Positions 1 to 64,000 of a stretch of DNA of 64,000 bases are shown in pieces; position 1 is the first letter of the stretch, and the number at the start of each line of letters is the position of its first letter. The DNA comes from Ectobius pallidus. Lineage: Eukaryota; Arthropoda; Insecta; Blattodea; Ectobiidae. The DNA lies in NCBI GenBank assembly GCA_964059195.1, contig CAXKWD010000009.1:43185160-43249159 (forward strand), read 5' to 3'. A program made the position numbers and the translations under genes. The notes below the pieces were generated by a model. It worked only from the letters and a program-made list of their open reading frames with translations, was not told the origin of the DNA and did not search any database.

Positions 1-557
1 CACGAACTCAGATTTTATATATTCTAATTTCGCCCGAATGCAGATAAACTTCTTCGGGGCCCGGCATACAGTACATACTTGAACACGTACCATTGTGCAA
101 TTGGATATTACGCGAACCTGAGTCGTTGATATAAAATTACGGCGCGAGTGATAAATAAGGTCATATAAAAAATTCAAGTTAATAAGTTAGTTTATTAGGA
201 AGTATCATTAATTGTGCCGCGTTATAAAATAGATCTAGTCGACATCGTATGTTATCAATACAAGTGACCGATAATAATAGTTAATAAAGTAGGTCAATAG
301 ATATATGTGAATCCATGTGAGTGACTGTATCTGATCATTACATGAATCTACTTTATATGTACACTGGCTCTAAATACTGTGTCTTCAATAGTTCATTTGT
401 ATCGACATGTCGACTTTCTTCGATCACAGAATTTATCCAAAGGCACTTCTGACATCGACACCATCTTGCCCTGGTCTCGTGCAAGGAATCTACCGACTAC
501 TGACAAGCTAGCAGAGGCAGACATCGAAGTCATACCTTCACACCATCCACGTGGACT
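1..557. other. Left flank, no recognisable gene
   Basis: AT-rich sequence with no recognisable gene or repeat family. A short open frame starting at a GTG near 379 runs rightwards into the LTR that begins at 558 and stops at 588; it has no recognisable domain, and its last ten residues come from LTR sequence. It is most likely chance, although it could be a fragment of an exon or of an older element interrupted by the LTR insertion. Confidence 0.5.
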
Positions 558-3283
558 TGCAGCGATATTTGGACTGCTTATAGTTTGAACTTTATATCAC
601 AAAGGTAAATAGAGAGATAATTATTTATAAACGTTGCTAAATAATAAAACAGCAATAGGCGAATCCCATAACCTAACCAGCTACTATACTTAATTATCTT
701 CAAATAGCAGAAAAGAGGTAAAGACCAAAAAGGAATAATATTTAAATAATGCAATAACTAATGGGATGCCTAATCTGTTACAGAAGAGCTCGGAGAATGC
801 GTGAGGAAATGCCCTCAGAGGGAGATCGACTTCTTTTGTACCGGGCAGAGTAGAGGGCAAGTTTGCAATACCACATAGAAAACAGGTAGAATTCAACCAA
901 AGTAACAACTTTAATAAATACCATGGAACATCTCTCATAAAAGCAGAGTACAATACAACAAGCAACAATAATTACTCATATTAATAAATATTGCACATCA
1001 TACAAAATAAATATATCCTAACCAGTATATGTTCATCTTCAAGTTTATTATACCTAAATTGAATCCTCAATTCCAAATAATCTATCTTTTATTTAAGGAA
1101 AGCTGTACTAAATACCTAATCCCAATAATCCAGGATAAACAACTATAAATGGTATAGTGGAGAATAATAAGCTGAAGGCTTGATACCTGAGTATGTCAGA
1201 AGAAAGCTAAGTAGGCAACGGTGAATATAAGAAAGCCTCAAGTAAATCAAATCAATATATTAGGCCAATATTAAACAGCTAGAAAATATCGATAGCGACG
1301 AGGCATCAAACTATACTCACTAAGAATGAATAATGTCCCAAAATAATTTTACTAATGAGACTGGAACAAAATGCAAAGTTCAAAAAAAACAAAGGCCAAA
1401 GATAAATTTAGAAAAATGAAAGTTACCAGAAATACTAATATTCCAAAATAGTAGGCCTAGAATAATCTCAGGAAAATATAAGATACCAGAAATATTAAAG
1501 TTCCAAATGAATAGGCCTAGAATAATCTCAGGAATATATAAGGTATCAGAACTACTAATATTAGAAAACATTAGGCCTACAATAAATTTAGAAAAATGTA
1601 AGATACCAGCAATATTAAAGTTCCAAATGAATAGGCCTAGAATAATCTCAGGGATATATATATAGTATCAGAACTACTAATATTAGAAAACAGTAGGCCT
1701 ACAATAAATTTAGAAAAATATAAGTTACTAGCAATATTAAAGTTGCAACGAATAGGCCTAGAATAATCTCAGGGATATATAAAGTATCAGAAATGCCAAA
1801 TTTAGAAAACAGTAGGCCTAAAGGGAATTTTAGAAAAATTTAAAGTAACAGTGATGTTAAAGTTCCAAAAGGATAGGCCTAGAATAATCTCAAGTAACTT
1901 GACGAAGAACTCAGACTGAAAATGCAGTATATAATAATCGCACATACCAAGGGCAAATATAACTGAATCTCAATCAAAATTAGTAAATGAACTATTAAGT
2001 ATCAAAGGGTAACTATAAGAACTTGATGCAAATGAAATGAATTATGCTAGAAAGGTATAGGCCTAGCGAGATCAAATTCAAGAACAATTTTACAAGGATT
2101 TACTAGAAATGAATAGGCCTAGCGGGATCAAATTCAAGAACAATTTTACAAAGAATTAGGCCAGTAAAATCATCAATAGAACTTTGGTAAGTAACATAAC
2201 AGCCCCAGAGAAGATAAATTTAAATACGGACAGGCTTCACAATATCAATGACGAAACAGAATAGACCTATCCTAATTAATGGAAATTTTTCCTCCAATGC
2301 ATTACCAACTTATACTCAAGAAATTATCTGTATGAGAAATTCTAAAGTTCCAATTTTCATTTAAAGGTACATAAGGGTGGACATTAACTTGATTAAGAAA
2401 ATACTATTCTTTCCAAAATAATGGGAACATTACATTATATGTCTCATGTGCCTAGTAACAAGAATCATTTCAGGCCCAAACTTTAACATGGCGTTGATGC
2501 GTATGCAAGAAACGCCCCTTTCCTTGATCATTAAACATTGCATGACAGAAACATATCATTACAAATATCTGCAGCCTAATAAATTTCAATCTTCAATCAA
2601 AATGCATTATAAGAAATAATAATGATCATTAATAGGAGTGGGCGTTGCCAAAACTAATGAAACATGACTATCACGCCACTGAGTTTTCTACGTGAAAAAC
2701 ATGTATATTTGCATAATGATTAATTTGCAGGATCTTTCTGAAACATTGGTTATCTGCGCTGACCTACTATGAAAACTTGAAAGAGCATATGGGTGCTCTA
2801 ATATTACTTCACCATTAGACTAGCTACTCCACAAATTATTCAACATTATAATGGCAGTTAGCCTATCACGAAATGAGTTTCCTGTTAGCCCTAAATCTTT
2901 ACATGGTGCTAAATTTAATTGCTATAACTGACAATAAGTACCTTAAGGCTTGCTCTCTCTCTTTTATTTTCTTATGATGGGTGCTGAAGGCACAAAAGGT
3001 GAAATTAGGTTACGCCATAGTAAAATGTCGGTACTCACATACAGGAACGAGAGTAATTCTCCAGGCGACTCCCCCACAACCGTGCACTTTCACTCACTCA
3101 GCTGGTCTGGCTAAGGGGGTCCCCAGGCTCAAGATACTCGAGCTCCCCACTAGAGCGCGACACCGAACTAAGACGTAACCGCAAAGAGTTTAATAAGCAG
3201 AGAGAGGTAATTTATATTTCAAATATTACCATAGCAAAGCACTTAGACGAAACAGAGAGGAAATATAAATTACAACCATTACA
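558..3283 (-). repeat. Element 1 3' LTR (minus-strand sense)
   Basis: Copy one of the 2,726-bp repeat. Its higher-coordinate end (3283) is preceded, in element sense, by the polypurine tract, as expected for a 3' LTR. The LTR start, in element sense TGTAATGGTTG, lies close to a 14-bp inverted repeat (about 3208-3221 and 3259-3272). No difference from the other LTR was found in the stretches compared, including all shared open frames. Confidence 0.8.
1390..1890. repeat. Tandem array of about 60-bp units in LTR, copy 1
   Basis: About eight diverged units with a period near 60 bp, alternating two half-unit types (one ending in AATCTCAGG-like sequence, one in AATTTAGAAAAAT-like sequence). Each unit carries one TAGGCCTA (1452, 1512, 1572, 1632, 1694, 1753, 1813, 1874). 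Two further octamers at 2058 and 2114 sit in a second repeated phrase (gcgrgatcaaattcaagaac). Confidence 0.75.
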
Positions 3284-3286
3284 ATA

Positions 3287-3295
3287 CTCCCCTCT
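3287..3295 (-). other. Element 1 polypurine tract
   Basis: Minus-strand AGAGGGGAG, followed by TAT and then the LTR start TGTAATGG. This position and composition fit the plus-strand DNA primer of an LTR retroelement. The second LTR element has a similar GAGGGAG two bases before its 3' LTR. Confidence 0.65.
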
Positions 3296-5021
3296 GTCCC
3301 ATAAAAAAAAAGTTTTACCAAAACCTTTTTTTTTTAAATACTCAAAATTAGTGAAGCAGAGCCCGAAGCAATAGATAACTATTAAGTAATCCCCCAAAAT
3401 ATTAACACTAAAACAAAGACACCTTACACAATTAGATCATGACATATCCATACACAACTTGCATAATTTAGTCTTTCAAAATACCATAATAATATATCTT
3501 GATGAATCATTCTCTTGAAAAGTTTTTCTTCGCACAGAGCAATTTTAAGAACATATTTTATACACCTAGAAATGTTTATAGATTAAGTTACCAAATTATT
3601 GTCCAAAAAAGTGTCTAAATCTCAAATAACGTAGCCAAAATTAGTTCTCTTCTTGATTCTGTCCTAATACATACAGCGCACACCAAAAATGCTGCCAAAT
3701 ATCCATATTCGGCAAAGTGACAAATCAGCAAGGTCCATACTTAGCTGACACACCAGATTTCGATGAGCTGGAGATGACGAGGGCGAAGAGTATAGAACAC
3801 CACATATAGTTCTATGATCGAGGACTGCTGGACGAAAATGTGAGGATGTCTCCGGCCACCCACATTGAGTGACAAAGAAGAAGTAGGGGTTGCATACCCC
3901 ATGAGGCATCCATACAGAGAGAGTGTCCAGAGGCACCGGCCGGATACCTCCGAACAAGACAGCAGGAACTTGATGGCTTCCAGGTCCCAGAAAACGCATG
4001 TAGAATACATCTCCACGGAGCAGCTCGAACATGCAACAAAATGTTCAGAATCATGAGCGAGGATCACACATGCTCACAGGGAGGGGACTAGTACATCCTC
4101 TGCGAGATGGGATATTTTTGTTGGCTAAGAAAATGTCTTGGAAGGATCACTCATTTTGGAAAAGAGGTCCAAATTTGCAAGAGATAACTGATAGTTTTCT
4201 TTTTGTCCAATATCAGTTAATATAGTCTTGAACTTGAAGAAAAACTAGCACCAATTTTTTTTTATAAAACTGTTTAGAAATTTTCTTCTTTTATTCCAAT
4301 AAAATGTATATATATATTTTTCTTTTTTTTTTATTGCTAATCAGTTTATTGTTGTTACTTCTTTTTCTTTTTTTTTTTTAAACAATGGAAATGTTTTTTT
4401 AAATGCCTTCCTAAGCATTACATATTTAGACCACCGGTGGTTTTCTTATTTTGAGTAGTTTTTTTTTGAGTTTTTTTTTGTCATTTTCTTTTTGGGGGGG
4501 GCGCCCCCATAATACTTAGTTGGGTAGGAGACCGCCGAGGAGGAATTTCTCAAGTTGAGAGTAAGTAGCGACAATTTACTAAGGCAAAAACTGAATAAAC
4601 ATTATAGAACATATTACAACATTATAAAAGAGAGTTAACAAGACAATTACAAAATTACAAACATATGTATTAATATACACTCACATCTCATAAACATCAT
4701 CATTTACCCAATTAATACTCAATACTGCAACCAATGCTCAGAAAGATCCAAACCTTAAGACTTAACATTTTTTGATTTGAGAGATGTGGCAACGCCTAAC
4801 AGATTTATCCAAAACATGTTCCACTAAGAAGGTGACTAAGATACTAAATGTAGGCGGTGGAGTCACCAAAAAAAAATTTCCACGAAAGGTGCAAATTCAA
4901 AGACATAGGTGAGTGAAAAAGAATAGCAAAAAGAATTAACAATCAATACAAATATATGTATATATATTAGCATACACCTATATATGCAAAGCATATATAA
5001 CTTCCCTCGCCTCGGACAAAA

Positions 5022-5033
5022 GAGTTGCTACCA
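5022..5033 (-). other. Element 1 tRNA primer-binding site
   Basis: On the minus strand the sequence directly abutting the 5' LTR is TGGTAGCAACTC. TGG is complementary to the universal tRNA CCA end, and the first eight bases (TGGTAGCA) match the complement of the initiator tRNA-Met 3' end, the primer also used by the second LTR element of this window. The match then diverges, so the primer identity is uncertain. Confidence 0.65.
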
Positions 5034-7759
5034 TGCAGCGATATTTGGACTGCTTATAGTTTGAACTTTATATCACAAAGGTAAATAGAGAGATAATTAT
5101 TTATAAACGTTGCTAAATAATAAAACAGCAATAGGCGAATCCCATAACCTAACCAGCTACTATACTTAATTATCTTCAAATAGCAGAAAAGAGGTAAAGA
5201 CCAAAAAGGAATAATATTTAAATAATGCAATAACTAATGGGATGCCTAATCTGTTACAGAAGAGCTCGGAGAATGCGTGAGGAAATGCCCTCAGAGGGAG
5301 ATCGACTTCTTTTGTACCGGGCAGAGTAGAGGGCAAGTTTGCAATACCACATAGAAAACAGGTAGAATTCAACCAAAGTAACAACTTTAATAAATACCAT
5401 GGAACATCTCTCATAAAAGCAGAGTACAATACAACAAGCAACAATAATTACTCATATTAATAAATATTGCACATCATACAAAATAAATATATCCTAACCA
5501 GTATATGTTCATCTTCAAGTTTATTATACCTAAATTGAATCCTCAATTCCAAATAATCTATCTTTTATTTAAGGAAAGCTGTACTAAATACCTAATCCCA
5601 ATAATCCAGGATAAACAACTATAAATGGTATAGTGGAGAATAATAAGCTGAAGGCTTGATACCTGAGTATGTCAGAAGAAAGCTAAGTAGGCAACGGTGA
5701 ATATAAGAAAGCCTCAAGTAAATCAAATCAATATATTAGGCCAATATTAAACAGCTAGAAAATATCGATAGCGACGAGGCATCAAACTATACTCACTAAG
5801 AATGAATAATGTCCCAAAATAATTTTACTAATGAGACTGGAACAAAATGCAAAGTTCAAAAAAAACAAAGGCCAAAGATAAATTTAGAAAAATGAAAGTT
5901 ACCAGAAATACTAATATTCCAAAATAGTAGGCCTAGAATAATCTCAGGAAAATATAAGATACCAGAAATATTAAAGTTCCAAATGAATAGGCCTAGAATA
6001 ATCTCAGGAATATATAAGGTATCAGAACTACTAATATTAGAAAACATTAGGCCTACAATAAATTTAGAAAAATGTAAGATACCAGCAATATTAAAGTTCC
6101 AAATGAATAGGCCTAGAATAATCTCAGGGATATATATATAGTATCAGAACTACTAATATTAGAAAACAGTAGGCCTACAATAAATTTAGAAAAATATAAG
6201 TTACTAGCAATATTAAAGTTGCAACGAATAGGCCTAGAATAATCTCAGGGATATATAAAGTATCAGAAATGCCAAATTTAGAAAACAGTAGGCCTAAAGG
6301 GAATTTTAGAAAAATTTAAAGTAACAGTGATGTTAAAGTTCCAAAAGGATAGGCCTAGAATAATCTCAAGTAACTTGACGAAGAACTCAGACTGAAAATG
6401 CAGTATATAATAATCGCACATACCAAGGGCAAATATAACTGAATCTCAATCAAAATTAGTAAATGAACTATTAAGTATCAAAGGGTAACTATAAGAACTT
6501 GATGCAAATGAAATGAATTATGCTAGAAAGGTATAGGCCTAGCGAGATCAAATTCAAGAACAATTTTACAAGGATTTACTAGAAATGAATAGGCCTAGCG
6601 GGATCAAATTCAAGAACAATTTTACAAAGAATTAGGCCAGTAAAATCATCAATAGAACTTTGGTAAGTAACATAACAGCCCCAGAGAAGATAAATTTAAA
6701 TACGGACAGGCTTCACAATATCAATGACGAAACAGAATAGACCTATCCTAATTAATGGAAATTTTTCCTCCAATGCATTACCAACTTATACTCAAGAAAT
6801 TATCTGTATGAGAAATTCTAAAGTTCCAATTTTCATTTAAAGGTACATAAGGGTGGACATTAACTTGATTAAGAAAATACTATTCTTTCCAAAATAATGG
6901 GAACATTACATTATATGTCTCATGTGCCTAGTAACAAGAATCATTTCAGGCCCAAACTTTAACATGGCGTTGATGCGTATGCAAGAAACGCCCCTTTCCT
7001 TGATCATTAAACATTGCATGACAGAAACATATCATTACAAATATCTGCAGCCTAATAAATTTCAATCTTCAATCAAAATGCATTATAAGAAATAATAATG
7101 ATCATTAATAGGAGTGGGCGTTGCCAAAACTAATGAAACATGACTATCACGCCACTGAGTTTTCTACGTGAAAAACATGTATATTTGCATAATGATTAAT
7201 TTGCAGGATCTTTCTGAAACATTGGTTATCTGCGCTGACCTACTATGAAAACTTGAAAGAGCATATGGGTGCTCTAATATTACTTCACCATTAGACTAGC
7301 TACTCCACAAATTATTCAACATTATAATGGCAGTTAGCCTATCACGAAATGAGTTTCCTGTTAGCCCTAAATCTTTACATGGTGCTAAATTTAATTGCTA
7401 TAACTGACAATAAGTACCTTAAGGCTTGCTCTCTCTCTTTTATTTTCTTATGATGGGTGCTGAAGGCACAAAAGGTGAAATTAGGTTACGCCATAGTAAA
7501 ATGTCGGTACTCACATACAGGAACGAGAGTAATTCTCCAGGCGACTCCCCCACAACCGTGCACTTTCACTCACTCAGCTGGTCTGGCTAAGGGGGTCCCC
7601 AGGCTCAAGATACTCGAGCTCCCCACTAGAGCGCGACACCGAACTAAGACGTAACCGCAAAGAGTTTAATAAGCAGAGAGAGGTAATTTATATTTCAAAT
7701 ATTACCATAGCAAAGCACTTAGACGAAACAGAGAGGAAATATAAATTACAACCATTACA
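5034..7759 (-). repeat. Element 1 5' LTR (minus-strand sense)
   Basis: Copy two of the 2,726-bp terminal repeat; TG and CA at its ends. Its lower-coordinate end abuts the primer-binding site, which identifies it as the 5' LTR of a minus-strand element. It contains a tandem array of about 60-bp units (5866-6366) rich in TAGGCCTA. Short open frames inside it, such as those near 5166-5444 and 5856-6047, recur unchanged in the other LTR only because the DNA is identical; none resembles a known protein. Confidence 0.8.
5866..6366. repeat. Tandem array of about 60-bp units in LTR, copy 2
   Basis: The same array inside the other LTR, displaced by 4,476 bp. Unit number and variants agree with copy 1, so no unit has been gained or lost since the two LTRs were made. 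Confidence 0.75.
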
Positions 7760-10700
7760 CCATGGTTCAACCCCATCGCCTATAAATGACGCCCCTCAGT
7801 GAAGGATTATCGGCTATACCACCTATCTCAACTATGTTCTGTAACTTGTTACTAGATATACGCATCAAAATGTACTTGTAGAAGGGTTACATGTAACAAA
7901 TTAAACATTTTCCACTTCGTGCGGGAAAGATAAAACTTGTTATATAACACAAAGTTATATGTAAAAGTTATAATGTAATGTAAGTGTTTATTATAGCAAT
8001 TAACTTTTTACAAATTCCAGTGCCAACAATCGCATGAGTCCGCATGGACCGTACATGCTTACGCAAAAACACACAAAAAAAGAACAAATAATATAAATAC
8101 AAAATAACACAAACAAACTAAATCTATTCCTCACCCTCCACACCCGCTCTCCAATTGTAAAAGTTATAAGTATTTGTAACAATTTTGGAAAACGTATTAT
8201 ATAACTCAAGTTATATTAACAAGTTACATAGTGTGAACGCAGCTTTAGTCAAAAGATTCTTGGGTAAGGTAGGGAATTTGTTGTGACTTATACTACACAT
8301 TTTGCTAATGTATAAGGGTCTTCTGTTTCTTCTCATTTTTCTTCTATGTTTTTCTTCCCTTTCTCTTCCCAGTTTCTCGGCTCTCTCATCCTTCGATCCT
8401 CCCCCACTTTCTTTTGTATTTTGCGGGCATTAACTGTTCACGGTCAAGATCTTACGGCCCTATTCAGTATTACTAATTTCGTTATCGCTATTCCGTATTG
8501 CCAAGCAGGGTGTGAAGATCACACAGAAACCAATAAGGTGTAATATCGACAAATATTGTTCAGATCTTCACCTGACTTTGTATGAACCCGAGACCCGCAA
8601 TCAAAATAGACACCAAGGGCAACTTAATAATTTCTACACATTTTTAGACTGTCTAGAATAGAGTTAATTAATCGTAGGTGCCATTGTTGTTCAACATACC
8701 AATTTTTTTACCCCAAACAGATGTTTTCAGAGAGAAAGATTGCTAAAAGCAGTGTACATTACAGACGACAGGCTTCGCATTATCATGTTACATCACGTGG
8801 CTCCTTCATTCAGTGGCTGGTATTGTTTTGACAAGCGGGGGCATCGACCTGTGGCAGGTAAACATCATCTGCAAGGTCGTATACTGAGTCCATTTCCTAG
8901 GCCTCCCCGGAAATGGATGGGGATCCCTATTCAGTGGTCTTATTAAATTATTAAATCCCTTTTCATATTGGTTCAAATCAGCCCCTTGCTAGAAGTAGGC
9001 CCAGATTACGTTTGTGTTGTGTAATCATATTTTTAGCCAAAATATATCTATTAAAGTTCCTATTAAGGATAGCCTATTTTCATATTGAAGGTGTAAACAA
9101 AGTTACGTACGTAAATATACCTAATTAAATGAAATCTTGAATAATATTCAGGGATTTAATTAATTTTATTCCCATTGTTTCTCGTATAGAACCGAACATG
9201 AAAACCTTATATTCGTTCAATACAACTGAAAAATGATAAAGGTAAATTTTAGTAATTCAGAAAATAAAAGTAACTATTCGATGGCATACTTTTCACTGTT
9301 ATTAAGAAATAAACATATTAATTATAACAAAATAAATCCCACAAAATGGAAGTAGATATTCTCTTCAACTAGCTCAGATTTAGCCAGGCAATAGTAATTA
9401 TAGAGTAACAGAAAACGAAATTTTCAGCAAACAAAGAAATTATATTTCATTAATAATTTGTTTGTACAATATTCCTGTTTCTAGTTGTCTTCTCTTCCAC
9501 TATGGCACTAATGTACAATTTTATAGAAAACATTTTTGTTATAAGTCAGGCCAATTTAAGAATATATTGAATGTCAACCAATCGCAAATGTCTAGCTTCA
9601 TATTTTATCATTATAATAATAAGTAGGCCTACAATATTCATCACACTAGATTGTGTGGTATTAAAGCATTTAAAGGAAAAGTTTACTTTATTGTGAAAGT
9701 TTTGTGCTCTGTAATTTTTTCTCGGAACTACTAAAATCAGAAGATTTGCGTAAGTTGGATGTCAGTGATTCCACTTTTTATTTCGTAAGTAGTCATAATA
9801 GACATAATTTTCGAAGTCCGGATGTTACAAGATAAATTTAACTATAAAATCCGGACCTTTCGTTATATTACCTATGGTAATCATTGAGAAATGTAGGCAC
9901 ATAATAAATACAAATTTGTTAACAATAGAAGTTTACAATTTTTATTTTTCAACTGTTCTCTCCGGATACTCATGTCCCACTCCGTATAATCTTAACCGTA
10001 GGTATAGCTTTTTAAAAATAAAACAATTTTCGCAGGGTTAGGCGCTCCATATTCTCTAATTTACCGAGTGACCGGTGATATATTATGATAAAATCTAAAT
10101 TACCGGTGTTAAGTTTCGTTCAGAATAAATAAATAAAGGGTCTATTTCATGCTTACTTCATAGACCGTTTCCTTTCCATTCAGTTTTCTGTATGCCAAAA
10201 GATTTCCTACATAACTTTAAATGCCTGCTACAATATAGTTCCTCGCCCCCCTTAATGTATATTTTATTTTATTTTCATTGAAATTAAAAAATATACAGTT
10301 TTAAATTATTACGAAGATGTTCATTTATGAAATAATTATTATGGTATCTTAACATTTTTAATTTTTTGTGTAGGCCTAATAATACCTTATAACTTTATAA
10401 TGTCGGATGCATAATTGACTACGTTTATTTGCCAAATTGATGGATAAAACCTTGTGAAATGAAGTCAGTTTATACAGTGCTTTGGAATCTGTCTCGAGGG
10501 CACTAAATCAATCACTTATCATATTCTTTTCTTTGCAAAGGCAAATTAAAATGTAACTGGCAATACGTTTGTCCAATATATTTGGAACCTAATGTTTATT
10601 GCAGTTCAGATACTTCGGCAAACAGAAATAAATAAGATAACCAAATTAAATATAATAAATGACAGATTAATTGCCCAAATTCATTCAAAATAAAATCATA

Positions 10701-11286
10701 AAATCTCATAGCCCGTGTTTGGTCTTAAAATGACCGTGAAAGGACGGAACATTCATTGTAAATATTATTAACTAGAAATAAGGCAAAGGAAAAAAGTTTA
10801 ACAATATCATTTTAAATGTTTATTAAAATGAGATTGCAATGGTAAGAGAGGAATAGCCAAGGAAGTCAGGAATTTCCCTTAGCATACCTAACGGGTGCGG
10901 GATAAGGCAATGCAGGTAGCCAGGTACGCTGTGACCGCAACTTCCCAGATCCAAACACAAGGGTATTGATACACTTAGTTATTTTAAGAAGTCGGCTATT
11001 ATGTGCAGGTCGAAGCTTCCGATTTGACTGGTGATACAACACGCTATACGGGTTTCCCACTAAAATCTTCTAAGAAATCCAAGATGCTGAAATGTGGGTT
11101 TTGATAATAAGGAAATTCCAGTTGATTTCCGTGGGCGGCTAACATATTATTATTGGTCGGGAGAATCGCCAATAAGAATAGATCCATAGTACCACGTGCC
11201 GGGATTCACGAATAATAATTAAGAAGAGTGGGGTAAATGTTTGTCCAAGAGAGTCTTCCTTAGGCCTACCGTGGCGCTGTAAAATC
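7760..11286. other. Intergenic, no gene seen
   Basis: AT-rich sequence without a recognisable coding region. Around 7836-8245 related phrases occur in opposite orientation near each side (gtaacttgttac and taacaagttac), which may mark a degraded inverted-repeat element; no target-site duplication was found. TAGGCCTA occurs at 9624, 10371 and 11261. Confidence 0.5.
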
Positions 11287-11422
11287 ACTCTACTTCGAGG
11301 CCCTGTGCCTATAGCAGTCAATTCTACTTCGAGGCCCTGTGCCTATAGCAGTCAACTCTACTTCGAGGCCCTGTGCCTATAGCAGTCAACTCTACTTCGA
11401 GGCCCTGTGTCCACAGCAGTAA
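11287..11422. repeat. 34-bp minisatellite, four units
   Basis: Four head-to-tail units with TACTTCGAGGCCCTGTG starting at 11291, 11325, 11359 and 11393, an exact 34-bp period. The first three are almost identical; the fourth diverges in its second half (ccacagcagtaa). Confidence 0.9.
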
Positions 11423-14249
11423 ATTCACTTAGACTCCGTGGAATATATCACAGTATTAATTGGACTTATAAAATGTTCGCTGGGGAATTAATCGACTTAG
11501 AAGAATTTTTACTTTCAATCGCGATTAGCTAAAATTATATACGGCAGCGATTGTATCACCAGCAACGATCTACCGAGAACTTTTTAACAATATTAATTGT
11601 TCTGTAACAAATCTTGTAATTATTGTTAACGACTGTGCTTGTACTTTCAACGTGCAAAAATAAACTGCAAATTCCTTCAGTGTTCAAAGAAACTGCTTTA
11701 TTATTCAAGTAATAATATTAAGGTGTTCTTCGCTTCCTACCCTGAAGCTAGAGGGAAGTGTTCGACGATCGACTGACTGCCGGAGTCGGGTTCAACAATC
11801 AGAGACAGAAATATTCAGTATATGCACTATACTGTGGCGCCCATAAACAACGACCATTCTCACCGAACCGCCGTATGTTCTACAGCTCCCCTATTTGTAG
11901 TCTAAGCGTTAGGATATCTTATCCTTCAGTCATTCCTTGGACGAATTATTTTTTCCTTCACTTTCTCTACGTGTAGTGGAGAAGCAGTATTCACTCCTGA
12001 AATTAATCCCCTAAGTAAAACATAATCTAATTAGGGAAGAAGAAAATATTATTGCTTGAAACAAAATAAATAGGCCTACTTTAGCTGCTTGTTTTATACA
12101 AAGTAACACAGCATATTCAGTCCATGTGATCTGTGCTGTTTAAACTAGTGAAAGTTGAGGCTTTAGACTTAGGTCTATGTTATTTTCTACCACTTCGCCA
12201 GGGGTTATCATATAAAATAATTAAATGATATTTTTTGTTGAACATAATAAATAAATATGATATATAAAATACCAAAGAAAGTAGACTCTTTGTACCATTA
12301 TGATAAAGTATTTAGGCATATAAATTTAATTAGTTTAAAATTACGAAGTAATTGCTACTGGGTTCTCCTGTAATACTGACAATAATGGTATTTAGTTGGA
12401 TTTTATAAATAAATAAGTCGGTATAACAGTATTTGAAAGAAAATATTCGCATCACAAAAGTAATTTGAACTAGAATTCGGCCGGGCTTTTTTCTCGGGTT
12501 CTGTCAAGAAGTACGTTTGGTACTTACACCTACTCTTTAAGGGAAATCGGCGATTTTATGGAACATTTTGCTTCATCTTTCAATAACAATTGGATACCTT
12601 GTTGGAGTAGGGGTGTAACCATCAAAATCATAATTTTTCATGAAAAAGGAAAATTGATTAATGGATTATAGCCAAAATATGATATTTGTAAAAAACAATG
12701 TGAATGTGCAAGAACACAAGTATATTGATTTGCTTAAACTAAAATCTTATGGGTACATATTGATATTTGAGTATTAGTGTATGAGATTCATTTGTGACAG
12801 TGGAATAAGGAAGTAGCATAATTTATAATTAAGTACTACACTTTCTAATTCTTAATATTTTATAATTACATAATTTTATAATTATATTTATAATTATATT
12901 TATAATTAAGTACTACAATTTCTAATTCTTAATATTACATATCTAGTTGAAAAACTCATCATGTAGGCCTATTGCTGCACACATTCTTTTAAAAAGGGAA
13001 ATATTTATGTTGTCACACCCTTCTTATTCCAAAAGGCTTTTTTCCTGCTTTTACAATGCCTTTTCTTGTTGTATTTTCCTACTCAATCTGCCTTAGATGT
13101 TACCGTTTTGTATTTTTCACTCATTTACATTTATTTCGCGTCTACGGCATATATTTAACAATTTAAAGACGTTTGGTGACGATCCAGCACAAATGCTGTT
13201 AATTTCTAGGTGGCTCTAGTCTTCCACATAGTTTAATAATATGTCACAAGCTGGTACCACGGCATAGTGTGGTGCTGTTGCATCCTCTTTCCACTAAAAT
13301 CTGAATTTCTACAACTGTGTTGGTTACACCTTTAATCCAGGGAGGTATTCAATTATTTTTACTAAGTCCAGAAACTTTTATTTGAAATATTTTATTGTAT
13401 CATTTGAGTTGTAATTATAAGAATAGCTTTGGTTTTCCAACGCCTTCATCTATTACAGTAGCTTAGAGTAGAAGGTTTAGGCTAAAGGACTAAAACAAAG
13501 AATGCTTATCTGTAACTGCAGTGTACATATACCAGTAATTAATAATTATACAAGAACACAATTTTATTTATGAAACACCTTGTAAATGATAGAGACAATG
13601 TTTTGGATATAAAATGAGCAACTCTTGACTCTCCACCCGTATATTAGTGCACGGGTTATTGCTTTATCCTTCATAGATAGTATCTAATTTTATTACACCT
13701 AAAATAGGAGTACCGTCCATTAAAACCTGTATATCAACCTCCTCTATCACGGCGTAAACACACGCTGTCAAAACTAGGCAGAGACCTGAAATATTGTTTA
13801 CGTGCTCATGTCAGCAGAGTGATCTCAAAAATAGTACTTTTCGGTTTTACACTGCCCTGCTTCTGTAATCATAATCTGCCCGCTTATTGCTCACATCATG
13901 AGCAAAGCGTTTCTCATGGTTAGTGTTATGTGTTTTTCAGAATCATTGATTTTTAAAAATAAGTTTTTCCCCCCTGCAATATTAGTCTTAAGTACCGTAC
14001 CTAATTGAGGCTAATATGTATTACGAAATTTCGAAATCACAAGCAATTTTGAAAACGATGTTAAAACAATGGAATTTAACTACTGGGTAAAATAACAAGA
14101 AATTTAATAATATAGGACGTAGGACTATTATAAGTGTGTATTATAAAGAAGATGAGTCTATTATAAAGAATGGTTTGTATCCGAGATTTAGAAGATGGAT
14201 AAATGTAATTACCACTTGTTATTTGGTACAGTTTACCAAAATTTTAGTC
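11423..14249. other. Intergenic, no gene seen
   Basis: No recognisable gene. A short direct duplication is visible: a phrase beginning aattaagtactaca with tctaattcttaatatt occurs at about 12826 and again at about 12904, separated by TATAATTA repeats. TAGGCCTA is at 12071 and 12964. Confidence 0.5.
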
Positions 14250-14528
14250 CATCGCTGTGTTGCAGGGGATGCGTTCAATCCTCTCACGCAGCTGGCACAG
14301 GTTCGAATCCCCGTCGGGACAATTTACCTAGGTGGGATTTTTCCGGGGTTTCCTCTCACCTGTGGGACGAATGTCGGGTAAAATAAACCCTTGTGGTCCC
14401 CAAAAAGCCATGTATGTGATCCACAGGTAATCCCTCTCCCGACAGGTCGCGGTCCTGTAAGGCCCATGCGGGGTGGACCGGATAAATGTCCCCTATAACG
14501 GGAGAGTTTAAACTAAGAAAAAGAAAAG
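14250..14528 (+). mobile_element. tRNA-derived SINE, short form
   Basis: The 5' part looks like a tRNA: an A-box-like segment (ttgcaggggatgcg) and a perfect B box GGTTCGAATCC. It is followed by a central phrase (gggatttttccggggtttcc) and a 3' part (cctctcccgacaggtcgcgg) that recur in the SINEs at 29381 and 52565. A target-site duplication of about 13 bp, taccaaa(a)ttttta, lies at about 14234 and 14529. Relative to the 29381 copy, about 165 bp of the middle is missing. It is a Pol III retroposon without coding capacity and needs LINE enzymes. Two short open frames across it are chance. Confidence 0.85.
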
Positions 14529-15183
14529 TACCAAATTTTTAAACATTGCACAACAGTTCAGTTGGATAACAGAAGACAATTCAATTATAGAAGATTTTTT
14601 TTGTCTATGTTGAAGGTCAGAGTTCACATTTATCTCTAAAGAATAAAGGCCAATATAACTCACATCATTGAGATACAAACGGAATATTGTTTCCCCATTA
14701 ATTATAGGCTAACGAAATGGAAATATGAAACTAGAAATGGAGATTTATTGTATCTATTGTTCTTTGAAACCAGCATTATTAATAATTTCCCTTATTATCC
14801 GCGTGTGGGGAAAAATGCTGGTGAGAACAAAAATACAAAAACCTTCTTTCCGTTCGTGTTGCAAGTGAAAGAGAACACGAAGGATCCACAGGACCACGTT
14901 TTGATTAATAGATCAACAGGACGAAAAGCGAAGAAAAATGACGGCCACTAGCTGCGAGCCTTGCATGTTCAAATGAGTTTATCATCCCCTGCAATGATTT
15001 AAATATGAGGGTGAGGATGAGATAATGAACTCCGTTCTATTACTTGTGACGTAGATAAATTCATTTGTTAAAACGAGAGAGCCTCGTATAATAAGAATTT
15101 TTTCTTGAATCAGTTTCATGATACCAGTGAAATCAGTCTGGGCCTTATATGAGCCAAAACATGTTGGAAGATTTTCTGAAGGC
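14529..15183. other. Spacer between SINE and LTR element 2
   Basis: No recognised feature. An open frame at 14748-14951 has no recognisable domain. The sequence just before the LTR (gaaggc) is the left flank of element 2. Confidence 0.45.
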
Positions 15184-15954
15184 TGTGCCGCCTATATTTC
15201 GGCACACTGTATAATGTTCTTTTATGCCAAAGGTACTTACTATTATCTCGGTGGTCATCTCGCCTCGCGGACTGTTTTCATTTTCATTTTTCTCCTTTTT
15301 TCCTATCTCGCTGTTTTCTGACGTCACGAAGTCACGTGTTCCGGTTTGCTGGTAGATTTTTCGTGAGGGTTTAAGGCCTCGCTTCACGAACCTTTGAGAA
15401 TTCAAGACCAGACTTCGGAAGCGAGCGGTTCTTCTTGGAGTCCATAGCCTAGGACTCCTCCTTAAGCTCAGGTATGCGGTAGTTTTTTCTGAGTCTTTTC
15501 ATATTTCTTTGTACCTGGTGGGTTTCTTTTGTTGCGTTTATTTCACTGCCGATTATGTTTAGTTAAGTTAGTTTGTTTTTGCCCACCAGTGTTTTTGTTT
15601 ATTATTAAATTTATTATTCTCTTCTGTTATTTTTAGTTTATTATATTCGGTACAGTCTTATCAGTCGTAACTTCTTTCCGTGAGTTGAGATGGACACACA
15701 CCCCCCCCCCCCCGTTGTTCTTATGGAGTTAGGGTGTTTAGGTATTTTCTTTTACATATTGTATGGCCTAATTGTTTCTTGGTTTATTAACCTAACAAAG
15801 TTTGTAATAAATTGTTGAATCTGGTTTCAGTATTTCTGTATTTATAGGTATATTACGTTCCCTTCTTCTATCCTTACTGTATTTTTCATTAAATTTTCTG
15901 TACGGCTCTGGAATTGCCCCTAATTATGGTGGCAGGCCCGAGAGGCACGCCACA
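15184..15954 (+). repeat. Element 2 5' LTR (copy A)
   Basis: 771 bp, starting TGTGCCG and ending CACGCCACA. The first 23 bases form a hairpin with a 7-bp stem, TGTGCCG against CGGCACA. It has a 13-base poly(C) run preceded by acacaca. It contains TGACGTCA and CACGTG near position 140. Open frames on its minus strand recur in the other copies only as DNA copies. Confidence 0.8.
15319..15338 (+). promoter_or_regulatory. Possible CRE and E-box in element 2 LTR
   Basis: TGACGTCA (15319-15326) followed seven bases later by CACGTG (15333-15338). These match the CREB/ATF and bHLH palindromes. Both sites are retained in the other LTR copies (19706-19725 and 21005-21024). A role in LTR transcription is inferred from location only. 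Confidence 0.35.
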
Positions 15955-15957
15955 AAG

Positions 15958-15969
15958 TGGTAGCAGAGC
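15958..15969 (+). other. Element 2 primer-binding site (initiator tRNA-Met)
   Basis: TGGTAGCAGAGC begins three bases after the 5' LTR. It is complementary to the last 12 bases of initiator tRNA-Met including CCA; complementarity ends there (the next bases are tcgtcg). The same 12 bases follow copy B of the LTR, but there the match to the tRNA continues to 58 bases. Confidence 0.85.
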
Positions 15970-18900
15970 TCGTCGATCTCTGATTTTCAGTTATTTTGTC
16001 CGTTTTTCTGTAAAAATTTTCAAAATTTTCTAAATTTTCAATTTTTTTATTATCCAGTTTTCGGGTTAGGGTAGTCATCTAATTTTTTTTCCCCTGTCAG
16101 GTTAGTAGTTTCATTATTTTTCATGGCTGTATAGCCCCGGCGGTCTTACTGTGAGCGTTATGCTTTATTTTTCAGTATTTGTACCATGCCGTTTCATATT
16201 TTCTTCTATTTCTGCTCTCTGCGTTCTGGTGAAATTTTCGTCAGATACGTAGGGTAATTGCTTTTGTTCCGGCAGTCTCACTAGAGCAAGTCTCTGTGGG
16301 TTTTTTTGCTGTCGGGTTTTGTTTGCTTGAGGCAGGGTAGTAAGTTTTTTTTTGAGCCGTTTCCGTGCTGCTTTCCGTGATGTTTTGTGTCCGTAAGACT
16401 GTGTTCATCAGCAATGTCTGGTGTTTAACTGGCCAGTCTTTTCGAGGCCTATTTTTCCGGGGGCGGTGCGTGTGGTTTGTGCTTTGTTTTCATATCTTTT
16501 CATGCTTTAGCTGCCTGTTTTCTTTGGGAATATTTTGTCTAGCCCGTCTGCTGTTCTGTTTTGATATCTTGCCTAGTAATTTTGCCATATGCACCATTCA
16601 TCCACAGTCTTGCTGTTTTCTGAAGTTAGGTTAGGGGCTTGCTGGTTCAAGGAATTTCCCGGGTTCTGTTCCGGTAGGTCTTCTTTTCTATGCCCACGAA
16701 ACATGAATTCGCAAGTTTTTTTAATAAGTAAATTGTAAATTATTTTCATCTAGTCTGAAACTTTTTCTAGTATATTTCCTATAGGTTCCATACCGTATTT
16801 CATTTCTATTTTTGCTCTCAGCGTTATGACGGAATTTTTTTTTTGTCTGTTATGTTGGGCTAGTGGCATCTGTTCTAGTCAGTCTCACGTGAGTAGTTAT
16901 CTGTGCTTTCTGAACTATGGGTTTTATTGGCGGAATAGTTTTGTAACCTTTATTACAGTCTTCCGTGGTTGGGTCCTAGTATAATTTTCTGGGTTTTTCC
17001 GAGGTTATTTTCCGGTCATTTCTTTGCCCGATAAACGTGTCTCATCAGCAAAGTTCTGGTGTTTTTTGGACCGTTTTGGTGGTAGTTTGTCCGAGGAAGT
17101 TTTCCGGATGTTGCCCGCCCGATCGACGTGTTTTGTTATGGGGTAAGTTTTGTCAAAATTTTCTATCGAATTTAACCTGATATCTTTGGGATTTGTCTAG
17201 TCTTACACCGTTTGCCTTGATTTTGGTTCCTTTTAAAAATATTTCGCATTTGCATGACCTATTTCGGCGTCCAGTGCCGTAGTTTGGCTTTGCTTATTCA
17301 AAATTTCTCTCTCATTCATTCAGTAAATAATAAATTTTCTCCAGATTTCTTTATTCAATTTAGTAAGTACAAATATGCCAGTTTTCTCTTTTCACTTTTG
17401 CTAAATTTATCATGAATATTTAATCATGCTTTACATTCTGTAATTACATTATAATTTTATTCTTTCTCTAAATTTTCTTCGTATTCTTTCTTCGTCCGTT
17501 TGTCTCGGGTTTTTGCCTTTATTCTTGCTGTCCTTTGCGTGTGGGTGTTGGCCATCTTTCCTTTTTTTTTTTTTTTTTTTGGTTCTTTTGTTTTTTTTTT
17601 TTTTCTTCTTTCTTTTGCCGCATACCTGGTGCTCTGGAGTTTACTCTCCGCTGACTCTGAAATAAAAAAGCATAGCAACGAAATTAAGTCGCTCTAATAA
17701 TAAATTATTTACATTAATATTTTGAGCGTTGAGCGCTGCTATCTCCAAAAATCGGATGGCGTTCTTTTATGTAATACAGGAAAAAGAATTATAGCATACT
17801 GTTGTAACAATTATTGTAAACAAAAAATATATTTTTTATTAACTGTATTTGACTAAATAAATTAACTAGGCCTATGAGCGTTGAATTTATGTGCATAGAA
17901 AAACATATAAGTTATATAGAGATATTTTATAAAAACAAAAAACTCATCGATATTGTAAAGGATGTTTGTGCCCTAGGTTCATTTTCGTCGCTTCAGTTGT
18001 AATTCTTTCCTTTGCGTTTGCTAAACAAATTTAGACTTAAAGAAGTTCTGGTCTTGCCTAAATTAGCTTTCGACAATTTTCTAAGTGCACTTATCTTTAG
18101 GACATGTCCTACTTTGTCACTTAATGACCAAAACTTTCTATTTTTATATGTGCGTGGTATTTGTATTTTTTTACTCTTATTATGTTTTGTAGGTACGGTT
18201 CGCGGGTAGTGTTTTGCTGTTAGCACTGTTGACTTCCCTTATTATAGAGCGCTCAAATACTTATTACCATGGAACCATATCTGGAAGTCTTCACTAATTA
18301 TCCACTCCCGTTTCCGTTCCTAAAATTTCCATCATTATGCATTCCTTGAAGTCCGCACTTCATAATATCATATCCTCATACCACGATTTCATAATTTCAT
18401 CGCATTTTCATATCATAACATCCTCATACCATAACATCGTAACATCTTGACATCACAACAATTCTACATTATCAAATCATTTTCATTAAAATTTTGTCTA
18501 ATTTTATTCTAATTGTGTAATTGTTTTTACTTGCAACTGTATATAAATATTTCAAAGCATATGCTATTCAATGATAGTTTATTATACATTGCTTTATTGT
18601 GCTGATATTTCAGCTAGTATTTTCTCTTGTATATATAAATTTAACTATCGTAATTGTATTTAATGTAAATATTCTTTAAATTTAATTAATTTTCATGTCA
18701 TTTTTGTAAATAGATTTTTCTATTGTAATACAATTTCTAATTGTGGTCCCTTCAGGACAACTTCACTCTTCGCCGTATTGAATTAATTAAAATTTATATA
18801 AAAAAAAACTTTCAGCAAAATAAAATAAAATAAAAACAGGTACCGGTAGATTGTTTTTACATAAAACACTATAGGGGGTAATTTGTTTGTAAGTACCTTT

Positions 18901-19556
18901 TTCTGCCGCTGTATTTATTGATTTCAGCTTTCTATGTATGTTCGGATTGTGTCTGGTGACTCCCTTGGCATCTACGCTGTTCTCTTCTTTGCTGGATGTG
19001 GCGCTAAGTCTTCACTCTACGAACTCCTGAGGCCACATTTTGTCTACGGTGCTCAGATTCTCCTGGTTGCATGTTGAAGACGTTCAACTTGGTTCCTTTT
19101 GACCTGAAAATAATCATCAGGTCCGGCATCAGTGAGGATTTGCTGCTATATCTTCGGTTTGGGTACATACACATTGTACCTGTCTTCATTCAAGCATGCA
19201 GAGTCAACTACTATATTCTACTCACCATTACTACCCAAGAGTACTCATTGTGATGGGGTATGTGTTGAAAAGGACTCCACTACCCCGTTATTCACTACAT
19301 TAATTACAGTAACAAATGGACTTGGTAAGCTGTAAATACACAAGTTTATGTATGTATTTTCTACTCCAATTTATTAGATGGACTATTATTATGAATCCAT
19401 TGTCTACAGTTAAAATGGTGTTATAGTACATTCTTTTGTGGACCTCCTCGTGAGTTGTAGAAGTGAAGTGAAGATATAAACTTTTCCAATCTGCTCTGCA
19501 ATAAAATTTATTTTTCGAAAAACATTTTTGAATTCTTCAAAAATGTTTTTCTTTCT
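15970..19556 (+). other. Element 2 interior, non-coding
   Basis: About 3.6 kb of T-rich DNA, including poly(T) runs near 17560-17605 and a short degenerate cat-rich repeat at about 18350-18480. No reverse transcriptase, integrase, protease or gag motif was found on either strand. The stretch around 18745-18840 (ggtcccttcaggacaac and a run of AAAATA units) resembles the tail of a retroposon and may be a nested insertion. From 18927 to its end the interior is repeated in inverted form at 21160-21803. Confidence 0.6.
19518..19550 (+). other. Perfect 15-bp hairpin before the polypurine tract
   Basis: AAAAACATTTTTGAA, a 3-base loop TTC, and TTCAAAAATGTTTTT. It lies 11 bases before the GAGGGAG tract and is conserved in the inverted copy. 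It could be an RNA structure of the element, for example for packaging or 3' processing; that is inference. Confidence 0.7.
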
Positions 19557-19561
19557 GCGTC

Positions 19562-19568
19562 GAGGGAG
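19562..19568 (+). other. Element 2 polypurine tract
   Basis: GAGGGAG, then TC, then the 3' LTR start TGTGCCG. It is short but placed correctly, and it resembles the AGAGGGGAG tract of element 1. Confidence 0.55.
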
Positions 19569-19570
19569 TC

Positions 19571-20336
19571 TGTGCCGCCTATATTTCGGCACACTGTATA
19601 ATGTTCTTTTATGCCAAAGGTACTTACTATTATCTCGGTGGTCATCTCGCCTCGCGGACTGTTTTCATTTTCATTTTTCTCCTTTTTTCCTATCTCGCTG
19701 TTTTCTGACGTCACGAAGTCACGTGTTCCGGTTTGCTGGTAGATTTTTCGTGAGGGTTTAAGGCCTCGCTTCACGAACCTTTGAGAATTCAAGACCAGAC
19801 TTCGGAAGCGAGCGGTTCTTCTTGGAGTCCATAGCCTAGGACTCCTCCTTAAGCTCAGGTATGCGGTAGTTTTTTCTGAGTCTTTTCATATTTCTTTGTA
19901 CCTGGTGGGTTTCTTTTGTTGCGTTTATTTCACTGCCGATTATGTTTAGTTAAGTTAGTTTGTTTTTGCCCACCAGTGTTTCTGTTTATTATTAAATTTA
20001 TTATTCTCTTCTGTTATTTTTAGTTTATTATATTCGGTACAGTCTTATCAGTCGTAACTTCTTTCCGTGAGTTGAGATGGACACACCCCCCCCCGTTGTT
20101 CTTATGGAGTTAGGGTGTTTAGGTATTTTCTTTTACATATTGTATGGCCTAATTGTTTCTTGGTTTATTAACCTAACAAAGTTTGTAATAAATTGTTGAA
20201 TCTGGTTTCAGTATTTCTGTATTTATAGGTATATTACGTTCCCTTCTTCTATCCTTACTGTCTTTTTTCATTATTTTTTTTGTACGGCTCTGGAAATGCC
20301 CCTAATTATGGTGGCAGGCTCGAGAGGCACGCCACA
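19571..20336 (+). repeat. Element 2 3' LTR (copy B)
   Basis: 766 bp, same ends as copy A. Compared with A it has tttctg for tttttg, a shorter poly(C) run (9 C), and several changes near the end: gtctttttt for gtattttt, aaatgccc for aattgccc, ggctcga for ggcccga. The inverted copy C agrees with A at these terminal sites, so B carries the derived end. Confidence 0.8.
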
Positions 20337-20338
20337 AG

Positions 20339-20396
20339 TGGTAGCAGAGCGTAGTTTCGATCCACGGACCTCTGGGTTATGGGCCCAGCACGCTTC
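20339..20396 (-). pseudogene. Initiator tRNA-Met copy, 5'-truncated (58 nt)
   Basis: Read on the minus strand this is the 3' 58 nt of an initiator tRNA-Met including the CCA end. It contains the anticodon arm GGGCCCATAACCC with anticodon CAT and the initiator-type GGG/CCC stem, the T arm with ATCGAAA loop, and the acceptor 3' strand GCTCTGCTACCA. The first about 17 nt, up to the D loop, are missing, so it cannot be a functional tRNA gene. The templated CCA, absent from eukaryotic tRNA genes, shows that the sequence came from mature tRNA, as expected if it was copied from the primer of an LTR element. It starts exactly where the primer-binding site should follow the LTR. Confidence 0.9.
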
Positions 20397-21803
20397 TCGG
20401 GCCTGCCACCATAATTAGGGGCAATTCCAGAGCCGTACAGAAAATTTAATGAAAAATACAGTAAGGATAGAAGAAGGGAACGTAATATACCTATAAATAC
20501 AGAAATACTGAAACCAGATTCAACAATTTATTACAAACTTTGTTAGGTTAATAAACCAAGAAACAATTAGGCCATACAATATGTAAAAGAAAATACCTAA
20601 ACACCCTAACTCCATAAGAACAACGGGGGGGGGGGGGGGGGGTGTGTGTCCATCTCAACTCACGGAAAGAAGTTACGACTGATAAGACTGTACCGAATAT
20701 AATAAACTAAAAATAACAGAAGAGAATAATAAATTTAATAATAAACAGAAACACTGGTGGGCAAAAACAAACTAACTTAACTAAACATAATCGGCAGTGA
20801 AATAAACGCAACAAAAGAAACCCACCAGGTACAAAGAAATATGAAAAGACTCAGAAAAAACTACCGCATACCTGAGCTTAAGGAGGAGTCCTAGGCTATG
20901 GACTCCAAGAAGAACCGCTCGCTTCCGAAGTCTGGTCTTGAATTCTCAAAGGTTCGTGAAGCGAGGCCTTAAACCCTCACGAAAAATCTACCAGCAAACC
21001 GGAACACGTGACTTCGTGACGTCAGAAAACAGCGAGATAGGAAAAAAGGAGAAAAATGAAAATGAAAACAGTCCGCGAGGCGAGATGACCACCGAGATAA
21101 TAGTAAGTACCTTTGGCATAAAAGAACATTATACAGTGTGCCGAAATATAGGCGGCACAGACTCCCTCGACGCAGAAAGAAAAACATTTTTGAAGAATTC
21201 AAAAATGTTTTTCGAAAAATAAATTTTATTGCAGAGCAGATTGGAAAAGTTTATATCTTCACTTCACTTCTACAACTCACGAGGAGGTCCACAAAAGAAT
21301 GTACTATAACACCATTTTAACTGTAGACAATGGATTCATAATAATAGTCCATCTAATAAATTGGAGTAGAAAATACATACATAAACTTGTGTATTTACAG
21401 CTTACCAAGTCCATTTGTTACTGTAATTAATGTAGTGAATAACGGGGTAGTGGAGTCCTTTTCAACACATACCCCATCACAATGAGTACTCTTGGGTAGT
21501 AATGGTGAGTAGAATATAGTAGTTGACTCTGCATGCTTGAATGAAGACAGGTACAATGTGTATGTACCCAAACCGAAGATATAGCAGCAAATCCTCACTG
21601 ATGCCGGACCTGATGATTATTTTCAGGTCAAAAGGAACCAAGTTGAACGTCTTCAACATGCAACCAGGAGAATCTGAGCACCGTAGACAAAATGTGGCCT
21701 CAGGAGTTCGTAGAGTGAAGACTTAGCGCCACATCCAGCAAAGAAGAGAACAGCGTAGATGCCAAGGGAGTCACCAGACACAATCCGAACATACATAGAA
21801 AGC
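20397..21803 (-). mobile_element. Truncated inverted copy of element 2
   Basis: Reverse complement of 18927-20323 of element 2. It has an LTR (20397-21159, copy C) lacking the last 13 bp of U5 (gaggcacgccaca), and 644 bp of the 3' interior (21160-21803) including hairpin and polypurine tract. Positions mirror element 2 around 20365 (sum 40730). Copy C matches copy A, not B, near the U5 end, has an 18-base G/C run, and matches B at the tttctg site. It is therefore a separate or mosaic copy, not a simple fold-back of B. At 21803 similarity ends; the matching point in the plus copy follows ttgatttcag, which looks like a 3' splice site. Confidence 0.85.
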
Positions 21804-22078
21804 AATAGGACAAACCTAAAACAAATATTAAATTTGCTCTGTTAATATTTTGCATAACATACACAATTAAGATCTTAGTATTAAAAATGAAAAAGATGGA
21901 AAATTGCAATTTTTATTGCAAATTCTATGCAACAGTCAGAGTAGAGCTTAATAATAACATTATGATATTGATAAATTAGGTGGAAACCTAACAGAAACTG
22001 AACAATCCTATGTAAATAATTAATACGTCAGTGCGTTTTGCTGATTTCTAGAATGACGTTAGTATTCTTCTGTTTCAG
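21804..22078. other. Spacer right of the palindrome
   Basis: AT-rich; no recognised feature until a pyrimidine-rich tract and CAG that could be a 3' splice site (ends at 22078). Confidence 0.4.
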
Positions 22079-22167
22079 GAGACGAAAGAGTCACACTTCA
22101 TTTCTTACGCCCATTCTCTGGCAGTCACGACTTGTGCATCCTGAACTTGGTTCCATGTAATGGCAAG
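22079..22167 (+). CDS. Candidate host exon, unknown protein
   Basis: An 89-nt segment bounded by good splice signals: a pyrimidine-rich acceptor ttcttctgtttcag and a donor AAG/gtaaga. Only the third frame is open across it. It starts with the last two bases of a split codon and gives 29 codons (beginning DERVTLHFLRP) ending exactly at the donor. I recognise no family. The next plausible acceptor on the same strand, at 23903, opens a frame of the compatible phase. The left side is interrupted by retrotransposons, so any earlier exon would lie far upstream. It could be a relic or a chance pairing of splice-like sites. Confidence 0.35.
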
Positions 22168-23903
22168 GTAAGATTCTCTCTACGCTTAAAATGTAATTTG
22201 TGCGTGAGTACGGCGAGCTATTTTTAGATTCAGCTGGTTCCTGGACGGTATTATTCTTTTCTGGTGCTATTGAACTTTCACGTAGGCAAGAGTGTAATCC
22301 ATATAGGCTATATTATGTAATGACGTAACGTCGTTTTGTCTTCTCTTAAAACTCCAAAAACCATTTATCTTTTTTTATTATTATTTAAGTAGCTTCATTT
22401 GTTACTTTTAACATATTGTAATAAACCAGCAGGTGCCCGCAGCTTCGCCCGCGATTATTTACTTAACTGCCAGGTGTATTGTTTGAATAATTTATTTAAC
22501 AGAAAAATAATTAAAACTTATTAACACTGACATCGTTTTTATATAAATTACATGATTTTATTCTTAATGTTGTTCTTTTACGAAATAAACAGTTAAATGT
22601 ACAAAACGAATCTTGTGTTGCCATATGGGCATACAGATTCGAAATTATTAAAACTACTACGGATCCATGAACCTTGCCCAAATCATTTTAAAAAAAGAAA
22701 ATTAAAACGATTGATAATTAAACCCGGCTTTGAGGTCGAGTTCCCTAGCCCCCCTCAAAAAAAAAAAAAAAAAAAGCCCGTATAGTGAATTTCGGCAAAT
22801 CATTCAATGTTTTTCCATTTAGACATGTATTCATGATCCCCTTCTTTCCACCTGTGGAAAAAAAAATGATCTCTGAGAGTCGTTAACAAATAAATCAAGA
22901 TAGAAATCGAAATAGGCACCTTCACAATTGAATACGGTATTGTTAATAGGTGGCGTTAGATGTGAAAGGAAACATGAATCCAAATATTATAGATGATCTT
23001 CTTTTAAGTTTTCACTTATTGAACAGTTCCCATGTAGGCTTGCTTATTGTATAGGCTAGGTAATATGGCATGTGTTTACAAATTGTTTCATTATGCATTA
23101 CAATAATTAAAAGAAACACCACTCACTAAACAAACCAGATTTCGAAAAATTATACGTAACCAAGGCTTCCATTAATTTAAATAAAAATTTGAATAATTTA
23201 TATTTAATATAATGGAATTACAACATCTTCCGAATAAGTAACTGACTTATCTGGTGTTTGTAACTGGTCATATTTTAGTTACATTTTATTAAGCAAGGCA
23301 ATATATTACATTGAATTAGTTGTGTCGATTTCACTGAAGCATATTCGCAAAAAACTGTGGAGTAGAGATTTTATTGGCATACTATAGCGTAAAGGATGAT
23401 AGGAAATGTATAAAAGATGGGGAAGGGAAGGACTATATTCTATTTTTTTTAAAGTCCGTGACAGCACATTTATTTTATCTATAACAGTATTTTTAAGGTG
23501 CAGCTTAAAATAAAATATTAATGTTAAAGTTTTTTCAAATCAGCCAACTGATGTTTATTAGGACAATTCCATTCATACGTCACTTGTTTGATATTGATTA
23601 TTAACGTTTAGCAATTAATCGGATGTAGACCACTCATGATCGTTTATCTTATAATATGCCTCCTAGGATCGCAAGGAAGCAGTTTAATCATTTAAAACGT
23701 CAGTTCGTTAATGCAAACGTAAGGCATCAACGTGCGGTGATTAATACGTCACATGCTACCTAGTGAACAGAATGAAGAAACATATTTTACATATATATTG
23801 CAAATATATTGATAAACTCGTAATCTCTCGTATTCAGCTCAAGAATTTAATATTATAGAATATTATAGACTGGTCTACGGTGTTTTTTTCCATTTTTTCA
23901 CAG
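22168..23903. other. Possible intron / intergenic
   Basis: No coding signal. A stretch starting near 22430 (gtgcccgcagcttcgcccgcg) and ending in a run of about 18 A at 22757-22775 could be a degraded retroposon. TAGGCTA-like heptamers occur near 22306 and 23047. Confidence 0.4.
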
Positions 23904-23999
23904 GATTTGAATAGTTTTGTCCTTGCTGGAAATATGGGCCAAGACTTTGAACTGATGATCGTTTCAGTCGTTTCATTTTTAACCATTTTTAAAATTTAA
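23904..23999 (+). CDS. Candidate terminal exon, unknown protein
   Basis: Preceded by a strong polypyrimidine tract and CAG (tttttttccattttttcacag). The frame in phase with the donor at 22167 is open for 31 codons (starting DLNSFVLAGNMG) and stops at TAA (23997-23999). AATAAA sequences follow about 300 bp downstream. No family is recognised and no other exon is visible, so this rests on splice-site appearance and matching phase alone. Confidence 0.22.
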   Translation, partial: DLNSFVLAGNMGQDFELMIVSVVSFLTIFKI

Positions 24000-24513
24000 T
24001 GATCATGGAGTTTTTGAAATTACGTTGTGCTATGAGATCGTCAGAAAACTAAGAATGTGGAAACAGACATTTCAGTGCTAAATTTCAATACTCAAGATTT
24101 TACAAAACTCATCTTCGTAATCTTCTAAGTTCTACTAAAACTCCTCATATCCATTCCATTGGAGGAAATTTCAATTGATTTATTTTCTTTTAGTTAATCC
24201 GTTTATATGCATACATTGAATACATTTTCCTGAAAATTCATATACATTTCTGCCATGACGTTTCAGATCCTAACATTCTTAAACGACGACAAATTTCCGG
24301 CAAATATTAATAAAATTAATAATTATTTATTCTCGGACATGCATCCTGGTCAATCAACGAAGCTCTCGGCCAACCACTGCGTTACCAACATCAGGGAATT
24401 CGTCAATTTCACCATGAACTTTCTACATATCTGAATGAGGAAAGTTCTGGCAATACTCAAAGTTGTCGAGGATAAACTATTCGTTATTTATATGTTAAAC
24501 TGACGAAATACTC
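24000..24513. other. Intergenic, no gene seen
   Basis: AT-rich sequence without recognised features. Confidence 0.4.
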
Positions 24514-24905
24514 GATGGCAATAGACAATTCCTAAGCAAGCTAAAGGAATATTTTCTATTTGTTGGAACCCGAAGGTTCATTGCCCCGCTTACGTGATCC
24601 CGCAATTTAGCCCTATTTTGTACTAATTCCTACCAACCATCCCTCGCAAATCCTACTTCCCTTAAATCTATTATATTATTGTCCTCCCACTTACGTCTAG
24701 GTTTTCCAAGTGGTTTACCCTTCGGGTCTCCCAGTCAATACTTTTGAGATATGTCTTTCCTCCCCCCGTGAGCTCAACATGTCCAGCCCATTTCATTTTC
24801 TGTGATTTAATTGCCCTTACCTTATTCGGTGAAGAGTTCAGATTATGAAGTTCGCCATTATGCAGTTTTCTCCAGTCCCCGTTTTCATCTCTCTTAGCTC
24901 CGGAT
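24514..24905 (-). mobile_element. LINE 3' end (reverse-transcriptase C-terminus and 3' UTR)
   Basis: Minus-strand translation gives KRDENGDWRKLHNGELHNL and then MKWAGHVEL, the C-terminal region that follows the reverse transcriptase in a group of non-LTR retrotransposons (a WAGHV-type motif). The coding part is frameshifted near its end. The 3' UTR (atgaaccttcgggttcc, then attcctttagcttgcttagg) matches the plus-strand copy at 63520-63925, including the same terminal region, so these are two 5'-truncated copies of one family. The reverse-transcriptase core is absent here. Confidence 0.75.
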
Positions 24906-26120
24906 ATTAAACAGATGTGATATGTATATATATATACATACACATACATACATATATACGAAGCATGGTAATTATTTGTTATAGTGTAATATTTGTTATT
25001 ATATTATTATTGTTGCTATTACTGCTACAACTGCTTTAGCACTTCACCTATTGCAATGGACTTTGAACATTTATTACCCATCACTTAATTCAGGGGTGCC
25101 CATCCCCCCTAGCTCCACGGAAAATTTTAAAAATTAAGATGCACAATAACGAGTTTTAAGCTTCCCACACTTTAAACTCATATTAAGTAATTTATAAGCA
25201 GATTTTTAAAAAAAGGTTATATATCACAATAATGAAATAAATAGCACAATTTTCCCTTTTTTAATCAATGGGGGGGGGGTTCAAACCCCCAACCCCCCCC
25301 TCGTTACGCCTCTGCTCGAGAAGAACGTTCCTTGTAAAGTATGTACAACCATAGCCTACTAAATCTTCCAGTAGGCTATGGTACAACAAAGCATTGGACA
25401 CATGCTTGTGTTTCTCACACCCCTGTTGCAATGTTGTACAAGCTTAACTGAAGAGACTGTTTGTAAAGCGATTACAATATTTTTATGAGTTTTTCATTCC
25501 ATCCTGACCAGCGTTTGTTGCAACAATACTTTCCCCTCCCCCCTCTTCTCTACCGTCAGTTTTTATTTTGCTACTGTGTAGGATTGTCTCTTTTGTTTTG
25601 TTTTGTTTTGGCGCGGACCAGTTTGTTTGAATTTTTATGCGAGTGATTTCTATGCTAACGGCCTTGTAGCGCGCTTTTAAAAGCTATCCCATAATCATTA
25701 ACAGTGACAAGTTGGATAGAACCCTCAATTTATTGACGATTGTCTTTGGGGGTCTCTTCTTCACCAGGATGTCTTTCAGAAGGCTGTAGTGGGGGATAGT
25801 ATTTCTGTAATGCCGCCATCTTGTATTCTCCTTTCGTATGTTAGTTTGGGTTGTGAACGAAATAATCAGATTTAGTATTAATGTCTTGATTAAAGATCTA
25901 TGTGTCGGTGAGTTTAAATATGTCAATTCTGGTGTAACCCACTTTCTGTAATAAACTCTTTCTTGTAAGGAGAATGATGTCAGTGGTTAGTTCAACATTG
26001 CTACTTTTTTATTTTCTGCAGTCTTTTAGTCTATATATCTTCAAAGGTATGTAAATAATAAAATTTACGGAAAATCATGATTCTATGTAATATATAGCCT
26101 AATATGATCTATATTTGCAA
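24906..26120. other. Intergenic, no gene seen
   Basis: No gene. It contains a TATA/CATA simple repeat near 24920-24960, a G9/C-rich palindromic patch near 25270-25305, and a perfect 13-bp hairpin at 25348-25382. Minus-strand frames such as 25684-25926 match nothing I recognise. Confidence 0.45.
25348..25382. repeat. Perfect 13-bp inverted repeat
   Basis: ACCATAGCCTACT and AGTAGGCTATGGT separated by nine bases. The arms contain the TAGGCTA heptamer, a one-base-shorter relative of the abundant TAGGCCTA octamer. It is not followed by a T run and has no adjoining gene. Confidence 0.8.
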
Positions 26121-26122
26121 TA

Positions 26123-26521
26123 CGAGGATTGAATGAAATGTAATGCCTCCACCTTCATAACTTGGGTTTCGTTAGGAATATTTTAATAAATCAAGTACAG
26201 AAATAAGCCTTAGAAAGTGCCCTTTAATTAACAATATTCACTTTTCCACATAATCACCAGACAATTGGATACACTTCTGCCAACGATGAAGAATTTTTTT
26301 GAAGCCGTCTCGGAAGAAGTCGACACTCTGTTTCCGCAACCATCCTCTCACAGATCTCTCAACTTCTTCATCAGATGCATAGTGGTGTCCCAGAAGATCT
26401 TCTTTCATTACAGGAAACAGATGAAAGTCAGACGGTGCTAAATCTGGATTGTATGGAGGATGCCGTATGGTGGTAAGCTTCAGTCTACGAAGTTCTGCTG
26501 TGGTGTGGAGACAGAAGCTGA
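26123..26521 (-). pseudogene. Mariner transposase 3' part, copy 1
   Basis: The terminal repeat starts CGAGGATTGAATGAAATG beside a TA. On the minus strand an open reading of about 94 codons, ending at the stop at 26238-26240, contains HPPYNPDLAPSDFHLF, including the third catalytic aspartate of the mariner D34D triad, and ends CIQLSGDYVEK, the usual transposase C-terminus. The N-terminal DNA-binding domain and the first two catalytic aspartates are missing. A second copy follows directly in the same orientation. Confidence 0.85.
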
Positions 26522-26523
26522 AT

Positions 26524-26885
26524 GGGTTGAATGAAAAGTAGTTCCTCTTCCTTCATAACTTGGGTTCCGTTAGGAGTATTTGAAAAATCAAACAGAAATA
26601 ATGCTTAGAATATGCCCTTTAATTAGTAATATTCACTTTTCCACATGATCACTATACAATTGGATACACTTCTGCCAACGATGAACAAGTTTTTTGAAGC
26701 AGCAACCAGCCTCTGACAGTTCTCTTAACTTCTTCAGCAGATGCATAGTGATGTCCTCGCAGATCTTCTTTCATTATCGGAAACAGATGAAAGTCAAATG
26801 GCGCTAAGTGAGCGCCGTATGGAGGATGCCGTATGGTGGTGAGCTTCAGTCTCCACACCATAGCAGAACTTTGGAGACTGAAGCC
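26524..26885 (-). pseudogene. Mariner transposase 3' part, copy 2
   Basis: A second, more decayed copy of the same mariner tail in direct tandem. The terminal repeat remnant is gggttgaatgaaaagtag. The minus-strand frame at 26652-26861 contains RHPPYGAHLAPFDFHLF, with the catalytic aspartate kept but the SPD/NPD motif lost, and goes out of frame before the C-terminus. It is not functional. Confidence 0.8.
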
Positions 26886-27084
26886 AGAAAAATGAAAATT
26901 ATAATGTTTAAACCTGAAATGACCGGGAATTTTATTTCTAAAAACCGAAACATTTAGACGTTAGGACAAGGGGAGGGGAATTGACTCCAAAAATCGGAAC
27001 TGTCCCGGCCAATTCAGATGGCACTTTATGAGATTGTGTGGGCGACTGGAAATTGTCTGTCCGTTCGTTCGTGTGTCTGTACGC

Positions 27085-27545
27085 GCGATAACTCAAATAC
27101 GCTTTATCGGATTATAATGAAACTTGGTATACCCGATTATAATGTCCATGGGAAGAACCCTATTTATATTGTACAAAATCGGTTGACCGGCACCGGAGTA
27201 AAACCCAATTTAATGTCTACTTTAAAGGCGCGATAACTCAAATATGCATTATCGGATTTTCATGAAACTCGGTATACGCATTTATAATGTTCATGGGAAG
27301 AAGTATATTGATATTAGACTAAATCGGTTGGCCGGTACCGAAATAATGCCCAATTTAGTGCCTTTTATGGTAATTTATAACAAAATTCAGGGTAACTCAA
27401 TATGCTTTATAGGATTTTAATGGAACTTGGTGTACGCGTTTATAATGTCCGTGGGAAGAAGCCTGTTGATATTTGACCAAATCGGTTGACCGGTATTGGA
27501 GTAATGCCCAATTTAGTTCCTATTTTATGGTAATATATTAGAACA
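27085..27545. repeat. Degenerate tandem repeat, three units of about 143-160 bp
   Basis: The phrase cgataactcaaatacgctt or a close variant begins at about 27088, 27231 and 27391. Each is followed by cggattttaatgaaacttgg-like, ataatgtccatgggaagaa-like and aatcggttgaccgg-like phrases in the same order. The units differ by substitutions and small indels. The frame at 27018-27236 crosses the first unit but is closed in the third, so coding function is unlikely. Confidence 0.75.
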
Positions 27546-29365
27546 AATTTTAAAAATGCAAATCGGTTATTCTGACAACATATTGTTTTACACTGATTCT
27601 ACACGGCTTTGGAATTTGCAATACAGTTAACCATGACACCCTTTCCATTTGAACTAGTCAGATGTTTATTTCGTTGATCAAGTTGAATACGGTTTATATG
27701 CAGAAGGTAGGTATATTACTGTAAAATAATTAGGCCTACGTAAATTATTTGGAGTTCTTCGCCAGTGTATTTTGTGAAATGTTAACATATTTTAAGAATT
27801 TCTTATATTAGTGTATATGAGTTTGAATTAAAGTTAAGTATGTTCTTCTACAAGCCCTGCATAATGAATCGATCTGGAGCTTAACTAGGAGATAGGTAAC
27901 AAAAATAATTTATTTTGTTCTTATCATAATTGCAATTAACTTATCACTGATTGAATAAAATCATTCTGGCACCTTGTTATATCAGTTTACCTGATTTTAT
28001 TCTTCACTAAAGCAAGTAAAAATAATGGCAAAATCCCAATGGCGCTTACCCGTTCACGCGATATTCACAATTCCACGGACTGTGTGATGTTTTTTGTTTC
28101 TGTGCGAGGCAGTGTGACCATCTGTACTTCTTGTATATACCTAGTGACAGCAGACGATTGTCGCAGCAGACGACAAATTCAGTACACTGGCAGGTGCGCT
28201 GTGTGCTGGTTGCAATGTCAGTTTTTTACAATTTTATTGTGCGATTTGAATTACTTCCACTGATCACTTTCTATCACAACCACCATTTCTTACGAGCAGC
28301 TAGTGGCTTGTACCCACCTCTGCATTAAGGTAAGTTGTCTACGGATAGCCTAAATAATGCATAACAGTAACCACATAGTTAAGTGCGCGAAGCGGAGGCG
28401 GCAGCCGTAGCGAAGCACCCTTGCATTTTCGAATAATGTACGATGCACTGTTTGTAGGTGATTAGATTTGTAGGTTTGTCAGACTGTTCACCCACAATCA
28501 TATCTCGTTTAGCGATATGACGTCACACCTCCAACGTCCAGTCACGAGGACGAGGACAGAAAAATGGCGGAGAACAAGCAAGTTTTCGCTAGATCGCGAT
28601 GTTAAAGAAAGTGTATCATTTAGGGTGGGTGGGTCGGACCAAATCATTCGCCAAGACAACATCTCCTCTCCACACATCTATCTATAACAAAATTCGTGTG
28701 ATATAAGTGTTTTATGAAGAGAATCTCAGTTCTAAAAAACGGGTCTGCGCCTATGGGATACCAAAATAATTAACACCTAATTATTATGATTTAAAATATC
28801 ATTAGCATCTGTACTATGTAAGGAGTCTTTTTATAGCTATTAATATTGTAGGTAACAATGCAAAGTTGTTGCGAAATGTAAGCAAGTTCATCGGAGACCA
28901 CATCATTTAGTTTTAGTTCAGGCTAGGAAAAGACCTCCCATAGGGATAGGGAACTGTGAGGTGGTTGCTGGATGACTGAAGTGTAATTTGTGGTTAAAGC
29001 TGGCGAAGGGTTGCGGTTTTCATGAAAATCTCATATAAAGTTAGAGGTATTGGATTTGCAATCTCACATAGGAACAGGTCCATGTGGTAGGCTATAGAAG
29101 TAGGCCTACATGTAATAGTATTTCTCTTGTACATTTGTGTAGATTACTGGCTCTTGGCTTAGGTGATATGCTGAAGGTCACTTTTTCTCTTGATAGGCAG
29201 GGATCACCGTATTAAGATGCTTAAATACAGAACAGACCCTGCTTCTATTTTAACTTTACATAACGTTATTTACCGAAGCTGCGACAAGGACAAATAAGGA
29301 CTTGGAATTATTCCAGAGTTATTGTTTTTAGAAGTTATGAATTAAAATAAAAAATTTCAGAAAAG
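27546..29365. other. Intergenic, no gene seen
   Basis: No recognised coding sequence; frames at 28039-28263 and 28131-28328 have no recognisable domain. TAGGCCTA at 27731 and 29101, TAGGCTA near 29088. Confidence 0.4.
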
Positions 29366-29380
29366 AGATAGGCCTACTGT

Positions 29381-29833
29381 ACACTGCTGTGGCGTAGGGG
29401 ATGCGTTCGCTCCTCCCACGCAGCGGGCCCGGGTTCGAATCTGGTCCGTACAAGTTACCTAGGTGGGGTTTTTCCGGGGGTTTTCCTCACCTGTGAGACA
29501 AATGTCGGGTAACTTTAGGCCCTTGTGGTCCCCGGATATCATCTGGCCGTCATTATCATCTTCATACCATCCTCGCCTTGTTTGGAGTGAGTGGGTTTGT
29601 GAATGGTGTGTCTCGTCCTATGTGTTCGTGTTGTCTCGGAGGTGGCCCCGGCATTGGGCTTATCACTCATCCGGGGAGGCCCTCCATGTCCTTCTCTGGT
29701 CAAAAAGTATGTATGTGATCCATCGATAATTCCTCTCCCGACAGGTCGCGGCCCTGTAAGGCCCGGGCGGCTTGGGTCGCTTAAATCCTTAAAGGGAGAG
29801 GTAAAACTACGGTAACGAAGAAGAAGAAGAAGA
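29381..29833 (+). mobile_element. tRNA-derived SINE, long form
   Basis: A tRNA-like head with A-box-like tggcgtaggggatgcg and B box GGTTCGAATC, a central gggtttttccgggggttttcc phrase, a middle module (about 29534-29701) absent from the 14250 copy, the conserved 3' part (cctctcccgacaggtcgcgg) and a (GAA)n tail. Target-site duplications agatagg(c/t)ctac(t)gt lie at 29366-29380 and 29834-29847. The left one contains an intact TAGGCCTA and the right one TAGGTCTA. Two open frames across it are chance. Confidence 0.9.
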
Positions 29834-29847
29834 AGATAGGTCTACGT

Positions 29848-32800
29848 CTGTGTGACTCCTTAAAACTTAATCAGAGAATAGAACTGCGAATAGCGTTCAA
29901 GTTTAATATTAATTTTTCCGTCTTAAAAATGACATAACGTATAGCTTCTTGCTTATTAACTCTTACCGTAATTGCTATCTCACTTGAACGAAATAGGTTT
30001 TTTTTTAAGTTGTGGGTATAATGCGGATTCAAGTATTGTACAAAACAATATTGAATTTTGGTAATTTCTATACTTATTTTGTAAATAAATAACAACGAAG
30101 TAACGAAATAAACGGAAGGAAAGAATGTATTTTATATATATATATTACGATAGAAACAAAAAAAAATAATCAGGCATGCTCTCGTACCTCGGTAACTCTA
30201 AAAAACTATGTCTAGTTCTCAGTTCTGAACGAGGTCAACAGATCTTGGCGGTAATATTGCGCTAATATTGCTGCGATGATATAATGCCGTAGGCAGATAG
30301 AGAACTAGTCCACAAAAGGAAGTCGGAAGAAATAAACGTGCCTTGTTAATTCGATAATCATGATCAGGAGTTGACCTTTATTTACATATCGAGTAGACAG
30401 GTCCCGTTGCGTTTGCGCGGGTCATGGCTACCGAACTGGCTTAACAAGCAATTGACAACCGACAACCCGTCTCTTGTACACAAGGTGGTACGACAACAGA
30501 CCACTTTACGTTCGCACCCATTAATTAGGAAATGAGTTACCAGTGCTTGGGGACACCGACCAAGAATCCGGTTATTTTCAAGGAAAAATTTTGCGAGATA
30601 AAATCAATGTTCGTGATCAGACCCATGAAATATTTCAGTCACTATTTTACATCACTAATTAACGCTTGGTATTATGGACCACACATTTAGTAAACCAGCT
30701 GCAAACAGCAATGATAATTAACTTAATAGGCTGAAGCACTGGACCATATAGCACGAAACAAATTCTTCAGTAATATTTACTTTGTCCCCTTGTTTTCACT
30801 GTGCTCTTCTTCATTGCATCTCTAGACGATACCTGCTTGTGATCTTTGACACTGCAACTCGAAAAATGTTGTTTACTGACCTACAAGAATATGTTTTAAG
30901 ATTGGTTTAATTATATCTGGAAATACTTCAAAATACTATCTTAAAGTACCAATATTAGCCTAAAATATGTGAACCGAGGATGGAACGAGGCAGTCTCTTG
31001 ATATCACGGCCACTTTTGTTCTTACCCCTACTTATGGGATAAGATGGTATGAGGCACGGCGTAATACGACCTGTTAAATCCCTCTCCGCATCCCTTTCTG
31101 GCCCAAATAAATATAAGGATGAGGATGTCATAGAAGAAGGTGAATGAGGGATGATTGTTAGCAAGACCATTTTAGAAATAAAAATATGAGAATAATGAAT
31201 GAAACGAAAATGGAAATGGAAGCATGGGAGAATGAAGTGAAATTCAAGAAACGTGAGGATATAGAAAAAAAGAAACCTATAGACTTCGCCCATTTGCTGA
31301 TGATCGAACCCAATTCACTAGTCATCGTCAGCTCACTCTCTGGCACGTAGCAGCCGGAACGGCGCAATATCACAATGCCATATTAATTGACGTTAACTAT
31401 TTAGTTCAATAGTGTGTGACAGTTATTTAGATGTACAATAATTAATTGCGAGAGTTCGATTTGAAAGTCTTCCAACTTATTTCACCGATCTCTGTACATA
31501 CAGTGTTGTTATTTTTACAACATACATTTGTAGTTCTAACTGTACGACTTCCCTAATTCGATTAGGGTATGAGCATACTCTAACTTAAGCCTATAACCCT
31601 ATTCTAACCTGAGAAATGTTCATGTGTTTACTTCAAATAATGTACAGTATTTATGTTATTTTCAATTTTTTTCACCTTATTTCTCCTCCTACTACTTCTT
31701 TTCCTTTTCCTTCTCCTCCTTCCTTCTTTTCCATAATTATTTATTTATCATTTTCCTCCTCTTTTTAATTTTACTTTTCCTTCTCCCCTGAGCCTGCCCC
31801 AGCCTCAGCTCCTTCTCCCCTTCCTTTTCCTATATTTCCTCCGCCCTCTCCTCCTTTTCTTTCTCAATGCAATTCTTCTTTTAACGTTTCATTTCAAAGC
31901 TCTTTCTCATGTATCTTCTTCCCATCCCTTATTTATATTTCACTTATCTTTTTTCTCTTTCACCTTATTTCTATTTTTCTTTCCCCGTTTTCTTTCATAT
32001 TTCTTCTTCCATTCTTCCATTACAATGATCCTATTTCACATAGTCTACTTATTTTAATCCTATGTTCTTATTTTTCAACTTGTAGTTCTCGTCTCCTAAT
32101 TTATCTCAATCTGGCTGTCTTAATCTTATTTTCTGAATCGTCTAAAGTTTTGACTTAATTGTTCATGCATAAAAGTAATTTCTATTAAATTATAGTACAG
32201 TTTAGTCATTTTAAACTCAAAGGTAGAAAAGATTTTATGAATTAACAGAGGAAAAGGGTTCCAACAGAGTGTACACGTGGATTTGTCAATCCTGGACTGC
32301 CCTTGACACGTAGAGGGTAAGGTCAAAATGCACAGACGTCATATTCAAACAAGGGATTGTTGTTTCATCGATTGTATCATCAGTCAGGCACACTAGAAGG
32401 ATACTGGCAATAAAGTGATGTTACTTACGTGTAGGCTACTGATTATATCAGACACGAGGATGCGGACAACACAACGTGTAACGCAGGCGATTGCGAGATT
32501 GACCTAATACTATCTACTATGCATACAGATCCACTAGGTATACATTGCAATCATTCACATGAGTAAGGGACTGATCTGGGCGACCACCCAAACAACCCCA
32601 GGCTTGGCCATGGCACACTCATTAAGCCTAGTCTCTTCATTTCCTAACTGCCCTGGACATCACCACAACTCCCCTAGTACTATCAAAGAGATTTCAGTTT
32701 GCATACCATTGCAAAGTTATGCTAATTTCGTCTCCGAACAGAACTTATTAGCGCTTCTCGTTGTCATGTGTTAAAACAGTCTACAGTCTACACTTATTGA

Positions 32801-33656
32801 ATCGATACTCTGCACATGTAGGCAGTTGAAACGAAATTGCAAATATCTGTATTCGTATTAAAATTCCATTCATTTTCGATGGTCGGATGGTCAGCTTGCT
32901 TACCTGTGGAGCTGAGGCATTGCATATTCATACTCAGGACAAAATAGGGATGGTAAGGATGGTGGCCGAAGTAGGCCTATAATATTCCAGTATTGTTTTA
33001 ACATTCGTACTTCAAATGTTAGTGAGTAACGTCTACAGTTTAATGACAGTATATTTTACATGATACCGTAAAACTGAAACCATGTTTTCACTAGCCTATG
33101 GACATCACTCACATTTCCTAAACAGCTGTGAAAGATAACCAAGAACGTTATTCTAGGCATCCATACATTTCCAGATTATAGAACATGCAAGTCTGAATTA
33201 TGGTAATCTCATACGACATGAAATAGAGGCCAGTGTTGGAAATGTTTAATTTGGAACAAGCTGTATCAGGAACATGTCTGAGCCGGGCACTTATCAAGCG
33301 CCACGTGTGTTTAACTTGGACATGCTCCAAACTCATGTTACGTCCTTCAATAATCATAAACATTGTCCACGTGCACACTGTAGATGTTAATTCAGCTCAT
33401 GGGGATTATCCCCTATTAAAAGACGGCGCTAACTTATTTACACTATTCGCCGAGGAATCTGCACATGCAAAATACATTTTCATCATGCCGATAATAGCAT
33501 TATTCTACATATATTATAGACGGTTCTGTTTTATTTCTCACATATTTTCTAGTACAGTATCCTGTACTTTATTCGTAGGCCTATTGTCACTTCAGCTACA
33601 GGCTTACGAAGCATAAGCATAACTAGAACTAATCATTAGAATGTGCCAATATAAAA
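29848..33656. other. Intergenic, no gene seen
   Basis: Long AT-rich stretch. An unrecognised 127-codon frame (33233-33616) has a hydrophobic end but no known domain. The only clear feature is the pyrimidine-rich tract near 31670-32060. TAGGCCTA occurs at 32972 and 33576. Confidence 0.4.
31670..32060. repeat. Pyrimidine-rich tract
   Basis: About 390 bp on the plus strand consisting mostly of C and T (cctcctactacttcttttcc style), with few purines. It is simple-sequence DNA without a fixed period. Confidence 0.75.
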
Positions 33657-35063
33657 CTTAATGAGCAGATATGGAAAAAAAGAAATACAAACTTATTATT
33701 TTGGAAGAAGAGCATCATATGCCCCATACATAAGAAGGGAGACAAACTAAAATGTAGCAACTATAGAGGAATCTGCTTATTATCTACATCCTACAAAATA
33801 TTTACGGGAATTCTGAAAAAATGATTAGAGAATTATTCAGAGAGGATTGTTGGAGAATATCAAACCGGTTTCAGACCAGGAAGATCTACAACGGATAACT
33901 TATTTATCCTGAGGCAAATAACAGAAAAAAGTTGGGAACACAATATAGATCTATATATGATCTTTATAGACTTCAGACAGGCTTATGATAGTGTAGACAG
34001 AAGGAAACTAGAAACCACTTTAAGGAACTTTGGAATTCCCAGGAAATTGGTGAATCTAATTATGCTAACCATGACAGAAACAACAAACCAGGTTAAAATA
34101 CAAAATGAACTGACTGGAAGTTTTGACACTAGACAAGGGCTGAAACAAGGTGATGGGTTAGCACCCCTTCTATTTAACTTGATTCTTGAGCATGTGATAA
34201 GACAAACAACAATAGAGGCGAATAGCACAATAGCATACAAATCCTCGCAGATATTGGCATATGCTGATGATATAGCTATAGTGTCCAGATCCATGAAGGC
34301 AGTTGGAGAGGTCTATAAAGAGATAAAAGCAAGTGCAAGGACCGTGGGATTAGAGATAAATCTGAGTAAGACAAAAAGCATGATACAATCACGTAAACAA
34401 TATCTGCAGAAGGACAAGATAAGGATAGATGATGACGAGATAGAAATGGTGGAAGAATTTATATATCTGGGATCCGTATTTCGAAAGGATGGAGATGGTA
34501 GTGGTGAAATAAAGAGGAGAATAGGCTTGGCTAATAAAGCCAATTTCTCACTACAGTCAGCATTCAAATGCAAAGATGTACATAGGTCCACTAAAATGAG
34601 ATTATATAAAACCATGATAAGACCAACATTGTGGTATGCATGTGAGAGCTGGACTCTTAATAAAAAAGATGAAAATGCTCTCAACACTTTTGAAAGAAAG
34701 ATCTTAAGACGCATTTTAGGACCAATAAATGAAAATGGAATATGGAGGCTCAGGTATAATAAAGAAGTTTATGACAGGTTTAAGGAGCCCTGCATCTCAA
34801 CAACGATTAAATTCAAAAGATTGCAGTGGGTTGGACATGTAATTCGCATGGGAAAGGAACGGATACCACTTAAAATCATGCAGAATGAATTTGGGGGCAG
34901 GAGACCAGCAGGCAAACCGAAAAATAGATGGCTGGATGCAGTGGAGATGGATGTGAGACAACTTATGGGACTCAGAAATTGGAGGAGGACAGCCCTGGAT
35001 AGACAAGGATGGAGAGGTTTATTACGGGAGGCCAAGGCCCGACATCGGGCTGTAGCGCCATAG
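33657..35063 (+). pseudogene. LINE reverse transcriptase, nearly open, 5'-truncated
   Basis: One frame runs from about 33660 through IICPIHKKGDKL, a single TGA stop at 33822-33824, and then 368 codons from the ATG at 33957 to the stop at 35061. Reverse-transcriptase motifs are in order: CSNYRGICLL, YQTGFRPGRSTTDN, motif A FIDFRQAYDSVD, motif B RQGLKQGDGLAPLLFNLI, motif C YADD (residues 102-105 of the ATG frame), then YLGSVF and, near the C-terminus, LQWVGHVIRMG and GRRPAGKPKNRW. It ends in a short (GAA)n tail (35064-35074), typical of truncated LINE insertions. The endonuclease domain and the 5' part are missing. It belongs to non-LTR retrotransposons; I cannot fix the clade. Apart from the one stop the frame is intact, so the copy is young. 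Confidence 0.9.
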
Positions 35064-35074
35064 AAGAAGAAGAA

Positions 35075-35984
35075 ACTTATTATTTAGCCTTTATTACAAC
35101 AGTAGGTGCCTATCAAAGGCGATCATAAATTTAAATTCATCAATGGCTTCGCTAGAATCGATGGACGCTGAAATATCTTGCTCCATGTAAATGATCAACA
35201 TTGCTTCCAACCTATCTTGTTTCTGAGTTGCCCTTGATTTGGTTTTAACCTGCGTAAGTTTTAAAAAAACTCTCACTTGAACAACAGGTGACTGGGATTG
35301 TAAACTTCTTAAGTGCACTGCAGAACGTCGAAGCCGTATAACTGCTATAAGTTTAAATTTTAAATTATTTTAATTTTTGTTTTGAAAGGGAAATGTAGAT
35401 TTTTTTGGAGGGTGGGGGAACTGATTTGTAAGAGATTCAGAGGCTGAACAATCGACCGTGGGGTTTCCTAAATTCTTCCCACTTGTTAAGTCGAGCTGCC
35501 TCCAAATGTATAGTTTCACAAACCCTTACCATTGTCTTGATTCGTAGACCTCTCACATACTCCAAATCCATGACTAGCGACGATACACTTATTGTACTTA
35601 GAAGTTGGAAAAACCGATTTGCATCTTTATTTGATAGGATTGCTTTCAGAGACCTTGAAATATTAAGGGGGGCCTTATATGCCCATAAGTTTTCATTTCG
35701 AATTCAAATCTGAAAATAATGCTGTCAAAAATACATTCTTGTTTCGAAATACGAAGAAAGCTTTAACATACTGTATGTCCATTAAAATGGTAAAATTTAA
35801 TTTTGGGCCTGATATAAATTCAAAATGCTTTTTTAAAATTGAATGTTGAATTGTCGCGATTCGAACATTTAAAATCATCAATGATATTATCAGCTGTCAC
35901 TTAATTTTTTCATGGTATTTATGTTTAGGCATCTTTCAGTTTACAAAAAGAGCACATTAATTAACTTAAACAATATAATTATAT
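35075..35984. other. Intergenic, no gene seen
   Basis: AT-rich; the frames present have no recognisable domains. Confidence 0.4.
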
Positions 35985-36170
35985 GTCTTGGATTCGCATT
36001 CGGGAGGTCCAAGGTCCATGGCCGGCCAATTTAACTTGGGTTTTTCCATGGTTTCCCTAGCAATATAGGAAAATGCCGAGTTGGATATTTACTTAACAAT
36101 AACTCATCGCCCGATTTCATCCTGCATCATACCTATTCATTAAAATTTAATAACAGTTGAAATTAACAGA
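35985..36170 (+). mobile_element. SINE relic, second family
   Basis: Aligns with 56735-56925: tattcgcattcgggaggtcc-like head, ggccggccaatttaac, gggtttttccatggtttccc, then gagttggat, ttcatcctgcatcat and aacagttgaaatt in the same order. Compared with the 56735 copy about ten bases that form the B box are missing, so it could not be transcribed by Pol III. Confidence 0.7.
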
Positions 36171-36246
36171 AGCCTTAACACAGAAAAAATAGAAACAGGT
36201 AGACATAAATGGGCCAAGTGATATACACACAGAACGGGACTCATGA

Positions 36247-36249
36247 TAT

Positions 36250-36285
<36 letters not shown>

Positions 36286-36320
36286 GAGAGGGAGAGGGAG
36301 AGAGAGAGGGAGCGAGAGAA
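36247..36320. repeat. (GA)n microsatellite
   Basis: About 75 bp of GA repeats interrupted by gacaga and gaggga units. Serine/leucine-rich frames on the minus strand across it are artefacts of the repeat. Confidence 0.95.
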
Positions 36321-39300
36321 GTGGTTATCCACGATGTAAAATGTGATTCATGTGTCGAAGAAATCATCTGGGCACACATTTAGCAAAGTCTGTATTATAT
36401 AACATGTAGAAACAGTGCTTGTACTCATTCTACTTTCTGTGTTGACTGTTTCGGTTTGAGAATAAATACAGCAGCAATATCTAGGTCTGATTTAATTTCT
36501 ATGTTACTCAGGAAACAGTCCCACCAGAGGCAGTGTTGTCTAGACTGGACAACACAACTCTTCAAACATTAGGAACAAGGAATTAATTATGTTCAAATAA
36601 TCCTAGTACAGCGAAACTGAACATATTACAAGTTACATAAAACTCGATGCTGCAATAATATATTCTTCTTATCATTTCATAGTTCTCTCATTTTACAGTC
36701 TTAATACCTTAGTAATAGCAGTAATTCAGGTAGAAGTACTAGTGATGCATGTCGGTTTGGGACAGGTTTTTATCGCTTAAATATCTACAATTGAAGCGTT
36801 TAGTTATATAAGGGTCTAAGTGCCAAAATTATGATTGTGTAGAAAACAAGACTTAGATCCACAGACCCAGTGCTATATCTTGGAATTTATTGCGACTAAC
36901 GTGGCTTTCCCTGGACCTTGGACCCTTTTGAAATGCATTGGCCTGGATACATAGATCCATTTAAAATTATCAGCTGAAAAATCATGGTTCTTGCACTTAG
37001 ACCCTTACAAAACTAAACGCTTCAATTATTATTAATAATTCGTACCAGTATTGATGAAGAAAGTATTGGATTTTAAAATTAGGTGTAAGTTTTTCAACAG
37101 AAATACTTTTTCGACACCTTCAAATTCAGTTGTTAACCTATCACACCGGTACTTAATAAAGGAAATATAGCGTCGACCCTAAAATTATGTCACATTTTCA
37201 ATTAAAATCCTTCAGTTGAAATATGCCACATTAAAAGTCTGTGTTGGTATATCTGTACGTATGACTGTGAACACTTATCATTATTACCTAAACAATCAGT
37301 TTAAATTTCATCGAAGATTATGAAAATCTGAAACACTTATATGTCAAAAAATCATTTGAAAGCAAAGCATCCCAGTCCATGTTACTCAGGTTGATCAACT
37401 TAAAAAGCTAGCAATATTTCATTTTCATATATATTTCTTGAGTTATGATGGCAAATGCTTTGTAAAATTGCAAGATACAGAAAACAAGCTACAAATTTAG
37501 GTTATTAAAGAGAACAAATAATTAACTCCCGAAATTTTATGACCATAGTTCGGAAAATATCACACGTACATTAAAAATTGTTCTACCAAATGATAGAAGA
37601 AAATGCAAAGTAAAATAAATTTAATATTAGATTTTCAGACCCTCATATTGTACCTTACCCATGAAAATAAAAGGTAAGAACCATAAAATAACCTAACTCA
37701 GTACCGGGTACTTACATTTCACAGTAAGATTTTTAGATTGAATAATTTTAATTACTTTCAGCCTTACTAATAAAAGCTGCTTATATCTGCGTTGAACGGT
37801 TGTTTGGTTGTTCACCGTGTAAGTTCTGCATAAGCCGCATTACCAATAACGAGTGTGTAACTGCCGAGTTTACATCGGGTTTGTACGTCCAACGTCATCA
37901 AATACGTCACTCTATTTGTGACGTTACTAGCTCCTGGCTATGAAGGGACTGCTGAACGCCATCTATCGGTGCAGCGGCAAACAACGGTGGATCGTCTGCA
38001 GACTAATTGTAGTTTCAGTATTTCATTATATTGTTTTCAGAAAGCTGTAATCATGGGTACAAGTATGGAAATATGTCCCGCAAACAAGGAACAATGTTTA
38101 TAATTCCGCAAAAGTAGCCCAGAATGTTTCATAACAAGTTACCTTAAGAATGGATGCATAACCTCAAAATTCAATCTCAGACATCTACGAAGCGACCGGC
38201 TGTTACGCAGATCGGCCATCTTGATTATTTACGTCAAGTTTAAACAAGGGGGCTAGGCTGTGTAAAGGTTGCACACATTCAGCATTATGCAACGATTATT
38301 AGTACTCTTTCTTTCCTCAGCTGTGTATATTCCTGGTATAAATGTTACAACTGGATTATTAGTAAGACTGTTTGTGTATTGTATCAGTTCAAACGAGATG
38401 AATATTTCCCTTGCATGAACACAAATTCACAAGTGTACAGACTTGTTCAGTCACTTAACACGTGTAAGAAACTTGTAACAGTTCGATTTAAGACTTAGGG
38501 ACGCATAAGAATTGAACAGGTTACGTGACAAAGGCACCCACTCAACAAAGGTTTGAGTACTGTCATTTTGTGTAAAAAGGAAACAAGTGCAAGAATATTT
38601 CGGACAATTTTGTTAATAACGAGAAAACCGTAAATTAAAGTTGCATCATATATAAATACTAAAACAAAGCATATTAAATCAACTTTTATCTAATATAGTA
38701 CGTTCCAAAGTCAGCACATCAATAAATGAATAAAGCATATTTTATTAAACTCTCCGGTCAATTTTAATCACTCGAGATGTATACTGACATGAAAATAAGC
38801 AGACAAATATAGCGAAGATTAATAACGAATAAAATAATATATTGAAAGAAAATGTTAGAAACTATAAAGACTTATATTTCAACATTAGGACCCCGACTGT
38901 TAACTCAAAATCGACTTCCATAGTCCGATAAACCAACAAAAAACCACAAGCCTTAATGTTTTCCATTTCAGTTAATGTAATAAGGACTTAGAAACGGCGA
39001 TCCCAAGCTAAAGGAAATTTGAACAGCCAGCCAATGAAATTATTTTTGAGTAAATTCCGCGTGAAACTACAACCAATGTAAGGACAAAAATTAAGTTGGG
39101 ACCTTCTTCCGAGGCTACTTTCGGAAAAGCTTAAATAGAACTCCGGACCCCAGATCAAGGCACTCTGCCGTCCACCACTAAGTCGTTCTGGCGTAAATTC
39201 TCATCAAGACACTCTGGCGTCAGCTTTCTGGTGTTCATTTTATCAAGGTATTCGCATTCGTAGAAGAACTTATTAAGATTTTATTTGTGAGATTATTAAC

Positions 39301-40435
39301 GTATATCTTAAAAGACACGTACTGACTAATATTAATAGATCACGTTTCCAGGGACTATCAAAATATATTAAGCTGAATACCTCAACAGAACAACCGAGTT
39401 ATTAATAAATTTGAGTGAACTAAAGACACTTATTGTTGTCTATTTAAATCGATCAACGAATACTAGTACGCCTTTTGTATCCTATATTTATTCACTACCT
39501 TGCACCGCTTCCAATGTTCCCCGTCACCGTGTTTGTACACAAAACCCTGAGATCACAAGAGTTCATCATAAGTTCTACCGAAAAATTGCATCTTTATTCA
39601 TTTCATTCAGACCCGACTGATATAATCGGCCGGCAGATAATCCACGCATGGTCCTTAAGCGGCCATAAACTCTCAAGTAATTTTGAAGATGAAAGCTGCA
39701 AACATACTAACAAGAAGAAACAAATTGTTTATTCTGCTAAGAGGTATATAATTTAGGATCTTATTCAGTGACATTGTTTGCCTGGGAATTTCTTTTCGCA
39801 AGACAATTTACTCCTAGGCCTACTAAGTTTGAAATGTTTCTTCTCTTTATCTTGGTAATCATGTTATAATCGCCCCCAGCACATCTCTCCTGTTTGAAAT
39901 TTAATATCCATTATCGGAATCATTAAATTCCGTTACTTGTTGTGCTTGCGCCCGGGAGCCATGTTTGTTCCTCACGCACATTCGTGCGCCTCCACTAACC
40001 CTGAGGAGATTCACACAGAACACAAATTCAGCATTTGAACACAAATTAATTTTTGAAATCACGCCTTTAATTATAGAGTTTGCACTTACTGATCACGTTG
40101 ATTACTGGTATACGAAATGACATCTGCGTGAACTTTAGCGTTAGCTCATATGCATAGTCGTTATAAGAAAAGTATCGTAGAAATGGCTTTGACCATTCTT
40201 ACGTCATCGGCCCTTATCACGAAACTGCAAAACACCTTTTTAAAATACCGGCGTTTAAAGTAGGCTACATCATATAGTGGCAATATATTTTTTTTTGTTA
40301 TAATAAAAAATGGATTATAACTTCATGCCCATTAATTCGCACATCACTTTCTTCCATACTTTTTATAGTTTACTTAATTAATTATTTATTTATTTGTTGC
40401 GGTTATTTAATGACTGTTCTATACTGTAATTAAGC
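36321..40435. other. Intergenic, no gene seen
   Basis: No recognised gene. A slightly GC-richer patch at about 37760-38060 and another at about 39100-39240 (taaatagaactccgga, two cactctg-cgtc phrases) look repeat-like but cannot be classified. TAGGCCTA at 39815. Confidence 0.4.
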
Positions 40436-40630
40436 TGTCCCCATGGCTGAGTGCTTAGGCCAGTTGGCTTCCACCGCTGGGACCCGGGATCGAATCTCGT
40501 ATTACCATGTGGAATTTGAGGTGGATAAAATGGTATCGGGTAAGGTTCTCTTGGGTGGTATTTTTCCCCTGACATTTATCATTCCACCGTTGCTCCATTC
40601 ATCATAATATTGATGACTTAGTGCACACAC
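40436..40630 (+). mobile_element. tRNA-derived SINE, third type
   Basis: A tRNA-like head: tggctgagtgcttaggccag (A-box region), then gacccgggatcgaatctcg (B box GGATCGAATC). It is followed by a tggatttgag-like body with a gggtggtatttttccc phrase reminiscent of the central phrase of the other SINEs. No clear target-site duplication or tail was found. The minus-strand frame across it is not a gene. Confidence 0.65.
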
Positions 40631-43600
40631 ATGTTAAGCACAATTCTATAGTCTTTAGCAAATCCAACTTAGAACCTAATTATCACGTATAACATATGTG
40701 CACCCAGGAAAATTAACTTCCTACATTTTTCCCTGCACAAACTATAGTAAGCTTCTGTTTTTTTTTCTTTCTTTCTTTTTTTCTTTTTCTTCTTTCTTCA
40801 TTTTTCGCATTTGTTTATAGAATAAAGATATGCCTCAAGAGCTTCCAAATATGCACTTAACACTTTTAACCTCAAATTTGTACTTAACACATGTGTGCAC
40901 TAAGCCATTTGGTTGCAATAAATTAGTTATTATAGGCCTATACTGTAACTGAGCTTTAAATTCTCCCATAGAAGTTCTATTAGGCCTAAATTTACAGATA
41001 TGGGCTGTCACATTTACACACATATTCAAACCTGGCCCAAGATCGAACCCTTGAACTGAGCAGAAAGTCAAAACCTCCCTCTAAGCGTATTTTCTTCTTC
41101 TGCCCGTACCATAGATACTGTAGACCCCGAAATTGGTAGTTGAGTTTTTAACATAAATACATGTTTTCAGTTCCCTGAATCAAAAAATACTATTTTCAGA
41201 AACATAACTGGCTCTGTGTCTGTGTCTGTGAACAACCTAGCTATAGAACAGAAAATCTTATGAAAACAACATTTTGCATTTGGGTTAGATATATTCTGGG
41301 GATGTGACGTGAAGATTTGCGACGACTTATTTTATTTTTAAGGGGAAGAAAATTTAGTTTTTCGCGGGTTTTTCGAAAACGGCTCTAACGATTTTGTTTA
41401 AATTTTGTTGCTTAAATGGGGTGCTTACACGAAAGGGTTAAAACTTTTATTTGACACATTTTTTTCGAAAAAATCATCTGAAGGATTGTTGCAAGCCATC
41501 CACTGGTTGTAGAAACTCAATCTTGCCTGATGAACAATGAAGCTTTGGATCAGGTTGAAACAAGTGAATAAGCGCTCTTTGCATTAGGGCGACTTATTAT
41601 ATAGCAGAATGTGAGGTGAGAAATACGTAACATTTTGGCCATACTTAGAGTAAAGAAAGTTACGTCAGAACATTAATAAGATTTTATTTGGGTTATGTAT
41701 CTTTCGGGGATGCGATACGATGGGGTACCGATATTATCTTCATTTAATAACCAGTTTACATGAACAGAATGTTATATATATATATATTTATATATATAAG
41801 GACTATATTATACTAAGAGGCAATCTTGTATTTGGGCAGAGGAAGTTATGTTAGTTTCACATTAGATTTTTTTCTTTCGTATAGACACTTTTTCATATAT
41901 ATTATTTTTTCTTTCTTGTAATTAATTTAATAAGAAATATCCTTAACTCTATAGACATCATTCACTGGAATTTATGCTATTCGTGAAAGAATTCTATTAG
42001 ATGTGAAAAACGGAAGAAGCAAATGTTTAACTGTTTGAGAGTTGTGAATATTAATTTTTTCTCTCAGGATAATTAATTTTCAGTTGGCAATATTATGAAC
42101 AATTGTGAACGTATGGCTGCAACAGATTTTTGTAGACTGTGGAATAATAATTTTCTTTGCTTTATGAGCATTGGAAACTATCACTTGCAAAGCTTTAGTC
42201 TTTGTAGATGAACTCTGCATGATGGCCACCAGTAGCGTTGCCATAATGGTCTAATTTTAATCACTGTGGTTTTGTGATAGTTTGGTATCTGGATAATTTG
42301 AAACGGCTGTGTGTCTAATGATCTGCGAGTTACATAAAACAGTGAAAGGGATCTCAAGGCCTCTGATATGTATCTGCATGCCTCATCGATTCCATAGAAT
42401 GTTCCCGATAAAGAGATGTGTTTTGTAGCATGTAATGTATCCGCCTCATTATGCATGAGATAACTAATTCGAATACCGAACCATGTACTAGACTTTTTTA
42501 AGTGTTCGCACTATAAATCCAGGTTCAGTGTTAAGGTCGATGCCGTTTTTACAATCTTGGTCTATTAGTTCATTTATGGTATTCTTAGGAATTATCCAGT
42601 CATGGGAAGTCAATTTTCGGAATACAAATTGGTAAGTTTTTCCGTACGGTTCGTCATTTAGGCATATTAATTATGCAACTATCATATTTCATAAGATAAA
42701 TAAAAGATTTTCAATTATTTTTGTTTACATTACATGACATTTCAAAATAAAGGAGAACATTTCAAAAGTGAATTGTAGAGAACATTACAAAAGACACACA
42801 TTCCGCACATCACTGGATAGGGGAAGGTGAGGACGTTAGAAGACCGCCTGAAAAGAATCAATGAATGTCATTCAACGGTGTTGTTTCTTGTTTATAGTAG
42901 GCTAAAACTACAATGTCACAAGAATTATCGTTTTGCGTAAAGCGATTTGCTTCTTGTCACACAGAATCTAAGAATTTTTGTTAGCGATTTTGAAGTTGAA
43001 ATATCGGCAGTTTTATTGATTTCATAGATAAATCAGCCTTGATATTTCACTATTATTTATAGGCTACATAATTGTTATTAATTACTTGCCCTACCACTAT
43101 ATTTTTACCATCACAAGAGCAAAATAGGCTTTACTATGCGACGTTTGAGTCCACCTTTTGTTCAAAAATATGGGATAAAAATAATTTAAACTTTTAGTTT
43201 AGTGCACTGCAAAACAAATGTTCCACTTCTAAATACCGAAATAATATATTGTTCTATGTCACATTAAATATGAGTCTCCTCAGAATTCGTATATTCGTTT
43301 TCTCAAAACTTACCTTTGTGGATATGGTGTAGCCTAAATTCCAATTCTCAGATGACGTATTGTTTGGCCATTATGATCAAAAGATAATCAGACGTCTAAA
43401 GCTTAAATTCTATAGGTTAAGTTTCGTAGATTCTATAGGCTATAAAAGTTAAGGAGTACATGCTCCTCAGTATGAACACGATGTATAGGTTTATCCGAAC
43501 CGTCAAATTAGCCCATTCCATGCAATCTACGGATTTTACAATGGATTTTTGGTGCAATAAATGCTCCTTCGCTTCCTTTTGGTGTTTGTGATTTTACTGA

Positions 43601-44771
43601 ATATTGAACAAGTATGCAATAAGCTAATATGACTTATTTGCCATCCAAGACTGGTTAATTTCGCCAAATCGATCCCCTTCACCAGTGCACATAAAGTAGA
43701 TTTTGTAGAATTCGGCTATACAGATAAACAAATGGATAAACAGACAGCCCTGTACTTATGACATGTATGTTCCTAGCTAAAAGCAGGTACGTTTTTAATC
43801 CCTAGATCACCAAATGTTATTACTTAAAGATTTTTCATGTAGCAAGTTATTTAACGATCGGTTAGATTCAATCAGGTCCATATTAGCGTCAGTCTCATCA
43901 ATTAAGTCTAGCCACTGAGAGGCTCAATATAGCTTACAGGTAATCATAAAAGACGATCGTAAAGTCTTAACTGCAGTGTTAAGTGGACAGGCTAAGGGCA
44001 CAGACTATACTAATTAAATATCGTCCGAACATTACTCTTTCTTTATTGCCCGGATACGAAGGAGATTCATTAAATTCTTCAGCTATGGATTTTACGCATT
44101 AGTAGTTTATATATTCTTCAGGATTTGCAAGTAAAATGCCCCAATTTTGTGTAGGCGAAATGACCTTTGGCAAAGTGTTTTATTACCTAAGTAACTAGAT
44201 TTTATGGTTTAAATCTTTTAACAGAGATATCACTATTTTCTGAAAGTACCCATCGTCTGATTGAAGTTAAATGGCATTACCATTGCGACGTTGATTAGTA
44301 CTTTAGAAAAATGCATTTTAAACGTGTAGACCTATGGCCCGATTTGAATTAATCTGAAATTTCATTTTGTGGTTGATGACAATCCTGCATTCGAAGAGGG
44401 TCATTTCTTTCCTGCCTAAAGGTTGGTTCCAGATCATAACTTGTTAATGCAGCTTTTTAGAAGTAGGCATACTTAATGTTTACTTAATGTTTATAAATAG
44501 GCCTACATTATGGAATTACTGAACTATACTCATCAGCTGACCCGTGTCGTAGATTCACGGCACGTAAAAGAACTCCAAGCCTAAATTAGAGCCTCTGGAC
44601 AAAATTTCTCGGCCCTTTCACGTCCAAGTAATACCTTAGTTTCGGAGGGGGTTGAGAGGCCTTCTCTCGGAAAATATGCATAACAAAATTCACATAGGTA
44701 ACAGAAACCTCCACTTGGAGGCCCTTTGCCCCAACATAGGGGATATAGGATACCAGGTACAGATACAGATA
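40631..44771. other. Intergenic, no gene seen
   Basis: About 4 kb without a recognised gene. TAGGCCTA at 40933, 40981 and 44499. The 41340-41480 patch (ttcgaaaacggctctaacg) looks like a dispersed repeat, unclassified. A TATA tract lies at 41770-41800. Confidence 0.4.
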
Positions 44772-44779
44772 CTCATCAG

Positions 44780-45630
44780 CAGGGCCGGGATTCTTAGATT
44801 TTAAGCCAATGTGTTCCTTGCTAGCTAATTTTGATATTTTAACATAATTATCCATTTCATTGTTATGGCAGTCACATAGTCCAATCTTAGAAAATAAAAA
44901 AGTGGCTAAATAAGACGTAAAACTAAAACGGCTAAAAGGGGTTTTTAACTAGGTTACAACACTTAACAAACTAATAATATCTAATTAATCTAATTATTAT
45001 TGTTCTACTAAGAATTACTTTTTAAATATCTGCCTCCATTTGGATTTTGCTCATTGCATAGCCTATCAGTAAATTTGTAAGAGAAAATATAGCATTTCAT
45101 TTTGTCATTAATTTTGTCATTTATTTTGTCATTTTGTACCCTGTTGCTTCGGTCAAGGAGATCGTTAGTGAAACGAACCCCCCCCCCCGGTTTCTTTAAA
45201 AATAAATTAAATACATTAAGAAGCTTACATTTGCAGTTTATTCACAGTATTTTCCCTAGCAACACGTCGAAAGTAATGCATTCTGTAAGTTGGTTGATTA
45301 CACGAAAAAGTTATGGAATTACGTTTGCAAGTACTCTTGGATCCGAAATGACAGGGGTACTTCTAAAATTAGTTGTGTTCTGCGAACTTAAAACTGTTGA
45401 AAATTAATGAAAAAAGGTGTTCCTATAGCTCTGTTATTCAGAGGCATGGAAATCGTAAATAAATTTAAAATTAATCTATGCATTTGTTTCAATGTATAGT
45501 TTTTTTCTTATTAAAGTGAAACTTTAAAATACTCGTCTAAAAATTCAGTAAACAAAACTAGAATAAAATTATTTTGATATGTTTAAAAACAAAAATAGGG
45601 TTTATGAAAACCTAAAATTTCGGGCCCTAA
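44780..45630. mobile_element. hAT-like non-autonomous DNA transposon
   Basis: Flanked by a perfect 8-bp target-site duplication CTCATCAG at 44772-44779 and 45631-45638. Ends are imperfect inverted repeats: left cAGGGCCGGGATTCTTAG, right (reverse complement) ttAGGGCCCGAAATTTTAG. An 8-bp duplication and a CAGGG-type end fit the hAT superfamily. It is 851 bp long, with no transposase similarity; the 101-codon frame inside (45102-45407) is not recognised, and a C11 run lies near 45180. It would need a hAT transposase in trans. Confidence 0.8.
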
Positions 45631-45638
45631 CTCATCAG

Positions 45639-46208
45639 AGTGATACCTTTGTTGCAAATGTAGAGATTATGTGAGTGGGAAACAATTATTATAGCTTTTG
45701 TTGTTATTAGGTCTATTTGAAGATCCCATTCCTTTTCCTTTTAATAGCTTAGTTATGCTCGATACCCAACCAATATCAGGTGGAATTGGTATTAACTTTC
45801 TCTCTTTCAATGAGATTCTGTAGATGTGTTGACTCTTAAAAAAATTATCCTCATATTAAGGCCCAGAAAAACAGTTATTTTTAACAATCTTAGGCCAGAG
45901 AAAGGATAGATAATACTACATATTAACTTAAAGTTGGACATGCATAGTTAATTTTATATCCTTATTTGTCTTAGGATCATTATAAAATAACCTGAATGCA
46001 AAAACTCTCCTTTTCAGGCCGACCAAAACTGTTTTCTCCATAACTGTTTTAGATGGCTAATACAGTATAACTATTAATAATGGTTATTTCACCATAGTAT
46101 GCGTGGAGTTAGTTGGACGGTCAAATAGATGTAGGCCTACTAAAGACTCTCTGAGAGAAACTTCCTTCTGCATACTGCTGCAACGGTACAGCTGGTACTA
46201 TGGCAAAA
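45639..46208. other. Intergenic, no gene seen
   Basis: No recognised feature except a TAGGCCTA at 46132. Confidence 0.4.
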
Positions 46209-46210
46209 TA

Positions 46211-46870
46211 CGAGGGGGAGTCCAAAAATAACTTCCCCCTCTATTTTTCCCAAGGAAATCGAACAGAAATTAGGGAAACAAGACATGGGTTGAACGCGAA
46301 AGACACCCATACACCATTAGGTATCGTTTGACCGCGATCCAGCAGATGGTTTTGTTGCTGGACTTTTTGGAGGATGGAAACATCACTGCTACTCTGTACG
46401 CCGTGTCGAAATTGAAGGAGGCGATTCGGAAAAAAAAGCGGCCTGGCTTTCTCCAATCTGGCGTTCTGCTGTTGGATGACAATGCGAGACCACACTCGGC
46501 GACGGCAACGCAAAACCATATTGCAACTCTTGGTTGGGAATGCCTAGCCCATCCGCCATACAGTCCTGATCTCGCACCCATTGACTTCCATCTGTTTCCG
46601 GCTTTGAAGAAGACTCTCGGCGGGAGGCGCTTTGGGAGCACTGCTGACGTCACACAAGCCGTTTTACGCTTCTTGCTTGTGCAGAATCCTGATCTTTTTC
46701 CTGGAGGGCTTTTAGAAGCTTCTAAAGTGGTATGATAAATGTCTCAATGTACGTGGTTATGTGGAAAAATAAAGGTACGTCTTAACTTTAATGTCTCATT
46801 ATATTTTTTGTCTTTCATCCACATCTCTGTATACAGTCGCCGGGGAAGCTTATTTTCGGACTCACCCTCT
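46211..46870 (+). mobile_element. Internally deleted mariner element
   Basis: 660 bp between TA dinucleotides (46209-46210 and 46871-46872), the mariner target-site duplication. The left end CGAGGGGGAGTCCAAAAATA and the right end (reverse complement) AGAGGGTGAGTCCGAAAATA are imperfect inverted repeats that continue into a shared CTTCCCC. An intact mariner is about 1.3 kb, so roughly half is missing, namely the N-terminal half of the transposase. Confidence 0.9.
46328..46735 (+). pseudogene. Mariner transposase, C-terminal part
   Basis: A 135-codon frame with LLLDDNARPH (second catalytic Asp, residue 51) and HPPYSPDLAPIDFHLF (third Asp, residue 86); 34 residues lie between them, the mariner D34D signature. 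GGRRFGSTADVTQAVLRFL and the C-terminal region follow, but the ending is shortened. The helix-turn-helix DNA-binding domain and the first catalytic Asp are missing, so it is inactive. The start is arbitrary since similarity begins without a natural initiation site. Confidence 0.9.
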
Positions 46871-46872
46871 TA

Positions 46873-48849
46873 GCATCAAAGTTCATGTATGGCTCCCAAT
46901 AAAAAGTGATGCCTCTTTTAATATCTTGAAAATAAATATGATGGAGTAAGCAGGCGCTATATCTATTAATAAAAATAGATCGTAATAATAATAGGTTAAT
47001 TATAACATTAATGTTATTTGATCATTAATTAACCTATAACTTTGTTAAATTAGAATTTATGTATTTGTGTAGTAACAGATAGTAAAAATGTCCTCACACT
47101 AAAAATAAACATAGCCTACACGATTGGCCTTTCTAAAGTCTGAATGAGAATAATAAAGCATTTCATTTATACATACTCTAAGATATGAAAAATACACCCT
47201 CATTCCATCATATTTTCCATATTGCCTACCTGTCAAGCAATTATTGAATATCAATAACAGAAAGAGAATAAAAAAGAGAGGAAACAATGCGTCTGCTGTA
47301 ACGGTATAGACAAGGATTGATCATGATTGACATCATTGTCGGTACAGACTCACACACTCGTTGGACCTTGAACAGCAGGAACAAAAAACAACGGCACGGC
47401 GTATCAATAGAAGTCTTCAGCTTACGCAAAGGTATGTGGACACATTATGCATGTAAATATGTGAGCTGTAAAAGTACTATTAATTTCCTTCTATTACACC
47501 GAAGGTATTAATGAAAAGAGACTTAAGAGTGAGGTTATGTTTGATGCAAATGCTGCATCTAACCTGTTGGTTTGTTTAATGCCAAGCAATGCCCTTTATC
47601 CTGTACTCAATTTATTTTATGCACCGGCAAGGCTTTACTTCAAGTGTCCTGTCTACCACTTCTTGCTTGCTACAACAAGAAGCTACCTAGTCTCTGGCCA
47701 ATTAACTAACTTGCGGACCTAACCAATTCACAGAATGATGAAAGGACTCTCTGACTGAAAGGAGTAACTGACTAGCTGACTGCCTGACTGTTTGATAGAC
47801 TAATCTATGGACAGACTGGGTGAACGGATTATTGTTGAAACGTTTAAATCTTAAGTTAGAGAATTGTCTTAAGAACTCTGCCAACTATGAAATACCAATA
47901 TCGGAGGAATGATCTGAGAGCAGTTTTCATTGGTCGATTAAAGACTATACTCGATGTCGACTTAGTACCTTACATTTTTTTTAATATTTACACTGCAAGT
48001 ATAATCTGGGTTTTGCCCTGAGGGTATATCGCGGGATATTTACTACATGAGTTAACAATAAGTTGATCTGTTAAACGAAAATATTTTATTACACTTCTTG
48101 TGGAGTGAGAATCTGATATTTTTCGTGCGTGAATTGTCTTCGGTGCTGAGATCATTTTGAACAATTAGATGCTGAAGGTATCGAGGCCTCTTTTGAACTT
48201 TAGTTTACATCGGGTGAGGAGTCGACCTTGCAGTCTGGTGTTCTTCTTCACATGCGCATTGCTGTGAAAGAATTTTGCATCCTTTGTGGAGATTCTGAAG
48301 GAAATGTCCATGTTTGGTTAAGATCTGTGCTATAATGAAAATTGGAAAGATGTAAAATTATTGTCAGGACTAAGAAAAATTAGTTTGGTATAAGAGGCTT
48401 ACGGAAAGATAACTACAGTCTATTTCATCGTTTTGTATGATTTTTCACAGTGATGGTATCATAATATGATCGTAGTACTGGAAAAGCAGTTCCATCACTG
48501 TATGAAAATAACATTTTTGAAACTCATAACAGAACTTAGCCCACTGTATTGAATTTATAATGTACCACCAATGTAAATTTCATTCTGTGGTTACATTATA
48601 CGGTGCAACGTTTTGTAGGCTACCGTCGACTGATACGTTTGCGAATGGAAATGCTTCGTCAAAATTCGAAAAAACATAACAGTTCGGAGTATATTGCAAT
48701 ATACACTGGTTTTAAACAAATTCTTATGCGATATTTGTGTGACGATTAAGTAAAATAACCATAATAAGTTCCTCAGTCCTTTGTATCAGAATTACTGAAA
48801 TCACTAATTTTATATATCTATTTTATATAAAGTAAAAGTGAACAAATCA
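46873..48849. other. Intergenic, no gene seen
   Basis: No recognised gene. It holds an AT-rich hairpin (46991-47036): TAGGTTAATTA against TAATTAACCTA with an inner palindrome TAACATTAATGTTA. A frame at 47317-47511 crosses a donor-like AAAG/gtatgt but lacks a convincing acceptor. Confidence 0.4.
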
Positions 48850-51060
48850 GCGAGGGCTAAAAAAAAAATTTTTCACCAGATATCAAAAGAGAAAGGGAAA
48901 ATCTCCGCACATGGTGTGCATTAAAATCCGCTTATCCTCATAACAAAATTTTTTATGAAAACTTTTTAAAGGTGCGACTAAAATACAGGCAAACTTTAAG
49001 AGAAGCTAAACACAAGTTTTACGAAAACAAAATTCAAGCAGTACCAAATCAAAATAAAATGCTGTGGAATCTAGTCAAAGAAAACACTAATATAATTCAA
49101 ACCCACAATAAAAATTTAGAACTGATAATAAATAACAATATAGTTAATAACCCGATTGACGTGGCTAACTATTTCAATAGCTATTTTATAAGCATAGGAA
49201 GTATGCTTGCAAATAACAATAACCAAATGAATAACCTCACCACAAATACCAAATCTATCTTTCTAACACCAATCAATGACGATGAACTAGTAAAAGTAAT
49301 AAAAAGTATGCCAGCCAAAAAGTCAAGCGGGTATGATGAAATTCCCCCTACTGTTATCAAAAATGCATACAAAGGACTTACCAAAATCTTATGTCATCTG
49401 TTTAATGAAGTCTTCATACAGGGCATATTCCCTCAAAAACTCAAAATTGCCAGGGTCAAACCTATTATTTTATAAAAAGGGAGATGTCATGCAAGTGGAT
49501 AATTATAGACCAATCTCACTACTACCCACCTTTTCTAAAATCCTTGAGAAATTAATACATAACAGGTTAATCAATTTCTTTAACAAATACAACATCCTGC
49601 GCCCCAATCAACATGGGTTCAGACAAAATAGGTCTACAGTAACAGCCGTAAACGACTTCACAAACACCGTTTTAACTGCATTAGACTGTAAAAAAAAAGA
49701 ATGTGTATCTGCTGCGATCTAACTAAAGCCTTTGATACAGTCAGTCATTCACTTCTTTTAAGCAAACTTGATAACTATGGAGTAAGAGGAATTTGCCTAG
49801 ACCTCTTGAAATCATAGCTAACAGTAAGAACCCAACAAGTACAAATAACTTACATAGACGAACACGGTAAATCTCAAGAATACATTTCTGAAAGCAAAGT
49901 AGTGCAGTATGGGGTACCCCAGGGATCCATCCTGGGCCCCCTTATTTTTTTTGGTATATATAAATAAATGTACAAATAAAGGGAAATTTGTCATATATGC
50001 TGATGATAGTAACGTAATTGTAACAAGACAAAATGTGACTGAACTAAAAACCAACTATTTAGAAATTGAAAAAAGCATGAACCACTGGTTTCAATGTAAC
50101 AATTTAACAATGAATGAGAGTAAAACAAAGAATATATATTTCAACACCCACTATAGTAAAACCCAACATCTAACCACTTTAAATCTAGGTACGAAAGAAA
50201 TTACGCTAGAAAGCTCAGCCAAATTCCTCGGTATCCATATTGACACTCATCTAAACTGGAAAGATCATTGCATACATGTAAGTAAAAAACTAAGCTCTAC
50301 CATCTACCTGTTAAGAAATATTAGAGACCTAGTATCAATAAAATCATTAATTAATATATACTACGGAATTTTCTACTCACATCTAAATTATGGAATAATT
50401 TTTTGGGGGAATTCAAGCGAAAGCGAAAACATATTCAAATTACAAAAAAGAGCCCTTCGAATTATATTTAAATTAAGTAGAAGGCATTCATGCAGAAATA
50501 TCTTTAAAAACAATAATATCCTCACTATGACTGGTATGTACTTATATGAGTTACTTAAACTGATAACAACAAATGAACCAAATATCAACAAAAATAAAGA
50601 TATTCATGACCATGAGACAAGAACAGCAAATAATATAGCAATAACTAGACACAATCTTCAAATAACAGCAATGAGTCCCATTGCTATGGGAATCAAAATA
50701 TTCAATAAGCTTCCCCATGAGGTGAAGAATTTGTCCGAAATCAAATTCTGTAGAACTATACGACATGTACTAGTAACTAATGCATATTATTCCTTGAATG
50801 ACTTTAATCCAAATAACTTCATACTTCAATAATAATATTTTTATTTTTATTTTTAATCCTGTTCATAGTTTTTAATAGATAAACTTGACATACATTTCTT
50901 CTTGTTAGAACAAGGGATCGACTTGAACTTAATCTCTCCAAACAACTATTTGTAATTTCCCTGAAGCGAAGCATTTTGTTTGGAAATTTATGACAATGTT
51001 CAATAGGAACTCTACTATGTAGAACCTCAATGAACAATAAAGATTATTATTATTATGATT
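48850..51060 (+). pseudogene. LINE reverse transcriptase, frameshifted, with 3' UTR
   Basis: A second non-LTR family. The order along four frames is: the region before the polymerase (48880-49466, RQTLREAKHKFYENKIQAV, then AKKSSGYDEIPP); frameshift near 49467; NYRPISLLPTFSKILEKL and QHGFRQNRSTVTAV (to about 49705); frameshift; motif [14 protein letters not shown], a TAG stop at 49814-49816, motif B YGVPQGSILGPLIF; frameshift at a T run near 49945; motif C YADD (49996-50007), then NMESKTK-like and KFLGIHIDTHLNWKDH and the conserved FKLQKRALRII; stop near 50830. About 230 bp of 3' UTR ends in (ATT)n at 51040-51058. The endonuclease is missing. The pattern resembles the jockey/CR1 group; I am not sure of the clade. 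Confidence 0.9.
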
Positions 51061-52564
51061 ATCTATTCAAGAGACTCGTGATATTTATAATGGTCTGCAA
51101 TCCAATTATAGTGTTAGGTTTGCACATGTTTATATGTCATTGAATAGCCTATAAGGGTTTATTTCTTTAATTTAGCTTCGAGTGTAAACCGTTTACCGTC
51201 TACCGTCGAGAATTCCTGGAGATGATGGTCATTTCAACTGTCTTAATAAAATACTTGATAAGATATATAAATTTTAGATTACTGCTAACTACTGTATAGT
51301 GGCCTCCTGTCGACTACTAAAATGAAAAAGTTAAATCTCATTGCCTAAATAATTTTATTTTCCGGCGCCACTCAACAATTTTGTGAGTCCGTTAGCATAA
51401 ATTAATATCGAACGAACGCATTCGTTTTAAGCTATGTAGATTTCTATCCATTTAATAATTATGTAAATTTAATAATGCCTTACACTTTTCCAGTGGTGAA
51501 TAATTGAAAATGCACTATCTACAATTAAGATTACCTTCCAGATTAAGATATAAAAATAAATGCTAGATATGACATTTTATTAAGAATCTGACTGATATTT
51601 AATTAAATTAATTTTCAAAATTTAATTATTGCAAATAGTAACTTTAAACAGATAATAAAAGCAAATAATATGAACTGTTTTATTGTGCGAAAATAATTTG
51701 GCCCTAAATTAATAATTCAACGCCGCTATTTGGCGTTACATCTCTTGGAGATATCTTACTATTCGATCGGTTTCATCTTTCTTTTCCAATTTTATTGGTA
51801 GATGTTGGGATAAGGAGCATGTGGTCAACATTCTGAATCCCATGATCGTTTATGATTAATTTTCTTGACCGTGGCCACTACTTCTATATCTAGAAGCTCC
51901 TCGTTTACCTCACGAGGCTGAGTGCACTTTATTCCAGATCTTCCACCTCAGGAAACTTCGAGAATCCGCGGGAATGGAGATACATAATGAGCAGTTCTAA
52001 GCATTGCTCTAGGGAGGGTATCAGTTAAATTCCGTAACAACGTTGAAAAAAACATAAATATGCGGGTGATATAAATACTCGTAATACTCGTAATATTTAT
52101 TATCAGGAGGCTAAATACAACTAAAAAAGCAGTAATAGTGACATTCACACAAATAAACGTTTTCAAATGTAGGTAGCTATATTGGCCGTGAAAGCTTTTG
52201 CATTTTTATGTTTACAAACGGTCGATATAGTTTTCCGAGAAGCTGCAGGTGAATGATTCCGATGAAGAATTGAATTTGTTTAACTCCGGCTTTATGACCA
52301 CGGTAGTTTATAAGCGACCTTTGAAAGTATTACAATACTTGTTATAGAACTGCTGAAATCAATACATAAAATAAAATAAAATTTATCATTAAAAACATCA
52401 GCTCACCAACTTTTATTTTATGCCGCCTTGGCCTTTCGACATTCTTATGCCACCTTCCGGTCATCTTGTTGTGCTGGCGTGAATGTAATAATGGTTTAAA
52501 ATTGAAATGACATTGTCTTGTATTATTTTCATTCTGAAAAAAATAACTGAAATCTTATGTTTTC
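51061..52564. other. Intergenic, no gene seen
   Basis: AT-rich, no recognised features. Confidence 0.4.
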
Positions 52565-52842
52565 CTGAGTTTTACTTCCCCCTTGTAGCCTAACTACATT
52601 TACACGGCCCACGCCCATCGGGCTGTACAGGACTTCGACCCGTCGGGGGTGGGAGTTTCTACGGATCATTTACTCTACACTTTTCTGACCATACAAGGAC
52701 ATGGAGAGCCTCCCCAATGCAGTGGGATCAGCCCAATGCCGGGGCCACCTCGGAAACAACACAAACACATAAGACGATACACATCAGTCTCACACACACA
52801 CACACACTCATTCCGAACAAGGCGATACAGCGCTGATAATAT
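52565..52842 (-). mobile_element. tRNA-derived SINE, 5'-truncated, same family as 29381
   Basis: On the minus strand it matches the middle module and 3' part of the 29381 SINE: ggaggtggccccggcattgg, then catgtccttgt, then cccgacgggtcg, and a gtaaaact-like tail. The tRNA head is missing; similarity stops near 52842. A (CA)n run (52793-52808) has expanded inside the middle module. This copy shows that the module missing at 14250 is a normal part of the family. Confidence 0.85.
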
Positions 52843-55800
52843 CTCCCAACTTCCTGCTTTTTCTTGCATCGTCACTGTTGTATCTCTGCAAAGTGCGGGT
52901 CTTCAAGCTGTGATGTTTGACGGTCGATTTCATTAATGGAAACTTCTTTTATGGTTTCTATTTTTATTTTATTTTATTTTATTTTAGCTATTTTAGAGTT
53001 CGGAGTAGGCCTACAGCTTGTATTCAACTGAGCAACCAAGGGCGATTTATGTCTCAGCTTTGAATATTTTTAAATTGGCGATTCAAACAAACTATCCAAA
53101 TGTTACTTTAAAGGAGCAAAGCAGCTATTTTCGAGCCAACTCTATATACTGTAGCTGGAAATAAAATTGTATCTATAAAACAATAGAAGGGAAGACACGC
53201 GTTAGACGTTAGATTTAAATTCCAGCAATAGTTTTCAGTCAGCCTCTACCCTTCAGTCTTCCTAGCGTGAGAGGCACTTCTGAAGGTGGTAACTTGAAAG
53301 CCAGGATTTTAAATTACAAAGCTTTATTACTTTTCACTCGCGAGTATTTGGGATTTGGTCCACCAGTGCGGCAACTGGTTTCTCCGCGCTGTCACCAGTG
53401 AAGTGTTTGCTTGTTGAAACAATGGTGCATCTTGACGATCCAGAGGGAATTATTTAATTTTGCTGGATCTGAACAAGTAATGTACATGCCGACACTATAG
53501 AGAGAAGGTCATGAAATGTTACCAGATTCTTCATTCCCTATGGAACTTCTAAACTGAATCAATGTCGTGTCCACACAAGATACTGTGTCGATAATAAGAG
53601 AATTTATTGGTTAGGGATCCCGATAAATTATTGAAAGAAATCCGATGTGTCACACATAACTTTCATTACCCTAAGCATTGGTTATGCAACTTTCTCACCT
53701 CATACACTGGTATAAAATAAGAGGCCGTATTGCAGGGAGTGCGTGTTTAGTTGTTTGTCTCACGCAAATATATATTGTTCACCATGGAAGACATAGACCT
53801 AAACCTGCACTTGTGGAAATAATGGGTGCCTTTTAATTATCCTTCAGAGAATTTTTGCGACAAGGTTATACAAATGAAAATTTTAGCTCTTACTGTAGGC
53901 ACATCGTACACAAAATTTAAACAAAATTGTTAGGGCCATTTTCAGTAAAATCACAAAAAGATACTTTCTTGACGAAGTGGTAGTAACAGTATGAAAAATT
54001 CGTCCCCAGTCTTTTTGCCACATCCCTAAGGTATATCTAACTTAAATTCAATATTTTGTTTTGTATTTCGTTCTATAACAATGTTGTCTACTCACACACA
54101 CACCACACCAGATGCAAATGAAGACCTTTTCTGAAGATTTAATTTTTGGGTTTAAGGGACCTCAAAACATGTTAATGCTTAAACTCCAAATATAATTTCT
54201 TGGCGAAACACCATGTATTTCCTTTACAAAGATCCGTATCTTAAGAACATATACACTGTCTTGCGGGAAGACAGTAAGGCCCATAATATTCAACATATTG
54301 TTTGTTAGGCATACGTATTAAAACTATTTTTTACCCACTACGGAGGCAGGAATAAAGCTTTCTGAAGACATACCATACACACATATATTCCATTCAAATT
54401 AAATTGTCAGTATGACTACTAACGTCTTATTTCAAAGCGCCATAATAACTTTGAAGTTAGGCAGCTTAGACCACAAGTTCTCCATCACAAATACTTGTAC
54501 AATCCATGCAATTTGTTTGGTTGAAATTTGAATCACTTCACATACTTGTAAGTCAGGCCATGAAATTTCAAGTCTGAAGGCAGTAGCCAAACCAATAATT
54601 TTAGTCGCCTTTATTGTTACATATGGTGTAGCCTCTGAGCATTTTGGAATTATGAAGAGCTGCCTCCTTATTTGTTCCGTGCATGTAAATATTACAGCTC
54701 TAATCGCTTTTAAATATACAAAATTAAATATAAGTAAATAAACACACTACTGCTTCTTCAAAGGGACGGGTAAACTAAAAAAGAATGAAAGAAAAAAAAA
54801 TGAATGAAAGAAAAAAAAATAAAGACAGAAAGAAAAACACTCCATTGAGCTGTGCTCTAACCTTTCAATAAATACTGATTATTAGTTTGTATTTTTGTAT
54901 GGGACCGACTGATTTTAAAAATAATGTTAAAGCAAACTAAATATTTTGGGAGTACACTGTAAGCTGTAATGCTGTAAAAATAAATATTTAAAAAAAATGG
55001 CCAAACTCACGAACTAAATAGTTAGTTACTAGAGGAGATAGAGTAACGATTGGCTAAAACACAGGAAACCAAAACGAATCAAAAACGCGTGGGAAATTCA
55101 AATTATATGTACAACTTCCGGACATGTTCAGCACTTCCGAGTGAATTCAGTCATTTTGTTCAAGTCAAAAGCGATTGCTTGTGGAAATGTTTAATACTAA
55201 TTTGATTTTTTAATGGAAAATATAATATAATATTAGTATTAGTTAGGACAGCAGTTTTTAAAAATTGAATCATTGACGCCAGCTTCAGAATTCTGGTCGC
55301 CTATGGTGATAAATTGTTTCGAAATATGAAAATATTCTAGTCACTGATACAAAAATAGATGTAACTTAACTATGCTCCAAAATAAATTACTGGGCCTATT
55401 ATTGTATAGTCCTATACAGTACCATTTTTAAACTTAATATTTCAATTATCTTTCTCATTTTTACCTTATATAGGTTACCACGAATTATTTGTCATATAAA
55501 CGTTTCATAGTTTTATAAGTTATTTAGAGCAAGCGTAAATAAATTTCCTTGAAAGTTATAAACTTACTTTGATTTAAGGAGAACATATTTTTGGAACGTA
55601 CGTTATTATACGAAAATGACTGAGAAATTAATTGAGTGACTTTGTGCCTTCGTTTTTAAACGTTTAATTGCTACAGAATTATTGTCTAGATAGTATAACA
55701 ACGAAGATAACCAAATAATTACACCCTTAGAAATAGGGCAAGTGTTCGCTGCAACATGGCATCATTAAACATCTGTACAAGATTATAAGTTATTATAGTC

Positions 55801-55886
55801 TTTAGGACTGAATGTGTTACTGAACTAACAGACTTTTAAAATAAATACCATCGGCCATTCATTTAGAAGTTTAGGGTGGCGCGGAC
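52843..55886. other. Intergenic, no gene seen
   Basis: 3 kb without recognised coding sequence. Repeated ATTTT units at 52965-52985, A/G-rich simple sequence (gaaagaaaaaaaa units) at 54780-54840, and TAGGCCTA at 53006. Confidence 0.4.
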
Positions 55887-56300
55887 TAGGGTTGAGCATT
55901 GATGGCCGATGTTTTTATGTCGATGATCGATGTTTTCCACATCGATGGAAAACAACCAATCTTTCTGATACATCGACGTCCCTCCCCGACATCGATGTTA
56001 TAAAAATAAAAGAAAATATTAATAGGCCTACCTTGGTTCTAAGATATAATTTTATTTATAGGAGCCTAATTTCCCAAAAGATAAAATTTTTACAACGATA
56101 GTTTTCATGGAAATATTTCAGTTTATTTATGAATTTTGCCTAATTTTCTGAAACCATGAACTTTTCTTAATATACATCGATGTTTTTTTGTCTAAATACA
56201 TCGATGTTTTGAAGTCGATATTATCGTCACATCGATGGTTACCGCTGATTTTAACATCGATGACGAACATCGATGGTTTAACTATCGATGCTCATCCCTA
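55887..56300. mobile_element. hAT-like short element with CATCGATG subterminal repeats
   Basis: Terminal inverted repeats tagggttgagcattgat (left) and tagggatgagcatcgat (right, reverse complement), 15 of 17 alike. Both end regions, but not the AT-rich centre, are filled with the palindrome CATCGATG (about 55942, 55990, 56177, 56200, 56230, 56254, 56268) and near matches. Such arrays resemble subterminal transposase-binding repeats of hAT elements. The flanking octamers gcgcggac and cgacagac match at only four of eight positions, so the duplication is doubtful. The short frame inside is not a gene. Confidence 0.7.
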
Positions 56301-56734
56301 CGACAGACGCATTTAATTAATTTGTAAGTTGAATCCTTTCACAGCTAAATTTATACACTCATAAGGCTTTCATCAAGTGAAATCATCAGGAGGCACTAAG
56401 TTTAAAACCGATGGGGAAGACTTTTATGCAACAGATTTTTTTCCAGAAATGACAATCATAACAAATTAATAAAATTCCTAGCTTTTACATAAATCATTAT
56501 GCTAATAATCTTAATCTCTGCTTTTAATCAAATATTGGATCCGCGCATACGTCAGTAGCAGTGAAAAGGTTAAATTTAACACTATTTGGTTACATGTTAC
56601 AAATGGGAGAACTACTTTGCACAATTAATGCATTAAATTAAATATTTAAAAATTTAAAAAGATACATAATTACAATTACAAAGGTATTATAAATTATAAT
56701 AAATTCTACAAACCGATCGAATTTCCCGAAAAGT
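56301..56734. other. Intergenic, no gene seen
   Basis: AT-rich, no recognised features. Confidence 0.4.
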
Positions 56735-56925
56735 TAAAGTCTTGTACTCGCATTTGGGAGGCCCCAGGTTCAAATCCCGTGGCCGGTCAATTTGACAAGG
56801 GTTTTTTCATGGTTTCCCTTATTCCAAAGTCAAATGCTGAATTGGATCATTAATTACCATGATCATCCTCGAAATTGTTTTCATCCTGTACCATATGCAT
56901 TTATATTAATATCAGTTGAAATTTA
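56735..56925 (+). mobile_element. SINE, second family, better-preserved copy
   Basis: Head with gcatttgggaggccccaggttcaaatcccg, containing a good B box GGTTCAAATCC, then tggccggtcaatttgac, a ggttttttcatggtttccc central phrase, and the 3' body shared with 35985-36170 (gaattggat, ttcatcctgtaccat, atcagttgaaatt). No tail or duplication could be fixed. The central phrase resembles that of the first SINE family. Confidence 0.75.
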
Positions 56926-59900
56926 CTGAGAAAAATACACCAACAATAGAAAACAGTTGACAATCAATATTCAATAATTGCATGGCCTACTGTATAGACG
57001 CAGATCCTGAATTCATGATATGACCTCGATGCTAAAAGGAGTATAAAAAGAGCTTAATTTAAAAAATACAAGTTTCAGGTAAAAAAATGATCTTCACCTC
57101 AAAAGAGCAAAATGCTGGGGATCGAATAGGCTACAATTCAGTTCCACAATTTTCAATTACATGTAAAGAAGTTAATAATGCAAAACATAAGGGAGTCAAT
57201 AAACACAGACAAAATATTCACATACATTGTGGATAATCGACAGTTTCATATTACCGACGTAATAATGAAAGAACGTTATGAAACTTCTATAGAATTTATT
57301 CTTATAGGCTAACAAGATTTTGAAATCCAAGAATGGAAGTAGGTCTACATTTTTACTTGAGCACTTAGTAATCCATATTTCATTTAGAAAATGAAGAACG
57401 ACGGAAACAATTTATGGAAATTACACACAAGTACCCTCACTTTTATGACCTTAACATGCTGATTTATTAGCTGGTTTTCTTTTTGCTGGGAAAGAGAAAA
57501 TAATGTGAGTGCATTAAACAATTTTCATTTCCTCAAGTGGCCATTAGTCGATATGGTTTAAATTTATGTGGGGCGGAAGTATTGAGACATGGTGGCGTTC
57601 CAGAGAGCTTTTCTATTTGTTGCGGGTTTGAAATATCGTCCGACATAAATGAGCAATAAAATGGAATCGGACAGTTCAGATTAATAGTGAGTTGTAGTGG
57701 ATCAGATAGTGAATTCGATATCTCATACTCCAGTCTGTAACAGTAAAGTTATCGCCGTGCATTCAGAAGCAAAACCACTTACATCGATAGGCGGGGTTCG
57801 AACCGCGGTTTGCTGAAAGGTCAAGACTTCCTGAAAGAGAAATATGCTAAACCTATAGGTGATGCGATGTAACTGATATCTGAACGTTTTAATATATTAG
57901 AAGTGGTTTAATAGAAAACACTGATTAATGTTTTACTTTGGAAAGATATAGGCTAATTGGACATGTGGTAATTAACTAAACTACAGAAGACTGAATTGAA
58001 GCGTAGGAACATTTCACTATCGGTAAATAGCCATGATCAGTTAAGTCTTCAGTAAACTCTAAAATTGAAATTAATTAGGAAAATTTCTATAAAATATATT
58101 TTTTTCTATAAATGATCATTGTAAACACCTGGACAAAAATCTTCATATTTTCACATAAGGCATTACTCTATTAACCTTAGAGTAAGGCGGGCTATTAGTC
58201 CACTTGCACGTTTAAGGAAGCTACTGAGTTTCTATGAAATAAAAAAATTAATTGACGTCACAATTGATCCATCCATATTACCCCTAACATTTTACAGGAT
58301 TGAGAAAATCCGGGGTAAATTGGATATATTGTGGGGTAATAAGAATAACACTAGATATCTGAACTGAAAAATTGATTTATAGTGTTGATTTACTTCAATT
58401 CTTATTGTAAACATGGGCTGGACTGTTATGGAAATGGAATTATGCCTTAATTTCATTATCATTTCATTATCATACCGTTGAAATAAGAACCAAATGCTTT
58501 TATACAATCTTCTGATTTTCTTCAAGATAGTTAATTTATATTACAAAATCATATGAGAACAACCGTTATCGTAAGAATATTTAAATTAAAAACTTGGAAC
58601 ACGTTTTAATTTCCAGCATTTTATGTATGCAGGTATGGAACGGAGTCGAGGTCGCAATGCTCCACTCTCAGTTTGCTTATTTGGTCTGGTCTGCTCCATG
58701 GTACAATTTTCACCATCTGCTTTGTTTTCTGACCTTTGCGGGATCTCAATATTGCATTTTATTTTGCATACGAATACCCAGCAACACAATTTTTCTTTTG
58801 TTAATCCTTAACCCTTTGATTCTGCTACATTTTTCAACAGATCTGTTCCAAATACCCTACTTTCATCATTCGGTTTCGATTTTTAGAAGATATAGACTAT
58901 ATAAAATTAATCTTATAAAATTCGTCATTTAAAATTCCCGGAAAGCACTATCCAATTGGTCCCTCCAGAGAGACTATTCAAATTACCCTGCGTGTCAACA
59001 AAATAAAAAAATTATTGTAGTTCGAAGCTCCATGCACCACAAGTCGAGGTAACGACTTCTGAAATATCCGTGAATGGGTTAGAGGTTGATGTGAATCTTC
59101 TGCATTATATTGTTATCTATGTAAGCAATTTATTTTTTCAGAGTTACCGAACACCACACTCTTCTCACTGTCTAATAATTTGCAACATGGCGTTGGGAGC
59201 ATTGACTCAGAATTGCCAAAATCTTAGGATTATCCATATTGCCTCGCTATTCAAATTACGCCGCGTTACTCTATATTTCTGTTTTTATTAATTTTTTGTG
59301 ACGACGCAATTATAGGCCTACATCATTAGCAGTGAAATAGTTAACTATAAGATGGATTGCATTGAACGAGAAAATTTGTACATCTAAATCAACTCAAGAA
59401 TACATAGGCCTACATTTTATCATACCGTTTTTAAATAGGCTGCTAGTTAAATTCGTAGTGTAAATCATCTGAATCACTACATTCACTGACTAATTGCGTT
59501 TATGCAAACCAACAACATTATGATTTAAAGATTCATTGCCTCAGCTTTTTATCGTTGACAACGACAAGAAAAATATGTGTGACCATCATGATCACAACAG
59601 AAGGTTTAGTATATGACACAAATTTTTCAATTGCTCAATATTAGGCTAAAAAAAATTATAAAAGTTTTCCTCAATAATTTAAATTACTATGCGAATTTTG
59701 GTGTAAGTCAAACGTGTTGGCGTTCAGAATGATTTTAGGGGGTAATAGACAGATAAATGAACAATTAATTAATCTGAAAGATAAGTTAGAGGCCAAAACT
59801 TTCATTTTACTTATGTCAGTCTGTGTTATCCTACCTAACAACTTCTTCATAAATGGTGTAGTGTAAGCAAAATGTTTACCAATTTTAAATTAAATGGCCC

Positions 59901-60920
59901 AAATTGTACATAGTAAGATACATTTTGTTCCAACCCTCGTATTATACTTGTAGGATATTATTAGGCCAGTGTCATATGTTTGAGATAGTATAAACTCGTA
60001 AATAGGAATTTCTGGTGTTATGGTGTACCTAAAATGACACGAGTAGCTTTTACATTGTTATCTGGCCTTAATACTAAATTGAGCATGGTAACCTGGCGGC
60101 AGAAATCTTCCCCTTTAAGGTATTGTTGAAAGTGTTGAATACGTGAAAATTTCGAATTTGGCTACACAGTTGTTTTTCTTTCTATTGTTTTCTATTCTTT
60201 TTATTTTAATTTCAATTTCTGCCCTTAAAGATTCAATTTCCATCATGTAGATCCATCTGTACTCGTCTCGACTGACAATTTTTGTGGGTATTTCCATTTC
60301 ATTTCTGTTGCTGCAGTTTTCATTTTCAATTTTTCATTCTTGCCGTCGTTATTTGCAGTTTGTGACAACTATAATATTCATTTTTAAACACTATTGTAGA
60401 CGTTATGCTTCATTTAGCCAAATGGTTCCCATTTTTTCTACCTGGTGCCACCCTCTGTAACCCCAGAATATCCCATGCCCCTATATATATATATATAGAT
60501 ATATATATATTTATTTTATTTATTTATTTTACTTTATTTTTTGCTTCTTACGTAGCAAAACCATAGTGTCTGCAAGGACTTGGTAACTGAAAAAGAAATG
60601 TCTTTCTGTCTTGCCTAACAACCTATTGACACTGTTTTCACTCGAACAACACTTATTTCACATCTAACATTTTTTTTTTGTGCGAAACATGAAACTTCCC
60701 TAAAATTCTTCCTGTCCCATTTGTTTTTGCGTTTTCTGAGCTGTCCGCGCCCCTCCTGTAAATCTGTCCCTCTCCCCGTGTGGGAACCACTGTTTTAGTT
60801 TTTAGTGGCAATCCCTGATATGAAAAGCTGAAAGGCAATCTTTCTCAAAGAAAAAATACATCATATTTAATTAGGCTATGTGATTTTTCTCCCCGACTAG
60901 GGTTAGAAATGTATCCCTTA
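56926..60920. other. Intergenic, no gene seen
   Basis: 4 kb without recognised gene. An isolated B-box-like gggttcgaaccgcgg sits near 57785. TATA simple repeats at 60483-60510 lead into TTTATT repeats. TAGGCCTA at 59313 and 59405, TAGGCTA near 57131, 57306 and 57951. Confidence 0.4.
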
Positions 60921-61016
60921 TACGAGGGTGGATCGAAAAGTAACACACAATAATTTTTTTTACAAAAAGTTTAATATGTACAATTACAAACAAATGTGCA
61001 CATGCATATCTTTTGT

Positions 61017-61226
61017 CTATTTTTCTATGTAGCCGCCAAGTTTCTCAACACATATCTCCCATCGTGATACCAGTTTAAAAATACCCCGTTCATACAAGTC
61101 CGTTCGGTTGGAGTATAGCCATCTGCGGACTGATGTTTTCACTTCAGCATTTGACGCAAAGCGTTTACCGGCCAGGAATTTCTTCATGGGACCAAACAAA
61201 TGAAAGTATGGAGGATGCTGGAGCAC
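61017..61226 (-). pseudogene. Mariner transposase C-terminus (left arm)
   Basis: A 69-codon minus-strand frame aligning with the right arm, from LQHPPY directly into FHLF. The eight residues that should hold the SPD and catalytic Asp are deleted. The rest (KKFLAGKRFASNAEV, KLVSRWEICVEKLGGYIEK) is well kept. It is not functional. Confidence 0.8.
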
Positions 61227-61338
61227 CTCCTACCAAATTTATTGATTTTCTCACGAACAGCTGCAGCAACATGGGGGGCGAGTTTGACACCATCAGCATG
61301 AATGTTACAGTCCAGACCTGTCACCGTCGGATTTTTAT

Positions 61339-61521
61339 TTGTTTAATCCCATGGAGAAATTCCTGGCCGGTAAACGTTTTGCGTCGGATGCAGAAGTGAT
61401 AACAGCAGTCCGCAGATGGCTACACTCCAACCGAATGGACTTCTATGAACAGGGAATTTTGAAACTGGTATCACGATGGGAGAAATGTGTTGAGAAACTT
61501 GGCGACTATATAGAAAAATAG
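61339..61521 (+). pseudogene. Mariner transposase C-terminus (right arm)
   Basis: A 60-codon frame, NPMEKFLAGKRFASDAEV to CVEKLGDYIEK, with similarity extending upstream in the same frame through YSPDLSPSDFYLF to about 61300 and beyond that across a stop. It keeps the third Asp of the D34D triad but nothing of the first; the remainder of the gene is replaced by the inverted left arm. It is not functional. Confidence 0.8.
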
Positions 61522-61629
61522 ACAAAAGATGTCCATTCATGTGCACATTTATTTGTAATTGTACATAGGCCTATTAAGCTATTTGTAAAAAAAAAAATAT
61601 TGTGCGTTACTTTTCGATCCACCCTCGTA

Positions 61630-63519
61630 CTTCCTTGTTGTTATTCCCTTACGCATTTAGTGAAGAAACTGTCCAGTCACACAATAGTTGAATCGACTTT
61701 ACTCCACTTTTCTGCTAATTGTCATTGGTTTGTGTTATTGGCACAGTGCTATTTTCCAAGGACAACTGCAAGTTTGGATCAGGTAGAAGTGGGCTTCAAA
61801 ATGAATAAATTCTGGGCGTAGTCAAAGAGAGAAAGAGAGGTATCTGCTGCAGCGGTTGACTTCTACTGGAGGGAGGTTTTTCTGGGATTTATAGCGTCTG
61901 CTGCATCGTCTGCCGGTCTCTCGATGTCGTTAATATTCAACAGAGTTCTGGCTAATAGGTCGTCCTTCCATCCGTCCGACATTTGTAAAACAAAAAAAGA
62001 ATCAACTCATTGTGACTAAGTTTGGGTGGATTTAGCGTCCGTGTACCCCGGTTCAAGGTCGTTCGACATGGTATGCATCCATCAGATTTTCAAAATTAAT
62101 GCATACACATCGATTGGAATTCGTTATTTATAGATCGATAAATTAGATCGAGTGGGTATTGTATACTAAATACATGGTAAACACGCCATCCATATATAGA
62201 GTTTCGTGTGACTTTGAAATTGTAGTTTATTGTCTTTTCGCTTTGAACTTCCAAGCATTCCCATTGCATTCCTAGGGATTTGGATTTGGTTACGTGGCCT
62301 ACTTCGTTTGGATAATAAAGTCTGGTTTCAAAGGCTGACTTGGGACTATTGCAGAACCACTTCTATGTATTCAACTTTGTGATGGTGAAAGACTAAGGGA
62401 TGGTATTGTTAACACCTTCAGAGCTGAATTTATACTCTGATAATCAGGTAGTCGTCAACATCAGGGAGCTCTTAACTTTGAAATTGATGAGGAAAATTTC
62501 AGCGGATGGAGGGTTGCCATAAATAGCAATTATAACGTGAGAACAAAATTCCTCTCTTTTTAACATAAAGCATAACTCCACTAATCTTATACGCGTATCA
62601 GTGATTTGAAGCATCTTTTAGGCGACGCATTTATTCGTCAGTATCAGTGAAACGTTTCAAAATGTAGAATTCATAATGTCGAATGTCAAAATGTTTTGTA
62701 ATTACTTGAATGTGGCTAATTTATTTTTGCCACTAGGCCTATTTGCTGATACGTTAGTAGACTATATGGATCTGATAATATGGCCTTCTATAAGGTGATA
62801 AAGATAACTGTAAATGAAACAATCCGAACTATTAATTTAAATCTTTCGAAGCTCTAGGTCTGAATTGAGGCCCCCTGCCATTTAGAAACGGTGTTTCACT
62901 GATTCCTGACAAGCCATATGTATAAAATGCGTTTAAAGCCATTAAAAACCAACTTTCTGAGCCATTAGGTGGAAAGTTCCTTGAGATGTGGTTAATCTAT
63001 CATTGTCTTCACTAGGTAATGGTATCTTCCAATGAACTATTGTAGCAATTTCTTTCTGAAGCCTTAATATGAAGATGATAATTTATATACACAATTAGGC
63101 CTACATATAGGCCTATTTATAAAGATATAGGTTACTCCTATAATAATCATGAAACCATCTTCATCATCATTAATATTATACTATCAAAACCACTGTTGTT
63201 ATTTCTTTATGTTAAAATAACAGGCTGATATTTATAATTAATCTTATTCTCCATCCTATCGTTAGTCCTATTGTCATGGACTTCCTATTTTCATTTATTT
63301 TTTCTAATTTTGATCCTTTTATCACCTTTCTATTTACCTTCTTAAGTCTACTTTTCGTTCATTATCATCACCAGAATCATCATAATTTCTGTTCTTTTTC
63401 TTCTTCTTCATAGCATTCTCTTCCAATCTCTTTAGGTCTTTATTTTGATGTTCTTTTTATCACTACAGTTTTGTCACAGTCTCTTCGGGAAGAACATAAT
63501 ATGAGTGCCCAGGAAAATA
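61630..63519. other. Intergenic, no gene seen
   Basis: No recognised gene. TAGGCCTA at 62734 and a close pair at 63096 and 63108. A TTCTTC-rich stretch lies just before the LINE end at 63520. Confidence 0.4.
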
Positions 63520-63925
63520 TATTTGAACCTAAGAGAGATGAAAACGGGGACTGTAGAAAACTGCATAATGATGAGCTTCATAACCTGTACTCTTCGCCGA
63601 ATATAGTAAGAGTAATTAAATCACGGATGCTGAAATGGGCTGGCCATGTTGCACTCATGGGGGGAGGAGGAAAGGCTTATCTAAAAAATATTGACAGGGA
63701 GACCCGAAGGGAAAAGATTACTTGAAAGATCTAGACTAGGTGGGAGATCAGTGTTATAAAATATGTAAGGGAGGTGAGATTTACGAGGGATGGTTAGATG
63801 GAATCAGCACAGAAAAGGGTTGAATGGCGGGCTCATGTAAGCGCGGCAATGAACCTCCGGGTTCCATAAAATAGATAATATTCCTTTAGCTTGCTTAGGA
63901 ATTGTCTTGCTATTGAGTAAATTTG
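63520..63925 (+). mobile_element. LINE 3' end, second copy of the 24514 family
   Basis: The frame gives KRDENGDCRKLHNDELHNLY, then MLKWAGHVALMGGG and AYLKNIDRETRRE. It then shifts: a second frame continues with MESAQKRVEWRAHVSAAMN and LRVP before a stop. The 3' UTR with cattcctttagcttgctta-like sequence matches the copy at 24514-24905 to near the end. The reverse-transcriptase core is absent; this is a typical 5'-truncated LINE insertion. Confidence 0.75.
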
Positions 63926-64000
63926 TCACAGTCGTCATTAACTTATATCCTAACATTATGTATGTATTAATGTAAAAATAATAAATTTATCGCTGATTCA

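Follow-up and report, generated by a model that had tools for sequence, protein, structure and literature searches.

Inverted LTRs hinged on a long complement of initiator tRNA-Met in Ectobius pallidus: a probable fossil of failed second-strand transfer

We analyzed a stretch of 64,000 nt from Ectobius pallidus (hereafter the window; C9:43185160-43249159 of one 2.12-Gb assembly in 410 contigs), in which an LTR runs into a 58-nt complement of initiator tRNA-Met and from there into a second, inverted LTR. The window preserves a real by-product of plus-strand synthesis that over-extended past tRNA position A58 and then switched template, and it is probably the fossil of a failed second-strand transfer by an LTR retrotransposon primed by initiator tRNA-Met. 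Slippage past A58 is known from HIV biochemistry; the palindromic form, fossilized in a germ line, was not seen in the titles and abstract openings searched.

The tRNA copy and the palindrome around it

The original prediction placed the complement of the 3' 58 nt of initiator tRNA-Met (A76 to G19) directly behind the 3' LTR, and its coordinates are correct: positions 20339 to 20396 (forward strand, as are all features below unless stated) hold exactly 58 nt, from TGGTAGCAGAG to CACGCTTC. An AG (20337 to 20338) links the copy to the LTR end (CA), as before a primer-binding site (PBS). Alignment to genomic copies bore out the tRNA's identity, with 57 of 58 bases matching the initiator tRNA-Met copy at L014 without gaps (difference at tRNA position 62). 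Against the tRNA type of a tandem array, 54 of 55 bases were identical (difference at position 52); this array (C1:150474173-150525869; L015-L038) consists of initiator-tRNA-like units, many of them 141 bp apart, that lack CCA. The G52/U62 combination of the window copy belongs to neither main tRNA type and is present in 2 of the 58 non-duplicate copies defined below. ARAGORN and Rfam recognized no tRNA in the window. We rejected a tRNA gene or pseudogene at this place, given that no tRNA is recognizable and that the CCA complement adjoins the LTR end.

As predicted, the 5' LTR is followed by a primer match of only 12 bases (TGGTAGCAGAGC, 15958 to 15969, behind AAG, the two together spanning 15955 to 15969). 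With up to one mismatch allowed, the 11-mer TGGTAGCAGAG matched the window twice, in the tRNA copy and in the PBS, both times exactly (0.48 matches expected by chance). The CCA complement, which the prediction pointed out as missing from tRNA genes, is indeed present but carries no independent weight, since a PBS includes it too; the independent evidence in the copy is the 46 nt beyond the 12-base PBS. The normal stop at about 18 nt is seen in the same family, where the PBS of L068 is exactly 18 nt of tRNA complement. In the window, U5 is followed by unprocessed end bases and by more than 18 nt of primer-tRNA complement, the composition of an over-extended strong-stop DNA.

The element itself is a non-autonomous LTR retrotransposon, with LTRs, a PBS, a purine tract, and no coding capacity. 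Its 5' LTR (15184 to 15954, U5 type A) is preceded by AGGC, and the interior (15970 to 19570), in which no coding capacity was recognized, closes with the purine-rich GAGGGAGTC; searching its six frames against Pfam gave two weak matches (E of 0.029 and 0.091), both under the curated cut-off. The 3' LTR follows at 19571 to 20336, with a U5 of type B from about 20229-20262 on. Self-comparison of the window revealed an inverted repeat of ∼2.9 kb (18927 to 21803) centered on the tRNA copy and ordered as LTR, tRNA copy, and inverted LTR plus 644 bp of interior. The left arm starts at 18927 in the portion of the interior that the right arm repeats (18927 to 19570) and runs through the 3' LTR, while the right arm consists of an inverted LTR (20397 to 21159, reverse strand; U5 type A minus its last bases) and the inverted interior portion (21160 to 21803, 644 bp, reverse strand), with which the insertion ends. 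A fossil of plus-strand synthesis beyond A58 is supported, but not a singular, simply extended LTR end: the tRNA copy forms the turning point of a palindrome that includes a second LTR. An ordinary insertion carries an LTR at both ends; this one has an LTR at 15184 and interior sequence, without an LTR, at 21803. The AGGC that precedes 15184 is absent from 21804-22000, and hence the insertion has no 4-bp target duplication.

A splice-acceptor-like TTTCAG lies at the left outer edge of the palindrome (18917-18927). An origin of the right arm from a spliced RNA, for which this edge (18926) would be the site, was rejected, as the right flank and the element shared only short matches (longest, 21 bases), and the same comparison found no leader-like sequence beyond the right edge of the palindrome. 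Elsewhere, the window holds a 2726-bp direct repeat whose copies (558-3283 and 5034-7759) are 100% identical, open frames for putative pieces of LINE reverse transcriptase (33825-35063 and 48861-50832), and an open frame that is presumably a piece of a mariner-type transposase (46274-46735).

Two U5 types within one element

The two arms of the palindrome differ only in a single CA/C run and in the final stretch of the left U5. To place this difference within the family, in which a search gave at least 41 LTR matches (40 of 236 candidates were scored), we aligned 30 LTRs, 3 from the window and 27 from fetched loci. At site 15881, the left arm has a T found otherwise only in L045 and L067, with A in the other 27; at site 15848, the left arm agrees with the 5' LTR and differs from L045 and L067; and at site 15598, T is shared by all three LTRs of the window, against A in the remaining 27. 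Position and spacing identify L045 and L067 as the LTR pair of a single element on C3. Type B leaves two further U5 changes of the left arm, at 15898 and 15938, unexplained; both are private, as is one change of the 5' LTR (15595). Judging by the aligned sites, the left-arm U5 is from a different subfamily than the U5 of the right arm and of the 5' LTR, with the switch between 20229 and 20262.

An ordinary LTR copy has the same U5 in both of its LTRs; the 5' and 3' LTRs of the window element differ in theirs. The left arm carries type B and the right arm type A; therefore, at least two templates took part, and we dropped a pure intramolecular snap-back for the window. The U5 difference would fit two RNAs in a single particle and an abnormal second transfer.

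Family members elsewhere show what an ordinary end looks like. The nine LTR ends of the family whose junction with host DNA was seen (L049, L053, L057, L059, L060, L063, L064, L066, and L067) end in CACA or a variant of it, and all nine are free of tRNA sequence, as expected if the tRNA copy is not a fixed part of the element's leader. Because these ends also lack AG, the AG or AAG before the tRNA copy and the PBS represents an unprocessed end. Family 5' LTRs are followed by an ordinary PBS and leader, and 4-bp target duplications in the family include GATC (L041/L049), GTAC (L053), and GCGG (L059).

Extended tRNA copies across the genome

Other LTRs with an extended tRNA complement were looked for with TGGTAGCAGAGCGTNGTTTCGATC (24 nt, comprising the CCA complement and T arm). 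Allowing up to one mismatch, the assembly contained 65 such places, window included (L009-L012, L014, and L069-L127), all of them dispersed, CCA-bearing, and extending past A58; the reversed control gave 0. With 65 copies, mostly with different far flanks, the window is not a singular case. The perfect 18-nt tRNA end occurred at 498 places (reversed control, 0), among which lie 64 of the 65 extended places, the exception being L106 with a mismatch within the first 18 nt; the other 434 were counted only, and extensions of greater divergence may be among them. Each of the 65 places was read with its flanks, the far flanks mostly over ∼110-170 bases, and the counts are lower bounds. Removal of six local duplicates (L089, L125, L126, L127, L114, and L124) and of L014 left 58 non-duplicate copies, within which the local pair L104/L105 counts twice; L014 was set aside as gene-like, yet it is LTR-flanked, and n is 59 where it is included.

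On the CCA side, 41 of the 58 copies shared their LTR ends with others, in 17 recurrent groups, and the other 17 had ends of their own. Far flanks differed among copies of the same group, except in the local pair L104/L105 and in the window and L074, both palindromic; the extended copies are mostly independent insertions. Copy lengths peaked at 61 nt (15/58), followed by 60 nt (8/58), both in the D loop, with 64-66 nt in 10/58; these lengths are ungapped and undercount copies with inner gaps, such as L080 and L073. The end points may reflect modified bases of the tRNA. A pattern for the anticodon arm had 218 genomic matches, so that tRNA-like copies are many in this genome. A pattern for another primer type, TGGTATCAGAGC, was dropped, with 86 matches versus 57 in its reversed control.

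Among the 24 one-mismatch places, 19 differ exactly at tRNA position 58 (P about 1e-20, assuming an even spread and corrected for 23 positions), and 18 of 22 do so when L114 and one of L104/L105 are left out. Position 58 was changed in 19 of the 58 non-duplicate copies versus 37 of 3261 other cells, the bases found there being A (12), C (6), and G (1) on the complement strand. A58 itself is present in 25 of 25 distinct tandem-array tRNA copies examined. This excess seems to be as expected for bypass of m1A58 by reverse transcriptase, taking A58 of the E. pallidus initiator tRNA to be methylated as in other organisms. Position 26 gave a weak hint of the same kind of excess (changed in 3/46; P = 0.013). 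Opposite A58, the 58-nt copy of the window carries the right base and, because of this, does not itself show a methylated template.

An inverted second LTR directly follows the tRNA copy at 5 of the 65 places (window, L074, L077, L109, and L121), which fall in four LTR-end groups; L103 was also scored as a palindrome, with an offset. Target duplications lie outside the palindrome in three of the five, namely ATGT (L074), ATAG (L121), and ATAT (L077); therefore, such palindromes probably can form before insertion. L077 reads ATAT, LTR of 719 bp, 61 nt of tRNA, inverted LTR of 718 bp, ATAT, with no mismatch between its arms, and L121 reads ATAG, LTR of 1337 bp, 64 nt of tRNA, inverted LTR of 1333 bp, ATAG, with 9 arm mismatches and the wrong base at position 58. 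Both have the shape that a folded-back plus-strand strong-stop DNA would take, with U3 at both outer ends. Two of the five palindromes thus comprise nothing but a pair of inverted LTRs and the tRNA between them; the regions L137 (C3:25040700-25045300) and L136 (C10:16329400-16334000) hold elements of this make-up, with the 4-bp target duplications ATAT and ATAG. L074, of the window's family, has LTRs at both ends, the ATGT duplication, and an inner LTR-tRNA-LTR palindrome that, by eye, passes into the interior at an ∼11-base match. The arms of L109 are 94% alike, and no clear target duplication was found there.

Other fates of the over-long strand were also seen. In 6 of 59 places (L079, L085, L086, L087, L091, and L097), the tRNA copy is followed by U5 again, in direct orientation, and then by a PBS (shuffled controls, mean 0.5 and maximum 3; a seventh match, L011, 824 bases away, was discounted). 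At these places, synthesis seems to have resumed after the over-long strand slid back onto U5. L014, L078, and L092 have direct U5 repeats too, with L014 (C1:98395876 region) reading U5-tRNA-U5-tRNA and one of its tRNA copies changed at position 58. By eye, L073, L095, and L103 resemble two ends joined tail to tail with a PBS stub preserved. In the remaining 42 of 59, the tRNA copy is followed by other DNA. Four of six such places examined (L118, L111, L100, and L081, from two LTR families) consist of a single LTR, starting at TG and running through U5, with 61 nt of tRNA behind it, and look like inserted plus-strand strong-stop DNA; a 4-bp target duplication was sought at these four and not found. 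The other two (L096 and L117) have only ∼58 bp of U5 in common upstream of the copy, and their LTR starts were not found.

Origin of the palindrome and what it may record

The window strand is continuous from U3-R-U5 through AG and the tRNA complement, past A58 to G19, into the reverse-complement LTR and 644 bp of interior. We propose that a type B RNA gave rise to minus-strand strong-stop DNA that was transferred to a type A RNA, and that plus-strand synthesis then ran through the m1A58 block. The 3' end, now too long, would no longer have fitted the PBS; its last bases, GCTTC, could have paired with GAGGC of a sister plus-sense U5 and been extended back along the sister plus strand, yielding a palindromic DNA. 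The type A U5 of the 5' LTR may have been supplied by another strong-stop DNA. The left end begins at TG, as it would after integrase action, and the right end, without an LTR, was probably joined by host repair.

The tRNA over-extension could be real and the palindrome still be the work of host end joining, with two linear cDNAs joined tail to tail, an account that we consider unlikely but worth weighing. The junction match is 6/9, a value reached by 0.8% of stop-and-landing pairs, and such short microhomology fits end joining equally well; in addition, the arms differ in U5 type, as two molecules would, the right end of the window has neither LTR nor target duplication, and, by eye, a PBS stub of the second end seems to be kept at the joins in L073, L095, and L103. 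Against end joining, the arms of L077 and L121 are near-equal in length and both end exactly at U3, with target duplications; L074 switches again inside its palindrome, for which a copying strand is the simpler account; and direct re-copying of U5 (6/59) speaks for a template switch at this very step. An assembly or sequencing artefact, in which a fold-back chimeric read made the palindrome, would explain why, judged on the assembly alone, most of one arm is identical to the other and the window palindrome has no target duplication. We consider it highly improbable, given that the differences between the arms are those of a real subfamily (L045/L067), that it leaves the 46 nt of tRNA outside the PBS without a source, and that palindromes with target duplications occur elsewhere, in other families.

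Two further origins were already disfavored and have very little to recommend them. Recombination of a tRNA gene with a PBS, or a tRNA pseudogene that a LINE placed next to an LTR, would draw on the many genomic tRNA-like copies (the 218 anticodon-arm matches) and on the identity of the copy's first 12 nt with the PBS; yet the copies begin exactly at CCA, directly behind recurrent LTR ends, and their mismatches gather at position 58, where the array copies (25/25) have A58. It is similarly hard to credit the tRNA stretch as an inherited module of certain elements, such as an enlarged PBS or leader: while many copies exist, and 6/59 places have a U5 end and PBS behind the tRNA, far flanks differ within LTR groups, and family 5' LTRs lead into the ordinary PBS and leader.

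Over-extension with template switching has partial counterparts in other systems. Work by Guo in 1997 is said to have found minus-strand strong-stop DNA self-priming at the HIV TAR; there too, the 3' end of a strong-stop DNA folds back and is extended, but on the minus strand, whereas here the plus strand is involved and the hinge is a tRNA. A study of Ty1 posed the same question as ours, whether sequence of the primer tRNA becomes part of the new copy, and to judge from its title the answer was no; in our case, the genome did receive long tRNA copies. For HIV-1, plus-strand strong-stop synthesis is described in a review as halting at m1A58, with a main product of 18 nt and minor longer ones, and as extending past A58 when TRMT6-TRMT61A is mutated or A58 lacks its methyl group (PMC13191261). 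The plus strand likewise passes A58 into the primer tRNA here; unlike those of HIV-1, the products are chromosomal, 19/58 are wrong at position 58, and some form LTR-tRNA-LTR palindromes. HIV-1 2-LTR circle junctions can hold PBS or tRNA-primer sequence (PMC5618025), so that primer-derived sequence stands behind the U5 end in both cases, in circle junctions there and in integrated, inverted U5-tRNA-U5 joins with 58-64 nt of tRNA here. The reverse-transcription signature of m1A, wrong nucleotides opposite the modified base, including at tRNA position 58, is described for laboratory cDNA libraries (PMC4787781); ours is in genomic DNA. Chimeras of tRNA and LINE-1 also join tRNA sequence to a retroelement copy, but they are LINE-1-made and involve mostly half tRNAs (PMC13174262), whereas here the tRNA is an LTR primer and its CCA is joined to U5. 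Helenus and Ajax, non-autonomous and related to small-RNA genes, are also LTR elements tied to tRNA-like sequence; by the opening of the abstract they are an element type (PMC10886601), in contrast to the one-off reverse-transcription products here. In titles and abstract openings, with few subscription journals covered, we found no description of genomic LTR-tRNA-LTR palindromes or of an m1A58 mark in genomic LTR copies, which is weak evidence of absence.

In the literature consulted, the m1A58 stop is known from HIV and from in vitro studies. Several LTR families of E. pallidus seem to show failure of the stop, followed by copying into the D loop, frequent insertion of a wrong base at A58, turn-back, and integration. 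We lean toward the view that breakthrough at m1A58 yields a distinct class of integrable palindromes, U3-R-U5-tRNA-U5'-R'-U3', which integrase can insert via the two outer U3 ends, and that the genome thereby serves as an archive of tRNA modification; this would be evidence for the use of two U3 ends by integrase. If so, the palindromes, together with the single-LTR and U5-reiteration forms, archive the modification of the primer tRNA, and the stops and misreadings of the copies report germ-line tRNA methylation at the time each copy was made. They would constitute a countable in vivo record of primer-tRNA modification and retrotransposon template switching, and the survey is applicable to any good long-read assembly.
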